In this document: positions 1 to 64,000 of the stretch, piece after piece
Numbering within the stretch: the stretch's first letter is position 1
Layout: every line of letters starts with the position of its first letter
From: Lacunisphaera sp.
GTDB lineage: Bacteria > Verrucomicrobiota > Verrucomicrobiia > Opitutales > Opitutaceae
Length of the DNA stretch: 64,000 nucleotides
Assembly: GCA_009695095.1 (NCBI GenBank)
Contig: SIBQ01000006.1
Span: 1-64,000 of the forward strand
Direction: 5' to 3'
The notes under the pieces: model-generated
The model's database searches: none
What the model was told of the DNA's origin: nothing
The model's input: only the letters and a program-made list of their open reading frames with translations
Translations under genes and position numbers: made by a program

Positions 1-80
1 ACCTCCACAATGCTTTTGCCGCCATCGGCACTCCGCAAGATGCGGATCTTGTCTTCAGTACTGTAGCGTTTCCCTTTCAT
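1..80 (-). mobile_element. IS3-family transposase OrfA, N-terminal fragment (runs off the window)
   Basis: Read on the minus strand from an ATG at 80, the first 26 codons encode MKGKRYSTEDKIRILR followed by a stretch ending GGKSIVE. This is the typical start of the small helix-turn-helix protein (OrfA) of IS3-type elements, which binds the element ends. The rest of the element lies to the left of the window, so whether it is intact cannot be seen. A terminal inverted repeat follows upstream at about 104-128, in the position expected for the left end of this element. Confidence 0.75.
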
Positions 81-103
81 AGTCTGGTTCCTTTTATGGG
101 CTC

Positions 104-128
104 CAGACTAACTCTTCAAGTGGCTTGA
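104..128. repeat. IS3-type terminal inverted repeat (left end)
   Basis: Read outward-in on the minus strand this begins TCAAGCCACTTGAAGAGTTA. The sequence at 24707-24731 read outward-in begins TCGAGCCACTCGGAGAGTTA, so the two are ends of the same or a closely related element. The element lies to the left of this end; host sequence begins at about 129. The exact outermost base is uncertain. Confidence 0.7.
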
Positions 129-142
129 TTTAGCGGGGTCAC

Positions 143-478
143 GTCACCTCGTTCGACCGGCTGCGCCACCTGCAGGCGCACCGCTGGGCCTACGTGGTGG
201 CGCAGACACTCGCGGCGGATGGCGAGCCCGCCGCGCTCGCCCGGATTCAGTCAGTATTGGATGGCACCTTGCCCGTTTTCCAAGAGCCGTTGTCAGTGCG
301 CCGGGGATTGTAAAACTGCTGCTGCCGCCGCGTCGTGCAAAGTGCGCAGGCGTATCTCATGCTGGCCAAGCACGAGACCGCGGTCGCCTCGCAGTAGCTC
401 ATCAGTCAGGCCGAGGAGGACATCCGGGCGCAGGAGGCGAAGCTGAACCGCGACCTCGACGGCCACTTAAGGTTCTAA
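143..478 (+). pseudogene. decayed coding remnant next to the IS end
   Basis: One plus-strand frame starting at 143, with no start codon of its own, reads [20 protein letters not shown] onward to a stop at 311-313. It then resumes in the same frame as an Ala/Glu/Gln-rich, probably helical stretch (332-475) that is broken by TAG at 395-397 and ends at TAA 476-478. The gene appears to have lost its 5' part to the IS3 element and then gained stops. I do not recognise the family; the second half looks like coiled coil. Not translated as one protein. Confidence 0.45.
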
Positions 479-555
479 GTTGTAAGTTTTAAGCTGTAAG
501 TCGGAAAGCGCCGGTCATTCTTCTTGCTTAGAACTTAAACCTTACGCCCTTAAGT
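471..555. repeat. palindromic intergenic module, TAAG type
   Basis: A run of degenerate TAAGT words (471-500, for example TTCTAAGTTGTAAGTTTTAAG) is followed after about 30 bases by the same words in inverted orientation (CTTAGAACTTAAACCTTA, about 528-546). It is the same architecture as the hairpin modules elsewhere in the window but with a different word. It sits just before queF and leaves no room for a conventional ribosome binding site. Confidence 0.55.
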
Positions 556-564
556 CCAGCTCCC

Positions 565-921
565 ATGGCCGACAAGAAAATCCTCTCCACCTTCCCCAAT
601 CCCGCGCCGCAGCGGGATTACGTGATCGAGCACACGCACCACGAGTTCACCTCGCTCTGTCCGCTCACGGGTCACCCAGACTTCGCCGACATCACCGTGC
701 GCTACGTGGCCAACAAGAAGTGCGTTGAGTTGAAGTCGCTCAAGCTCTACTTCCACGCCTACCGCAACGAGGGCATGTTCTTCGAGGCAGCCACGAACAG
801 GATTTGCGACGACCTGGGCACGGCGCTCCAGCCCCGCAGCCTAACCATAATCGCCCGGTGGAAGGCTCGCGGTGGTTTTTCCTCGGTCATCACCGCCGAG
901 TGGAAACGCAAGCAAAGATGA
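565..921 (+). CDS. queF: NADPH-dependent 7-cyano-7-deazaguanine (preQ0) reductase QueF
   Basis: QueF reduces the nitrile of preQ0 to the amine preQ1 in queuosine biosynthesis, in the cytosol. The 118-residue protein has the short, unimodular QueF length. Cys32 in the SLCPLTG motif is the expected thioimide-forming nucleophile and Asp39 (HPDFAD) the expected proton donor. The family motif LKLYFHAYRNEGMFFEAATN and the C-terminal RGGFSSVITAEW are also present. Start is the ATG at 565, 9 bases after a TAAG-type repeat, without a Shine-Dalgarno sequence. No preQ1 riboswitch is visible upstream. It stands alone; no other queuosine genes are in the window. Confidence 0.95.
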   Translation: MADKKILSTFPNPAPQRDYVIEHTHHEFTSLCPLTGHPDFADITVRYVANKKCVELKSLKLYFHAYRNEGMFFEAATNRICDDLGTALQPRSLTIIARWKARGGFSSVITAEWKRKQR

Positions 922-925
922 GGGA

Positions 926-1000
926 AACCGCAGAACACACGGAACACGCAGAAAATTGATTGGGTTTCGGGCTTCGGTGTGTTCCGTGTGTTCTGTGGTT
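926..1000. repeat. palindromic intergenic module, CACGGAACAC type
   Basis: The left arm (926-947, AACCGCAGAACACACGGAAC...) pairs with the right arm (979-1000, ...TTCCGTGTGTTCTGTGGTT) at 21 of 22 positions, with a loop of about 31 bases. The right arm overlaps the proposed GTG start of the next gene. This is one of several modules of the same word family in the window. Confidence 0.7.
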
Positions 1001-1663
1001 AAAACCTGGGTAGATCAGCCGATTCACTTCATCGACTTCGAGGGCAGCGCTACCTCGGGTATCGTTGAGTTTGGCGTCGTGACGCTGCGCCGCGGGCAAA
1101 TAGCCGAGACGCGCACCCGGCTGTGTCAGGCGAGCGGCCGGATCACGGCGGAGGACGCGGCGGTGCACGGGCTGCGGGAACCGGAACTGGGGGACGCCGT
1201 TCCGTTCAACGAAGAATGGGAGTATTTCGCCGGGTTGCGCGAGACCGGCCCGTTGGCGGCGCATTTTGCCCACATGGAAAACCATTTGCTCAAAACCGTC
1301 TGGGCCTACCCCCGCAGCGCGCCGGATTTCGCCCGGCCGGGCAAGATTGCGACGGAGTGGGGACCGTGGATCGACACGGGCCGGCTCTATCCGCAGTTTT
1401 TCCCGGCACTGGGCGACGGCAAACTCGAGGAACTCGTGGTGGCCGGCGGACTGCAGAAAGAATTAGATTCACTGGCGGCGCATTGTCCCGCCGGCCGGCG
1501 GCAGTATCATGCGGCGCTCTATGATGCGCTCGGCGGCGCACTGCTGCTGCGGACATTGTTGCAGCGACCCGAATTCGCCGCGGCCACGATTCCTTGGTTG
1601 CTGCAGATGAGCACGCTCGATGGCGGCAAGCGCGACGCACTGCGGCAGGGGGATCTGTTCTGA
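995..1663 (+). CDS. DnaQ-like 3'-5' exonuclease (DEDD family)
   Basis: The protein (222 residues from the GTG at 995) opens with HFIDFEGS, the Exo I motif with both catalytic acidic residues (DFE), near residue 12. It continues with a body typical of DnaQ/RNase T-type exonucleases, including HFAHMENHLLK around residue 90 (Exo II region) and YHAALYDALGGALLLRTLL near residue 180 (Exo III, His and Asp). Such proteins trim DNA or RNA 3' ends; which substrate is not evident. No ATG lies close to the domain start. GTG 995 lies within the right arm of a hairpin repeat, so the start is uncertain. It converges on the glycosyltransferase pseudogene 7 bases downstream. Confidence 0.75.
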   Translation: MVKTWVDQPIHFIDFEGSATSGIVEFGVVTLRRGQIAETRTRLCQASGRITAEDAAVHGLREPELGDAVPFNEEWEYFAGLRETGPLAAHFAHMENHLLKTVWAYPRSAPDFARPGKIATEWGPWIDTGRLYPQFFPALGDGKLEELVVAGGLQKELDSLAAHCPAGRRQYHAALYDALGGALLLRTLLQRPEFAAATIPWLLQMSTLDGGKRDALRQGDLF

Positions 1664-1670
1664 CCGGGCC

Positions 1671-2472
1671 TTAGCCCCAATATTCCGGCGGCGCATCCGC
1701 GGCGGGCAGCTTCGGCTGTTGCCAGCCGGTTTTCTGCGCCAGAACACCAAGCAGGAAAAGCGGATTATGGATCAGATAGCGCCCGGCGAGCCGGCTGGGT
1801 TCCTGGCCCAGCCGGTAAAGCCATTCCAGCCCGGTGCGCTGCATCCAAGCAGGGGCCATGGTCCGCTCGCCCGCCCACAGCGGGAAGGCTGCACCGACGG
1901 CGACGAGCGGCATCGATAACATTGGCCGCATGGCGTGAACCCAGTTTTCCTGCCGCGGGCAACCGAGTCCGCAAAAAACCAGCCGCGCGCCGCTGGCCGT
2001 GATGGAGTGCGCGTCCGCCGCCGCCTCCTCGGCGGTGATGCGCTGGAATCGCGAGGTCCGCACACCGGCGATCACCAAGCCCGGATGGCGGGCACCCAGA
2101 GCCTGTTGCAACCGGTCGAGGGTGGTGGTCGAGCCGCCCGAACAGGAACACCGGCAGCTGCTCGCGTGCAGCCGCGGCGCAGAGATCGCGCATGAGAAAC
2201 GGCCCATACACCCGGTCAACCAGTTCCGTCGCGTGCAGCCAGTTGAGCGCCCAGCGCACGGGCTGGCCATCGGGCGTGGCCAGGTCGAGCGAATTGAGGC
2301 GGCACTGAAAGTCACGGTTCATTTGCGCTTCGCGGAGGGCATGAACCGCGAGGGCACTGGCCGCCAGGGGTCGGCGGTCGCGCGCCGCAGCGAGGATGAC
2401 CGCCACGGCCTGGGCGTAGTCCACGGCGGAGACGCCGGTGCCGAGGACGTTATAGCGCGGGGAACTTTTCAT
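1671..2472 (-). pseudogene. WecG/TagA/CpsF-family glycosyltransferase, frameshifted
   Basis: The N-terminal part (start ATG at 2472) reads as a WecG/TagA N-acetyl-mannosaminyl transferase: residues 1-112 include YNVLGTGVSAVDYAQAV, LATPDGQPVRWALNW and RVYGPFLMRDLC, ending at LPVFLFG. The rest of the family sequence (GSTTTLDRLQQALGARHPGL, FCGLGCPRQENWV, AFPLWAGE, GLEWLYRLGQEP) continues one base further along. The frame changes at about 2136, where one extra base would restore a continuous 266-residue protein. The family adds a UDP-sugar to a lipid-linked carrier in surface polysaccharide synthesis. Either a pseudogene or a single-base sequence error. Confidence 0.8.
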
Positions 2473-2675
2473 TGCCGTAACCTAGCCGACAATGCCGCGT
2501 TCGTGCAATGAGGGATCGAGGGCGGAGCGGCGGGGGTGACGCATGCGGGTTTTTGGAGTGGCTGGAACGGAGCATCGCACCCGCCTTCGTCCCGCCACCA
2601 CGGGACTGCCGCCTTCGCCAGAGGTTGCGGCGAGCCAAGCCGGCGAGGTGAAGTCGTCCGCCATGGCGGACAACT
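2473..2675. other. intergenic, no gene recognised
   Basis: The 203 bases between the glycosyltransferase start and the corA stop are GC-rich. They contain a stretch (about 2575-2670) that, read on the minus strand, could encode SPAWLAATSGEGGSPVVAG in an open frame without family resemblance. It may be an interspersed spacer repeat. I see no convincing promoter or RNA. Confidence 0.3.
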
Positions 2676-3647
2676 TCAGAACCATTTTTTCTTTTTCAGA
2701 TAAATGGCCATGATCACTGTGCTGACCAGGGTGAAAAGGCCGGCGTAGAGGTAGCCGTGGGGCGAGCGCAGCTCGGGCATGTGATCGAAATTCATGCCAA
2801 ACCAGCCGCCGACCATCACCGCGGGCAGCGTGATGGCGGTCAGGGCGGTGAGGAACTTGATGCCCTCGTTGGCCTCGCCCGCTGCCTTGTTGAGGTAAAT
2901 GTCGAACGCCATCATCAGCCGTTCGTTGTAGCCGGTGACCGTTTCCTCGAGGCGGGCGAGGTTGTCCCGCAGATCGCGGAAATAGGGGAGCAGCTTGGGA
3001 CGGATCATTTTGCTGTCGCCGCGTGCCAGGCGGTCGATGACGTCGCGCTGCGGGCGCACGATCTGGCGGAGCTTGGAAAAATCGCCGCGGACCTGCAGCA
3101 ACTCGGTCACGAGCTGCTTGTCGGAGATCTGGCTCAGCACGATCTCCTCGATTCCCTCCAGCTCAGCGTGCAATTCTGCGAGCAGGGGGACGTAGTTGTC
3201 CACGAGCAGGTCGAGCAGGGAGTGGGCGAGCCGGTCGGGGCCGCGCGGGCCCGGGCCGGCGTTTTTCGCGAGCCGCTCCGCCAAAGTGGTCACGGATCGC
3301 AATGGGGTGCGGTGGAAAGTAACGAGAAACTCCTTGCCGAGAAAGAGATCGAGCTCGGTGGTGGCGAATTTATCCTCGCGGTTGAAGTCCACGGCATGCG
3401 TGACCATGAAGAGGTAGTCCTCGTAGTCCTCGATCTTGGGCAGGCTGCTGGGCGTGACGCAGTCCTCGATGGCCAGCGGGTGAAAATGGAACAGGCCTTC
3501 GAGGACGGTCTTGATCTCGTCGTCGGTCGGGTTGTCGAGATCGACCCACACGATCAGCCCCTTGTCCGCGACCACGAGGCGGAGTGCCTCAATCTCGAGG
3601 TCGCGGCCGGCAAGTTTGCCTTCGCTGAAAATGAAGGAGTGAATCAT
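2676..3647 (-). CDS. corA: CorA-family divalent cation (Mg2+/Co2+) transporter
   Basis: The 323-residue protein has the CorA plan: a soluble alpha/beta N-terminal domain, a long helical stalk (about residues 140-250) and two C-terminal membrane segments. The signature GMN tripeptide is present in GGWFGMNFDHMPE just after the first membrane segment (TALTAITLPAVMVGGWF), and the tail is Lys-rich (LKKKKWF). The pore-lining first segment and GMN loop are diagnostic for CorA-type channels in the inner membrane. Starts at ATG 3647. No M-box-like leader is visible in the 88 bases upstream. It follows the EIIA gene on the same strand and may share its transcript. Confidence 0.93.
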   Translation of the reverse strand: MIHSFIFSEGKLAGRDLEIEALRLVVADKGLIVWVDLDNPTDDEIKTVLEGLFHFHPLAIEDCVTPSSLPKIEDYEDYLFMVTHAVDFNREDKFATTELDLFLGKEFLVTFHRTPLRSVTTLAERLAKNAGPGPRGPDRLAHSLLDLLVDNYVPLLAELHAELEGIEEIVLSQISDKQLVTELLQVRGDFSKLRQIVRPQRDVIDRLARGDSKMIRPKLLPYFRDLRDNLARLEETVTGYNERLMMAFDIYLNKAAGEANEGIKFLTALTAITLPAVMVGGWFGMNFDHMPELRSPHGYLYAGLFTLVSTVIMAIYLKKKKWF

Positions 3648-3735
3648 GCGCTGTGACCTTGATGCTGCCTCGAGTCATTGCCCTGGCAAGCCCGCCTTCT
3701 GGGAACCATGGCGCGACTGGGCGGCCGGCGGCGGC

Positions 3736-4215
3736 TTATTTTTCGGGCCCGAGAATCTTGTCTTCCAGCTCTTTGACGGTGGCGATGAAGGCCTCGGGGG
3801 TCGCGGCGGTCAACAACGCCTCGCGCTGGGGCGCCTCCTTGATCAGGCGGCAGAGCGAGCCGACGAGCATCAGGTAGTCGCCGGGGTTCGACTTGGGCGT
3901 GCCGAGCACGAATAAAAGGCGCACGTTCTGGTTGCTGTTCTCAAAATGCACGCCGGTGTCGCTGCGGCCCACGGCGATGACGATCTTCTTCACGTGTTCG
4001 GTGCGGGCATGGGGCAGGGCGATCCCGTTGCCGAGGCAGGTGGTGTCGAGCCGCTCGCGGGCGAGCAGCTCGTTGTAGAAGCCATGGAAGTTCACGACGT
4101 TCGGGTCGCTCTCCAGCAGTTTCGCCACCTCGCTGAGTGCGGCGGTGCGCTTGGTGCCCTGGAGCGAGAGGGCGATGTGTTGCGGAGCGAGAAGACTGGA
4201 GAGACGGGCGGCCAT
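3736..4215 (-). CDS. PTS EIIA domain protein (fructose/nitrogen-type, PtsN-like)
   Basis: A free-standing 159-residue EIIA domain of the fructose/mannitol/Ntr type. The phosphorylatable histidine is His69 in the motif NGIALPHAR. Surrounding conserved stretches are NFHGFYNELLARE and the C-terminal LMLVGSLCRLIKE. With no EIIB or EIIC nearby, a regulatory role as in PtsN (PTS-Ntr), relaying phosphate from NPr rather than carrying sugar, is more likely than transport; this is inference from context. It lies downstream of gyrA but is separated from it by a strong terminator hairpin. Confidence 0.85.
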   Translation of the reverse strand: MAARLSSLLAPQHIALSLQGTKRTAALSEVAKLLESDPNVVNFHGFYNELLARERLDTTCLGNGIALPHARTEHVKKIVIAVGRSDTGVHFENSNQNVRLLFVLGTPKSNPGDYLMLVGSLCRLIKEAPQREALLTAATPEAFIATVKELEDKILGPEK

Positions 4216-4290
4216 GCGGGATAGGTTAAGGAAAGAGATTCACCACTCCGCTGATTGGCAAGGCCGGATTGGGGCATGGCCAGCGGCAAG

Positions 4291-4317
4291 AAAAGCGCAT
4301 CCGGACGGATGCGCTTT
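4291..4317 (-). terminator. Rho-independent terminator downstream of gyrA
   Basis: On the minus strand the sequence reads AAAGCGCATCCG, TC, then CGGATGCGCTTTT: an 11- to 12-base-pair perfect stem with a 2-base loop followed by a short T run. It lies 20 bases past the gyrA stop and separates the gyrase operon from the EIIA gene. Because the stem is flanked by A's on the other side, it could act in both directions. Confidence 0.85.
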
Positions 4318-4337
4318 GGATTTTGGCGGATCGCCGG

Positions 4338-6821
<2,484 letters not shown>

Positions 6822-6827
6822 GCTGAA

Positions 6828-6853
6828 AGTAGCGAGTAGCGGGTGGAGAGTAG
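6828..6853. repeat. left arm of inverted repeat flanking a four-helix-bundle gene
   Basis: AGTAGCGAGTAGCG and then the degenerate GGTGGAGAGTAG form tandem copies of a GTAGCGA-like word. The first 14 bases match the reverse complement of the arm at 7237-7250 (AGTAGCGAGCAGTG) at 12 positions. The arm abuts the stop codon of the enclosed gene and reaches to within 7 bases of the gyrA start. Confidence 0.65.
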
Positions 6854-7219
6854 TTACGGGCTGTTGCGATCGAGGCCGTTGATGTAGCCTTGGAGCAGGC
6901 GAGAGACTTCTTCGAGGTCAGCTTGGAGCGCGGTGGTGTCGGTGTAGTTCAGGTCGTGCGCAAGTATGAGATGATAGAGGCACTCGTCGGCGGAGCCTTG
7001 GGCGATGTTGTAGAACTTCAGTTTATCGGGGGTGGTCCGTTTGCGGAAACCCTCGACGAAGTTGGCGGGAATGCTGGCCGCGGAGCGGCGGAGTTGCGAG
7101 GTAAGCGCGAAGAGCGCGTGCTTCGGGAACGGTTCCGAGGCGCGATAAACCGCGAGCGTGAACACGTGGGCTTTCTGCCACACGAGGACATCGCGGAAGG
7201 ATTGGGAATTGTCGGCCAT
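6854..7219 (-). CDS. four-helix-bundle protein (23S rRNA intervening-sequence / S23 family), copy 1
   Basis: The 121-residue protein has the family pattern: FRDVLVWQKA at the N terminus, FPKHALFALTSQLRRSAASI and PANFVEGF in helix 2-3, then GSADECLYHLILAHDL. The family (S23/IVP, related to the Avd accessory protein of diversity-generating retroelements) forms pentameric four-helix bundles with a positively charged face. Its molecular role outside retroelements is unknown. It lies between gyrB and gyrA on the same strand, flanked by inverted repeats on both sides (6828-6853 and 7220-7250) that fill all the space to its neighbours, so it looks inserted into an ancestral gyrBA operon. It is a divergent paralogue of the protein at 36299-36688. 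Confidence 0.9.
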   Translation of the reverse strand: MADNSQSFRDVLVWQKAHVFTLAVYRASEPFPKHALFALTSQLRRSAASIPANFVEGFRKRTTPDKLKFYNIAQGSADECLYHLILAHDLNYTDTTALQADLEEVSRLLQGYINGLDRNSP

Positions 7220-7249
7220 GCTCGCTAGTCGCTACTCACTGCTCGCTAC

Positions 7250-7250
<1 letters not shown>
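7220..7250. repeat. right arm of inverted repeat flanking a four-helix-bundle gene
   Basis: GCTCGCTAGTCGCTACTCAC and then TGCTCGCTACT are tandem degenerate words complementary to the GTAGCGA words at 6828-6853. The arm runs from directly upstream of the start codon of the enclosed gene to the gyrB stop codon (7250-7252). Confidence 0.65.
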
Positions 7251-10051
<2,801 letters not shown>

Positions 10052-10759
10052 ATGGCCGCCTTCAGTCTGGGAAAACTGCTCGTGCTACAGGAACGCGATA
10101 GCAAGCGACTGACCTTGGAACAGCAATTGAAGGGGGTGCCGCGCGAGATTGCTGCGGTGGAGGCGAAAATCGCCGCCGAGAAGGCCGCGATCGAGTCCGC
10201 CAAGGCCGAGTGGCACAGACTGGAGTCGAAAAAAAAGCTGCTCGAGGTGGAAATCAAGAGCGCGGAGGAAAAGATCGCCAAATACAGGACGCAGCAAAGC
10301 CAAGTGCGGAAGAACGACGAATACCAGGCGCTGACCCACGAGATTGACACGACGCAGACCGGCATCGGCACCTTGGAGGAGCAGGAGATCGGCGTCATGC
10401 TCTTGATCGATGAGGCTAAGAAGCGCTTTGCCGCGGCTGAGGCGGCGTTGAAAAACAACATCACGGGTCATGAGGGCCGCATCCGCATGCTGCGGGAGCG
10501 CGAGCAACAGCTGCAGGGGGAGGTCAAGGCGGCCCAGGAGGCGGTGGCGGCGGCGCGCCCGAGTGTGCCGGAACCACAATTGAAGATTTACGACCGGATC
10601 GCCACCAAACCGGGGCACCCCGTTTGTGTGACCGTAAATGGCGGCCGGTGCGGCGGTTGCCACCTGAAGGTGCCAACGCATATCGAGGTGCAGGCGCGCA
10701 ACGGGATCGAAATTTCCACTTGCGACCAGTGCGGCCGGGTGGTCTATTGGGCATCTTAG
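10052..10759 (+). CDS. coiled-coil zinc-ribbon protein (DUF164 / C4-type family)
   Basis: The 235-residue protein is a long antiparallel coiled coil (about residues 10-170, rich in Glu, Lys, Ala), including the family stretch QSQVRKNDEYQALTHEI. A C-terminal four-cysteine zinc ribbon follows: CGGC near residue 204 and CDQC near residue 226 (ISTCDQCGRVVYW). It resembles CT398-type proteins, thought to act as nucleic-acid or flagellar/secretion-associated chaperones; the exact role is not established. Its TAG stop overlaps the first bases of the RNase P RNA, the same neighbourhood seen for this family in other bacteria. ATG at 10052 has no Shine-Dalgarno sequence. Confidence 0.88.
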   Translation: MAAFSLGKLLVLQERDSKRLTLEQQLKGVPREIAAVEAKIAAEKAAIESAKAEWHRLESKKKLLEVEIKSAEEKIAKYRTQQSQVRKNDEYQALTHEIDTTQTGIGTLEEQEIGVMLLIDEAKKRFAAAEAALKNNITGHEGRIRMLREREQQLQGEVKAAQEAVAAARPSVPEPQLKIYDRIATKPGHPVCVTVNGGRCGGCHLKVPTHIEVQARNGIEISTCDQCGRVVYWAS

Positions 10760-11202
10760 TTTTGGGGCCAGATCTTCGCTCCGAGTTCTTTGATCCCAAG
10801 GCGCGGGTAATGCCGCGCCCGATAGAAGTTCGGAGAGGAAAGTCCGGACACCACAGGGCAGGATTCCCCGCGAAAGAGGGGGCGTGGCGCGTCAATACGC
10901 CATGACGGACAGTGTCACAGAGAATATACCGCCTGGCGGGCAACCGCCGGGTAAGGGTGAAAAGGTGGGGTAAGAGCCCACCGCGCCGGAAGCAATGACG
11001 GCGGCACGAAAAACCCAATCCGGTGCAAGACTAAATAGGGGACTCGGTGGCCCGTCGGACAGTCCCGGGTTAGTCGCATTCCGCGGCGCCAGCGCAAGCT
11101 GGCAGCCCGGAGAGGCCGGGCCTTCGGGCACGCCTAGAGAAATGAAGATCACGCCGCCTTAAAACCGTGGCAGACAGAATCCGGCTTACCGGCCCCAAAA
11201 CT
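10758..11202 (+). ncRNA. rnpB: RNase P RNA (type A)
   Basis: This is the catalytic RNA that removes 5' leaders from tRNA precursors. The universal core is present: GAGAGGAAAGTCCGGACA at about 10833-10850 (P4 5' strand and J regions) and ACAGAATCCGGCTTAC at about 11174-11189 (P4 3' strand). The ends pair as helix P1: GTTTTGGGGCC at 10759-10769 with GGCCCCAAAAC at 11191-11201. About 445 nt is at the long end for type A. The P1 strand begins within the stop codon of the upstream gene, so the RNA is probably released from or transcribed within a shared transcript. Confidence 0.95.
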
Positions 11203-11217
11203 AAGACTCTTTCAACC

Positions 11218-11247
11218 AACGCGCGGCTCTGGCCAGAGCCGCGCGTT
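11218..11247. terminator. terminator-like perfect palindrome after rnpB
   Basis: AACGCGCGGCTCTGG is followed directly by its reverse complement CCAGAGCCGCGCGTT, a 30-base perfect palindrome starting 16 bases after the RNase P RNA. It would form a very stable hairpin. The T run after it is short (TTCT), so termination or 3'-end protection are both possible. Confidence 0.7.
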
Positions 11248-11300
11248 CTGCCTGGAAGTTTAGATGGGGGGCTGGCGAGGAGCAGCCGAGATGGAAAATT

Positions 11301-11367
11301 CAGGTGCGGCTTTACGCCGCGATGACCGGCTCGACGGGCAATTTATCGCGGCATAAAGCCGCGCCTG
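11301..11367. repeat. REP-like inverted repeat
   Basis: The left arm CAGGTGCGGCTTTACGCCGC (11301-11323) and right arm GCGGCATAAAGCCGCGCCTG (11345-11367) match as inverted repeats at 21 of 23 positions, separated by 21 bases. Each arm itself contains the small palindrome GCGGCTTTA-GCCGC. It resembles REP elements and lies in the 270-base gap between rnpB and glcD, which shows no other feature. Confidence 0.65.
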
Positions 11368-11475
11368 CAACGGGCTGGCCCGCATATTGAGCCACAACCG
11401 ATGAGCCACGGCGTCTCGTGGGCAGCCTAGACGTTGTGCTCGCTGCTTTTCGAGAAATCCTGCAACAGTAAGCGC

Positions 11476-12921
11476 ATGCCTTCCTCCGCCGTCCGCCGTC
11501 TCTCGGCATTGCTCCCGGCGGACCGGTTGCTCTGGCAACCGGAACAGCTCGCCGCTTACCAGAGTGATGCGCTCACGGCTTACAGCGCGCTGCCACTCGC
11601 CATCGCCATGCCCGAGACGGCCGATGAGGTCATCGCGCTCGTCCGCGCCTGCCGGGCCGATAAAATTCCCTTTGTCGCCCGCGGCAGCGGCACCAGTCTT
11701 TCCGGCGGCTCGGTGCCCGTCGCCGGCGGCATCGTGATCGCGCTCAATCGCCTCAACCGCATCCTTCGCCTCGACCCCGCGCAGCGCCTCGCCGTTGTCG
11801 AGCCGGGCGTCATCAACCTCGCTGTCACCACCGCTGCCGCGCCGCACGGTCTGCACTATGCGCCCGATCCGTCCAGCCAGCCCATCTGCACCATCGGCGG
11901 CAATGTCGCCTTCAATTCCGGGGGCGCCCATTGCCTAAAATATGGCATGACTTCCAATCATGTCCTCGGTCTCCGGGCCGTGCTCGCCACCGGTGAGGTT
12001 GTCGGGTTTGGCGGCCCCAGCCGCGAGCAGCTGGGCCCCGATTGGTGTGGCCTGTTCACAGGCAACGAAGGCCTTTTTGGCATCGCCCTTGAAATCACCC
12101 TCCAACTCCTGCCCAAGGCGGAGTGCTTTCACACCGTTCTTGCCGGCTATCGCACGCTTGAGCAGGCGGGCGATGCCGTTTCCGCCATCGTGGCCAGTGG
12201 TCTGCTCCCCGGTGCCATCGAGATGATGGACGCCCTCGCGCTTGAAGCCGCCACGGCCGCCGTCCACGCCGACTATCCGCCCGGTTGCGAGGCCGTGCTG
12301 ATTGTCGAGCTTGAGGGTCCGCGGGAGGTCGTTGCCGCCGACCGCGTGCGCCTCGACGGGATTTTAGCCGCCAGCGCACCCGTCGAGGCGCGCCCGGCCC
12401 GCAACGCCGCCGAGCGCCTTGCGATTTGGAAGGGCCGGAAGAGCGCCTTCAGCGCCGTCGGCCGCCTCTCACCCGACTTCATCGTGCAGGACGGCGTCGT
12501 CCCGCGCCGCCGCCTTGGCGAGGCCCTCCGCCGCATTGCCGCGATGACCCGCGAGGCCGGCCTGCGCTGCGCCAATGTCTTCCACGCCGGCGACGGCAAT
12601 CTCCACCCGCTCATTCTCTACAACGGCCGCAATCCCGGCGAACTCACGCGCGCCGAGGCGCTGGCCGGTCGCATTCTCAAAATGTGCGTTGCTATGGGCG
12701 GCTCCATTACCGGTGAGCATGGCGTCGGGCTGGAAAAACGTGACTACCTGCCCGACATGTTTAGCGCGGACGAGATCGACTGCCTGCAGCGCATCCGCGC
12801 CGCCTTCGACCCGCTCGGTATCGCGAATCCGGGGAAAATGTTCCCCGGTGGCGAAGCCCCCGCTTTCGTGCAGCACGGTCTTCACCCGCTCGAAAAAGCC
12901 GGGGTCATTTCCCGCGAATGA
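11476..12921 (+). CDS. glcD: glycolate oxidase, FAD-binding subunit GlcD
   Basis: GlcD is the FAD (PCMH-type) catalytic subunit of glycolate oxidase, which oxidises glycolate to glyoxylate and passes electrons to the respiratory chain through GlcE/GlcF. The 481-residue protein shows the FAD-binding stretch [19 protein letters not shown] (residues 67-85), [20 protein letters not shown], and the C-terminal [10 protein letters not shown] and [10 protein letters not shown] motifs of the FAD-oxidase C domain. D-lactate dehydrogenase is a close alternative, but the following glcE and glcF favour glycolate. ATG 11476 is preferred to an upstream GTG/ATG at 11434. Overlaps glcE by 4 bases (ATGA). Confidence 0.92.
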
Positions 12922-13982
12922 ACGCCACCCTCACACCGACCTCCGTCATCGAACTTGTCGACGCCGTTCGTGCGACCCCTCGGGTGCTCGCCGTCGGCGC
13001 GCGCACCAAGCCACGTCTCTCGCACGTTTCGCCGGACGTCACCCTCCTTTCCATGCGCCAGCTTTGCGGTATCATCGAATACGAGCCCGACGAATACACC
13101 TTCACCGCCCTCGCCGGCACATCTCTGCATGCCCTTGCTGCCGCCCTTGCGGAAAAAGGCCAATACCTCCCGTTTGATCCGCTGCTGGTCGCGGCTGGCG
13201 CCACGCTTGGCGGCACCGTCGCCGCTGGCCTCAACGGCCCTGGCCGCTTCCGCTTCGGCGGCGTGCGCGACTTCATCCTTGGTGTCCGTTTCGTGGACGG
13301 CTCCGGCCGCCTCCTCCGCCTCGGCGGCAAGGTCGTCAAGAACGCCGCCGGTTTCGACCTGCCGAAATTTTTCACCGGCAGCCTCGGTCGCTTCGGTGTG
13401 CTAGCCGAGCTTACCTTCAAGGTTTTCCCGCGTGCGGCTTCCACGCTCACCCTCCGCCTCCCCGTGGCGGGCAGCGAAGCCGCTGTCAAATTGCTCACTG
13501 TCGCCGCCAACACCCGCTGGGAACCCGACGCGCTCGACCTCCTTCCCTCTGGCGACGCGGTCGTCCTTCGCCTCGCCGGCCCCGCCAATGCCCTCCCAAC
13601 TCTCGCCCGTGAGATCCTGGCCCGTTTTCCTGGTGAAATCCTTGCCGCCGATGCCGCCGCCGCGATCTGGGCCGATCTCTGTGAATTCCGCTGGACGTTC
13701 CCTGATGGCTCGCTGCTCAAGCTCGCGCTCACACCTGGCGAGCTTCCCGCCCTCACCGCCATCGTGCGGGCGCTCGCGGGCCGTCTGCACATCAGCGTCG
13801 GCGCCAATGTTGCTTATGTCTCACTGCCGGCCGGCGCAAATCCGGCGGCACTCAGCCTGCCCGCGCTGACGCTCCGCGGCCCCGGCCCGCTTTGGCACAA
13901 TCCGCCGCCCGCACCCGCCATCTCCGCTGCGGTGAAATCCGCCCTTGATCCGCTTAATCGTTTTCCGGCTCTCGCCGACTGA
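12918..13982 (+). CDS. glcE: glycolate oxidase subunit GlcE
   Basis: GlcE is the second, smaller FAD-binding subunit. The 354-residue protein has a PCMH-type FAD-binding domain: [40 protein letters not shown] and [20 protein letters not shown]. It lacks the long C-terminal oxidase domain of GlcD, as expected. Translationally coupled on both sides: its ATG overlaps the glcD stop, and its TGA overlaps the glcF ATG. Coupled order D-E-F is the family norm. Confidence 0.92.
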
Positions 13983-15238
13983 TGCATCACACCATCAAAC
14001 CCGACGCGCACGGCCCGTTCACTGCACCCATGGCGCATGCGGTGGACGCGTGCGTGCATTGCGGCTTCTGCCTGGCGGCTTGCCCCACTTATGGCGAACT
14101 GGGCCAGGAGATGGACTCCCCGCGCGGCCGCATCGTGCTCATGAAACAGGTGCTCGAAGGCTCGCTCTCGTGGGAGGCCGCGCAGCCGCACGTGGACCGC
14201 TGCCTCGGCTGCCTCGCCTGTGAGCCCGCCTGCCCGAGCGGCGTGCATTACCGCGACCTTATCAGCCCATTCCGCGCCGTCGCGCAGGCAAAATTCAAGC
14301 GCACGCCCGGCGAAAAACTTCGCCGATTTCTTGCCGCGCAAACCATTCCCTATCCCGCGCGCTTCCGGCTCGCGGCCTTGGCCGGCCGGCTCGGCAAACT
14401 GATGCGTCCTCTTCTGCCACGCTCGCTGCGCCCGATGGTGGACCTTGTGCCCGCGATGCTCCCGCCCGCCGAGTCATGGCCGGGCGTCACGCCCCCACAG
14501 GGCGAACGCCGCGCCCGCGTCGCCCTGCTCACCGGCTGCGCCCAGCAGGTGCTCGCGCCCGACATCAACACCGCCACGATCGCCGTCCTCGCACACCACG
14601 GCGTCGAGGTCATCGTGCCCGGGGCGCAGGGCTGTTGCGGTGGACTCGCCTGGCACACCGGCGACCTCGCCGCCGCGCGGGCCTTCGCCCGGCGCAACCT
14701 GGCTGCCTTTCCCACCGATGTGGACGCCATCCTCACCAATGCGGCCGGCTGCGGCTCGGCCCTGCACGAATATCATCTCGTGCTCCGCGGCACCGCCGAC
14801 GAGGCGCGCGCCGATGCGTTCCGCCAACGCGTGACCGACGTCAGCGCTTTTCTCGCCCAGCTCGGCCTGCGCGAGCCGCCGCGTGACCCCGGCCGCCAGC
14901 AGCGCATCGCCTATCACGACGCCTGCCACCTCGCCCATGCCCAGAATGTCCGCGATGAGCCGCGCGCGCTCCTCCGCGCCATTCCGGGCGTCGAACTCCT
15001 TGAGCTCGCCGGCTCCCATCTCTGCTGCGGCAGCGCCGGCACCTACAATCTCGACCAGCCCGACATCGCTGCGTCGCTCGGCGGACAGAAGGCCTGCGCG
15101 GTCATTGCCACCGGTGCCGACGTCGTCGTCACGGGCAATATTGGCTGCCTCACCCAGCTCCAGGCCCATCTCGCTAAACTCGGCTCGCCCATCTGCGTCC
15201 GCCACACAATGCAAGTGCTGCGCGACGCCTACCGATAA
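13982..15238 (+). CDS. glcF: glycolate oxidase iron-sulfur subunit GlcF
   Basis: GlcF carries electrons from GlcDE to the membrane quinone pool. The 418-residue protein has two 4Fe-4S ferredoxin motifs, CVHCGFCLAACPTYG near residue 20 and CLGCLACEPACPSG near residue 76. Two CCG domains follow, with GCCGGLAWH near residue 220 and LCCGSAGTYN near residue 345. Length and order match the family. Last gene of glcDEF; a hairpin repeat module follows 28 bases past its stop. Confidence 0.94.
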   Translation: MHHTIKPDAHGPFTAPMAHAVDACVHCGFCLAACPTYGELGQEMDSPRGRIVLMKQVLEGSLSWEAAQPHVDRCLGCLACEPACPSGVHYRDLISPFRAVAQAKFKRTPGEKLRRFLAAQTIPYPARFRLAALAGRLGKLMRPLLPRSLRPMVDLVPAMLPPAESWPGVTPPQGERRARVALLTGCAQQVLAPDINTATIAVLAHHGVEVIVPGAQGCCGGLAWHTGDLAAARAFARRNLAAFPTDVDAILTNAAGCGSALHEYHLVLRGTADEARADAFRQRVTDVSAFLAQLGLREPPRDPGRQQRIAYHDACHLAHAQNVRDEPRALLRAIPGVELLELAGSHLCCGSAGTYNLDQPDIAASLGGQKACAVIATGADVVVTGNIGCLTQLQAHLAKLGSPICVRHTMQVLRDAYR

Positions 15239-15266
15239 CCTCAATCCCATTAGAGGAGTTGGGGAT

Positions 15267-15336
15267 GAGCACAAAGACTCTGAGGCACAGAGAAGAATAT
15301 GAAAAAGCCATGGTTTTCTCCGGGTCTCAGTGGCTC
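15267..15336. repeat. palindromic intergenic module, CACAGAG type
   Basis: The left arm (15267-15296, with GACTCTGAGGCACAGAGAA) pairs imperfectly with the right arm (15315-15336, TTTCTCCGGGTCTCAGTGGC). It belongs to the same word family as the modules at 926-1000 and 51067-51155 but is more degraded. Confidence 0.5.
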
Positions 15337-15404
15337 AATCCGGATAACCTCGGTGATCTTTGCGGCAAATTATCTGTTTTTTAACCCACAGCCCCGTTTC
15401 CTCC

Positions 15405-15866
15405 CATGAACGCCGCCCGATTATTTCGTTTCACACGTTATTGCTTGTCTCCTCCACGACCTCGCACTTCGCCGCCTCCGCTGGTGACGACGCCAGCGCG
15501 CCATGCTGGCTGCCGACGAGGCCCGGGGCGCCGCGCTTCTGGCCGCCAAGACCAAGGCGCTCGACCGCCTCCTCACCGTCGACCTCCGCTACACGCACAG
15601 CAACGGCAAGCTTAAGGCGAAGGCCATCCACATCGGTGCCTTCGTCGACGGCCGGCGCGATGCCCGTTTCCAGACCTCGAACCAGCATGGCCATGTCATC
15701 ATGCCCGGCGTGGTGGTGCTGACCGGCAACATCGACCGGCGCTAAGGCGTCGCCGGGAAATGGTCGGACTATCCCCCGCTCTGCCAGGCCATTTGGCGCA
15801 AAGAGGCCGGCGCGTGGCGGCTCGCCAGTTTGCAGACTGCTGTGCCACCCGCTCCGGTCAAGCCGC
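15405..15866 (+). pseudogene. NTF2-like (DUF4440) secreted protein, decayed
   Basis: The body (15503-15866) reads LAADEARGAALLAAKTKALD, LLTVDLRYTHSNGKL, HGHVIMPGVVVLTG, then, after an in-frame TAA at 15743-15745, GVAGKWSDYPPLCQAIWRKE and AWRLASLQTAVPP. This is a SnoaL/NTF2-like fold of the DUF4440 type, complete apart from the stop. A signal-peptide-like stretch (ISFHTLLLVSSTTSHFAASA) lies upstream in a different frame, so a frameshift near 15500 is also required. Two independent lesions make this a pseudogene. A CAA-to-TAA change would explain the stop. Confidence 0.75.
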
Positions 15867-15877
15867 GGGCGGCATTC

Positions 15878-17524
15878 TCAGTGTCCGGGCACGATTCCGG
15901 GCCACACATAAGCCTGAAGCATCACGAGGAGGCCGACGAGGAGCGCGAGCGCGATGCTATGCCAGAAAACCGCACGCAGGACCGTGCCGGCATCGGGACT
16001 GTCGGGCCGGCCGCCCGTCGCGACACTGGCCACGACAATGCTCTGCGCGTCGATCATCTTGCCCATGACACCGCCGGAGCTGTTCGAGGCGCACATGAGG
16101 ATGGGTGACAGACCGAGTTGCTCCGCGGTGACTTGTTGCAGGTTGCCGAAGAGGACGTTGGACGAGGTGTCGCTGCCGGTGAGCGCCACGCCCAGCCAGC
16201 CGATGAGGGGCGAAAAAAAAGGGAAGAGCCAGCCGGTGCCGGCCATGGCTAGGCCCATCGTCGTGTCAGTGCCGCTGTAGCGCGTGGTGAAACCCAGCGC
16301 CAGCATCAGCGCGATGGTGAGCAGCGACACGCGGACTTTCCAAAACGTGCGCCCGTAGAGCGCCAGCAGCCTGCCCGGCTTCAGGCCAAGCGCGAAGCCC
16401 GCCAGCACTCCTGCAAACAGCAGCGCAGTGCCGGTGGCCGAGAGGGCGTTGAAGGCGAAAACCGCCGCTTCGGGCTCCGGTTTGAGCGCGACCGGCAGAA
16501 CTCGCAGCACGGCCTTGTGCAGCAGCGGCACCTCATAGGCCGGCGCAAACACGCCATTCAGCGCGGTCTTGATGACCGGCAGACCCCACAAAAACACGAA
16601 TACACTGAGAAAAATCCACGGGAGCCAGGCCTTCCAGGCCGGCGCGGCTGAGGGCGCCGCCGTTGGGCTCGAGTTGGTTGCAGCCGATTTCTCCGCCGCG
16701 GCTTGCGTCTCGGCCGGCCGCCAGAATCTCATGAGCACTACCAGCGCCCCCATTGAGACGAGAGCGGAAATGATGTCCACCAGCATCGGCCCGATGTAGT
16801 TGCTCACGAGAAATTGGGAAAGGCCGAAGCTCGCGCCGGTCACGAGGCAGGCCGGCCACACCGCCTTCATCCCGCGCCAGCCGGATTGGGCGGCAATCAG
16901 CCAGAAAGGCACAAGCAAGGAAAAGAAGGGCAGTTGCCGGCCCACCATCGAGCTGAGCGCCGACAAATCGAGGTCGGTGATTTTGGCGAGCGTGAGCAGC
17001 GGCGTGCCGAGCGCACCGTAGGCCACGGGCGCCGTGTTGCCGATGAGCGCGAGCTTGGCTGCCTCCAGCGGGCGGAAGCCGAGTCCGATGAGCAGCGCAC
17101 CACTGATGGCGACCGGCGCACCGAAGCCCGCTGCGCCCTCAATGAATGCGCCAAAGCTGAACGCGATCAGCAGCGCCTGGATGCGCCGGTCGCCCGACAG
17201 GCCGGCCACCTGGTGTTGCAAGAGGGTGAACTGGCCCGTCTCGACGGAAAGATTGTAGATGAAGATTGCGTTGAGGATGATCCAGCCGATGGGAAACAGC
17301 CCGAATGTCGCGCCATAGCCGGCCGCGGCCAGCGTGAGCGAGGGCGGCATGTGATAGACGAGGATCGCGATGGCAAATGCGACCAGCAGGCTGGCCAGCG
17401 CCGCCAGTTGCGCCCGCACATGCCAGAAGGCCAGCAAACCGAGCAGGGTGACGACCGGCAGGGCAGCCACGAGCGCGGACAAACCCACACCGCCGAGCGG
17501 GGAGTAGTTTTGGGGCCAAGTCAT
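15878..17524 (-). CDS. L-lactate / glycolate permease (LctP family)
   Basis: The 548-residue protein is a polytopic membrane carrier of the LctP (LldP/GlcA) family, which moves lactate or glycolate with protons. Family stretches are visible: [19 protein letters not shown] (about residue 125), [36 protein letters not shown] and the C-terminal [19 protein letters not shown]. Convergent orientation with glcDEF 600 bases away suggests it supplies glycolate (GlcA role), though lactate cannot be excluded. ATG 17524. Its 3' end meets the decayed NTF2-like gene. Confidence 0.9.
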
Positions 17525-17582
17525 GGGTGGAGACTAGGGGAAATGGACTGAGGGCGGCGGGTGCCCGCAATCGAATTCTCCC

Positions 17583-17611
17583 TTGACTCACCGCCCGGCC
17601 TCTGAGTTTTA
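17583..17611 (+). promoter_or_regulatory. possible promoter for rpsT
   Basis: TTGACT at 17583-17588 and TTTTAG/GTTTTA at 17606-17612 have a spacing of 17-18 bases, 26 bases before the rpsT ATG. The -35 box is good, the -10 box weak. Confidence 0.4.
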
Positions 17612-17636
17612 GCCCTTTCCAACCAATTCAAGACCC

Positions 17637-17903
17637 ATGGCCAACACCAAGTCCGCACTCAAAGCTGCCCGCAAATCCTTGCGTAACGCCGCCCGCAACC
17701 AGGCCGCCAAGACCCGCCTGAAGACCCTCGCCAAGGCCGTCCAGCTGGCCGCCACCGGCAGCGATGCCGAGGCCAGCCGAGCTGCCGCCATCGCCTACAG
17801 CTCCGCCCTCGACAAGGCCGCGAAGAGCCACGTCATCCACCGCAACGCGGCCTCGCACCACAAGTCGCAGTATTCGAAATACATCTTCGTGACGAAGAAG
17901 TAA
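17637..17903 (+). CDS. rpsT: small ribosomal subunit protein bS20
   Basis: bS20 binds 16S rRNA in the 30S body. The 88-residue protein is strongly basic and Ala-rich, with the family start MANTKSALKAARKSLRNAAR and the C-terminal signature NAASHHKSQYSKYI, including the HKNKAARxKSRL-equivalent region. Length matches bS20. It is a single-gene unit; the ATG is preceded by AATTCAAGACCC with no Shine-Dalgarno sequence. Confidence 0.95.
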   Translation: MANTKSALKAARKSLRNAARNQAAKTRLKTLAKAVQLAATGSDAEASRAAAIAYSSALDKAAKSHVIHRNAASHHKSQYSKYIFVTKK

Positions 17904-18046
17904 CCCGCCCGCTGCCGAACCCCTTGGCTCCGCACACCACCCGGTCGCTGGGCTTTTTGTTGGCCGGTTTGCGGCGGGGCAGGCTGACAAGCGCTGAAAC
18001 AGATTGAGCCGTGCGCGGAACTCCGTGTTCATCGGGACTGCGCGGC

Positions 18047-20842
18047 ATGACTCCTCGATTGCATTTCCTGTCTTGGGACCGACCACTGCTTCCGCAGGCA
18101 GTGGACTTGCTCGCGGCGAACTGGGCTGGCAACGGGCCACTCGATCTCTCAGGTCTGCTGGTGGTCGTGCCCACCAAGCAGGCGGGCCGGCGCTTGCGTG
18201 AGGCCCTCGCGGCGCACGCGCACACCCGCGGCCAGGCGGTCTTTCCGCCCAGGGTCGTGCCGCCGGAAACACTCGCGACGCTGGGCGTGCCCGCCGCCGG
18301 CATCGCTTCGCGGCTGGCCAGCCAACTTGCGTGGATTGCGGTGCTGCGCAATCTTTCGCTCGAGGAATTTCGCGCCGTCTTTCCCCTCGATCCGCCGGCG
18401 CGTGATTTCGCTTGGGCCCGGCGGCTGGCGATCCAATTCATGCAGTTGCAGGCCACGCTGGCCGAGGCCGGGTTGCGGCTGGCCGGCGTCAACGCCCGCG
18501 CGGGGCAGGATTTTCCCGAGACGGAACGCTGGACGCAGCTCGCGGTGCTGGAGCAACGCTACGATGAAGCGCTGGCGGCCCACCAGCTGCGCGACAACCA
18601 AGCCGCCAAGCTGGCCTTCGCGACTGCCCCTTCGCTTCCGCCGAACATCAAGAAGATCATCCTGCTCGCCACGCCCGACCCGCTGCCGCTGGCCACGCGA
18701 ATTCTCGCGCGCTACGCGGAAGAGGTACCGGTTGAAATCGGAGTGTGCGGTCCGGCGGACGAGCCAGTCGAGAGTCTTTTCGACGAGTGGGGCCGGCCCC
18801 GGGCCAAAGTCTGGGCCCAGCGCGTGCTCGGGTGGCCCGACTTTGAACAGCGGGTGTGGCTCCATCCTGATCCGGCCGCGCAAGCCGAGCAGATCGTCGC
18901 ATTAACGCAGAGTTATGCCGCCCCGGAGGGTTTGCTGGCGATTGGGGCGGCCGACTCGGAGGTGCTTGCCCCACTCGAAAACGGGCTCGGGCGCGCCGGA
19001 GTGCCCGTATTCAACCCCGAGGGCCGCCCGCGAAAACGCGATGGGTTGCACGCGCTGCTGGTCCTGCTCGCGGATTTCGCCCGGGCCGATGAATTCGCTT
19101 CGGCTGCGGCCCTGCTGCGGTGTCCCGACGTGCTCGACTGGCTCGGGCCACGTCTAGGGCCGGAATTCTCCCGCGCCCGGTTGCTGGAAGAACTCGACGA
19201 GCTAAATGCCACGCATCTGCCACCCACCCTGATGGCGGCGCGGAAGCACACAGGCAAATTTCCACTGGCCGCCGGGGCGTTCGTGGCGCTGGAGGGAATG
19301 CGTGCAGGGCTGACCAAAGGGAAATTTCCGGAAAACGTCCTGGCGGTGCTGGCTAATTTGTTCGCCCCACCCCGCGTAGAGGCGGCTGAGCTACTCGCGG
19401 AATCCGCCGAGGCCTGGCAAAAGGTCACGGACGAGACCAGCCGGGCGCTGGCGGCTTTTCCCGGTCTCTCGCGGGCGGACGGCTGGGAGCTCGCGTTGGA
19501 GGTTTTTGCCGAGGACAAAGCTACGGCGGACAAGTCGGCGGGAGCGCTCGAGCTGAACGGCTGGCTCGAGTTGTTGTGGGAGGATGCGCCGCACCTCGTC
19601 GTGGCTGGCCTCAACGACGGCTCTGTGCCTCTTGCGCTCGCGGTTAACACTTTCCTGCCTGAATCGTTGCGCGACCGGCTCGGACTCCAGACCAATGCCG
19701 TGCGTTTCACGCGCGATGCCTACCTGCTTGCAGCGCTGGGAGCGCGGCGGGCGAAGTCCGGCCGGCTCGACCTGCTGCTGGGCAAGGTCTCCGCGGCCGG
19801 TGATCCACTGCGGCCGTCGCGGTTGCTGCTGTGCTGCCCTGATGCGGAACTGCCCCGGCGCATCGAGTTTCTTTTTCGCAACGTCGAGACGGCCCAGGCC
19901 AGCCTGCCGTGGATGCGCGCGTGGCCGCTGCGCCCGCGGGTCGTGCCGCCGCCGGCCAAGCTTTCCGTGACCGCCGTGCGTGACTACCTCGCGTGTCCGT
20001 TTCGCTTCTACCTCAAGCACGTGCTGCGGATGGAACCGGTCGATCTCATGAAGGCTGAGCTTACCGCGCGGGATTACGGCACGCTGCTTCACGTGGCGCT
20101 GCAGGCGATGGGGGAGGATGAGAAGCTGCGGGATTGCGCAGACGAAGCAGTGTTGCGCGACACCCTGCTGGCGGTTTTCGAGCGCTGTGTCCGGGACCGT
20201 TACGACAACGAACTGACCCTGCCGCTGGTCGTGCAGTTTGAGTCGGCGCGCCAGCGGTTGCGCGCGGCCGCCGCGGTGCAGGCCCGGGAGTGTGCGACGG
20301 GCTGGCGCATCGAGCGGGTCGAGTGGAGTTTTGCTTTGTCGCTCGGCGGGCTGACCGTGCGGGGCAAGATCGACCGTCTCGACCGGCACACGGATGGACG
20401 GATGCGGGTGCTCGACTACAAATCCGCAGACTCACCGTTGACTCCGGCGGCGAGACACCTGGGGCCGGTCGGGGCAGGCGAGGCGAGGCCGGCCTGGGCG
20501 CGCGTCATGGCCGGGGGCAAGGAGCGTGTATGGCGGGATCTGCAACTTCCGCTTTACCGGCGGGCTGTGGCGGCGGAATTCGGCCCGGCGGTGGCGTGCG
20601 GGTATTTCAACCTGCCGAAAGCCGCCGGCGATACGGCGGTGGTCTTGTGGGGCGACCTTAGCCCCGACCTGCAGGTGGCGGCGGAGAGTTGTGCGGAGCA
20701 GGTGGCGGCGGCCGTGGCGGCGGCAAAATTCTGGCCGCCAGCGGAATTGGACCCGCGGTCGGATGAGGACTGGGCCGGCTTGCTGCAGCACGGCGCGGCG
20801 GCGAGTGTGGCGGCGGAATGGGCGCAGGGAGGCGCACGGTGA
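18047..20842 (+). CDS. AddB/RecB-like PD-(D/E)XK nuclease subunit
   Basis: The 931-residue protein matches the AddB-type partner of the AddAB double-strand-break repair complex. The N-terminal half is an inactivated helicase (GLLVVVPTKQAGRRLREALA near residue 40, no Walker A). The C-terminal nuclease begins at LSVTAVRDYLACPFRFYLKH (about residue 640) and carries the catalytic set GTLLHVALQAMG and RVLDYKSAD (Asp...Asp-x-Lys type). Only one Cys of the AddB Fe-S cluster is obvious (CPFRFYL). I chose ATG 18047 over a GTG at 18011. Its TGA overlaps the start of the next gene, so the two subunits are translationally coupled. Confidence 0.85.
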   Translation: MTPRLHFLSWDRPLLPQAVDLLAANWAGNGPLDLSGLLVVVPTKQAGRRLREALAAHAHTRGQAVFPPRVVPPETLATLGVPAAGIASRLASQLAWIAVLRNLSLEEFRAVFPLDPPARDFAWARRLAIQFMQLQATLAEAGLRLAGVNARAGQDFPETERWTQLAVLEQRYDEALAAHQLRDNQAAKLAFATAPSLPPNIKKIILLATPDPLPLATRILARYAEEVPVEIGVCGPADEPVESLFDEWGRPRAKVWAQRVLGWPDFEQRVWLHPDPAAQAEQIVALTQSYAAPEGLLAIGAADSEVLAPLENGLGRAGVPVFNPEGRPRKRDGLHALLVLLADFARADEFASAAALLRCPDVLDWLGPRLGPEFSRARLLEELDELNATHLPPTLMAARKHTGKFPLAAGAFVALEGMRAGLTKGKFPENVLAVLANLFAPPRVEAAELLAESAEAWQKVTDETSRALAAFPGLSRADGWELALEVFAEDKATADKSAGALELNGWLELLWEDAPHLVVAGLNDGSVPLALAVNTFLPESLRDRLGLQTNAVRFTRDAYLLAALGARRAKSGRLDLLLGKVSAAGDPLRPSRLLLCCPDAELPRRIEFLFRNVETAQASLPWMRAWPLRPRVVPPPAKLSVTAVRDYLACPFRFYLKHVLRMEPVDLMKAELTARDYGTLLHVALQAMGEDEKLRDCADEAVLRDTLLAVFERCVRDRYDNELTLPLVVQFESARQRLRAAAAVQARECATGWRIERVEWSFALSLGGLTVRGKIDRLDRHTDGRMRVLDYKSADSPLTPAARHLGPVGAGEARPAWARVMAGGKERVWRDLQLPLYRRAVAAEFGPAVACGYFNLPKAAGDTAVVLWGDLSPDLQVAAESCAEQVAAAVAAAKFWPPAELDPRSDEDWAGLLQHGAAASVAAEWAQGGAR

Positions 20843-23800
20843 ATGCTCCCGGACACGTCATGATCCTCGCCTCGGCGGGCTCGGGCAAAACCTACGCGCT
20901 CACGAACCGCTTTGTGCAACTGTTGGCCGGAGGGGCGGCGCCCGAGCGGATCGTGGCGCTGACCTTCACGCGCAAGGCTGCAGGCGAATTTTTTGACGAG
21001 ATCCTGCACAAGCTGGCGCGGGCGGCGACCGACCCGATTGCGGCGCAGAAACTGGCGGGAGAGATCGGCGCACCTGGACTGAGGGCGGCGGACTTTTTAC
21101 GCATGCTGCGCGCGGTGGTCGAGGCGATGCCGCGGCTCAGCCTGGGCACACTCGACGCGTTCTTCGCGCGCATCGTGCGGAGCTTCCCGCTGGAGCTGGG
21201 GCTGGGCGGCGAGTTCACCTTGCTGGAGGAGCCAGGGGCGCGCCAAGAGCGGCGGCGCGTGCTGCAGCAGCTCTTCACCGCCGGCGGTGAGCCCGACGCG
21301 GCCCAGAAGGATTTCATCGAGGCATTCAAGCGCGCGACGTTTGGCGCCGAGGAGAAACTGCTGGCCCGCCGGCTCGACACGTTTCTCGACGAGCACGGCG
21401 AGGTCTTCCTCGACGCGCCGCGGGCGGAATACTGGGGCAATCCGCAGCGCATCTGGCCGGCCGGGACGGAATGGCTGGAGGTGAAGCTGGAGCGCGAGGC
21501 GGCGGGGCGGGCCTTGAGCGCGGCCCTGCCGTGGGCGGTGCTGAACGACAAGCAGCGGGCCCGGCTGGAGAATTTTCTGGCGGAACTGCCCGCGTGGCAG
21601 CCCGGCGCGCCGTTGCCCCAACCCGTGGAGTATCTGGTCAAAAACGCGCTGGCGGTCTGGAGTGAGCTACGGGCGGGGCGGGCGGATATCACGCTGGAGC
21701 GGAAGAAAATTTCCCTCGCCCCAGAGGCATGCGCTGCGCTGGCCGCGCTGGTGAGGACGATCGTGGGCGCCGAGTTGCAGCGCCGGCTGGAGATGACGCG
21801 CGGGCTCTTCGCCGTGCTGCAGGACTACGAGGCGGTTTATCACAAGGTGGTGCGGTGCGCCGGCCGGCTGACGTTTGCCGATGTGCAGCGGCTGTTGCTG
21901 CCGGCGGAGCGCGCGCCGGTGCTCAGCGGGGGCGCCGCGGGGGAGGGCCGGCTGTTCATCGACTGGCGGCTCGACGCACAGTTCGACCACTGGCTGCTCG
22001 ATGAATTCCAAGACACGAGTTTCGCACAGTGGAGCATCTTGCGCAACCTGCTCGACGAGGCGGTGCAGGATGCCGAGCAGCGGCGCAGCCTGTTCTTCGT
22101 CGGCGATGTTAAGCAGGCGATCTTCTCCTGGCGCGAGGGTGACCCGCGGTTGTTCCGGGAGATTTTCAACCACTACAACGGGGCCCTTGCTGAGGAACAT
22201 CTGACCAGTTCCTACCGTTCGGGGCCGGCGGTGATTGCGATGGTCAACCGGGTGTTTGGCGATGGGCCCGCACTGCGGGCACACGTGCCGGCGGACGCGG
22301 CAGAACGCTGGACGCAGGAATGGCGAGCGCACACGACGGCGAAGCCGGAACTCGGCGGCTACGCGGAATTGCGCCACGCGGAGGACGAGGTCGGGCGGTT
22401 TGCGGAGACCTTACGGATTTTGCAGGAGATTGAGCCGGGGCGGCGCGGCCTGAGTGTGGCGGTGATTGTCCAGAAGAACGACACGGGGGCGCGGCTTGCC
22501 GACTACCTGCGGCGCGAGGGCAACCTGCCCGCCGTGGCCGAGAGCGACCTGCACGTCGCGACGGACAATCCGCTGACTTGCGCCGTGCTGGCGTTGCTGC
22601 GCGTGGCGGCGCATCCCGGCGACACATTTGCCCGCGAGCATCTCGCCATGACGCCGCTGGCGGCGGGGCTGGGCGACCAGGAGGCACTGACCGGGCGTTT
22701 GTTGCGCGAGTTGCACTCGGACGGTTTTGCGGCGACGATTGAGCGGTGCCTGCGGGCGGTGGAGCCGCACCTTGCCGCCGGGAACCAGTTCAGCCGGCTG
22801 CGCGGCCAACAACTGGTAGCATTGGCGCGGGAATTTGATGAAGGGGGCCGGCGGGACGTGGCGGAGTTCCTCGCGTGGGCAGAGGGCTGCACAGTGCGCG
22901 AGGCCGACACGGCGGGTGTGGTGCGGGTGTTGACCGTGCACAAGGCCAAGGGCCTCGGCTTCGATCTGGTTATTTTGCCCGAGTTGGAGGGGCAGACCAT
23001 GGCGCAGCGCCGCGACGGGCTGGCGGTGCACAAGGCGGCGGACCGCTCGGTGGAGTGGGTGCTCGACCTGCCGGGCAAGATTTTCCAGGAGCAGGATGCG
23101 GTGTTGAACGCGCATGTTGCGGCCAAGGAGGCCGACACAGCCTACGAGGCGCTGTGCAAGTTCTATGTCGCGATGACCCGGGCAAAGCGGGCGATGTATC
23201 TCATCGCCAAGCCTGTCGGGCCGTCCGCATCGCGGAATTTTCCAAAACTGCTGGAGCAGACCTTGGGAGAAACCTGGTCGGCGGGCGATCCGGCCTGGTT
23301 CGCGGCACTTTCGGTGGAGAAAAAAAGCGAACCGATACCGGCGAAACTGGCCCGACTCCCCGAGTCGGGGGTCGCGCGGGTGCGACGGTTGCTGTCGCGC
23401 CGGCCGTCGGACGCCAAGCCGGGGACGAGACTAGTGGCGCTATTTGGCGCGGAAGAGTCGGGGGCGGCAGATTTCGGCACCCGGGTGCACTCCTTGTTCG
23501 AGACAGCAGAGTGGTGGGAGGCGTCGCAAGCGGCAGCTTGGACGACAGCGCGGAAAAAAGAAGGCGTGGATAAGGCAGCGCTGAAAGAGGCGCTGGGCTG
23601 CTTGCAAAGCCCTAGACTGGCGGCGGTGTTTGCGAGACCGAGTGCGGGAGCGGAGGTCTGGCGGGAGCGGGCCTTCGAGATTGTGCTGGATGGAGTGTGG
23701 CTGACCGGCGTGTTTGACCGGGTGGTGATCGAACGTGCCCCGACAGGAAGCGCAGTCAGAGCCTGGGTCTTTGATTTTAAGACCGACCGGGTCAGAGCGA

Positions 23801-23961
23801 GAGAGGATGCGGCCGCTCGGGCGATGGAAAAGCACCGCGGCCAGCTCAATGTTTACCGACGGGTGGCGGCGGTTTTGACTGGCTTGCCAGCGGATCAGGT
23901 GAAGTGCTCGTTGGTGATGACGGCCAAGTGCAGTCTGATTGAGGTTCCGCTGCCGGCATAA
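20839..23961 (+). CDS. AddA/UvrD-like helicase-nuclease subunit
   Basis: A 1040-residue superfamily 1A helicase with a C-terminal RecB-type nuclease, the expected partner of the preceding AddB-like protein. Visible motifs: Walker [12 protein letters not shown] (residues 13-23), [10 protein letters not shown] (Ia), [11 protein letters not shown] (II), [15 protein letters not shown] (III), [10 protein letters not shown] (IV), and [20 protein letters not shown] (V). The nuclease motif is VFDFKTDRV near residue 975. Together they would unwind and resect DNA ends for recombination. GTG 20839 gives a 4-base overlap with addB (GTGA); ATG 20818 is an alternative. Confidence 0.9.
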
Positions 23962-24023
23962 ATTCACGCTTTACACCAGGTCGGCCCAATTGCACGTTGC
24001 CCCTCCATCAACCGTTTTACACC

Positions 24024-24125
24024 ATGGGAAATCTTAAAAAGAAACGACGTCTCAAGATGTCGAAACACAAACGCCGGAAACGTCTCAAGGCGAACCGTCA
24101 CAAGAAGCGCACCTGGCAGAAATAG
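24024..24125 (+). CDS. 33-residue basic protein of the bS22 / AURKAIP1-COX24 type
   Basis: A 33-codon frame from ATG 24024 to TAG 24123 encodes a protein with about two thirds Lys/Arg/His: [20 protein letters not shown] and then [13 protein letters not shown]. The pattern [24 protein letters not shown] is that of the AURKAIP1/COX24 C-terminal domain. Its mycobacterial member is the small-subunit ribosomal protein bS22. A ribosomal role is inferred from the family. It follows addA by 62 bases and ends before a terminator hairpin. Confidence 0.8.
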
Positions 24126-24158
24126 GCGCGAAGCACTACCAAGGCTCATTTTTCACCA

Positions 24159-24183
24159 AACCCGCCTGATTTGGCGAGTTTTT
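24159..24183 (+). terminator. Rho-independent terminator after the bS22-like gene
   Basis: AACCCGCC, loop TGATTT, then GGCGAGTT followed by TTT forms a stem of 8 pairs with one mismatch and a T run, 33 bases past the stop codon. Confidence 0.6.
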
Positions 24184-24397
24184 ACATGGATGAGGCGATG
24201 CCATTGATGGTAAAGGATTGGGGAAACTATTGGGAGCAATTGAACGAGCAATGTTTTCCATCTTGTTAGAAAGGTAAGTGTCCCATATCCAGCATCCCCT
24301 TAAAATGATTTTTACTTGGCCTTTTGCGCGGTTCACATAGCCTGCGAATGGCGGTTTTAATCGTAAAGCACGCCAACCGCCTCTCCACAGCATCCGC
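24184..24397. other. AT-richer stretch with no recognisable gene
   Basis: Base composition here is visibly lower in GC than in the surroundings. A 102-codon frame on the minus strand (24136-24444) contains WRGGWRALRLKPPFAGYVNR but overlaps the terminator and the IS remnant, and I cannot assign it to a family. The stretch probably belongs to foreign DNA brought in with the neighbouring IS remnant. Confidence 0.35.
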
Positions 24398-24454
24398 ATG
24401 TTTTCCGCAAGCAAATCGAAGGGCTTTTGCGTCGAGATTGGCACGCACTCGACG

Positions 24455-24731
24455 CTCTTGGCCCGGCTGTCTCAGCCCGAGGCGCCATTCCTCGTGGAGG
24501 AACTGAAGGACGCTTACCGAGGCCCGCGTCGTCATCGAGGACTTCCGGATCCAATACAACACCGTGCGGCCCCACAGCAAACTCGGCTACCGCAGCCCAG
24601 TCCACTACGCCGCCCAACTCTCGATCTCCGACTCCGGTTGGCCTCCGGCCACCCTCCGTCGAAGATCGACAAACCAGAACCACTACCCCAACCTCAACTC
24701 ATCACTCCGACTAACTCTCCGAGTGGCTCGA
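24455..24731 (+). mobile_element. IS3-family transposase OrfB, C-terminal remnant with right end
   Basis: One frame reads EARVVIEDFRIQYNTVRPHS then KLGYRSPVHYAAQL (about 24515-24620), the hallmark C-terminal end of the IS3 DDE integrase (OrfB). The preceding part (FLVEELKDAY, up to 24515) is in another frame and lacks the catalytic Asp and Glu region, so only a frameshifted, deleted tail remains. It ends at an inverted repeat (24707-24731) that matches the one at 104-128. The element is dead unless served in trans. Confidence 0.75.
24707..24731. repeat. IS3-type terminal inverted repeat (right end)
   Basis: CCGACTAACTCTCCGAGTGG CTCGA reads, from outside in, TCGAGCCACTCGGAGAGTTA. It is the counterpart of the left-end repeat at 104-128. 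The adjoining bases on the right belong to the interrupted prepilin gene. Confidence 0.7.
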
Positions 24732-24971
24732 AAAAGCGTATCCCGTCAGGGCCACGGTATCGGTGGCAGTGCTCAGGGCCGTCATAGTGGTCCAACTCAT
24801 CATCCGGAGCCGCTCCATCTCGCTTTGGATGATTTGGGAAGCCATCGTCGTGCCGCGGGCGAGATCGATGGCCTTGAAGCCAGTCTGCATGGCGATGATC
24901 GAGGTCGCGATGCCAAAGGCCATGATGAAGGCGGACATGGCGACCTCCAGAATGGTGAAACCAGCGTTCAA
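24711..24971 (-). pseudogene. type IV prepilin-like protein, cut by an IS3 element
   Basis: The minus-strand frame starting near 24971 reads NAGFTILEVAMSAFIMAFG, a class III/IV prepilin leader: Gly before Phe+1, Thr and Glu5, then a hydrophobic helix. About 65 further residues follow to GYAF, after which the frame enters the IS inverted repeat (SSHSES) and stops. The globular C-terminal part is absent. Only TTG (24971) is available as a start in frame, with Arg-Arg-Leu before it, so the true N terminus is unclear. The protein would have been an assembly-type minor pseudopilin. Function is lost unless the truncated form is tolerated. Confidence 0.75.
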
Positions 24972-25024
24972 GCGGCGCGCGCAGAGCGGGAGCGGCCGGA
25001 CGGGGCAGGTGATGCGATTTGCAT

Positions 25025-25328
25025 GGCGTCACTCTACCACATCATCATGGCCAATGTAACAGGCGAACGGCCCTGGCAATGGACCCTACCGCTGGGCAGT
25101 CTTATGCCGGCTTTCACAGCCAGCATTCCGATCAATGTTATCGCAGCCTCGGGCCAAACCCAGAGGGGACGTCTACCTGGCCCTCCGTATGTTCAAGTTA
25201 GCTTAGACCGACAAGCAACCAAAGGCGGTCTGGCCCATGGGCTTGGCAAATAGTTATCGCACCTGGTCATGGCCGGAACCGCACCGTATTTGTTAGCCAT
25301 TTGGGGCCGCCAGACTAGTTTCCGGCTG
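25025..25328. other. intergenic gap, nothing recognised
   Basis: These 304 bases lie between divergent genes (prepilin remnant and polyprenyl synthase). No open frame with family resemblance, hairpin module or RNA signature was found. It presumably holds the promoters of both flanking genes. Confidence 0.4.
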
Positions 25329-26363
25329 ATGGCCATTGCTGTAACGCCTCCCGGCCTGCCGCCTCAGGATTTTCCCGAACTTTTCGAGCGCGTGCGTCCG
25401 CAGATGGCGGCGCTCGAACTGTTCATGCGCCGAGAGTTGGAGCAATTCGAGCCGGAGATCCGCGGGATGGCCGCCTACTGCCTCGACACCATCGGCAAAC
25501 GGCTCCGCCCGACTCTGGTTTTTGTCAGCGGCTGGCAGGGCGAGGGCGTGGTGTCGGACGATCTGGTGCGCGCTGCCGGCGTGGTGGAGATGGTGCATCT
25601 CGCCACCCTCGTGCACGATGACATCATGGACCGGGCGGAAATCCGGCGCAACCGCCGCACGGCGGCGCGCGAGTTCGGGCCCGATGCCGCCGTGCTGCTG
25701 GGGGATGCACTCTTCTCGCAGGCCCTGCATGTTGCTTCCCAGTTTCCCACCACCGAGGTCTGCCGGCTGGTGTCGGAGTCCACGCGCAAGGTATGCTCGG
25801 GCGAAATCATGCAGACGCTGCGCCGGCACGATATCAACATCTCGCTCGCGGAATACCGGCGCATGATCGACCTAAAGACCGCGGAGCTTTTCCGCGTCTC
25901 GTGTTTTTTGGGGGCCCGGTTGTCCGGGCATGACGCCGGGTTTGCCAGCGCGGCCGACCGCTTCGGCCATCACCTCGGCATCGCCTACCAGATTTATGAC
26001 GACCTCGTGGATTTTGTTGGCGAAGAGCAGCGCATTGGCAAGACCCTCGGTACCGACCTCGCCACGGGCAAACTCACGTTGCCCCTGATGCTGTTGCTTG
26101 ACCGGGTGGCTGCAGAGGAGCGGGCCGCCATCGTGGCCGCCTTGCGGGGCGGCCAGCCGATCGGACTGGCCGCCAGCAAGCAACGGATGCAGGAACTGGG
26201 CATCGCGACCGGGGTAGTGCGGGCCATTGACGATGAACTGGCGGTTGCCACCCAAGCACTTGCGCCCTACGCCCGGCTCGCCCCGGTGCCGCTGATGCTC
26301 CAGCTGTGCGCCATGCTACACGGACAGATGGCGGCACTGCAACAGGGTGGGCCGGTTTCTTGA
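25329..26363 (+). CDS. long-chain polyprenyl diphosphate synthase (IspB-like)
   Basis: Condenses isopentenyl diphosphate with an allylic diphosphate to make the side chain of respiratory quinones. The 344-residue protein has both aspartate-rich motifs: LVHDDIMDRAEIRRNR (first DDxxD, about residue 95) and AYQIYDDLVDFVG (second, about residue 225), plus GKRLRPTLV near residue 57. The residues before the first DDxxD (EMVHLATL) are small, which favours long products such as octaprenyl. I prefer ATG 25329 to an upstream ATG at 25269, because the intervening residues are unlike the family. A respiratory quinone role fits the complex I operon in the same window. Confidence 0.88.
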   Translation: MAIAVTPPGLPPQDFPELFERVRPQMAALELFMRRELEQFEPEIRGMAAYCLDTIGKRLRPTLVFVSGWQGEGVVSDDLVRAAGVVEMVHLATLVHDDIMDRAEIRRNRRTAAREFGPDAAVLLGDALFSQALHVASQFPTTEVCRLVSESTRKVCSGEIMQTLRRHDINISLAEYRRMIDLKTAELFRVSCFLGARLSGHDAGFASAADRFGHHLGIAYQIYDDLVDFVGEEQRIGKTLGTDLATGKLTLPLMLLLDRVAAEERAAIVAALRGGQPIGLAASKQRMQELGIATGVVRAIDDELAVATQALAPYARLAPVPLMLQLCAMLHGQMAALQQGGPVS

Positions 26364-26413
26364 TAATTTGCGTTTGCTTGGCTCCTCGGCTGCTGTACCC
26401 TGTCATTCGCGCG

Positions 26414-27046
26414 ATGAATCTGTCCAAGGTTTTCACCAAGACCATCATTACCTCTCCCGAGCGCCAGCAGGAGGCGGATACGGATTTTTCCATCGTGAAA
26501 CAGGTGCAGGCGGGCGATGTGGCCGCTTTTGACCGGCTTATCCTGAAATACCGCGAGCGGGTCTTTGGCATCATTTACAACCTGACCTCCAATCGCGAGG
26601 ACACCTCCGACCTTACCCAGGACGCTTTTATCAAGGCCTTCCAATCCATCAACCGCTTCCAAGGCCACTGCGCGTTCTTCACCTGGCTCTACAAGATCGC
26701 CGTCAATACCACGCGTAGCCACCTCCGAAAGAACCGCTTGCGCAGTTTTTTTAGCCTGGAAAAACTCCACGAGGATGGACTAAATGCGCAAATCCTTGAG
26801 CAATTGACGGATAAAAGAGGTGCTGATCGTGATACCTACCTCCACGAGCTTCAGGAAAAATTGAACGAAGCACTCCAAAAATTGTCTATCCCACACCGAA
26901 CAGTGATTACCCTTTTTGAGATAGACGGCCTTGGCCACTCCGAAATAGCCGAAGTCATGGGTTGCTCCGAAGGCACCGTTCGCTCCCGGCTCCACTACGC
27001 CAAGCAGTTTCTGCAGGGTGAGTTGGGTAAATACCTTCAGTCCTGA
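26414..27046 (+). CDS. ECF-type RNA polymerase sigma factor (SigE/RpoE-like)
   Basis: A 210-residue group 4 sigma factor. Region 2 runs about residues 28-105, with DVAAFDRLILKYRERVFGII, DLTQDAFIKAFQSI and FFTWLYKIAVNTTRSHLRK (-10 recognition). Region 4 runs about 145-205, with IPHRTVITLFEIDGLGHSEI and MGCSEGTVRSRLHYAK (helix-turn-helix for -35). It lacks region 3. A membrane protein gene follows after 9 bases and is a natural candidate for its anti-sigma factor. ATG 26414 is chosen because homology begins just after it. Confidence 0.93.
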   Translation: MNLSKVFTKTIITSPERQQEADTDFSIVKQVQAGDVAAFDRLILKYRERVFGIIYNLTSNREDTSDLTQDAFIKAFQSINRFQGHCAFFTWLYKIAVNTTRSHLRKNRLRSFFSLEKLHEDGLNAQILEQLTDKRGADRDTYLHELQEKLNEALQKLSIPHRTVITLFEIDGLGHSEIAEVMGCSEGTVRSRLHYAKQFLQGELGKYLQS

Positions 27047-27055
27047 TCCCGCTCC

Positions 27056-27868
27056 ATGCCCAATTCCGATCAACGCCCCAAAATCACCGTCGAGGACCTC
27101 TTGCGTCTCAAGCGTGCCGAGCGTCCCGCCGCAGAGTTTTGGGCCAATTTCGAGAGTGAGTTGCGCCAGAAGCAACTCACCGCACTCCTTGACAAGCGTC
27201 CTTGGTGGCAGGAGCTGCCGCAATTTCTCGCCCGGCGCGCCTACATTCCTGTCGGGACCGCCGCCATTCTCGCCTTCACCTTGGTTTCGGTGAAATTTTA
27301 TACGCCGGCCCAGCTCGCACCGACCGGCGCGGCCAAGCACGAAATGCTGGAACCCGCCGCCACCTTTGTTTCCGCGCTGGTTAGTTCGCCGTTGGTCAAT
27401 CGCCGCGAGCCCGCAGTTTCCGCTGTTAATGACCGCACCGCGGTTGCCGGCGCTTCGGCGGAATCACCGCCTTCCATCGACACCATTGAGCTGATGCCCC
27501 AGGTGCTTGCCCCGCACGAAGTGGAGACGCCTTCCGCCCGCTCCATCGCCGCCAATCTCGCCGTCCTTGAGCAATCCGAGCCCGAGCTGGTCAACGCGGT
27601 CATGGGCAGCCGCCTCAGCCCACCGGCCCGCGTGCAAACCGCCGCCGCAATGGTCACCGAACTGGCCTCCGTTCCCACCAATGCTTCCAAGCGCAACCGC
27701 CTGTTCACCCAGTATAACGACCGCCTGCTCAGCCCCGAGCCGACCGCGCCCGATATCGTGCGTGAGCGCCTGGCCCGCCGTCTCGGCGACAACGAAATCA
27801 CCGACCGCCTCAGCCGCATCGGCCTGAAAGGTGACCAAGTCTCGCTCGGCCTGACCCTCAGGCTGTAA
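27056..27868 (+). CDS. single-pass membrane protein, probable partner (anti-sigma) of the ECF sigma factor
   Basis: The 270-residue protein has a cytosolic N-terminal part (residues 1-62, charged, with ITVEDLLRLKRAERPAAEF). One membrane segment follows (about 64-80, YIPVGTAAILAFTLVSVKF), then a Pro/Ala/Ser-rich extracytoplasmic region of about 190 residues. It does not show the HxxxCxxC zinc motif of ZAS anti-sigma factors. The anti-sigma role is inferred only from gene order (9-base gap) and topology; I do not recognise the family. Confidence 0.55.
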   Translation: MPNSDQRPKITVEDLLRLKRAERPAAEFWANFESELRQKQLTALLDKRPWWQELPQFLARRAYIPVGTAAILAFTLVSVKFYTPAQLAPTGAAKHEMLEPAATFVSALVSSPLVNRREPAVSAVNDRTAVAGASAESPPSIDTIELMPQVLAPHEVETPSARSIAANLAVLEQSEPELVNAVMGSRLSPPARVQTAAAMVTELASVPTNASKRNRLFTQYNDRLLSPEPTAPDIVRERLARRLGDNEITDRLSRIGLKGDQVSLGLTLRL

Positions 27869-27910
27869 CGCGCAATCTTTTTCGGCGGTTTTTTGCGGTT
27901 CGCGGCCGGC

Positions 27911-29551
27911 TCACTTCTCGGCCACGCAGATGCCGCAGATGTCGTAGAAGAAGTCGTGGCCCTTGTCGTCCACGAGGATGAACGCGGGGAAGTCCTGCAC
28001 CTCAATCTTCCACACCGCCTCCATGCCCAGCTCGGGATACTCGAGCACCTCGACCTTCTTGATGTTGTCCTGTGCGAGAATGGCTGCCGGCCCGCCGATG
28101 CTGCCGAGGTAGAAACCGCCGTGCTGTTTGCACGCCTCGGTCACCGACCGGCTGCGGTTGCCTTTGGCCAGCATGATCAGCGAGCCCCCGTGCGATTGGA
28201 ATAGGTCCACGTAACTGTCCATGCGCCCGGCGGTCGTCGGACCGAAGGAGCCCGAGGCATACCCGGTGGGCGTCTTGGACGGGCCCGCGTAGTAAACCGG
28301 GTGGTTCTTGAGGTAATCGGGCAAGCCCTGGCCGGCGTCGATGCGCTCCTTCAGTTTGGCGTGCGCACTGTCGCGGGCGACAATCATCGGGCCGGTCAGC
28401 GACACCCGCGTGGTCACCGGGTATTTCGACAGCTCGGCCAGGATGGTCTTCATCGGGCGGTTCAGGTCGATGCGGATAAAATTCTCATCCTTGAACGCCC
28501 GCATGTCCGGAGGAATGAACCGGCCGGGATTGGCTTCCATTTGTTCGAGGAAAATGCCGTCCTTGGTGATCTTTGCCTTGATGTTGCGGTCGGCGCTGCA
28601 GGAGACACCCATGCCCACTGGGCAGCTGGCGCCATGGCGTGGCAGGCGAATGACCCGCACGTCGAGGGCGAAATACTTGCCGCCGAACTGCGCCCCGACT
28701 TTTGCCTCCTGGGCGAGTTTCAGCACCTTCTCCTCCATCGCGAGATCGCGGAAGGCCCGCCCGTGCTCGTTGCCACTCGTCGGCAGGCCGTCGAGATACT
28801 TGGTCGTCGCGAGTTTCAGGGTTTTCATGCACGCCTCGGCGCTCGTCCCACCGATGACAAACACCAGATGGTAGGGTGGGCAGGCCGAGGTGCCGAGCAG
28901 TTGCATCTTCTCGGTGAAAAACTTCTCGAGGCTCTTCGGGTTCAGCAGGGCCCGGCTCTCTTGGAAAAAATATAGCTTGTTGGCCGAACCGCCGCCCTTG
29001 GCCACGAACAGGAATTCATACTTCGCCCCCTCAGTGGCGTGCAGGTCGATCTGCGCCGGCAGGTTGGTGCCGGTATTGACCTCCCTGAACATCTCGAGCG
29101 GCGCCACCTGCGAATAACGCAGGTTTTCCTTGGTGTAACATTCGTAGACCCCTTTCGCCAGTTGCTCGGCGTCATTGGCGCCGGTCCACACCTGCTGGCC
29201 CTTTTTGGCAAAAATGGCTGCCGTGCCGGTGTCCTGACACATGGGCAGGATGCCCCGCGCGGCGATCTCGGCGTTCTTCAGCAGCGTCAGCGCAACGTAG
29301 CGGTCGTTGGCCGACGCCTCGGGGTCCTCGAGGATGGCGGCCACCTGCTCGAGATGCTTCCGACGCAGGAAAAAATTGGTGTCGTGGTATGCCTCCCGCG
29401 CCAGGTAGGTCAGCGCCTCCGGGGCGACCTTCAGGATTTCCCGGCCCTCAAAGGCCGCCGGCGAAACCCCGACCTTGGTGAGCAGTCGATACTCGGTATC
29501 GTCCGCTCCGAGCGGCAGGGGATCCTGGTAAACAAATGGCGGCGTGGGCAT
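27911..29551 (-). CDS. class I (iron-sulfur) fumarate hydratase
   Basis: Converts fumarate and water to L-malate in the TCA cycle using an oxygen-sensitive 4Fe-4S cluster. The 546-residue protein is the fused FumA/FumB type (alpha plus beta domain). Candidate cluster cysteines lie in [12 protein letters not shown] (about residue 104), [11 protein letters not shown] and [14 protein letters not shown]. The beta domain carries [17 protein letters not shown] and [20 protein letters not shown], and the C terminus ends [10 protein letters not shown]. Single gene, ATG 29551. Convergent with the sigma/membrane pair. Confidence 0.95.
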
Positions 29552-29646
29552 GACGGCACCTTACTCGATTTCGTCCGCATGACAAGCTGTCGAGCAGACC
29601 GTCTTGCGTCTATAAGGCGGCTGTCTGGCGGCGAGAACCCCCGGGG

Positions 29647-30639
29647 TCAGAGGATCTTCAGTTTCGGCAAATCCTGCACATCGATGTAGCCGACCGGCCG
29701 GCCCTTGGTGTCGAGGGCAAACAGGTCGGATATCTTCAGTTGTTGGAAAATCTTCAGCGCCTCGACCGCCAGTGCGTCGGCAGACACGGTCTTGCCGCCG
29801 CGGGTCATGAAGTCGCTCACGGGCTTCTTGAGGAAATCCGCGCCACCATTCAGCGCGCTGCGGCGGAAATCCCCGTCAGTAAAGATGCCGGCCAGCTTGC
29901 CCTTCGCGTCCACCAGTGCCACGGCGCCGGCCTTCGCCTTGGTCATGGCAAAGATCGCCTCCTGCACGGTTGTCTTCGTCTCCTTGAGCACCGGGCAGCT
30001 TTCACCGGTGCGCATGATGTCCCTCACCCGGAGCAGGAGCGTCATGCCGAGTGTGCCCGCCGGGTGGTATTTCGCAAAATCCTCGCGCGTCAGACCGCGG
30101 CTCTCCAACAGCACCATCGCGAGCGCATCGCCGAGGGCGAGTGCCGCCGTCGTGCTGGCCGTCGGGGCGAGCGCGAGGGGACAGGCTTCGCGTGGCACGG
30201 AGTAGACCAGCCGGTGGTCGGCGCCCCGGGCCAGCTCGCTATTTGGGGCGCCAGTGAGCGCAATGGTTTTTAGCCCGAATTTCTCAAACAGCGGCAGCAG
30301 GCGCAGCATCTCCTCGGTCGCCCCGCTGTTGCTTAACAGGATGGTCAGGTCGCCCGCCGCGCACAGTCCCAGGTCGCCGTGCAGCGCCTGGGTGGCATCG
30401 AGAAAGCACGAGGGCACGCCGATGCTGTTAAGCGTGCCCGTCAGTTTTTGCGCGATGTGGGCATTTTTGCCCACGCCGGAAAAAATCACCTTGTGGCCGG
30501 CCTCGACAGTGGCCTCCACCGCCCGCACTACCGCCACAAAATCCTCGCCCAGCGCCCCGGCGGTGGCTTCCAGCGCCTCCCGTTCGATGGTGAGGCAGTT
30601 GCGGGCCTTGGCGAGTAAGGTGGCGGAATCCAGTGGCAT
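29647..30639 (-). CDS. kdsD: D-arabinose 5-phosphate isomerase KdsD/KpsF
   Basis: Interconverts ribulose 5-phosphate and arabinose 5-phosphate, the first step towards Kdo for lipopolysaccharide. The 330-residue protein has an N-terminal SIS domain (GVGKNAHIAQKLTGTLNSIG, DATQALHGDLG, LLSNSGATEEML) and two C-terminal CBS domains (about residues 205-330) that end in YIDVQDLPKLKIL. The ATG at 30639 is preferred. Its presence implies a Gram-negative envelope with Kdo-containing LPS. Divergent from the lipoprotein gene. Confidence 0.95.
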   Translation of the reverse strand: MPLDSATLLAKARNCLTIEREALEATAGALGEDFVAVVRAVEATVEAGHKVIFSGVGKNAHIAQKLTGTLNSIGVPSCFLDATQALHGDLGLCAAGDLTILLSNSGATEEMLRLLPLFEKFGLKTIALTGAPNSELARGADHRLVYSVPREACPLALAPTASTTAALALGDALAMVLLESRGLTREDFAKYHPAGTLGMTLLLRVRDIMRTGESCPVLKETKTTVQEAIFAMTKAKAGAVALVDAKGKLAGIFTDGDFRRSALNGGADFLKKPVSDFMTRGGKTVSADALAVEALKIFQQLKISDLFALDTKGRPVGYIDVQDLPKLKIL

Positions 30640-30711
30640 CAAAAACTTGTGTTGGTTTGGGGCAGGCGCAAACCTAGCCCTCGCTCGTCCTCATTCAATT
30701 CATTTCCAGCC

Positions 30712-31587
30712 GTGTTCCGCTTCACTGCCATCCTCCGTTCCCTGCTGCTCCCGCTGGCGGGCGCACTGGCGCTGGGACTGGCCGGTTGCCCGGAGAAGGG
30801 AAGGCTCTCCTACGCGACCGAGGTGGATGAGCCCAACTACCGGGAGGGCCAGGCGCTGCTCAAATCCGGCCGCAAGCAGGAGGCTCTCAGCGCCTTCCTC
30901 AAGGTCATCGACAAGCGCATCGACGACGCACCCGAATCACACCTTGAGGTCGGTCTGCTCTACCTGCAGCACATCAATGACCCGCTCTCGGCCATCTATC
31001 ACTTCAAGAAATACCTGACCCTGCGCCCCAACAGCCCGCAGGCCCCGCTGGTCAAGCAGCGCATCGCCGCCGCCACTCGCGAATTCGCCCGCACGCTGCC
31101 GGCGCAGCCGCTCGAGAGCCAGCTCCAGCGCGTCGACCTCGTCGCCACACTCGACCGGCTCAAGCAGGAGAACGAGTCGCTTAAACAGCAGCTGGCGGAC
31201 CTGAAGGCCGGCCGCAACAGTCTGACCGCCACTGTCCCGGAGGATACTACCTCCGCCGCGGCAGCGCCCTCCACCGCGGTTAATTTCTCCCTGGAGACAA
31301 TGCCCGTCGTGCGCACCCGGCCGCCACCGGTTTCGCCGGTGCGCGCCCCGCCGGCTCCCGCGCGGACCAGCGCCACCCCGGCGCAAACCAAGCCGGCGCC
31401 GGCCGCCCCGTCCCGCACCGCCACCGGGGTCCGCAAGCACACCGTCCAGCCCGGCGACACCCTTTCCAAGCTTGCCCAGCAATATTACGGCAATCGCGCC
31501 AAGTGGCGCGATATCTTCGCGGCCAACCGCGATGTGATGAAGAGCGAAGCCGACCTCAAGGTCGGCCAGGAGCTCAGGATTCCCTGA
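30712..31587 (+). CDS. lipoprotein with TPR-like repeats and C-terminal LysM domain
   Basis: From GTG 30712 the 291-residue protein starts with a lipoprotein signal (FTAILRSLLLPLAGALALGL then lipobox LAGC, Cys near residue 25). A TPR-like part follows (YREGQALLKSGRKQEALSAF, HLEVGLLYLQ, AIYHFKKYL), then a short coiled coil (LKQENESLKQQLADL), a Pro/Ala/Thr-rich linker and a LysM domain at the end (KHTVQPGDTLSKLAQQYYGN to LKVGQELRIP). LysM binds peptidoglycan, so the protein likely tethers the outer membrane to the wall or serves as an envelope scaffold. The start codon is uncertain; an earlier start at 30649 would precede the signal with a poor extension. Confidence 0.85.
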   Translation: MFRFTAILRSLLLPLAGALALGLAGCPEKGRLSYATEVDEPNYREGQALLKSGRKQEALSAFLKVIDKRIDDAPESHLEVGLLYLQHINDPLSAIYHFKKYLTLRPNSPQAPLVKQRIAAATREFARTLPAQPLESQLQRVDLVATLDRLKQENESLKQQLADLKAGRNSLTATVPEDTTSAAAAPSTAVNFSLETMPVVRTRPPPVSPVRAPPAPARTSATPAQTKPAPAAPSRTATGVRKHTVQPGDTLSKLAQQYYGNRAKWRDIFAANRDVMKSEADLKVGQELRIP

Positions 31588-31593
31588 GCCCGC

Positions 31594-32739
31594 TCAAGCC
31601 TGAGCCAGCGCCTGCTCGAGGTCGGCAATCAAATCGTCCGCGTCCTCCAGCCCGACTGACAGCCGCAACAGGTCCGCCGGAGTGGGACTGTTGGCTCCCT
31701 CGACGCTGGCGCGGTGCTCGATGAGACTCTCCACGCCGCCGAGCGAGGTCGCGCGTTTCCAGAGCTGCACCCGTGCCGCCGCGGCGATGGCCGCCGCCTC
31801 GCCCCCCTTGACCCGCAGCGAAAGCATGCCGCCGAAGCCGCCTTTCATTTGTCTGGCCGCCACCGCATGGCCCAGAGCGGTGGCCAGACCCGGGTAAAGC
31901 ACAGCCGCAATGCGCGGGTGACTGGCGAAATGCCCCGCAATCTTCTGTGCGCCGCGGCAGGCCGCCGGCACCCGCACGAAGAGCGTGCGCATGCCGCGCA
32001 CGAGCAGCCACGCCTCGAACGTGCCCGCAATTGCCCCGCCGTTTTTCCGGCCGGCCTTGATCCGCTGCCAGAATTCGTCGTCCTTCGCCGTCACCAGTGC
32101 ACCGGCCACCACGTCCGAGTGGCCGTTCAGGTATTTCGTGGCCGAGTGCAGCACGAGATCCGCGCCCAAGGCAATGGGCTGGGTGAGCACCGGCGTGGCG
32201 ATGGTTGAGTCCACGGCGAGTCGTGCGCCGGCCTGGTGGGCGATCTCAGCGGCGGCGGCGATGTCGGTGATGACCCAGGTGGGGTTGGCAGGCGTCTCGA
32301 TCCACACGAGCCTGGTTTTGCCCGGCTGCACGGCGCGGGCGAGGGTGGTGGGATTCGTGGGGTCCACCAATTCGACCTTGAGGCCCCATTGCGTTGCAAA
32401 GCCGAGCAGCCAGTGACGCAACGCCCAATACATGACCTTGGGCGCGATGACGTGGTCACCCGGATTGAGGGCCATGAAAACCGTCGTGGCCGCCGCCATG
32501 CCCGAGCTGAATAGCGCCGCGCCGGCGCCGTGCTCCAAGTGCGTGAGCAATGCCTCGGCCTGCTCAAAGGTCGGGTTGTCGGCTCGGGCATAGACGCGGC
32601 CCGAGCGAAACTGGTTGTCCGGGTCGCGCAGATAGGTGGTCGCAGGCTGAAGCGGCGGTGAAATCGCCCGCGTAGTTTCATCGATCCAGCCCAGGGCCTG
32701 CGCGGCGGCGGAGGCGGGTTTGACGTGCTTGGGATCCAC
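31594..32739 (-). CDS. trans-sulfuration PLP enzyme (cystathionine gamma-synthase / beta-lyase type)
   Basis: A 381-residue member of the Cys/Met metabolism PLP family. Diagnostic segments: YARADNPTFEQAEALLTHLE, ALFSSGMAAATTVFMAL (PLP phosphate grip), TRLVWIETPANPTW, and SATKYLNGHSDVVAGAL with the PLP lysine. The C-terminal SLGGVESLIEHRA is typical of cystathionine-forming or -cleaving enzymes. Substrate specificity (gamma-synthase, beta-lyase or methionine gamma-lyase) cannot be fixed from these motifs. ATG 32739. It is followed by convergent lipoprotein gene 6 bases beyond its stop. Confidence 0.88.
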   Translation of the reverse strand: MDPKHVKPASAAAQALGWIDETTRAISPPLQPATTYLRDPDNQFRSGRVYARADNPTFEQAEALLTHLEHGAGAALFSSGMAAATTVFMALNPGDHVIAPKVMYWALRHWLLGFATQWGLKVELVDPTNPTTLARAVQPGKTRLVWIETPANPTWVITDIAAAAEIAHQAGARLAVDSTIATPVLTQPIALGADLVLHSATKYLNGHSDVVAGALVTAKDDEFWQRIKAGRKNGGAIAGTFEAWLLVRGMRTLFVRVPAACRGAQKIAGHFASHPRIAAVLYPGLATALGHAVAARQMKGGFGGMLSLRVKGGEAAAIAAAARVQLWKRATSLGGVESLIEHRASVEGANSPTPADLLRLSVGLEDADDLIADLEQALAQA

Positions 32740-32828
32740 GAGGGGTTACCAAAGAGCAAAAGCGCCCGGCTGCAAAGAAGGAATCAGCGGCCGCCCCACG
32801 GTTTTAAAATGAGTGCCGAAAAACGCGC

Positions 32829-34169
32829 TCAGACGTTCGCGATTGACTCGTCCAAAACGGCGAGGAGGAAGTCGGCGTCGGCCTTCGTGATGTTCATCGG
32901 CGGCGCGAAGCGGATGGTCTGGCCCCACAGGCCGCCCTTGCCGAGCAGCAGGCCGAGCTCGCGGGCGTTCTCGACCGCCTGCGCGCAGGACTCCTTGGCG
33001 GGCTCCTTGGTGGCGCGGTCCTTCACGAACTCGATGCCAAGCATCAGGCCGCGGCCGCGAACATCGCCGATGATCTTGTGTTTCGTCTTCAGCTTGTTCA
33101 GCCCGGCGAGGATGTAATTGCCGAGCTCGAGGCAGTTAGCCTGCGTCTTCTCGTTGTCGATGACCTCCAGCACGGCCTGGCCGATGGCCGAGACGACGGG
33201 GTTGCCGCCGAAGGTGTTGAAGTGGACCTTCTGCGCCATGACGGCGGCGATCTTCGGGGTGGTGACGACTGCCGCGAGCGGCGCGCCGTTGCCGATGCCC
33301 TTGGCCATCGTGACGATGTCGGGGATGACGCCCTGCGTCTCAAAGCCCCAGTAATGCGTGCCCGTGCGGCCAAAGCCGGTCTGCACCTCGTCGGCAATGC
33401 ACACCCCGCCCGCGGCGCGCACGTGCTCGTAAGTGTGCTTGAGGTAGCCGTCGGGAAACACGACGAAGCCACCGACGCCCTGGATTGATTCCGCGATGAA
33501 CGCCGCGACCTTGCCCGGCGTAGTGTAGTCGATGACCTGCTTGACGTCCTCGGCGTATTTGCGGCCGGCGTCAGGATCATCGTAGCCGAAGTGTCCGCGG
33601 TAGGGATAGGGGGCGACGGCATGATGGACGCCGAAGGAGTGCGGCGTGTTGAACTTCCAGGAGCTGTGCGCGGTGACGCCCATACCGGCCGCGTTGCCAC
33701 CGTGGTAGGCGTTGCGCAGCGCGATGACGTCGTAATTGCCGGTGGAGAGCCGGGCCATGAGCAGCGCGAGGTCGTTGGCCTCGGAGCCGGAGTTGACGAA
33801 GTAACAGACCTTGAGGTCGCCAGGCATCTTCGCCGCGAGCTTCTCCGCGAAAGCGCCGATGTTCGGGTTGAGGTAGATCGTGGTGGAATGCTGCAGCACC
33901 TGGTTCTGCGCGTTGATCGCCTTCAGGATGTGCGGGTGGCAGTGGCCGACGCTCACGGTCACGATGCCGCCGAGGCCGTCGAGGTAGCGCTTGCCGGTGG
34001 AGTCCCACACATACTGCATCTTGCCCTCCACAATCATGATCGGCTGCTTGTAGTAGAGAAAAAGCCCGGGGTTGAGGAACTGCTTGCGCTGCGCGAGCAC
34101 CTGCTCGAGTGAGAGACCGGCATAGGGCGCAGGCTTATGGGCGGTGGGCGGAAGGGGGATGGATTTCAT
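32829..34169 (-). CDS. class III omega-transaminase (AGXT2 / beta-aminoisobutyrate-pyruvate type)
   Basis: A 446-residue class III PLP aminotransferase. Key segments: [36 protein letters not shown] (PLP phosphate site), [18 protein letters not shown] (PLP pyridine Asp), and [16 protein letters not shown] with the PLP lysine. Overall resemblance is to mitochondrial AGXT2 and bacterial beta-alanine or 3-amino-2-methylpropionate:pyruvate transaminases. Next to an NCS1 transporter, dihydropyrimidinase and methylmalonate-semialdehyde dehydrogenase, its likely job is to convert beta-alanine and beta-aminoisobutyrate from pyrimidine breakdown to the semialdehydes. This gene is intact. Confidence 0.88.
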
Positions 34170-34183
34170 AAAAACAGGGGATT

Positions 34184-34279
34184 CACCGCGGATTGCGCGG
34201 ATTGACGCAGATAAGAAATGACTGGATGGAAATGGCAGGCAAGTAAGGTTTATCCGCGTTCATCTGCGTTATCCGCGGG
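34184..34279. repeat. palindromic intergenic module, CCGCGGATT type
   Basis: The left arm (34184-34214, ACCGCGGATTGCGCGGATTG and on) is complementary to the right arm (34251-34279, TTATCCGCGTTCATCTGCGT and on), made of tandem CGCGGAT-like words, with a 36-base loop. It lies between the transporter stop and the transaminase start. Confidence 0.7.
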
Positions 34280-34288
34280 AAATCCGGG

Positions 34289-35800
<1,512 letters not shown>

Positions 35801-35819
35801 GGGGGGAGTCGCGGCGGCC

Positions 35820-36275
35820 TTAGAAATGGCTTGGCTTGCGCTGCAGGAACCGGCCGCGACCGAGCGTGCCGCAGAACCTGCCGTCGCGCACCGCGACCTC
35901 GCCGCGGACCGTGACATCGCAGGCCGACTTGCCGACAGCCTGGCTCATCCAGAGTTCAAAGCTCTTGAGCGCGTCGTCGGCCCGCGACGGGCAGCACATC
36001 TCGATGAGCGTCGTTGTGCCACCGACCAGCGCGGCCTTCGAGCCGGTCTCATAGGTGTCCTTGGAAAACGTGCCCATGAAGGGCAGGTAGATGTGGACGT
36101 GCGGGTCGATGAACCCGGGAAAGACGTATTTGCCACGAGCATCAATTGTTTCGGTCCCTGGAGGTGCCGATAGATTCTTATCAATGCGGGTGATCTGTTC
36201 TCCTTCGCAGAAAATATCCGCTACATAACGGCTGTCGGCGGTGATTATCTCGCCGTTCTTGATGAGGAGTGACAT
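35820..36275 (-). pseudogene. dihydropyrimidinase / hydantoinase with large internal in-frame deletion
   Basis: From ATG 36275 the 151-residue product starts as a normal dihydropyrimidinase: MSLLIKNGEIITADSRYVAD, GKYVFPGFIDPHVHIYLPFM with the two metal-binding His (DPHVH), and ALVGGTTTLIEMCCPSRADD. After WMSQAVGKSACD at about residue 120 it jumps directly to VTVRGEVAVRDGRFCGTLGR, which in the family lies near the C terminus of a 460-residue protein. About 310 residues, including the carboxylated lysine, two further metal-binding His and the catalytic Asp, are missing. The reading frame is kept, so a short protein may be made, but it cannot be an active hydrolase. Confidence 0.85.
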
Positions 36276-36279
36276 GTGG

Positions 36280-36293
36280 CGTGTGACTTGTGA
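36280..36293. repeat. left arm of perfect 14-bp inverted repeat flanking four-helix-bundle gene 2
   Basis: CGTGTGACTTGTGA, within a run of GTGAC-like words starting at 36270, is the exact reverse complement of 36702-36715. It lies 5 bases past the stop codon of the enclosed gene. Confidence 0.8.
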
Positions 36294-36298
36294 CGAGT

Positions 36299-36688
36299 TC
36301 AGGGAAAGCCGGAAAGCTTTCGGCGGAGCCCATTGAGCATCCGGCGAAGATCGCCGAGGAGCTCGAAGCACGCGGTTGCCTGCTGTTCGGAAGCGAACCC
36401 GAGTTCAACCGCCAGATGGAGCTGGGTGTCCAGCTCAGCGACCGAGCCCTCGGCGTGTGATATAAACTGGATGAACTCACCTGTCGTGTGCCTGGCTTGG
36501 CCTTCGGCGATATTCGAAGAGATGGAGACCGATGCACGCCGCATCTGTGAGACCAGTCCGAACTTTTCGTCCGATGGAAACGTCCTGGTAAGAGCGTAGA
36601 TAAGCTTGGCGAGAGCAATGCCCTTCTGCCATACGACCAGATCGCGATATCCGTCAGCCTTGGGATTCTCGAATTTGAGTGGTTTCAT
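36299..36688 (-). CDS. four-helix-bundle protein (S23 / IVP family), copy 2
   Basis: The 129-residue protein shares the family pattern with copy 1 at 6854-7219: YRDLVVWQKGIALAKLIY, TFPSDEKFGLVSQMRRASVS, SISSNIAEGQARHTTGEFIQ, GSVAELDTQLHLAVELGF. Identity between the copies is low, so they are not a recent duplication. It is located between a truncated dihydropyrimidinase and methylmalonate-semialdehyde dehydrogenase on the same strand, enclosed by a perfect 14-base inverted repeat. No function can be assigned beyond the family fold. Confidence 0.9.
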   Translation of the reverse strand: MKPLKFENPKADGYRDLVVWQKGIALAKLIYALTRTFPSDEKFGLVSQMRRASVSISSNIAEGQARHTTGEFIQFISHAEGSVAELDTQLHLAVELGFASEQQATACFELLGDLRRMLNGLRRKLSGFP

Positions 36689-36701
36689 TGCGCGTCACAT
36701 T

Positions 36702-36715
36702 TCACAAGTCACACG
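36702..36715. repeat. right arm of perfect 14-bp inverted repeat flanking four-helix-bundle gene 2
   Basis: TCACAAGTCACACG, embedded in tandem GTCAC words (about 36693-36720), pairs perfectly with 36280-36293. It begins 13 bases upstream of the enclosed gene's start codon. Confidence 0.8.
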
Positions 36716-36730
36716 TCACAGCGCTTCGCG

Positions 36731-38389
<1,659 letters not shown>

Positions 38390-38410
38390 TTGATAATACG
38401 GGTGAAACTA

Positions 38411-38626
38411 TCAGTTGCGCCCAGTGTGGGCGGGTGGGTTAAATAGACGGTGCGGACTAAGGGAGGCGCCGACAAACTGTCCGAGGCCCCAACGGATGAG
38501 CCGCAAGTTGAGGTAATTGCGGCCGGCGCGAAAAACGCGGACGGAGCCCGGTGCGCCAAACGGCGGCGTGGGTTCAGGGGGCACGCGCAGGACTCCCAGC
38601 GCCCAGGTGCGGATGCGGTCAAACAT
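38411..38626 (-). pseudogene. second PH-domain (bPH2/DUF304-type) protein, truncated
   Basis: ATG 38626 overlaps the stop of the preceding PH-domain frame. The 71-residue product begins MFDRIRTWALGVLRVPPEPT, FGAPGSVRVFRAGRNYLNLR and breaks off at the start of its first membrane segment (WGLGQFVGA), followed by unrelated residues. Paired genes of this kind normally encode full-length membrane PH-domain proteins. This copy has lost most of its length. Family assignment rests on resemblance and on the coupling to its neighbour. Confidence 0.5.
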
Positions 38627-39162
38627 GGCCAGAGTCCTCCGGGCGGGCCTGCAGGGCGAGGCGGGTTTCGCGCAGATCGCGGGCGACTTCGTGGAGAGCG
38701 GCGGCAAGTTCGTCGGCTTGCGCCGGAGTGGCGGCGGGGGGCGCGGCGGACTTGTGCGCGGGATCCTTCACCCCACGCATCTTGGAATAAAGGAAGTCGC
38801 GCACCGCTTCGAATTCCTTGAACCCCTCCAGCGTCATCTCTGCGCCGGAACTGCCGCTGGCGGTCTGGACGAGGATGCGCGCGAGGCCGAGCCAGCGCTC
38901 GACGATGTTGGAGCGCAGGTGGATGTCCTGGATGCGGGCGTAGTTGATGATGATCTGGCGGCGGAACAGGATGCCCCAGCTCATGGAGATGCCCTCATCG
39001 GTGAACTTGTAGCGCAGCGTGTGGTAGCGGAAATACATCGGCAGAACCAGAATCGGAAACAGGGGGCGGAACCACCAGGCAGCAGAGGATATAGTAGGTC
39101 CAGAGCGCCTTGTCGGGACGCTCGAGGGCGAGGATGGCCTCTTCGGCAGGGGGAGGGTTCAC
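38619..39162 (-). pseudogene. membrane PH-domain (bPH2/DUF304) protein, frameshifted in a C-run
   Basis: From GTG 39162 the frame reads NPPPAEEAILALERPDKALW, TYYILCCLVVPP and would continue as LFPILVLPMYFRYHTLRYKF, TDEGISMSWGILFRRQIIIN, ARIQDIHLRSNIVERWLGLA and VQTASGSSGAEMTLEGF, the bPH2 domain. The last part is in another frame. One extra C in the CCCCC run at about 39065 causes the shift. The protein would have two membrane segments, the PH domain and a coiled-coil tail. Either a pseudogene or a homopolymer error. Confidence 0.7.
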
Positions 39163-39230
39163 GCGCCAAGGAGATGACGGGAAAACCCGCCGGCGACAAT
39201 CCCAGACGGATCCGCGGGCGAAACAACCCC

Positions 39231-40463
39231 TTAGCTGGCAAAGAACTTCGAGATCTTTTGCAACGCCTTCACTAGCCGGTCGATCTCAGTCTCGGTGTTA
39301 TAGAGATAGAAGCTGGCGCGGGAGGTGGACGAGAGACCGAGCTTTTTCATAAGCGGCTGGTTGCAGTGGTGGCCGCCGCGGAGGGCGATGCCTTCCTGAT
39401 CGGCCATCGTCACGACGTCGTGCGCGTGCACGCCCTTGAGGTCGAAGCTGACGACGCCGCTGCGGTGGTGGGCCGGACCGAGGATGCGGATGCCGGGCAC
39501 CTCGGCCTTGAGCCCGGCGTAGGCGAGGGCGGCGAGTTTTTCATCGTGTTGCGCGATGGCCTCGCGGCCGAGATCGTTGAGGTAGTCCATGGCACGGGCG
39601 AACGCGATGACATCGGCGATGTTGGGCGTGCCGGCCTCGAACTTGGCGGGCGCGGGCGCCCACTTGCTTTCGAAATACTCGACGTTGGAGATCATGCTGC
39701 CGCCGCCGCGGTAGGGCGGCATGGCGTCGAGCAGGACCTTGCGGCCGTAGAGCAGGCCGACGCCGGTGGGGCCGCACATCTTGTGGCCGGAGACGGCGAG
39801 GAAATCGCAGCCCAGGGCGCGGACATCGAGCGGCATGTGGCCGGCGCTCTGGGCGGCATCGATGACGGTGAGCGCGCCGACCTTCTTTGCCGCCGTGCAA
39901 AGCTCGGCGGCGGGATTGATGACGCCAAGGGTGTTGGAGACGTGCGTGAAAGCGAAAACCTTTACTTCGGGGGTAAGCACCTTGGCGAGTTGTGCGAGGT
40001 CGAGCAAGCCGGTGTCGCCCGCGACGATGGGCAGGTAGCGGAGCTTGGCCCCGGTACGGCGGGCGAGAAGCTGCCAGGGCACCAAGTTGCTGTGGTGCTC
40101 CATCTCGGTGAGCAAAATGACGTCGCTCTTTTTGAGGTTTTCGTCGCCCCAGGCGTTGGCGACGAGGTTGATGCTGTCGGTGGTGCCGGCGGTGAAGACG
40201 ATTTCGCCCGGCTCAGTGGCGTTCAGGTATTTCGCGGCGCGCTCGCGGGCCGACTCGTAGCCGGTAGTGGCGCGCAGGGAGAGCGCATGGATGCCGCGGT
40301 GGACGTTGGCATTGTCCTTCCGGTAATAGTGAGTGAGCGCGTCGATGACGCACTGCGGCTTCTGCGAGGTGGCCGCGTTGTCGAGATAGACCAGTGGCTT
40401 CCCGTTCACCTTCTGGTTGAGGATCGGGAAATCGGCGCGGAGGTTTTTCCAGGCATTATTCAT
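39231..40463 (-). CDS. sufS: cysteine desulfurase SufS
   Basis: Mobilises sulfur from cysteine for Fe-S cluster assembly. The 410-residue class V PLP enzyme has YLDNAATSQKP, the TEMEHHSNLVPWQ motif, and SGHKMCGPTGVGLLYG with the PLP lysine. The active-site cysteine lies in LRGGHHCNQPLMKKLG near residue 362, as in group II desulfurases. Followed by sufU on the same strand order (sufU upstream, 10-base gap), which is the SufS-SufU sulfur relay pair. Other suf genes are outside the window. Confidence 0.95.
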   Translation of the reverse strand: MNNAWKNLRADFPILNQKVNGKPLVYLDNAATSQKPQCVIDALTHYYRKDNANVHRGIHALSLRATTGYESARERAAKYLNATEPGEIVFTAGTTDSINLVANAWGDENLKKSDVILLTEMEHHSNLVPWQLLARRTGAKLRYLPIVAGDTGLLDLAQLAKVLTPEVKVFAFTHVSNTLGVINPAAELCTAAKKVGALTVIDAAQSAGHMPLDVRALGCDFLAVSGHKMCGPTGVGLLYGRKVLLDAMPPYRGGGSMISNVEYFESKWAPAPAKFEAGTPNIADVIAFARAMDYLNDLGREAIAQHDEKLAALAYAGLKAEVPGIRILGPAHHRSGVVSFDLKGVHAHDVVTMADQEGIALRGGHHCNQPLMKKLGLSSTSRASFYLYNTETEIDRLVKALQKISKFFAS

Positions 40464-40473
40464 CTAAGTGTTT

Positions 40474-40929
40474 TCAGTCGCCCGGTTTTTCAGTGGTGAC
40501 GGGTTTCTCGTCGCCCTTGGCGGCGTTGAGCGCGGCGTGCCAGCTGAGGGTCGCGCACTTGATACGGGCAGGAAACTGATGGACGCCGGCGAGCGCGGCG
40601 AGGTCGGAGAGGTTGTCCTCGTCGACTTTGCCGGTGGTCACCATCCGGTGCAGGTTGGCGTAGATGGCCTCGGCCTCGGCGACAGTCTTGCCCTTGAGAT
40701 TGAGGGTCATGAGCGAGGCGCTGGCTTGCGAGATGGCGCACCCGCTGCCTTGGAAGCTGACGTCGGTGAGGCGGTCGCCATCGAGCTGCACGTAGACGGT
40801 GATCTGGTCGCCGCACATGGGATTGTTGCCGCTGCCCACACGGTTGGCCGCGGGCAGGACCTTGTAGTTCCGCGGGCGGCGGTTGTGGTCCAGAATGACG
40901 GACTGGTAGAGGTCGGTGAGGTCTTGCAT
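40474..40929 (-). CDS. sufU: sulfur acceptor / Fe-S assembly protein SufU
   Basis: The 151-residue zinc protein accepts sulfur from SufS. It keeps the three conserved cysteine contexts (NPMCGDQI, GSGCAISQAS, RIKCATLSWHA) and the Asp beside the first Cys. The C-terminal tail (KGDEKPVTTEKPGD) is variable in the family. It is directly upstream of sufS in transcription order, 10 bases apart. Confidence 0.93.
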   Translation of the reverse strand: MQDLTDLYQSVILDHNRRPRNYKVLPAANRVGSGNNPMCGDQITVYVQLDGDRLTDVSFQGSGCAISQASASLMTLNLKGKTVAEAEAIYANLHRMVTTGKVDEDNLSDLAALAGVHQFPARIKCATLSWHAALNAAKGDEKPVTTEKPGD

Positions 40930-41042
40930 CGGCCGGAAGTTGAACGGCTGAGGCTACGCTGGAGGCGGCATTTGGCAAACAGAGTTTGAGGCATAGGCCA
41001 GCTTGGAGGTTGGACTCCACCAAGCGGTTTTGCTCCCAAGGC

Positions 41043-41432
41043 TCAGCCCGACATTTGGGGTCGGTTGGTCAGGCCGGTGGGTGGTGGCACGACTGCCAGG
41101 ATGCGGGCGATGAGCTTCCTGACGCGGATGATGCCCACGATGCGGCGGCTGGCTTTGTCGACGACGACGGGGAGCACCTTATAGCCGTGCTCGCGGAAGG
41201 AGGAGGAGGAGGCAATGAGCACGGTGTCCATGGCGGCGAGCATGGCGGGATCCTTGGTCATGAACAAGGCGAGGGGAGTCTCTGGAGGCACTCCCTTGCC
41301 CTGGGCGCGCAGGAAATCGGTGAGGGTGATCAGGCCATCGAGCCGGGCGCCGTCGGCGGAGACATAGAAAAAGTCGGACGGGTGCCGGGCAAATTGGTGG
41401 CTCGTGTCGTAGAGACTGTCGGTGGTTTTCAA
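41043..41432 (-). CDS. small CBS-domain protein
   Basis: The 129-residue protein consists of one CBS pair: FFYVSADGARLDGLITLTDF in the first repeat, APMT-like LALFMTKDPAMLAAMDT, then YKVLPVVVDKASRRIVGIIR in the second. CBS pairs bind adenosyl ligands (AMP, ATP, SAM, NAD). Its start overlaps the stop of the upstream NDH-2/cNMP gene by 4 bases, so it is coupled to it and may sense the nucleotide state for that enzyme. That role is inference. Confidence 0.78.
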   Translation of the reverse strand: MKTTDSLYDTSHQFARHPSDFFYVSADGARLDGLITLTDFLRAQGKGVPPETPLALFMTKDPAMLAAMDTVLIASSSSFREHGYKVLPVVVDKASRRIVGIIRVRKLIARILAVVPPPTGLTNRPQMSG

Positions 41433-43111
41433 CAGCGGCTGCGGCGCTGCTCGATGAACTCCTTAAGCGAAAATCCCCGCAGGGCCGCTAGCACGGCGGG
41501 ACGTTCCTGCCAGGTGCCAGCGGTGCGGCGGGTGATGGCGGCGGTCAGTATCTCGCGCAACGGCGCGAGTGACTTGGCGATGGTGCCGAAGACATTGCGG
41601 CCCATGACCACGACCTGGAGAGGGGTGCGGGCCCGGACGGAGGCGCTGCGGGGGCGGTTGTTAATCAGCGACTGCTCGCCGAAAAAATTGCCTGGGCCGA
41701 GCGTGGCGATCGCCTCGCCGTCGGGTTTTTCAGGCGAAGTGCGGACAATCTCCACCTCGCCGTGCTCGATGACGTAGAAACGGGAGGGAGGCTCGCCCTG
41801 CTTGATGATATAGTCGCCGGGCACGTAATGGGCGTGCGAGACGCGCTCGGTGACGTCGGTCTTGATGCAGCTGAGGTCGCGGGGGAAGATGAGCAGCCAC
41901 GCCCAGTCAAAGCCGACCTGCACGCGACGCGACCAGGAGGGGAGCTTGAAGAGATAAACCCCGCGCCACGTGAACCACGCGAAAAAGCCCGAGAGCCGGA
42001 AGCCGAGCATCTCGGCGACGGCGCTGTGGCCGCCGATGGAGCAGAGTTGCCCAAGCACCTTGAATGAGAACGGGCGGGTCGGCTCGCCCGCCAGCACGCG
42101 GACGACGTTCTCAGCGCACTGCCGGCCCTGGCGCTCGGCAAACTGACCGGTCGGCGGCGAGGGCTGGCCGTCATGGGCGTTGATGATGCAGGCGCAATCG
42201 CCCAGGGCCCAGGCGTTGGCCCGGCCCTGCAGCCGCATGTCGGGTCCGGTCAGCAGCCGGCCCTTCTCCTTGGGCGAGTCGAGCCGCTCAACCACCGGCG
42301 CGATCGTGCTGCCGATGGTGCAGACGATGGTGCCGCCGGGCACGAAGCCATCCTTCAGCCCCACGCCCTCGCCAGTGGCCAGCTGCACACGGGCGTTGAG
42401 CTTCATGGTGACGCCCGCCTTTTCCATCTTCACCCGGGCGAATTCACGCAGTTGCGGGCTGATTTCCGGCAGCAGCTCAGCGCGCGAATGGATAAGGGTG
42501 ACAGTGACGTCATCCTCCCGGATATAGGAATAGAAGCGCAGACTGCTGCGGACGAGATCGTTGATCTCGCCGGCGGTCTCGACGCCGCTGTAGCCTCCGC
42601 CCACGACGTTGAAGGAGAGATACCAGCGCCGGCGGGCCGGATCGTCGCAGACCGCGGCCTTCTCCATTTGCGAGAGAATGTGGGTGCGCAAGACGGCGGC
42701 ATCACCGACGGTCTTGAGGGGGAAGGCATGGTCGGCCATGCCGGGGACGACGTTGAGGTTGGAGATGTTGCCGCAGGCAATGACCACGTGGTCGTAGTCG
42801 AGCGAGCGTGGCAGGCCGTCGTGCCCCTCAAATTCAAGGCGGCTGGCAGCGAGGTCGATGCCCCTGACCTCCTCGGTGCGGCACTGAACCCCGGGGAGCA
42901 ATTGCCGCAGCGGCACAATCACATCGTCTAGGCTCAGCGAGGACCCAACGGCGTCGGCCAGCAACGGGCTGAAGACCAGGTGGTTTTCCTTGTTGAAAAG
43001 GACCAGTTCGGCGTCGCCATTCCGCAGACGGGCCCGCAGGGTTCGGGCGCATTTTACGCCGCCGAAGCCTCCACCGATGATGACAATGCGTTTTTTGGGC
43101 ATGCGGCGCAT
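41429..43111 (-). CDS. type II NADH dehydrogenase fused to a cyclic-nucleotide-binding domain
   Basis: The 560-residue protein has an N-terminal NDH-2-like flavoprotein part: IVIIGGGFGGVKCARTLR (FAD site, residues 8-25), VVGGGYSGVETAGEIND (NAD site), AWALGDCACI and the membrane-associating WFTWRGVYLFKLPSWSRRVQ. From about residue 425, a cyclic-nucleotide-binding (CAP-like) domain follows: VPGDYIIKQGEPPSRFYVIE, EVEIVRTSPE, LGPGNFFGEQSLINNRPRSA (phosphate-binding cassette). NDH-2 passes electrons from NADH to quinone without pumping. The fusion suggests control by a cyclic nucleotide. Starts ATG 43111 or 43102. Divergent from the tRNA-Ser/nuo block and coupled to a CBS protein. Confidence 0.88.
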   Translation of the reverse strand: MRRMPKKRIVIIGGGFGGVKCARTLRARLRNGDAELVLFNKENHLVFSPLLADAVGSSLSLDDVIVPLRQLLPGVQCRTEEVRGIDLAASRLEFEGHDGLPRSLDYDHVVIACGNISNLNVVPGMADHAFPLKTVGDAAVLRTHILSQMEKAAVCDDPARRRWYLSFNVVGGGYSGVETAGEINDLVRSSLRFYSYIREDDVTVTLIHSRAELLPEISPQLREFARVKMEKAGVTMKLNARVQLATGEGVGLKDGFVPGGTIVCTIGSTIAPVVERLDSPKEKGRLLTGPDMRLQGRANAWALGDCACIINAHDGQPSPPTGQFAERQGRQCAENVVRVLAGEPTRPFSFKVLGQLCSIGGHSAVAEMLGFRLSGFFAWFTWRGVYLFKLPSWSRRVQVGFDWAWLLIFPRDLSCIKTDVTERVSHAHYVPGDYIIKQGEPPSRFYVIEHGEVEIVRTSPEKPDGEAIATLGPGNFFGEQSLINNRPRSASVRARTPLQVVVMGRNVFGTIAKSLAPLREILTAAITRRTAGTWQERPAVLAALRGFSLKEFIEQRRSRC

Positions 43112-43177
43112 TGTGGCAGTTTGCCGGGGGAGGCGGGGTTGGCAATGCGGCTTTAGGCGGGGATTTCGGAATTTCCA

Positions 43178-43207
43178 TTGACCGGGGGCAGTGGAGCACG
43201 CTTTATT
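43178..43207 (+). promoter_or_regulatory. probable promoter of tRNA-Ser
   Basis: TTGACC (43178-43183) and TTTATT (43202-43207) with an 18-base spacer lie 20 bases before the mature tRNA 5' end, a position fitting a short leader. Confidence 0.5.
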
Positions 43208-43226
43208 CGCCCTCCTTTGCTTGCCC

Positions 43227-43348
<122 letters not shown>

Positions 43349-43476
43349 AGCGGATGCGGGCCCGACTTATCGCCTCCCTCACGGCAAGTCATATTGCCGC
43401 CGGCGTAAACAAAAGCTCCTTGCGCGGGCAAGGCCGGATGGTAGCTTGGGTTGATTTTTATCCACCGAACACGCCT

Positions 43477-43986
43477 ATGGTCACCGCCAACTCGGAGCTA
43501 GCCTATGACAGCAAAATCGAAGGCGATGTCATCGTCACCCGGGCGGATGCGGCCATTAATTGGATGCGCGCCAACTCCATGTGGCCCATGCCGATGGGTC
43601 TGGCCTGTTGCGCCATCGAGCTGATGGCGGCGGCGTCCAGCCGGTTCGACATCGCACGGTTCGGCGCCGAGGTCATGCGCTTCTCCCCCCGCCAGTCCGA
43701 CTGCATGATCGTGGCGGGCACGGTCACCTACAAGATGGCTCCGGTTGTCCGCCGCATTTATGACCAGATGGCCGCACCGAAATGGGTCATTGCCATGGGC
43801 GCCTGCGCCAGCTCGGGCGGCATGTATCGGAGCTACGCAACGCTCCAGGGGGTCGACCGCATCATTCCTGTGGATGTCTATATCAGCGGCTGCCCGCCGC
43901 GCCCGGAGGCCCTGCTCGACGCCCTCATGAAGCTGCAGGCCAAGGTCAAGCGCGAGCACTCGGCCTCAAAACTTTTCAGTGCCTGA
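43477..43986 (+). CDS. nuoB: NADH-quinone oxidoreductase subunit B
   Basis: NuoB holds the terminal cluster N2, which hands electrons to quinone. The 169-residue protein has the tandem-cysteine motif GLACCAIE, the third ligand in [10 protein letters not shown] and the fourth in [14 protein letters not shown] chose ATG 43477 ([12 protein letters not shown]); in-frame codons upstream to 43354 do not resemble the family. It is the first nuo gene seen; nuoA, normally directly upstream, is absent here. Followed by nuoC after 7 bases. Confidence 0.95.
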
Positions 43987-43993
43987 ACCTCCA

Positions 43994-44626
43994 ATGCTGA
44001 CGCGCATGACCACCGACGTCGACCTCGCGACCGCCGTTAACCTGCAATCCCCCTCGGCCACGCCCCGTGCCAGCCTCGACTGTCCGGCCTGGAATGTCTT
44101 GCCCGCCGACGTGCGGGCGGTTCTCTCCCGTTTGCGCGACACCCAGGGCTTTGATTTCCTGATGGACGTGACCGCGGTGGACTGGAGCGCGGAGAAGTCG
44201 CCCCGCTTTACCGTCGTCTGGCATCTCTACTCGAGCACCCGGCACACCTACGTGCGCCTCGCAGCTGATTGTGCCAGCAACACCGAGCCGGCCATGCCCA
44301 GCGCCACCGGCCTGTGGCCCGGCGCCAACTGGCACGAGCGCGAAATCTTTGACATGTTCGGCATCAAATTTGACGACCATCCCGACCTGCGGCGCATCCT
44401 CATGTGGGACGCCTACCCGTATTTCCCGCTGCGCAAGGGTTTCCCGCTGGCCGGCCTGCCCGCGGAGTTGTCCGATCCCGACATCACCGCAGAAACCGGG
44501 ACGGGACTCATCTCAGCGCCGATGGCCGGCGGCCCGTTCGTGGCCACGCCCGGCGGGCCGATGAGCGAGGCCGAGCCCCGCGCCAAGGACGAAGCCTGGA
44601 ACGAGCAGCGCGCCAAACCCGTGTAA
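43994..44626 (+). CDS. nuoC: NADH-quinone oxidoreductase subunit C
   Basis: NuoC (30-kDa-type subunit) helps form the quinone-module surface. The 210-residue protein contains FLMDVTAVDW, the family signature NWHEREIFDMFGIKFDDHPD and LRRILMWDAYPYFPLRKGFP. A variable Ala/Pro/Gly-rich tail follows. ATG 43994 is preferred to GTG 43979, which overlaps nuoB. Stop is 4 bases before nuoD. Confidence 0.94.
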   Translation: MLTRMTTDVDLATAVNLQSPSATPRASLDCPAWNVLPADVRAVLSRLRDTQGFDFLMDVTAVDWSAEKSPRFTVVWHLYSSTRHTYVRLAADCASNTEPAMPSATGLWPGANWHEREIFDMFGIKFDDHPDLRRILMWDAYPYFPLRKGFPLAGLPAELSDPDITAETGTGLISAPMAGGPFVATPGGPMSEAEPRAKDEAWNEQRAKPV

Positions 44627-44630
44627 CGCG

Positions 44631-45863
44631 ATGGCCACCGACTTTTCATTTCCCGACACCGCCGCGAAGACGGCCGCCATGCCGAATGAATTCGAGTCGG
44701 GAAAAATGTCGCTCTCGATGGGCCCATCGCATCCGTCGACCCACGGCGTGCTGCGCATCCAGTTCGAACTGGACGGTGAGATGGTGACCAAAGCCGACCC
44801 GGTGGTGGGCTATCTGCACCGCGGCGACGAGAAGATCGCCGAGAACATGACTTACAACCAGTTTGTGCCCTACACTGACCGACTGGATTACATCGCTCCT
44901 CTCGCAAACAACATGGCCTACGCCATCGCGGTCGAGCGCCTCGCCAACCTGCAGGTACCGCCCCGCTGCCAGGCCATTCGCGTCATCACCGCGGAAATGG
45001 CCCGCATTTCTTCGCATCTCATGGGCCTCGGCGCTTACGGCATCGATGTCGGGGCGTGGACGGTGTTCATGTATTGCTTCCAGGAACGCGAGAAACTCTA
45101 CAAGCTCTTCGAGGAGCTGACCGGGGCGCGCTTCACGACCAGCTACACCCGCATCGGCGGCCTGCAGCGGGACGTGCCCGCGGGCTGGACCCAGCAGGTG
45201 GACGCGTTCTGCGACCAGTTCCTGCCGATTCTCGACGAGATTCTCGGTCTGCTCTCGCGCAACAAGATCTTCCTCGACCGCACGACGGACATCGGCGTCA
45301 TTTCGCGGGCCGACGCCATCGCCTACGGCCTTACCGGCCCAAACCTTCGCGGTTCCGGAATGGCGATGGACCTGCGCAAGGACCGCCCCTACTCCGGCTA
45401 CGAACAATATGAATTCGACGTGCCGGTCGGCGCGCAGGGCGACTGCTACGACCGTTACCTCTGCCGCGGCGAGGAGATGAAGCAGTCCGTGCGCATCCTC
45501 CAGCAGGCGGTGAAGAATTTTCCGGGCGGCGACTGGTATGCCAAGGATGCGCGCAAGATCTTCGCTCCGCCGAAGGATAAAATCCTCACCTCGATGGAGG
45601 AATTGATCAACAACTTCATGATCGTGACCGAAGGCCCGCAGATGCCGGCTGGGGAGGTCTACTTCGAGGCGGAGAATCCGAAGGGCGTCCTCGGCTTCTA
45701 CATCGTGAGCAAGGGCGGCGGCGTGCCCTGGCGCCTGAAGATCCGCAGCCCCTCGTTCTGCAACCTATCCATCCTGCCCAAGCTTTGCGTCGGCCACCTG
45801 GTGTCCGACGTCGTTTCCATCCTCGGCTCGCTCGACTTCGTCATGGGCGAGTGCGACCGGTGA
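44631..45863 (+). CDS. nuoD: NADH-quinone oxidoreductase subunit D
   Basis: NuoD (49-kDa subunit) lines the quinone site with NuoB. The 410-residue protein shows SMGPSHPSTHGVLRI near residue 30, the quinone-site His in that loop, GYLHRGDEKIAE, FVPYTDRLDY, AEMARISSHLMGLG and the C-terminal LGSLDFVMGECDR. Length is normal. A palindromic module separates it from nuoE. Confidence 0.96.
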   Translation: MATDFSFPDTAAKTAAMPNEFESGKMSLSMGPSHPSTHGVLRIQFELDGEMVTKADPVVGYLHRGDEKIAENMTYNQFVPYTDRLDYIAPLANNMAYAIAVERLANLQVPPRCQAIRVITAEMARISSHLMGLGAYGIDVGAWTVFMYCFQEREKLYKLFEELTGARFTTSYTRIGGLQRDVPAGWTQQVDAFCDQFLPILDEILGLLSRNKIFLDRTTDIGVISRADAIAYGLTGPNLRGSGMAMDLRKDRPYSGYEQYEFDVPVGAQGDCYDRYLCRGEEMKQSVRILQQAVKNFPGGDWYAKDARKIFAPPKDKILTSMEELINNFMIVTEGPQMPAGEVYFEAENPKGVLGFYIVSKGGGVPWRLKIRSPSFCNLSILPKLCVGHLVSDVVSILGSLDFVMGECDR

Positions 45864-45871
45864 TAATTTTT

Positions 45872-45958
45872 GCCCGCGAAATACACGAAAAGACACGAAA
45901 TGAATATGCCCCACGCAATCTCCGCCGTCTTTCGTGTAATTTCGTCCGTTTCGTGGGC
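45872..45958. repeat. palindromic intergenic module inside the nuo operon (CACGAAA type)
   Basis: The left arm (45872-45900, GCCCGCGAAATACACGAAAA and on) pairs with the right arm (45929-45958, CTTTCGTGTAATTTCGTCCG and on) around a loop of about 28 bases. It occupies nearly all of the nuoD-nuoE gap and could act as an mRNA-processing or stabilising structure. Confidence 0.7.
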
Positions 45959-45972
45959 CAATGCATTGGTTA

Positions 45973-46467
45973 ATGAATCTTAAGCCAGAAACCCTCCGGC
46001 AGATCGACGAGGTCATCACCCATTACCCGGTGAAGCGCAGCGCAGCGCTGCCGCTGCTGCACCTCGTACAGGCGGACGCCGGTTGGATCCCGCCCGAGGC
46101 CATCGAGTGGGTCGCGCAGAAACTCGAGCTGCAGCCGATCAACATCTACGAGCTGGTCACCTTCTACCCGATGTTCCGCCAGAAAGCCATCGGCCGCCGC
46201 CACATCAAGGTCTGCCGCACACTTTCGTGCGCGCTCACCGGCGGCTACCGGGTGTGCGACCAATTCCAGAAGGAATTCAACTGCCGGCCGGGGGAGATCT
46301 CGCCCGACGGCGAGGTCACCATCGAGTTCGTGGAGTGCCTCGCCAGCTGCGGCACCGGCCCGGTCGTCATGATCGATGACGATCTCCACGAGCGCGTCGA
46401 CGCCGCCAAGGCAAAACAATTAAGCGAACAAATCAAAACCGCGGCCTCGCGCCGCCCCTCCCCATGA
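45973..46467 (+). CDS. nuoE: NADH-quinone oxidoreductase subunit E
   Basis: NuoE (24-kDa-type, thioredoxin fold) carries the 2Fe-2S cluster N1a next to NuoF in the NADH module. The 164-residue protein shows QADAGWIPPEAIEWVAQKL, VTFYPMFRQK and the cluster ligands CRTLSC near residue 79 and ECLASCGTGP near residue 121. ATG 45973 gives MNLKPETLRQ; ATG 45961 is in frame 4 codons upstream. Its TGA overlaps the next ATG. Confidence 0.94.
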   Translation: MNLKPETLRQIDEVITHYPVKRSAALPLLHLVQADAGWIPPEAIEWVAQKLELQPINIYELVTFYPMFRQKAIGRRHIKVCRTLSCALTGGYRVCDQFQKEFNCRPGEISPDGEVTIEFVECLASCGTGPVVMIDDDLHERVDAAKAKQLSEQIKTAASRRPSP

Positions 46468-46799
46468 AAAAACATCGTATCCTCCAAGTCCCGCCCATCC
46501 GCTTCGGCATTGTGCTCGGTCTGATCAACGGTGTCGCGGGCATGATCATCGCGCCGCTCTTCCTCATCACCTTGGGCATCGCCTTCACCGCCTCCGAGAC
46601 GGCGCACGCCACGAACCTGCTGCCCACTCTGCCGCGGTTCCCGGTCGTGCCGTGGTTTCTCGCGGGGGGACTGGCAGTTTTCACGCCGGTGATCAATGCC
46701 ATCGGCGGTTTTCTCGCCGGCGTGCTCATTGCCATGGTCTACAACTTCGCTGCTCGCTGGACCGGCGGCATCGAGATCGTCCTCGAGGAAAAGTCCTAA
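46464..46799 (+). CDS. small two-helix membrane protein inside the nuo operon
   Basis: The 111-residue protein overlaps nuoE by 4 bases (ATGA) and precedes nuoF by 50 bases. Hydrophobic segments lie at about residues 14-45 (GIVLGLINGVAGMIIAPLFL) and 60-95 (WFLAGGLAVFTPVINAIGGF, LAGVLIAMVYNF). The C terminus is acidic (GGIEIVLEEKS). I do not recognise it as a standard complex I subunit; it is not NuoA, which has three segments and a different loop. It may be an accessory or assembly factor. Confidence 0.7.
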   Translation: MKKHRILQVPPIRFGIVLGLINGVAGMIIAPLFLITLGIAFTASETAHATNLLPTLPRFPVVPWFLAGGLAVFTPVINAIGGFLAGVLIAMVYNFAARWTGGIEIVLEEKS

Positions 46800-46849
46800 A
46801 CCTTTCGCTCCCATCGAAAATCGAGAATCAAAAAAGCAAAAATCTTCTG

Positions 46850-48190
46850 ATGCCCGCCCCCGCCGAACGCCGCCTGATCTTCGCTCATATCGATGAGCCC
46901 GGCTACACCCCGGACCTCGCCTGCTACCTGCGGCACGGCGGTTACGGCGTTTTGCAGCGCGCCGTCGCACGCAAGCCCGAGGAGCTGTGCGACGAGGTCA
47001 AGAAGTCCGGCCTGCGCGGCCGTGGCGGCGCGGGCTTTCCCTGCGGTTTCAAGTGGTCGCTGCTCGACCGCAAGAGCGGCAAGCCCATCTACCTCATCGT
47101 CAACGCCGACGAGTCCGAGCCGGGCACGTTCAAGGATCGCTACATCATGCACCAGGATCCACACCAGCTGATCGAGGGCATCATGATCACCTGTTTCGCG
47201 AACAACGTGAAGCTGGCCTACATTTACATTCGCGGTGAGTTCCCCCAGGGCGCCAAGATTTTGGGAAAGGCCATCGCCGAGGCGCGCGCGGCGAATTTCT
47301 GCGGCCCGAACATCCTCGGCACCGGCTACGGCTGCGAGATTTACGTGCACCGCGGCGCCGGCGCCTACATCTGCGGCGAGGAGACCGGCCTCATCGAGTC
47401 GCTCGAGGGCAAGCGCCCGTATCCGCGCATCAAGCCCCCGTATTTCCCCGCGGTCCTCGGCCTCTACCAGTGCCCGACCATCGTCAACAATGTCGAGACC
47501 CTTTGCCACGTGAAACACATCGTCGACCTCGGCGGCGAGGCCTACGCGAAGATCGGCACTCCCAACAACACCGGCACGCGCATTCTCTGCGTCTCCGGCC
47601 ACGTCAAGAAACCCGGCTTTTACGAATTCGAGGTCGGCAGGATCACGCTGGGCCAGCTGCTCCACGAGGTTTGCGGCGGTCCGCTGCCCGGCCGCAAGTT
47701 CAAGGCGGTCATTCCCGGCGGCTCGTCCGCGAAGATCCTGAAATTTGGCGAGACCTTCACCCTGAAAAACAAGGACGGCTCCACCCGCACCCTGGCGGTC
47801 GAGGACATCCCGATGGATTTCGACACCCTCGCCGCCTGCGGCACGATGGGCGGCTCCGGCGGCGTCATCGTGATGGATGACTCGGTCAACATGGTCGAGG
47901 CGCTCGCCAACATCAACGCGTTCTACGCCCACGAGAGCTGCGGCCAGTGCACGCCCTGCCGCGAGGGCTCGCTGTGGATGAAGAAAATCACCGGCCGCAT
48001 GGTGCACGGCGGCGCCCGCCCGAACGACGGCGAGCTGCTCAAGAGTGTCGCCGACCAGATCGCCGGCCGCACCATCTGCGCCTTCGGCGAGGCCTGCGCC
48101 GGGCCGACGCAGAGCTTCGTCGCGAAGTTCGGCGATGAATTCAAAGGCGGCCCGGCCGCCATGCCCGCCAGCTCGCTCGAACTCGTCTGA
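46850..48190 (+). CDS. nuoF: NADH-quinone oxidoreductase subunit F
   Basis: NuoF (51-kDa subunit) binds NADH, FMN and the 4Fe-4S cluster N3. The 446-residue protein has the NADH site GLRGRGGAGFPCGFKW (residues 55-70), the FMN site NADESEPGTFKDR, and GAGAYICGEETGLIESLEG. The cluster ligands are SCGQCTPCREG near residue 367 plus a distal Cys in CAFGEACAGP. ATG 46850 is used. Confidence 0.96.
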   Translation: MPAPAERRLIFAHIDEPGYTPDLACYLRHGGYGVLQRAVARKPEELCDEVKKSGLRGRGGAGFPCGFKWSLLDRKSGKPIYLIVNADESEPGTFKDRYIMHQDPHQLIEGIMITCFANNVKLAYIYIRGEFPQGAKILGKAIAEARAANFCGPNILGTGYGCEIYVHRGAGAYICGEETGLIESLEGKRPYPRIKPPYFPAVLGLYQCPTIVNNVETLCHVKHIVDLGGEAYAKIGTPNNTGTRILCVSGHVKKPGFYEFEVGRITLGQLLHEVCGGPLPGRKFKAVIPGGSSAKILKFGETFTLKNKDGSTRTLAVEDIPMDFDTLAACGTMGGSGGVIVMDDSVNMVEALANINAFYAHESCGQCTPCREGSLWMKKITGRMVHGGARPNDGELLKSVADQIAGRTICAFGEACAGPTQSFVAKFGDEFKGGPAAMPASSLELV

Positions 48191-48203
48191 CTCTCTTTCC
48201 GCC

Positions 48204-49907
48204 ATGATCGCCCCGCCCAAACCAGATCTCGTGACCATCAACATCGATGGGAAGGACATCGCGGTGCCGAAGGGCACGAATGTGCTCGAGGCCGCCAGGC
48301 TGCTGGGCATCGAGATTCCCCATTACTGCTATCACCCCAAGCTGAGCGTCGTGGGCAACTGCCGGATGTGCCTCGTCGAAATGGGTCTGCCGACGGTGGA
48401 TCCAGGCATCAAGGCGCCGTTCGGGGATGCGGCCACCGGCAAACCGAAAATCAACTGGATGCCCCGCCCCCAGATCGGCTGCGCCACCAACGCCTCGCTC
48501 GGCCTGCACATCCGCACCAACTCGCCGATGGTCAGGGAATGCCGCGAGGGTGTGACCGAGTTTCTCCTCATCAACCACCCGCTGGACTGCCCGATCTGCG
48601 ACCAGGCGGGCGAGTGCAAGCTGCAGGAATTCTCCACCAGCTACGGCCGCGGCTACTCTCGCTTTGTCGAGCAGAAGAACGTCAAACCCAAGCGCACGCC
48701 GCTCGGGCCGCGCGTCACGCTCGACGACGAGCGCTGCATCCTCTGCTCGCGCTGCATCCGTTTTAGCAACGAGGTGGCGAAGGACGACGTCCTCGGCTTC
48801 ATCGACCGGGGCAGTTACAGCACGCTGGCTTGCTACCCGGGCAAAAAACTGGAGAACAATTATTCGCTCAACACCGTCGACATTTGCCCGGTTGGCGCGC
48901 TCACCAGCACCGATTTCCGCTTCCAGATGCGCGTCTGGTTCCTCAAGCAGACAGCGGGCATCGATCCCGAGTCCTCCGTCGGCGCCAACACCGTGATCTG
49001 GAGCCGCGAGGGCGTCATCTACCGGATCACCCCGCGCCGCAACGACGAGGTGAACGACACTTGGATGGCCGACTCCGGCCGCGTGCTCTACCAGCAGATA
49101 ATGGCCGCCGACCGCCTCACCGCGCCATCCATCAGCGGCACTGCCACAGCGACTGAGATGGCGCTGAAATCCGCCGGGCACCTGTTGAAAGCTGGCTCGG
49201 TCGCGATCGTTGGCTCCGGTCGTAGCTCGCTTGAGGAGCAGTTCCTCCTTAAAAAGCTCGCCGATGCACTGCGGGCTTCCACCGCGTTGGTCAGCCGGGT
49301 GGGGCGGGGCGACGGCATCCTCATCTCCGCCGACCGCAACCCGAACGTCCGCGGCGCGCTGGCCACTGGTCTCATCCCGGCGCTGCCGGTGCAGAAACTC
49401 ACCGCCCTCGCCACCGCGATTGATTCCGGCAAGGTGAAGACCGTCCTCACCGTCGGCGAGGACCTGACGGCCGCCGGGCTATCCACAGCACAGCTCGCCA
49501 AGGTTGCCGTCATCTATCTTGGCCCGCACCGGAACACGACGAGCGATGCGGCAAAGGTCGTGATCCCCACGCTGACTGTGTTTGAGAAAAACGGCACGTT
49601 CATGAACCAGCAGTTTCGCCTGCAGAAATTCGCCAAGGCCGTCCCCGGTCCCGCCGGCGTGGCCGACGATCTCGCTACACTCGGCTATCTCGTCGCTGCG
49701 GTGGGTGGGCCTACCCTCTCGTCTGATCTCAATATTCTCTGGGCGACCCTGGCCGCCGAGGTGAAGCCGCTCGCGGCCATCACCTACGCCAATCTGCCGT
49801 CCACCGGTCTGCTGCTCGACCCGACGCCGTGGGCCGCACTGCCCTTTGTCGAGCGTGAGACGCTCCACTTCAAACCCGCCGCCGTGTCCGGGGCCGCCAA
49901 CGCATGA
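48204..49907 (+). CDS. nuoG: NADH-quinone oxidoreductase subunit G
   Basis: NuoG (75-kDa subunit) wires electrons from NuoF to the peripheral arm. The 567-residue form is the shorter type. Cluster motifs: 2Fe-2S GIEIPHYCYHPKLSVVGNCR with CLVEM, the His/Cys-ligated NHPLDCPICDQAGEC, and 4Fe-4S CILCSRCIRF with a distal CPVGAL. The C-terminal molybdopterin-like domain is eroded, as is normal for NuoG. ATG 48204 lies 13 bases after nuoF. Overlaps nuoH by 4 bases. Confidence 0.95.
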   Translation: MIAPPKPDLVTINIDGKDIAVPKGTNVLEAARLLGIEIPHYCYHPKLSVVGNCRMCLVEMGLPTVDPGIKAPFGDAATGKPKINWMPRPQIGCATNASLGLHIRTNSPMVRECREGVTEFLLINHPLDCPICDQAGECKLQEFSTSYGRGYSRFVEQKNVKPKRTPLGPRVTLDDERCILCSRCIRFSNEVAKDDVLGFIDRGSYSTLACYPGKKLENNYSLNTVDICPVGALTSTDFRFQMRVWFLKQTAGIDPESSVGANTVIWSREGVIYRITPRRNDEVNDTWMADSGRVLYQQIMAADRLTAPSISGTATATEMALKSAGHLLKAGSVAIVGSGRSSLEEQFLLKKLADALRASTALVSRVGRGDGILISADRNPNVRGALATGLIPALPVQKLTALATAIDSGKVKTVLTVGEDLTAAGLSTAQLAKVAVIYLGPHRNTTSDAAKVVIPTLTVFEKNGTFMNQQFRLQKFAKAVPGPAGVADDLATLGYLVAAVGGPTLSSDLNILWATLAAEVKPLAAITYANLPSTGLLLDPTPWAALPFVERETLHFKPAAVSGAANA

Positions 49908-51067
49908 GCGCCGTGATGCAACTCTGGGCCAGTCTCCATCCCGTGGTGCAGATGCTCGTCAAGGGCCTCGCGGTGATCGGAGTCATGTTCCCGTTCGGCG
50001 GTGCCTGCTCGCTGATCGAGCGCAAGGTCTCGGCATGGATGCAGGGCCGTCCCGGGCCGAACCGCGCCATTCCGTTTTGGTTCGCGTGGATTCCCGTCAT
50101 CGGCCCGTTCCTGCAGCGGCTGGGCGTGTTCCACTTGCTGGCTGACGGCGGCAAGATGTTCCTCAAGGAGGACTCGCTGCCGGGCCACGTGAACAAGTTT
50201 TATTTCCTGCTCGCGCCGGTGCTGGCGATGATTCCCGCCCTCACGACTGTCACCGTCGTGCCGTTCGGCGCCTACCTGGACGATGCCGGCCGCCTCGCGC
50301 CGCTCGTGCTGGCCAATCTCGACGTCGGCATCCTCGCGGTGTTCGCGGTGTCCTCGCTCGGCGTCTACTCGCTCATCCTCGCCGGCTGGGCCTCGAATTC
50401 GAAATATCCCTTCCTCGGCGGCGTGCGCGCCTCCGCCCAGCTCATCTCCTACGAGATCTCGATGACACTCTCCGTGCTGCCCGTGTTCCTGATGATCAAC
50501 GCGCCGGGCGGCGACGGTTCGCTCAGCCTCTTCCGCGTGGTGGAATTCCAGAGCGGCACGAGCGGGTGGCACGGCACCTGGTTCATCCTGACGATGCCGC
50601 TGGCGGCGGTCATCTTCCTCGTCTCGCTTTTCGCCGAGACCAATCGCCTGCCGTTCGACATGGCCGAGTGCGATGCCGACCTCGTCGGCGGCTTTCACAC
50701 CGAATACGGCTCGATGAAATGGGGCCTGTTCTTCGTGGCTGAGTATTCGCACATGCTCATCGGCTCCGGCGTGTTCGTCCTGCTCTTCCTCGGCGGCTGG
50801 AATCCGCTGCCGTGGGTGCCGCTCGAGCGCGTCGCCGGCTGGCTGCACTTGGTGGATAAACCGCTGCTGCTGGGCCTGCTCTCGATCGTCATCTTCATGG
50901 GCAAGGGGCTGCTCTTCATCTTCGTCTTCATGTGGGTGCGCTGGACCGTCCCGCGCTTCCGCTACGACCAGGTGATGAAGCTTGGCTGGCAGAAGCTTCT
51001 GCCGCTCGCCATCGGCAACCTCATCTTCTACGCGATCCTCATCGCGTGGCTGCAGCCTAAATTTTAA
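49904..51067 (+). CDS. nuoH: NADH-quinone oxidoreductase subunit H
   Basis: NuoH links the quinone site to the proton-pumping arm. The 387-residue membrane protein shows CSLIERKVSAWMQGRPGPNR (first loop, quinone-proximal), FAETNRLPFDMAECDADLVG and GFHTEYGSMKWGLFFVAEYS with the conserved acidic residues. Eight or so membrane helices are visible. Overlap with nuoG indicates coupling; a palindromic module follows its stop. Confidence 0.95.
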   Translation: MSAVMQLWASLHPVVQMLVKGLAVIGVMFPFGGACSLIERKVSAWMQGRPGPNRAIPFWFAWIPVIGPFLQRLGVFHLLADGGKMFLKEDSLPGHVNKFYFLLAPVLAMIPALTTVTVVPFGAYLDDAGRLAPLVLANLDVGILAVFAVSSLGVYSLILAGWASNSKYPFLGGVRASAQLISYEISMTLSVLPVFLMINAPGGDGSLSLFRVVEFQSGTSGWHGTWFILTMPLAAVIFLVSLFAETNRLPFDMAECDADLVGGFHTEYGSMKWGLFFVAEYSHMLIGSGVFVLLFLGGWNPLPWVPLERVAGWLHLVDKPLLLGLLSIVIFMGKGLLFIFVFMWVRWTVPRFRYDQVMKLGWQKLLPLAIGNLIFYAILIAWLQPKF

Positions 51068-51155
51068 ACCACGGAGACACAGAGAACACAGAGATGAATA
51101 CAGATACTCAGGCATCGCACATTTTTCCGGGCTTTCTCCGTGCCTCTGTGGTTCA
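51067..51155. repeat. palindromic intergenic module between nuoH and nuoI (CACGGAGACACAG type)
   Basis: The left arm (51067-51093, AACCACGGAGACACAGAGAA and on) pairs with the right arm (51132-51155, CTTTCTCCGTGCCTCTGTGG and on). It is the same word family as 926-1000 and 15267-15336. Confidence 0.7.
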
Positions 51156-51170
51156 ATAAGTATCCCTCCC

Positions 51171-51707
51171 ATGCCCTACGTCGTCGAACGCAAGCCCCTC
51201 ACGCTCTCCGAGCGGCTCTACTTCCCGCAGATCCTCGCGGGCATGCGGGTGACACTTAAGCACCTCATCGCGCCGAATGTGACGATGGAATATCCGGAAC
51301 AGCGCCCGGCTATCCCGCCCGGCTACCGCGGCGTGCCCACGCTGGTGATGGACCCCAACGGCCGCGAGAAATGCGTCTCCTGCCAGCTCTGCGAATTTGT
51401 CTGCCCGCCCAAGGCCATCCGCATCACGCCCGGCGAGATACCCCACAATGCCCCGACCGCCCACGTCGAAAAGGCGCCCCAGGCCTTCGACATTGACATG
51501 CTCCGCTGCATCTACTGCGGCCTGTGCCAGGAAGTTTGCCCGGAGGAGGCCATCTTTCTGCAGAACCAGTATTCCATGACCGGCTACACCCGGGAGGAGA
51601 TGGTCAACAACAAGGCCCGGCTCTACGAACTCGGCGGCACGCTGCCCGACTCGCATCACAAGTGGGACAAGAAGAAAGCGGCCGAGGCGCACGGAAATGC
51701 ACACTGA
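51171..51707 (+). CDS. nuoI: NADH-quinone oxidoreductase subunit I
   Basis: NuoI (TYKY) bears clusters N6a and N6b. The 178-residue protein has an N-terminal amphipathic region and two 4Fe-4S motifs, CVSCQLCEFVCPPKAI near residue 65 and CIYCGLCQEVCPEEAI near residue 111. The C terminus is charged (HHKWDKKKAAEAHG). ATG 51171 sits 15 bases after a palindromic module. Confidence 0.95.
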   Translation: MPYVVERKPLTLSERLYFPQILAGMRVTLKHLIAPNVTMEYPEQRPAIPPGYRGVPTLVMDPNGREKCVSCQLCEFVCPPKAIRITPGEIPHNAPTAHVEKAPQAFDIDMLRCIYCGLCQEVCPEEAIFLQNQYSMTGYTREEMVNNKARLYELGGTLPDSHHKWDKKKAAEAHGNAH

Positions 51708-51723
51708 CTCATGAATAACGAGA

Positions 51724-51801
51724 CTGTCATTGCGAGGAGCGCAGCGACGAAGCAATCCATCTGGATCGCCACGCCCGGTTTTGCCGGGCTCGCGATGACA
51801 G
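51724..51801. repeat. interspersed repeat of the TGTCATTGCGAGGAGC type between nuoI and nuoJ
   Basis: CTGTCATTGCGAGGAGCGCA, then GCGACGAAGCAATCCATC, ends with CTCGCGATGACAG, so the termini CTGTCATTGCGAG and CTCGCGATGACAG form an inverted repeat. The same sequence type is widespread as an intergenic repeat in unrelated bacteria. It fills the 108-base nuoI-nuoJ gap. Confidence 0.75.
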
Positions 51802-51815
51802 GGGCCAACTGAGCC

Positions 51816-52337
51816 ATGGCGAATTTCCTCTTCTACACCTTTGCCTTGCTCACCCTTGCCAGCGCCGTGCTGGTTGTGATGAACAAGAACGCGGTCAACG
51901 CCGCCCTGGGCCTGCTGTTGAGCCTGGTCGGTGTCGCCGGCCTGTTCGTGCTGCTCGACGCCGCGCTGCTGGCGTTCGTGCTGCTGCTGGTCTATGCGGG
52001 TGCGGTCGTCGCGCTGTTCCTCTTCATCATCATGCTGCTCGACACGACGCCCGGCGCGCAGAAACCGTTCAGCAGGCTCACCATTGCCGCCTCGGCCATC
52101 GGCGGCGCGCTGCTGCTGCTCGGTGTCCTCAGTCTCGATGAACGCTCCGTCCTGCCGTCCCTCACGGCCGCCCACGCCATCCCGACGCTCAAGAATTACG
52201 CGGAGCAGCTCTTCACCACCTACCTGCTGCCGGTGCAGCTCGTGGGCTTCATGCTCCTCGTCGCCATGCTCGGCGTCATCGTCCTGAGCCGGAAATGCAC
52301 CGGGGAAGATGAACCGAAGACGGAGGGCCAGCCATGA
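51816..52337 (+). CDS. nuoJ: NADH-quinone oxidoreductase subunit J
   Basis: NuoJ is a small antiporter-arm membrane subunit. The 173-residue protein has five hydrophobic segments, including [20 protein letters not shown] and [20 protein letters not shown] with the pi-bulge helix motif (YAGAVVxLFLF) typical of NuoJ. Its C terminus is charged ([13 protein letters not shown]). It overlaps nuoK by 4 bases. Confidence 0.93.
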
Positions 52338-52639
52338 GCATCGGCCTCGACCAATACCTGATGCTCAGCGCGGCACTGTTCGCGACCGGTTTCTTCGGCG
52401 TCCTGCTGCGCAAGAACACGTTGGTGATCTACATGTGCCTTGAGCTGATGCTCATCGCCTCGACTCTCGCGCTCGTGGCTTTCTCCAAGTTCAACGGCAC
52501 GCTCGACGGAAACGTTTTCGTCTTCTTTATCCTCACCATCGCGGCGGCCGAGGTCGCCGTCGGCCTCGCCCTCATCGTCGCGCTCTTCCGCCGGCGCCAC
52601 ACCATCCAGGTTGAGGAGCTCAACCAGTTGAAGCACTGA
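52334..52639 (+). CDS. nuoK: NADH-quinone oxidoreductase subunit K
   Basis: NuoK is a 101-residue three-helix subunit. It has the two conserved membrane glutamates in [18 protein letters not shown] and [18 protein letters not shown], which take part in proton transfer. Stop is 5 bases before nuoL. Confidence 0.95.
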
Positions 52640-52644
52640 CGCCG

Positions 52645-54531
52645 ATGACCATGCTCCAGCACGCAATCCTGGTTCTGATCCTGCCGCTTGCCTCGGCCGC
52701 GGTGATTGCGCTTTTCCTGCGCAAGCAAGGCGCGCTGGCTTCCTGGATCTCCACCGCTGCGGCCGGCGCCGTTGCGGCCATCTCTTTGATACTTCTTCTG
52801 CACGGCGAGCGCAATTTTCCAGCCTCCCGGGAGTGGCTGCGTTTCGGCGACTTCAGTGTGCGGTTGGGATTCAAGTTCGACGACCTTGCGGCGCTCATGC
52901 TGTTCATCGTCGGCTTCGTCGGCTTCCTGATCCACGTCTTCTCGCTCGGTTACATGCACGGCGACAACGCCCGGGCGCGGTTCTTCGGCGGTCTGTCCAT
53001 ATTCATGTTCTCGATGCTCGGCATCGTGCTCGCGGACAATCTTTTCATGCTTTTCATCTTTTGGGAGTTGGTCGGCTTCAGCTCCTGGCTGCTGATCAAC
53101 CACTATCACGAGAAGCAATCCGCGGCCGATGCCTCGAAGAAGGCCTTTATCGTCAACCGCGTCGGCGACTTCGGCTTCCTGCTCGGCATCCTCATGTGTT
53201 ACTGGCTGAACCACACGGTCAGCCTGACCGAACTGGCGGAAAAGGACGCAGCCGGACAATTGGTCTTTAGCACCCTGATTCCGTTGCTGCTGTTCTGCGG
53301 CGCGGTCGGCAAGTCCGCCCAGCTGCCGCTGCAGGTGTGGCTGCCCGATGCGATGGAGGGCCCGACGCCCGTCTCCGCGCTTATCCATGCCGCCACGATG
53401 GTCGCGGCCGGCATCTACATGCTTTGCCGCATCGAAGTCCTGATGGTGCCGGATGCGCTTACCATCATCATGTGGACTGGCACCGCCACCGCGCTTTACG
53501 CCGCGCTCAGCGCCGTCGTCCAGCGCGACATCAAAAAAGTGCTGGCTTACTCCACGCTTTCGCAGCTCGGTTACATGGTCGCAGCCTTCGGCCTGGGTTC
53601 GCTTACCATTAAGCACGAGATGGGCGGCGCGGTCCACGAGTTGGCGATCGCGACCGGTGTTGGCGCCGCGATGTTCCACCTGACGACCCACGCCTTCTTC
53701 AAGGCGCTGCTCTTTCTCGGCGCCGGCTCGGTCATCATCGGCTGCCACCACGAGCAGGATATCTTCATGATGGGCGGACTGCGAATGAAGATGCCCGTGA
53801 CCTTCTTCACCTTCACCATTGGCGTGCTGGCGATCATCGGGATGCCGTTCCTCGCGGGCTTCTTTTCGAAGGACGCCATCCTCTATCTGGCGATGGAGAA
53901 AAACACCGCCGTATTCGCCATCCTCGCGTTCACCGCCGTGCTGACCTCGTTCTACATGGTCCGCCTGTGGAAGATCGTTTTCCTCGGCGAGACCCGTTCT
54001 GACGTTGCCACGCATGCGCATGAGAGCGGTCTAACGATGACGCTGCCGCTGATGACATTGGCTGTGCTGTCGGTTGCCGGCGGTTACTCGGGCGTATTTG
54101 GCAAATTGGCCGGCTCCATTGCCCATCTCGTGCCCGAGGCCGAAGGTTCGGCCCATACGACCATCCCGCTCGTCTCGCTCGCCGTCATGCTGGTCGGCTC
54201 CAGCTCGGCGCTGTTCTTCTACAAGTCCGCGGCGGCCGACACGCTGGAGGAAAAGGTCCGCGTGGTTTTTGCCGGACTCACCTGGTTCAAGGAGTCCTTC
54301 GACCGGCTCTACAATTACTACGTGGCGAAAATCCAGCAGCGTTTCGCCATGCTGCTGAACTTCCTCGAGCAGATCTTCCTCGCCGGGCTCATCATCCGCG
54401 GCTTCGCGGGCTTTGTGGGCCTCGTCGGCTACAGTGCTCGGGCCCTCTACACTGGCAGCCTGCACGCCTACGTTTATTGGTTCCTGCTCGGCGCAGTGCT
54501 CCTCTGGGCCTTCGCTACCGGACTCCTCTGA
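52645..54531 (+). CDS. nuoL: NADH-quinone oxidoreductase subunit L
   Basis: NuoL is the distal antiporter-like proton pump with a long C-terminal lateral helix. The 628-residue protein has FWELVGFSSWLLINHYHEK (key Glu), FCGAVGKSAQLPLQVWLPDA, EGPTPVSALIHAATMVAAG, VVQRDIKKVLAYSTLSQLGY and the transmembrane tail ending WFLLGAVLLWAFATGLL. The order L-M-N after J-K is the usual nuo order. Confidence 0.96.
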   Translation: MTMLQHAILVLILPLASAAVIALFLRKQGALASWISTAAAGAVAAISLILLLHGERNFPASREWLRFGDFSVRLGFKFDDLAALMLFIVGFVGFLIHVFSLGYMHGDNARARFFGGLSIFMFSMLGIVLADNLFMLFIFWELVGFSSWLLINHYHEKQSAADASKKAFIVNRVGDFGFLLGILMCYWLNHTVSLTELAEKDAAGQLVFSTLIPLLLFCGAVGKSAQLPLQVWLPDAMEGPTPVSALIHAATMVAAGIYMLCRIEVLMVPDALTIIMWTGTATALYAALSAVVQRDIKKVLAYSTLSQLGYMVAAFGLGSLTIKHEMGGAVHELAIATGVGAAMFHLTTHAFFKALLFLGAGSVIIGCHHEQDIFMMGGLRMKMPVTFFTFTIGVLAIIGMPFLAGFFSKDAILYLAMEKNTAVFAILAFTAVLTSFYMVRLWKIVFLGETRSDVATHAHESGLTMTLPLMTLAVLSVAGGYSGVFGKLAGSIAHLVPEAEGSAHTTIPLVSLAVMLVGSSSALFFYKSAAADTLEEKVRVVFAGLTWFKESFDRLYNYYVAKIQQRFAMLLNFLEQIFLAGLIIRGFAGFVGLVGYSARALYTGSLHAYVYWFLLGAVLLWAFATGLL

Positions 54532-54537
54532 TCTCTG

Positions 54538-56061
54538 ATGCTAACAAACGCCCATCTTCTGCAGCTCGCCATCGCGACCCCGCTGGTCGCGGCGCTCATC
54601 ATCGCATGCGGGCTGCCCAAGCGGTTTTCCATCAGGCTGGCCGCCATTGCCTTCACCGTGCCGGCGCTCATCGCACTATGGCTGTGGTCGAAATTCCCGG
54701 CGGCGGGCGCGCAGAATTATTCCTTCCTCAGCACGACCGACACCGGCCTGTCCGCCTTTGGCCTTAGCCTGAAACTCGGGCTCAACGGCATCGCGCTGCC
54801 GATGTTCCTGCTCGCGGCCATCGTCGGCCTCGCCGCCGGCCTCTACGCCCTGCGCTCCCAGGCCGAGCGGCTGAAACTCTACCTCCTCCTGCTGCTCGTC
54901 ATGCATGGCGGTCTGTTGGGAGTCTTCGCCTCAGTGGACGTGTTCTTCTTCTACTTCTTCCACGAACTGGCGCTCATCCCGACCTTCATCATGGTCGGCA
55001 TCTGGGGCGGGCGCGACCGCAACTACGCGGCGATGAAACTGACGATCTACCTGACGGCCGGCGCGATGCTGTCGCTCACCGGTCTCATCGCCATCTACGT
55101 GAAGAGCGGCGCGAACTCCTTCGACCTGATCACCCTGCGCGAGACGCTCACCGCCGACCCGCTGCGCGTGACGACGCAGAAATACATCTTTGGGCTGCTG
55201 ATGTTCGGCTTCGGCATCCTGGTTTCGCTCTGGCCGCTGCACACGTGGGCGCCGCTCGGCTACGGCGCCGCGCCCAGTTCCACCGCGATGCTGCACGCGG
55301 GCGTGCTCAAGAAATTCGGCCTCTACGGCCTGGTCCAGATCGCGCTGCCGCTGCTGCCGGCGGGCGCCGCCGAATGGGCCTGGAAACTGGCGCTGCTTGC
55401 CGGTTTCGGTAACGTGCTGGTCGTCGGCTTTATCACCATGGCGCAGCGCGACCTGAAGCAGATGCTCGGCTACAGCTCGGTCATGCACATGGGCTACTGC
55501 TTCCTCGGCATCGCCTGCCTCTCGACCATCGGCTCGGGGGGCGTGATCCTGCTGATGGTGGCGCACGGCCTGTCGGTCGCGCTGCTCTTCCTGCTTGCCA
55601 CCAGCGTGCATCACCGCACGCACACCTTCGACCTGGCCGAGATGGGCGGGCTGGCGCAGAAGACGCCCGTGCTCGCCGCCCTGTTCTTGGCCGGCACCAT
55701 GGCCAGCATCGGCCTGCCAGGTTTCGCCAACTTCTGGGGCGAGCTGACCATCTTCGTGGCGCTGTGGAATTTCTCCCCTTGGATCACGGCCGTGGCTGTC
55801 GCCGGCGTGGTCATCTCGGCTATCTACGGCCTGCGTGCCGCCACGCGGGTGTTCTTTGGCCCGCCGAGCGAGGCGCTGCAGCGCGTCATGGCGGAGCATC
55901 CGCCGGCGGACCTCGACTGGCGGGAGCGGCTGCCCGCGCTCATCCTCCTCGCCGCGTTGTTCTTTTTCGGCTTCTACCCGCGGGCCCTCTCCGAGCCGGT
56001 CAACCAGGCGCTCACCGCGCCGCCCACCGTGGTGACCGCGCCCGCGTCGTTCCACCGCTGA
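54538..56061 (+). CDS. nuoM: NADH-quinone oxidoreductase subunit M
   Basis: NuoM is the second antiporter-like pump. The 507-residue protein has FYFFHELALIPTFIMVGIWG (key Glu), VSLWPLHTWAPLGYGAAPSS, TAMLHAGVLKKFGLYGL with the pumping Lys, and MAQRDLKQMLGYSSVMHMGY. Start 6 bases after nuoL. Confidence 0.96.
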   Translation: MLTNAHLLQLAIATPLVAALIIACGLPKRFSIRLAAIAFTVPALIALWLWSKFPAAGAQNYSFLSTTDTGLSAFGLSLKLGLNGIALPMFLLAAIVGLAAGLYALRSQAERLKLYLLLLLVMHGGLLGVFASVDVFFFYFFHELALIPTFIMVGIWGGRDRNYAAMKLTIYLTAGAMLSLTGLIAIYVKSGANSFDLITLRETLTADPLRVTTQKYIFGLLMFGFGILVSLWPLHTWAPLGYGAAPSSTAMLHAGVLKKFGLYGLVQIALPLLPAGAAEWAWKLALLAGFGNVLVVGFITMAQRDLKQMLGYSSVMHMGYCFLGIACLSTIGSGGVILLMVAHGLSVALLFLLATSVHHRTHTFDLAEMGGLAQKTPVLAALFLAGTMASIGLPGFANFWGELTIFVALWNFSPWITAVAVAGVVISAIYGLRAATRVFFGPPSEALQRVMAEHPPADLDWRERLPALILLAALFFFGFYPRALSEPVNQALTAPPTVVTAPASFHR

Positions 56062-56072
56062 TTTCCGCCGCC

Positions 56073-57590
56073 ATGTCCACCGAACTTCTCCAGGCTGCCG
56101 CTGAAACCAACCAATGGTGGGCCATCGGTCCGGAAATGATCCTGGGCTGCGCCGCGCTTGGCCTGCTGGTGCTGGAGATCGTCATGCCGAAGGATAAACG
56201 GAAGCTCATCCCCCACGTGGCGATGATGACGTTGCTGGTCGTGCTGGCCGGGGTGGGGCTGAACTTCGACACCGAATGGAAGGATCAGGAACTTTTTGGG
56301 GGGCTCATCCTGCTCACTGACGCTGGCCAGGTGGCGCGGGTGTTCTTCCTCCTGTCGTCGCTGCTGGTCTGCTACTTCGGCACTGTCTGCCTGCCGCGCG
56401 CCCGGGCGCCCCGCGTGGAGTTCTACCACATCGTACTCGTGGTGACGGCGGCCCTGATGCTGCTCGCGCAGAGCAACCACTTCGTGATGTTCTTCGTCGC
56501 GCTCGAGACGGTGACCATTGGGTTCTACATCCTCGTCGGCTATTACCGCGAAAGCACGCGGTCGCTCGAGGCCGGCCTGAAATACCTGGTGCTGGGCGCG
56601 CTCAGCTCGGCCATCATGCTCTTCGGCATCGTGTTGATTTACGGCGCCGTGGGCAAGGTGGGCCTCGAGGGCGGAGCGCACACGGGCTTCGAATTTTCCG
56701 TCGTGGCGGATTTCCTCCGGCATCACCCCGACAATTTCCTCGCGACGGCCGGCGCGCTGCTGGTGCTCGGCGGCGTGGCCTTCAAGATCGGCGCTTTTCC
56801 GTTCCAGATCTGGATTCCCGATGTCTACCAGGGGGCGCCGACACCCGTCACTGCTTTCCTCGCCGTCTCGTCCAAGGCTGCGGGCTTTGCCGTGCTGCTG
56901 ACGCTGGTGCACCGGGTCTTTGCCCCGTTGGAGGGCGTGCTGGTGCCGTTGCTGTCACTGCTCGCGGCGGCGACGATCATCATGGGCAATCTCTCGGCGC
57001 TCACCCAGCACAACACCAAGCGCCTGATGGGCCTCTCCGGGGTTTCGCACGCGGGCTATCTGCTGCTTGGCGTGACGGCCTCGATCTCGGTGCCGTGGGC
57101 GGCCGGAGCAGTGTGGTTCTATCTATTCACCTATATGCTGGCCTCGATGGCGGTGTTCGGCGTCATGGCCCACCTGGCTGGCGCCGACGACGCCGACCAG
57201 GAACTGGAGCATTACGAGCGGCTGGCCCGGGACCGGCCATTCCTCGGCGCGGTGCTGGCCATCGGAGTCGGTTCGCTCGCGGGCATCCCGCCGCTGGCCG
57301 GCTTCATGGGCAAGCTGCTGCTCTTTGTCGCGGCCTTCCAGGCGCACCTCTACTGGCTGCTTGCCGTGGCGCTCGGCAGCGTGGTCGTCTCGATCTACTA
57401 CTACTTCGGCTGGATCAAGGCCGCCTTCTTCGAGTCATGGCAGCCGTCCGGCAACGCGACGAGCCCGTCCGTCCGCCCGGTGCCGGCCGCACCGTCATGG
57501 GTGGGCGTGGCGGTGATGGCCACGCTGGCCCTGGCCACGGTGCTGCTCGGCTTCTACCAGGCGCCTCTGACCAGCTGGCTGCTGAAGTGA
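56073..57590 (+). CDS. nuoN: NADH-quinone oxidoreductase subunit N
   Basis: NuoN is the third antiporter-like pump, next to NuoK. The 505-residue protein shows FVALETVTIGFYILVGYYRE (key Glu), SLEAGLKYLVLGALSSAIML, KIGAFPFQIWIPDVYQGAPT, LTQHNTKRLMGLSGVSHAGY. ATG 56073 is 11 bases after nuoM. Last gene of the operon; no T-rich hairpin is visible before the ThyX-like gene 66 bases on. Confidence 0.95.
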   Translation: MSTELLQAAAETNQWWAIGPEMILGCAALGLLVLEIVMPKDKRKLIPHVAMMTLLVVLAGVGLNFDTEWKDQELFGGLILLTDAGQVARVFFLLSSLLVCYFGTVCLPRARAPRVEFYHIVLVVTAALMLLAQSNHFVMFFVALETVTIGFYILVGYYRESTRSLEAGLKYLVLGALSSAIMLFGIVLIYGAVGKVGLEGGAHTGFEFSVVADFLRHHPDNFLATAGALLVLGGVAFKIGAFPFQIWIPDVYQGAPTPVTAFLAVSSKAAGFAVLLTLVHRVFAPLEGVLVPLLSLLAAATIIMGNLSALTQHNTKRLMGLSGVSHAGYLLLGVTASISVPWAAGAVWFYLFTYMLASMAVFGVMAHLAGADDADQELEHYERLARDRPFLGAVLAIGVGSLAGIPPLAGFMGKLLLFVAAFQAHLYWLLAVALGSVVVSIYYYFGWIKAAFFESWQPSGNATSPSVRPVPAAPSWVGVAVMATLALATVLLGFYQAPLTSWLLK

Positions 57591-57655
57591 ACGCCTCCGC
57601 CGGCGTTTATTTCCTTCGCACCGGCGGGCGAATCTGTTTCGTGTGAGCCCGCTGT

Positions 57656-59002
57656 ATGAAGGTCACCGGTCTTGCCATTGTGCCGCCGCCCGCGGCCGCT
57701 GATTTACCCAAGGTAACCCCCGAGTTGCTCGCCTCCGTTCTCGCCCGCTACTCGCGGAGCAATGACGGCCTCGGCAAGATCATGGAGAAGGTGGACCTCG
57801 CCAACCCCAACGAGTCCATCGACCGCATCCTGAAGTTCGTCGATTACGGTCACGCCTCCATCGGCGGCCTGACCGGCGGGCTCGCCATCGCGCTCGACGA
57901 TGTGTCGATGTGGCTGGCGTATAAAATTTTCGAGTTGGCGCAGATGGCGGACGGACAGGAATCGAGCACGCGCTACATCACGATGGCCGCGACGAACCTG
58001 CCGGCGCCGGAGGAGCTCGGCCTCCCGGCGGACCTCGCGTCGCGCTGGTCGGCGCTGATGGCGATGGCGTTTACTGCCTACCACGCCGAATACGAGCTCT
58101 TGGACAAGCTTGGCGCGGCCGAACCCGGCCGCGTGCGGCTCCCGAAGGACGCGAAGCCGGCCGTCGTCAACCGGCTGCGCAAGAACTATGCGCTGGACCG
58201 GGCGCGTTATTTTATTCCCCTCGCCACCCGCACCAACCTCGGTCTCGTGCAAAGCTCGCGCATGTGGTCCATGACGGTGAAGCACCTCGACTCGCTGCCG
58301 ATGCCCGAGGCGCGAGCGGCGGCGAAGCTGATCCGCGACGAGCTGTTGAAACAGTCGCCACGGTTGATGCGCTACAGTTTTGCTGATAAATCCTACGAGG
58401 CGCAGGCGCAACAGGAGCTGGCGGCCAGCCTGTCGCTCGGCCTCGCCCGGCTCTCGACCCAGCCGCTGCCGGACGAGGTGTGGGTGAGGGTCGAGCGTGA
58501 CACGCCGCCGTGGCTGCGCGAGGAGCAGCCGGTGGCCGAGGCGCTGAAGCATCGCGCCAATCGTTACGGCTACCAGGGCAAGGCCACGCGCCGGATGCGG
58601 GTCAGCTTTGCGTGGAACAACCTGGCGATCGCCGAGCTGCGCGACCTGAACCGCCACCGCACCGGCCACCGCTACACGCCGTTGATCCAGGCCGGCTTTT
58701 ACCTGCCGCCGGGAATCGACCATGATTCGCATCAAGCCTTGCTCGACGAGCAGGCGGCGCTGACGCGAGAGCTGATGATGCGTGGTTCGGCAGCGTATGT
58801 CTATTCGCTGTTGCTCGGCGCGCAGACGCCGTTCGAGCACAGCACGCACGCGGACAAGTTCATTTACGAAGCCGAGCTGCGCACGGGCATGGGGGCACAC
58901 TTCCGCTATGCCGAGCACCTCAGCGCGGCTTTACGGGAATTCACCCGGCAGGTGCCAGAAGCGAAAGACTGGGTCCGGGAAGGCACCGCCGAGCCAGAAT
59001 AG
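57656..59002 (+). CDS. double-length ThyX-like protein (FAD-dependent thymidylate synthase family)
   Basis: The 448-residue protein consists of two ThyX-like halves. ThyX makes dTMP from dUMP with FAD and methylene-tetrahydrofolate and carries RHRxxSxNExSxRY. The N-terminal half has FVDYGHASIGGLTGGLAIAL and then LAQMADGQESSTRY (94-107), which keeps the E-S-RY end but has LAQ instead of RHR. The C-terminal half has AELRDLNRHRTGHRYTPL (RHR at 333-335), which keeps RHR but lacks the Ser/Asn-Glu part. The halves may form one composite site or the protein may have another role. No thyA is in the window to judge redundancy. Confidence 0.8.
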   Translation: MKVTGLAIVPPPAAADLPKVTPELLASVLARYSRSNDGLGKIMEKVDLANPNESIDRILKFVDYGHASIGGLTGGLAIALDDVSMWLAYKIFELAQMADGQESSTRYITMAATNLPAPEELGLPADLASRWSALMAMAFTAYHAEYELLDKLGAAEPGRVRLPKDAKPAVVNRLRKNYALDRARYFIPLATRTNLGLVQSSRMWSMTVKHLDSLPMPEARAAAKLIRDELLKQSPRLMRYSFADKSYEAQAQQELAASLSLGLARLSTQPLPDEVWVRVERDTPPWLREEQPVAEALKHRANRYGYQGKATRRMRVSFAWNNLAIAELRDLNRHRTGHRYTPLIQAGFYLPPGIDHDSHQALLDEQAALTRELMMRGSAAYVYSLLLGAQTPFEHSTHADKFIYEAELRTGMGAHFRYAEHLSAALREFTRQVPEAKDWVREGTAEPE

Positions 59003-59050
59003 GCTTGCCGCAATTTTCCGGGCAGCGGAGCATCGGGTAGCCTGCCGCCT

Positions 59051-59835
59051 ATGAGCCCGAAAACCCGCTTCAAACCGTTGCAGTTCAACATGCAGTTTGG
59101 TCAGATGTGGGATGATGCGTATCCCGACCACGCACCCGTCCGGCTGGAGCTGACCTTGGACGAAATCCGCTCGCACAATGCCGACATCGTCATGCTGCAG
59201 GAGGTCGAGCAGATGAAGCCCGGCGGGATCCAGGCCAACCCGCCCCCGCACTACACCCGGCTCCAGGCCGAGTTGAAGGGCTACGACAGTTATTTTTGCT
59301 ACCCCAAACCCGACCCGCGCGAACTGCCCTTCGGCATCGGGCTGGCGATTTTCTCCAAACCCCGCTGCGCGAGCACCTCTGCCTGAATCTGCCATCGCCG
59401 CCGGTGGAGTTCGATTTTTTCGGCGAGAAGAAAACCCCGACCGACCGGCTGCTCATCGGCGCCTCCACCACCATCGACGGCCATGTGGTGCGGCTCTTCA
59501 ACACCCACCTGCTGGCGTTCTTCATGCTCAACTCGAGCAGCGAGGTGCACCTTAACCAGCGCAACCTGGTCGAGGAGCAGCTGCGCAAGACGGCTGAGGC
59601 GCCGACACTGCTCACGGGCGACTTCAATGTCAGCAAGCACCAGTCGCTCATCGCGCAATTTTCCGAGGCTGGCTATGAGACCGTGCAAGCGAAGGAGATC
59701 ACCTGGCGCCGGCGGCCCTACGTGCTCGATCACATCTTCTACAACGAGTGGCTGAAGCCCACCGGCTGGTGGGTGAGGCCGACACCGGCCTCGGACCACC
59801 ACGCGCTGTCGGCCGAGTTCGAGTTTACCAAGTAG
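59051..59835 (+). pseudogene. endonuclease/exonuclease/phosphatase (EEP) family protein, frameshifted
   Basis: The first frame gives KPLQFNMQFGQMWDD, ADIVMLQEVEQMKPGG (EEP catalytic Glu in LQEVE) up to FGIGLAIFSK. The rest (LREHLCLNLPSPPVEF, FNTHLLAFFM, APTLLTGDFNVSKH with catalytic Asp-Asn, YVLDHIFYN, PTPASDHHALSAEFEF with the Asp-His pair) is in a different frame. One missing base at about 59359 (an A in the CCAAACC run) explains it. Members hydrolyse phosphodiesters in nucleic acids or lipids. A pseudogene or a single-base sequence error. Confidence 0.8.
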
Positions 59836-59864
59836 CCGGATGGCCGGGTTCCACCTTGCGTTGC

Positions 59865-60149
59865 TCAGCTTTTTGCCCGCCGCACACGCCCTTTCTCGGC
59901 CTCGCGCTCCTCGTCCAAGCGGGCTTTTTCGCCGGCCATCTGCTTGCGGATCTTGTCCGCCTCGTCGAATTTCTGTGCGCCCAGCGTCGTGTTGAGCTGC
60001 TGCTGCAGGAAGATTTCCCGCTCGGCAACCTTGCCCTGGTAGACGCGGTCGATTTCCGCGAGCCGGGCCTTTTGGGCCGCCGAGAGCGATGGAGTGGCGG
60101 GGTCGCTTTTGGCCAGGCGTTCCATGGCGAGTTCATAGGCGCTTTTCAT
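59865..60149 (-). CDS. small coiled-coil protein, function unknown
   Basis: From ATG 60149 the 94-residue protein (MKSAYELAMERLAKSDPATP and on) is highly charged and helical. Heptad-like stretches are AEREIFLQQQLNTTLGAQKF and KQMAGEKARLDEEREAEKGR, ending in a basic tail (VRRAKS). No family is recognised. A palindromic module lies directly upstream (60160-60268). Confidence 0.65.
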   Translation of the reverse strand: MKSAYELAMERLAKSDPATPSLSAAQKARLAEIDRVYQGKVAEREIFLQQQLNTTLGAQKFDEADKIRKQMAGEKARLDEEREAEKGRVRRAKS

Positions 60150-60159
60150 GGGAGAGGAG

Positions 60160-60268
60160 TTACCACGGAATACACACAATACACAGCAAACTTTTTAGCC
60201 ACGGATTACACGGATAGGCACGGATCAGGATTCAACCTATCCTGGTATTATCCGTGAGATCCGTGGTC
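60160..60268. repeat. palindromic intergenic module (CCACGGATTACACGG type)
   Basis: An initial ACCACGGAATACACACAATA (60160-60179) is followed by AGCCACGGATTACACGGATA (about 60197-60216). The right arm TATCCGTGAGATCCGTGGT (60249-60267) is complementary to the latter. It lies between the coiled-coil gene and the comEC remnant. Confidence 0.65.
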
Positions 60269-60287
60269 AATTTTATCTCGGGCGGCT

Positions 60288-61936
60288 TCAACCAAACTTC
60301 ACGCCCAAAATGACAATCAGCGCGAGCGCCAGCACAGGCGGCCAGTAGCCACCGTAACGCCGGGACCAACCGCCCGCCCGCCCGGCCGACATCACGGCGG
60401 TCATGACCAGGAGCGAAACCGGCGCCAGCCAGTCCGCGGTGAAGTGCGCCTTGAACCAGCCCCCAGGCAGTTCCATGCAGCGGCGCAGAAGACAGTCCAT
60501 GACGAGGATCGTGACGGCGGCGGCGGAATTGAAGAGCACGCTCAGCGGGAACAGGCCTGCGATACCGGTGAGCAGGGAAATGAACCCCGCCACGAGGGCG
60601 AGCGAGGACAACGGGATGATAACGAGGTTGGCCAGCAGGGAGCCCGGCGAAAAGACCTGGAAATAACCGATGCCCGACGGGGCGCTGGCCAGGAAGGCGG
60701 CCCAGCAAGCCGCCGCGGCCCCCAGCAGCTTGCGGCCCCTCCAGTTGATCGCCTTGTGCTGCCGGCGCCAGTCGGCCCACGGCAGCGCGGCGAATGGTTT
60801 CCAGCGCGCCACCCACCGCTCCCCCAGCGTCGCCCCCATCACCACCAGCGCAACCACGACGGAATAGGACATCTGGAAGCCGGTGCTGAAAAGCTGCAGG
60901 GGGTCGAGCAACAGGGTGAGAAGTGCGGAGGCTGCGAGCGCCGCGAGGGCATTGCCCGGCAGCCGGAAGACCTGCGAGGCAAGCAGGAAAGCGATCATGA
61001 GAAAAGAGCGAAGGGCGGGTGAACTGGCCCCGGTAATCTACACATAAAGCCACAGGACGGGCAGCGTGAGAATCACGGTGGCCCGGCGCGTCATGCGCAG
61101 CAGAGTGAACCCGCTGTAGAGGGCGGCGGCGATGACCCCGACGTGGAGCCCGCTGACGGAGAAAATATGAAACGTGCCGCTCCGCATGAAGGCATTCGTC
61201 TGCTCCGTGGAAAGCACGGCCTTTTCCCCCAGCAGCATGGCGAGGTAGATTGAGGCAATGGCCGGATGCCCGGCGAGGCCGCGGCGCAGGATCGCCTCGA
61301 GCCGGTCCTCCGCGCGGCTGCACCAGCGCTGGAACCAGCCCGGCGGCGCCACCTCCTCGATAAGCTGGGCGCGCGTGAGTTTTTTACGGATGCCTAGGTT
61401 GGCGAGATAGCCGTTAAAACCGGCCCCGGACGATTCGCGTGGCAGCGGCTCGATGACTCCACGGATGAGGTAGCGGCCCGAGCGCTGCGGTGGCACGCTG
61501 ATCTTGCGGATGGCGGAATAATAGATTCGGCGGCCGGTCAGCTCGCGGTCGGCTTCGCTGGTGGCGGTTATCTCGCCCAGGCCGGTCAAACTGTGGGCCG
61601 AGGGAGCGACCGGAAAGGCCTGCCCTGCATCGTCACGGTGACTTCGCTCGCGGGCCGTTCCTCCCAGTGATGCAACTGGGGCTGCCGGACATGGAGAAGC
61701 CCAAAGCCGCCCAACCCGGCAGAAAGAATGAGCGACAAGCCCTACACCAGACGACTGAACCGGCCGTCTTGCAGTGCACGCCATCCGGCGGCGAAGGCTA
61801 GCCCACCCGCAGCTAGGATCAGTGGCAACAGACCAAAGACGGGCGGAGGCCAGAGCTTGGCGGCGGTGAGCCCGGCCATCAGCGGCAGGAGCAGCCACAG
61901 GAGTGGCGCGCGGAGGTGCGTGGCGGGCGAAGGCAT
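60288..61936 (-). pseudogene. comEC: ComEC/Rec2-family DNA uptake channel, pseudogene
   Basis: ComEC carries single-stranded DNA across the inner membrane in transformation. From ATG 61936 the frame begins PLLWLLLPLMAGLTAAKLWP and ends at TAG 61742-61744 after FSRLV. The same frame then continues GLSLILSAGLGGFGLLHVRQ until a TGA at 61586. A one-base shift near 61600 leads to the OB-fold/competence part (TGRRIYYSAIRK, GFNGYLANLGIRKKLTRAQL, GTFHIFSVSGLHVGVIAAAL). Another TAG at 61038-61040 (WLYV-stop-ITGASSPALRSF) precedes the last helices, ending VILGVKFG. At least three lesions make it non-functional. Both TAGs could come from TGG (Trp). Confidence 0.88.
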
Positions 61937-62045
61937 GGGCGAAACTGCGCCTTGGCCCGAACGGAGCAGCGAGCCAAGCGAACAGCATTCCCCGTCGCCT
62001 TCAAACTTGTTTCTCCACCGGGGGCGCCCCAATCTGCCCAAACTC

Positions 62046-63407
62046 ATGGCCCGCCCGACAGACGACTCCGGCTCACTTTTTGGCGAGACCGTCCCGCGCC
62101 ATGTCACGGTTCTGTCCGACCAGATGGCCGCGCACCAGCCGCTGGCTGCGCGGATGCGACCGCGGCGGCTGGAGGAAATCGTCGGGCAGGAGCACATCCT
62201 CCAGGCGGGCAACCTGCTGCCGCGGCTGATCGCCAGCAACCGTTTCGGCAGCCTGCTCTTTTACGGCCCGCCCGGCTGCGGCAAGACCAGTCTCGCGGAG
62301 GTCATCGCCCGCGTGACTCAAAGCCGCTTTGTCCGCATCAACGCGGTCATGTCGAACGTGGCCGAGCTGCGCGAAATCCTGACCCTGGCCCGCCGACGGC
62401 CCGAAGACGCCACGATTCTCTTCATCGACGAGCTCCACCGGTTCAACAAGGCGCAGCAGGACCTGTTGATGCCCGACGTGGAGGAGGGCGCGGTGCGGCT
62501 GATCGGCGCGACAACGCACAACCCCGGTTTTTATGTGAACCCGCCGCTGCTCAGCCGCAGCCATCTGTTCCGGCTCGAACCGCTCATCCCGGCGGCCATC
62601 GCGGGCGTGCTGCGAAAGGCGCTGGGGGACACGGAGCGCGGGCTGGGCGCGCGCCGGCACCCGGCGGAGGACAAGGTGCTCGCCGATCTTGCGGTGCTCT
62701 GCGATGGAGACCTGCGCCGGGCGCTAAACGCCCTGGAGGTCATCGCACTCAGCCTGCCGGAGAAGGCGGAAATCAGGGAGAAGGAACTGGAGCTCTTCGC
62801 GCGCGAGCGGCGCATCCGCTACGATGCCGATGAGGACGAGCATTATGATACGATTTCCGCCTTCATCAAAAGCTGCCGCGGCAGCGATCCAGATGCGGCG
62901 ATGTATTGGCTGGCGAAGATGCTGGCCGGCGGTGAAGACCCGCGCTTCATCGCCCGGCGGCTGGTCATCCTGGCCAGCGAGGACGTGGGTCTGGCCGACC
63001 CGCAGGCCCTGCCGCTGGCAGTGGCGGCTCACCACGCGTGCGATTTCATCGGCCTGCCCGAGGCGGAGCTCACGCTCGCGCACGCCACGCTCTACATCGC
63101 GACAGCGCCGAAGAGCAATTCCGCCACCCTGGCGCTGGGCGAGGCGCACCGCGTGTTGAAGGAGTCGCCGGTGCAGGCCGTGCCGCGGCCCCTGCGGAAC
63201 AGCAGCGGCGCTGCGAGCAAGCAGGCCGGCCACGGCCAGAGCTACCGGTATGCGCATGATTTTCCGGAAAACATCAGCGGCGATGCCTATCTCGAGAAGT
63301 CGCTCACGCTTTACACGCCAAAGACGGCGGGGTGGGAGGCGAAGATCGCCGAGCGGCTGGCCCTATGGCGGGAGCTGCGGGCGAAAATCCGTCAGGCGGG
63401 TGCCTGA
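62046..63407 (+). CDS. rarA: replication-associated recombination protein A (RarA/MgsA)
   Basis: A clamp-loader-related AAA+ ATPase that acts at stalled replication forks. The 453-residue protein has PLAARMRPRRLEEIVGQEHI (family N-terminal signature), Walker A FYGPPGCGKTSLAE (about residue 75), Walker B ATILFIDELHRFNKAQQDLL, sensor 1 IGATTHNPGFYVNPPLLSR and the C-terminal tetramerisation domain (DEDEHYDTISAFIKSCRGSD, YRYAHDFPENISG). ATG 62046 is preferred because the RarA sequence starts soon after. Divergent from comEC. Confidence 0.95.
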   Translation: MARPTDDSGSLFGETVPRHVTVLSDQMAAHQPLAARMRPRRLEEIVGQEHILQAGNLLPRLIASNRFGSLLFYGPPGCGKTSLAEVIARVTQSRFVRINAVMSNVAELREILTLARRRPEDATILFIDELHRFNKAQQDLLMPDVEEGAVRLIGATTHNPGFYVNPPLLSRSHLFRLEPLIPAAIAGVLRKALGDTERGLGARRHPAEDKVLADLAVLCDGDLRRALNALEVIALSLPEKAEIREKELELFARERRIRYDADEDEHYDTISAFIKSCRGSDPDAAMYWLAKMLAGGEDPRFIARRLVILASEDVGLADPQALPLAVAAHHACDFIGLPEAELTLAHATLYIATAPKSNSATLALGEAHRVLKESPVQAVPRPLRNSSGAASKQAGHGQSYRYAHDFPENISGDAYLEKSLTLYTPKTAGWEAKIAERLALWRELRAKIRQAGA

Positions 63408-63519
63408 AGTAACACGGTATATTGCGACTGGCGGGTGAATTACGTGCGAAATTGCGCCTTTGACCCGGACGAGGCGAGCGGGGGCTTGCACGGGCGCCCG
63501 GTCTGACTAAAGTGACGGC

Positions 63520-64000
63520 ATGAAAACCAAGGTCGCCGTAGCGGGTCTTTTATTTGCAGCCAGCCTGATTCAAGCGCAGACCCCGCTTGTGGCCAAGTTG
63601 GTCGAGCCCGTGACACCCACGACCAAGACCACGCCGGTCAAGTCTGTCACGACCAAGGTCCCGGTGGCCAAGGATACCAAGACCAAGGTGGAGGTAATGG
63701 GGGTCATCCCGGGCACAACCATCGCCCGCCCCAACGGCACATTTCTCGGGCTCGAGGTAGTCGCCGGCAATTTCAAGCTCACTTTTTACGACAAGAAGAA
63801 AAAACCCACGGCGATGGATGTCACGCGGGCTCGCGCGCGCTGGCCCAATCTCCGCTCCCCGGGCGACAACCGCACGGTGCTCAATGGCAGCGGCAACGCC
63901 TTGGTCGGGGCGAAGCCGGTCCTCCCGACATTTACCTTCAATGTTTATCTCACGCTGTTGCAGGGCGAAAACGACGAGGCCAAGGCGGTGGAGACCTACA
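63520..64000 (+). CDS. secreted protein with Thr/Lys-rich linker, partial (runs off the window)
   Basis: From ATG 63520, 160 codons are open to the window end. A signal peptide is clear (MKTKVAVAGLLFAASLIQAQ, cleavage after AQA-like QAQ near residue 20). A low-complexity Thr/Lys/Val/Pro stretch follows (VTPTTKTTPVKSVTTKVPVA and on, residues 30-60), then a structured part (TIARPNGTFLGLEVVAGNFK, KLTFYDKKKKPTAMDVTRAR). No family recognised. A periplasmic or secreted location is inferred from the signal peptide. Confidence 0.75.
   Translation, partial: MKTKVAVAGLLFAASLIQAQTPLVAKLVEPVTPTTKTTPVKSVTTKVPVAKDTKTKVEVMGVIPGTTIARPNGTFLGLEVVAGNFKLTFYDKKKKPTAMDVTRARARWPNLRSPGDNRTVLNGSGNALVGAKPVLPTFTFNVYLTLLQGENDEAKAVETY

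Follow-up and report, generated by a model that had tools for sequence, protein, structure and literature searches.

Candidate mobile word-protein pairs formed by S23 genes and inverted arrays of short tandem words

Closest described systems and the S23 element of the window

In REP/RAYT systems, inverted copies of a short word flank a protein gene, and the word is also dispersed without the gene; the RAYT protein is a Y1 HUH transposase, and REPs are single palindromes. Heptad repeats of cyanobacteria, known as STRR, were reportedly described by Mazel in 1990. The 23S rRNA intervening sequences of Coxiella and Leptospira hold a gene of the S23 protein family inside terminal inverted repeats; according to the available text of PMC4990558, the S23 gene of Coxiella lies in an intervening sequence whose 28-bp terminal stem is cut by RNase III, three tandem heptamers (GACAGAT) precede its start codon, and the Xanthomonas S23 protein Xcc0516 is a pentamer. 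For Xanthomonas and Nostoc, orphan heptad arrays are on record as simple repeats that form quadruplexes (PMC4692102), and those of Geobacter metallireducens (GGGACCG; PMC2700814) were presumed to be regulatory; the portions of these two papers at hand name no protein for them. The resemblance of the S23 family (PF05635) to Avd has already been noted in print (PMC10053308, in part), and a figure legend names the family among the associations of CRISPR adaptation modules (PMC10910872, in part). The S23 intervening sequences, the Coxiella heptamers, the Xcc0516 ring and the heptad arrays were thus known apart, and what is new here is their joining: a literature search, with preprints and most subscription papers outside its scope, found no paper that connects word arrays to S23 or GxxExxY proteins, including the available text of PMC8700078 and PMC8934634.

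The S23 gene under study (copy 2) lies in the window, by which we mean the whole stretch of 64,000 nucleotides of Lacunisphaera sp. DNA that was analysed. Its element comprises:

36299..36688, minus strand: S23 / four-helix-bundle gene (PF05635, TIGR02436), 129 aa, from the ORF, profile matches and an AlphaFold2 model
36269..36296, plus strand: left arm, four 7-base words (GTGACAT GTGGCGT GTGACTT GTGACGA)
36692..36719, minus strand: right arm, 5' of the S23 start codon, four 7-base words (GTGACGT GTGACTT GTGAAAT GTGACGC)

The protein is a member of PF05635 (23S_rRNA_IVP; E=1.2e-36, 125.6 bits, cut-off 33.8) and of TIGR02436 (four helix bundle protein; 120.3 bits, cut-off 24). Its AlphaFold2 monomer model (pLDDT 93.4) has the four-helix-bundle fold and is best matched by 2GSC (Xcc0516 of Xanthomonas; TM 0.85/0.94, rmsd 0.7); it also resembles BT_0352 (2RLD), Avd (4DWL; TM 0.75/0.89) and the Avd chains of the reverse-transcriptase RNP of diversity-generating retroelements, e.g. 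8UBE. The likeness to Avd extends to a weak sequence match, but the scores stay below the Avd cut-offs (DivGenRetAVD, PF22296, 27.1 bits vs 80; bAvd, 26.7 vs 40), and inspection by eye of the ORFs in 34500-38500 revealed neither a reverse transcriptase nor a template/variable repeat.

Both arms are made of GTGACNN heptads, four per arm and in inverted order, which yield an inverted repeat of 19 nt at 95% (36275-36293 / 36702-36720) or, in a longer version, of 27 nt at 81% (36269-36295 / 36693-36719). The original prediction had placed exact 14-base inverted arms at 36280-36293 and 36702-36715, where we find them as well, and had described them as tandem GTGAC words; the GTGAC repeats are real, but the true unit of 7 bases had been overlooked, as had the extension of the left arm over the neighbour's start codon and two gene-less inverted word elements elsewhere in the window. 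Allowing up to 2 mismatches, GTGACNNGTGACNNGTGA has 5 sites in the 64-kb window, all within or overlapping the two arms of copy 2, against an expectation of 0.37, and five sites were reached in 0/100 shuffles. The inverted-arm score of copy 2 is 17, compared with a shuffle maximum of 13 (one shuffle each, 114 loci). In the predicted RNA fold the two arms pair to form the stem that closes the element (MFE -172.5 kcal/mol, z = -2.89).

Copy 2 shares with the 23S rRNA intervening sequences an S23 ORF within terminal inverted repeats, but it differs from them in its site, which lies between protein genes: a methylmalonate-semialdehyde dehydrogenase gene (TIGR01722) and a dihydropyrimidinase-like gene, whose start codon (36273-36275, minus) is overlapped by the left arm, and neither of the window's two Rfam matches is an rRNA. 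With REP/RAYT it shares the architecture of inverted flanking words and, as described below, dispersed words, so that the likeness originally proposed holds to that extent; it does not extend to homology, since the protein matches PF05635 and bAvd only and is no Y1 HUH (IS200-like) transposase. S23 is instead a four-helix bundle in which no active site is known, and the arms are tandem words of 6-8 bases rather than single palindromes. Lacking both the HUH transposase and the rRNA location, the element therefore fits neither system.

The dihydropyrimidinase-like gene itself (35820-36275, minus, 151 aa) aligns only to positions 1-119 of a 454-position model. In relatives such as those at L270, L272 and L273 the reading frame extends further into the enzyme, so the window's gene seems to have lost a large internal stretch, either genuinely or as an assembly matter.

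Tandem-word arms across S23 loci

A second S23 gene (copy 1) and the two gene-less elements were located as follows:

6854..7219, minus strand: S23 copy 1, 121 aa (TIGR02436, 113.3 bits)
6828..6853, plus strand: left arm of copy 1, GTAGCGA words, from an inverted-repeat search
7221..7251, minus strand: right arm of copy 1, GTAGCGA words, from an inverted-repeat search
465..555, no strand: gene-less inverted heptad element with words such as GTTCTAA and GTTTTAA (arms 465-494 and 526-555, 80% complementary)
926..1000, no strand: gene-less inverted element with ~9-base words of the CACGGAACA type (arms 926-953 and 973-1000, 89% complementary)

The arms of copy 1 also have period 7. Its GTAGCGA words differ from those of copy 2, as originally stated, and the two proteins are distantly similar as claimed, their domains being 33% identical; the same architecture is indeed present twice, but to call the insertions unrelated was too strong, as the proteins belong to one family. 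The gene-less elements lie on either side of a QueF gene (565-921, TIGR03139), 465-555 just before it and 926-1000 just after it. The word of the former is absent from the arms of all seven arm-bearing S23 genes of the window's genome, and similar words occur at three S23 loci of relatives (L010, L016, L019); the latter resembles in kind the arrays beside PF13366 genes. The window further contains an RNase P RNA of bacterial class A at 10805-11200.

Eight PF05635 matches (L001-L008) are found in the window's genome, with inverted-arm scores of 17, 24, 14, 16, 13, 17, 16 and 9, respectively, against a cross-locus 95th percentile of 13.05. Six of the eight loci are clear; L005 is borderline by score, yet has word arrays on both sides (by eye), and L008 has in-frame stops, a score under the cut-off and no inverted arms. 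As each clear locus carries a different word (e.g. GTGACTT, GGAGACC, GTAGCGA, GTGAGGY, GCAGTGA, ACGTCCA), no single word characterises the genome as a whole.

The comparison was widened to 201 S23 loci, comprising 116 from a genome set, 80 from named species and 5 from cyanobacterial plasmids (out of 30 records found). The genome set covers 38 genomes including the window's own, 27 of which have an S23 match, and 116 of the 157 matches, mostly the stronger ones, were read; the named-species set is the best 80 of 573 matches to the Xcc0516 region and so favours relatives of Xcc0516. By record title, these best 80 of 573 come from Xanthomonas and other Pseudomonadota, Bacteroidota, Nitrospirota, Planctomycetota, Spirochaetes, Cloacimonadota, candidate phyla and ANME-1 archaea.

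A tandem-word array is present in at least one flank of 194/201 S23 loci, so the absence of arms around most homologues, which would have spoken against the original prediction, is not what we see. Periodic arrays occupy 332/394 S23 flanks, compared with 43/379 control stretches taken 350 bp further out, and among these 332 the period is 7 in 255, 8 in 42 and 6 in 24. Upstream and downstream periods agree as 7-7 at 102 loci, 8-8 at 17, 6-6 at 8 and 9-9 at 1, and disagree at 10. Inverted arms (score >=14) flank 162/190 S23 genes but only 7/259 other ORFs of the same loci, in a comparison that took in 190 of the 201 loci. A locus's own upstream and downstream arms score above the crossed 95th percentile in 98/114 cases in the genome set and in 59/81 among the named-species and plasmid loci (114 of 116 and 81 of 85 loci were usable); no clear inverted arms were found at L008, L046, L054 and L213. 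On the evidence of the shuffles, the control flanks and the other ORFs, chance simple repeats were rejected as the source of the arms. The number of word units per array has its mode at 4, followed by 5, and these counts lend no support to the idea of five words, with each subunit in a pentamer taking up one. At one locus (L106) an additional GC-rich palindrome (GGGCGCTACCGCGCC) stands beside the words in both arms.

Orientation was analysed at 99 of the 201 loci. Between co-directional neighbours, S23 is in sense at 59 loci and in antisense at 7. Co-orientation with neighbours in general (75/99 and 76/99) barely exceeds the background of 170/241 pairs and was dropped as a signal, the bias being confined to sites between co-directional neighbours.

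Covariation, copies and solo arrays

Among pairs of loci without homologous neighbours, those with at least 60% protein identity share a word in 28/45 cases, compared with 1-4% of pairs in each lower identity bin; when arms were permuted 2000 times within genomes, such pairs averaged 4.06 and never exceeded 14, in a test on 103 loci with an arm score of at least 13 that favours loci with arms. The lack of any correlation between protein clade and flanking word, named at the outset as grounds for giving up the idea of a matched pair, can thus be set aside. At the threshold used, 17/45 close pairs, up to 82% identical, have no word in common, which indicates that words can change quickly. Array period likewise follows the protein tree, with 9 changes against a shuffled mean of 23.1 and a minimum of 20 (500 shuffles; 125 loci whose flanks agree in period 6, 7 or 8, a result inflated by related loci at the same site).

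Common words among close homologues could reflect inheritance of a linked unit, an account that leaves solo arrays and paired drift of arms unexplained. Among pairs with homologous neighbours, which need not mean one ancestral insertion, the two arms of one locus score 22.6, against 13.5 for the upstream arms of the two loci, when the proteins are 50-65% identical (n=55), and 20.8 against 21.4 between loci above 80% identity (n=19), own-arm scores being favoured by the way arms are defined. Judged from the sequences, a locus keeps its two arms in step with each other even as they diverge from those of related loci, and linked inheritance alone is therefore insufficient.

Dispersed copies end at the arms. 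In one genome (G031), two loci (L009 and L035) match over the whole stretch bounded by and including their arms (453 bp, 92.7%) and differ in their flanks; a shorter copy (L068) is 89-92% alike in most aligned stretches and 76% over 115 bp against L035, which also holds a deletion derivative with both arms and the gene start only (84 bp, 97.6% to L009). At the window's junction, the window's own genome (G000) and two others (G011, G005) have the element, and G001 lacks it, with a stop-start gap of 22 nt. The same junction holds in G016 (L276) a partial S23-like gene of another clade (E=2.7e-7), cut by the contig end and preceded by the words ATAACGA/ATGACGA (by eye), and in G004, G012, G013 and G019 gene-less inverted repeats (by eye). 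No target-site duplication was seen by eye at the G031 copies or at the window's own junction. Long GGGAATC arrays, for their part, are not beside the same genes in two Xanthomonas species, according to the part of PMC4692102 available.

Words also recur as arrays away from any gene of their own. Doublets of GGGAATC number 188, 208, 86, 244, 91, 140, 17, 19 and 79 in nine genomes with S23 arms of the GGGAATC/GGGATTC type, and among 36 other genomes there are none in 34 and one in two. GTTATTC is counted 70 times in the genome it comes from, once in one other and not at all in 43. GTGATTS doublets reach 61 in their own genome, 79, 47 and 61 in G043, G044 and G063, and at most 12 elsewhere; an S23 gene with GTGATTG arms, expected in these last three although the expectation was unrecorded beforehand, is present in G063 (L262) and was not found in G043 and G044, which have a single S23 gene each, with GGGAAT arms. 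As some S23 arms of Xanthomonas relatives mix GGGAAT, GGGATT and GTGATT, one clade may read all three, an explanation of G043 and G044 that came after the fact. TTAGTGG was the weakest of the four words tried: its doublets number 14 in its own genome, three other genomes have one each, and its reversed control is not neutral because it reads as a GTGATT word (up to 56 in GTGATT-rich genomes). As a separate candidate, GTGACNNGTGACNNGTGAC in G024 was set aside as a dispersed word, with 21 matches against 31 for its reversed control. In the window's genome the GTGAC word occurs at two further places, so that the REP/RAYT trait of gene-less dispersed copies is there, weakly. Two solo arrays in this genome (G000 C23:63727 and C28:4554) have no inverted partner in about 200 bases before or 480 after (by eye).

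Among the best 80 of 573 matches, the S23 arms of five named Xanthomonas species have GGGAATC as their word. The orphan GGGAATC heptads published for Xanthomonas are thereby linked to an S23 gene, and these heptads, as far as PMC4692102 was available, share with S23 arms the period of 7, mostly four units, inverted pairs and a largely intergenic location. Among 80 relatives of one Xanthomonas, an S23 match was found in 37/39 genomes with at least 5 GGGAATC doublets (in G111 as fragments only), compared with 14/41 with fewer, by a hand count from tables with no phylogenetic correction; G104 has neither arrays nor an S23 match. One S23 locus per genome was read here, though some genomes hold two to five: in 24 of the 37 genomes, 18 loci had GGGAAT/GGGATT arms and 6 another G-rich word, and in six of the 14 low-doublet genomes matched arms of the GGGAAT type were found at 0/6 loci, with 1-3 stray units in three. 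There are exceptions: G088 and G105 have 25 and 41 GGGAATC doublets and no S23 match, G111 has 15 and S23 fragments only, and G099, G137 and G146 (22, 35 and 9 doublets) have a single S23 gene each, armed with another G-rich word. Together with the covariation, the solo arrays of resident words in several genomes support, with these exceptions, the original proposal that each protein is matched to its arm word.

Two S23 genes occur in Xanthomonas dyei (G040), one with GGGAATC arms and one (L203) with GGGGACC arms (L119 and L203), and the latter recall the orphan heptad GGGACCG of Geobacter metallireducens (PMC2700814, in part). G097 and G093 have two S23 matches each, of which the GGGGACC one was read (L202, L204).

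The exceptions bear on whether the arrays form an independent repeat family, be it simple repeats, G4 elements or regulator sites, between which S23 genes were caught by chance or into which they inserted. The published quadruplex heptads of Xanthomonas and Nostoc (PMC4692102) and regulatory elements of Geobacter metallireducens (PMC2700814), each seen in part, point that way, as do the arrays without a matching S23 gene in some genomes. We nevertheless hold this to be very improbable, since S23 genes within one genome carry different words, the arms are mostly inverted, the word tracks the protein and elements are copied from arm to arm.

Alternatively, the arms might serve solely to form an RNA hairpin like that of the 23S intervening sequences, which RNase III would cut and whose loop would carry S23 as a passenger. 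This would accord with the predicted closing stem of copy 2, with the RNase III cleavage in Coxiella (PMC4990558, in part) and with arms that remain matched within a locus as they drift, but a hairpin requires no tandem 7-base period, and periodic arrays are the most constant feature of these loci. Nor does it explain why the word follows the protein clade and recurs genome-wide. Given the tandem period and the single arrays left over, the hairpin is rejected as a sufficient account, and in its pure form it appears unlikely.

A second protein family and the proposed working of the elements

Because the gene-less inverted repeats at the window's junction have words of ~9 bases, we examined PF13366 (PDDEXK_3), which corresponds in NCBIfam to GxxExxY (TIGR04256), as checked on one member. 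Thirty loci (L299-L328) were fetched from more than 100 matches, and in 27/30 the inverted arms exceed the crossed 95th percentile. These arms have about three words, e.g. CACGAAGNN, with a best lag mostly of 8-10 and most commonly 9; as 9 is a multiple of the codon length too, firmer evidence comes from the inverted match than from the lag. An unrelated family with the same arm plan implies that the protein need not be S23.

This shared plan also fits a scheme in which another factor acting in trans, such as a reverse transcriptase, a nuclease or a transposase, reads the word and S23 only assists, as Avd does. The match of the copy 2 model to Avd and to the 8UBE chains, and its build as a plain helical bundle, lend it some weight. 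On the other hand, one factor per clade would be needed, because the word tracks the S23 clade and several clades share a genome, and elements of ~450 bp have no room for a second full gene. We regard such a factor as a possible but rather unlikely reader of the word.

We consider it probable that the elements are mobile S23-word pairs, resembling REP/RAYT in their working and built on a non-catalytic, Avd-like protein. The mobile element would be a unit of ~450 bp, an S23 gene between two inverted tandem-word arrays, in which word and protein form a matched pair. The protein, whose fold forms five-membered rings (Xcc0516, 2GSC) and in Avd is part of a reverse-transcriptase RNP, would most likely recognise its own word in runs of about 4-5 units, on either RNA or DNA, presumably as a ring on the array. 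The elements appear to insert between genes, mostly in operon sense, and S23 would probably be expressed by read-through, as the sense bias of 59 to 7 suggests. Gene-less arrays and inverted pairs may be non-autonomous relatives served in trans. As S23 is a bare helical bundle, the moving enzyme is guessed to be separate, a reverse transcriptase or nuclease acting in trans. Clade-specific words, sites between protein genes and solo arrays that would be served in trans set these elements apart from the 23S rRNA intervening sequences.

On a broader claim our judgement is evenly balanced: that bacteria and archaea harbour mobile elements of a common class, each with a small non-catalytic protein that assembles into rings and reads a clade-specific tandem word of 6-8 bases, that this class explains the orphan heptads known for decades from Xanthomonas, Geobacter and cyanobacteria, and that the unrelated PF13366 family reached the same plan with ~9-base words. 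PF05635, a frequent family annotated as 'four helix bundle protein', thereby gains a testable candidate function as reader of its own flanking word, and a source is offered for heptad repeats previously called quadruplex or regulatory elements. If the pairs are real, their natural co-variation over many clades would be a data set on nucleic-acid reading by helical rings, and possibly a set of orthogonal binding pairs.

Among the cyanobacterial plasmid loci, one S23 gene with heptads (L198) is found within a CRISPR cas operon, where cas6 and cas4 flank it, and its downstream words seem to fall inside the annotated start of cas4.
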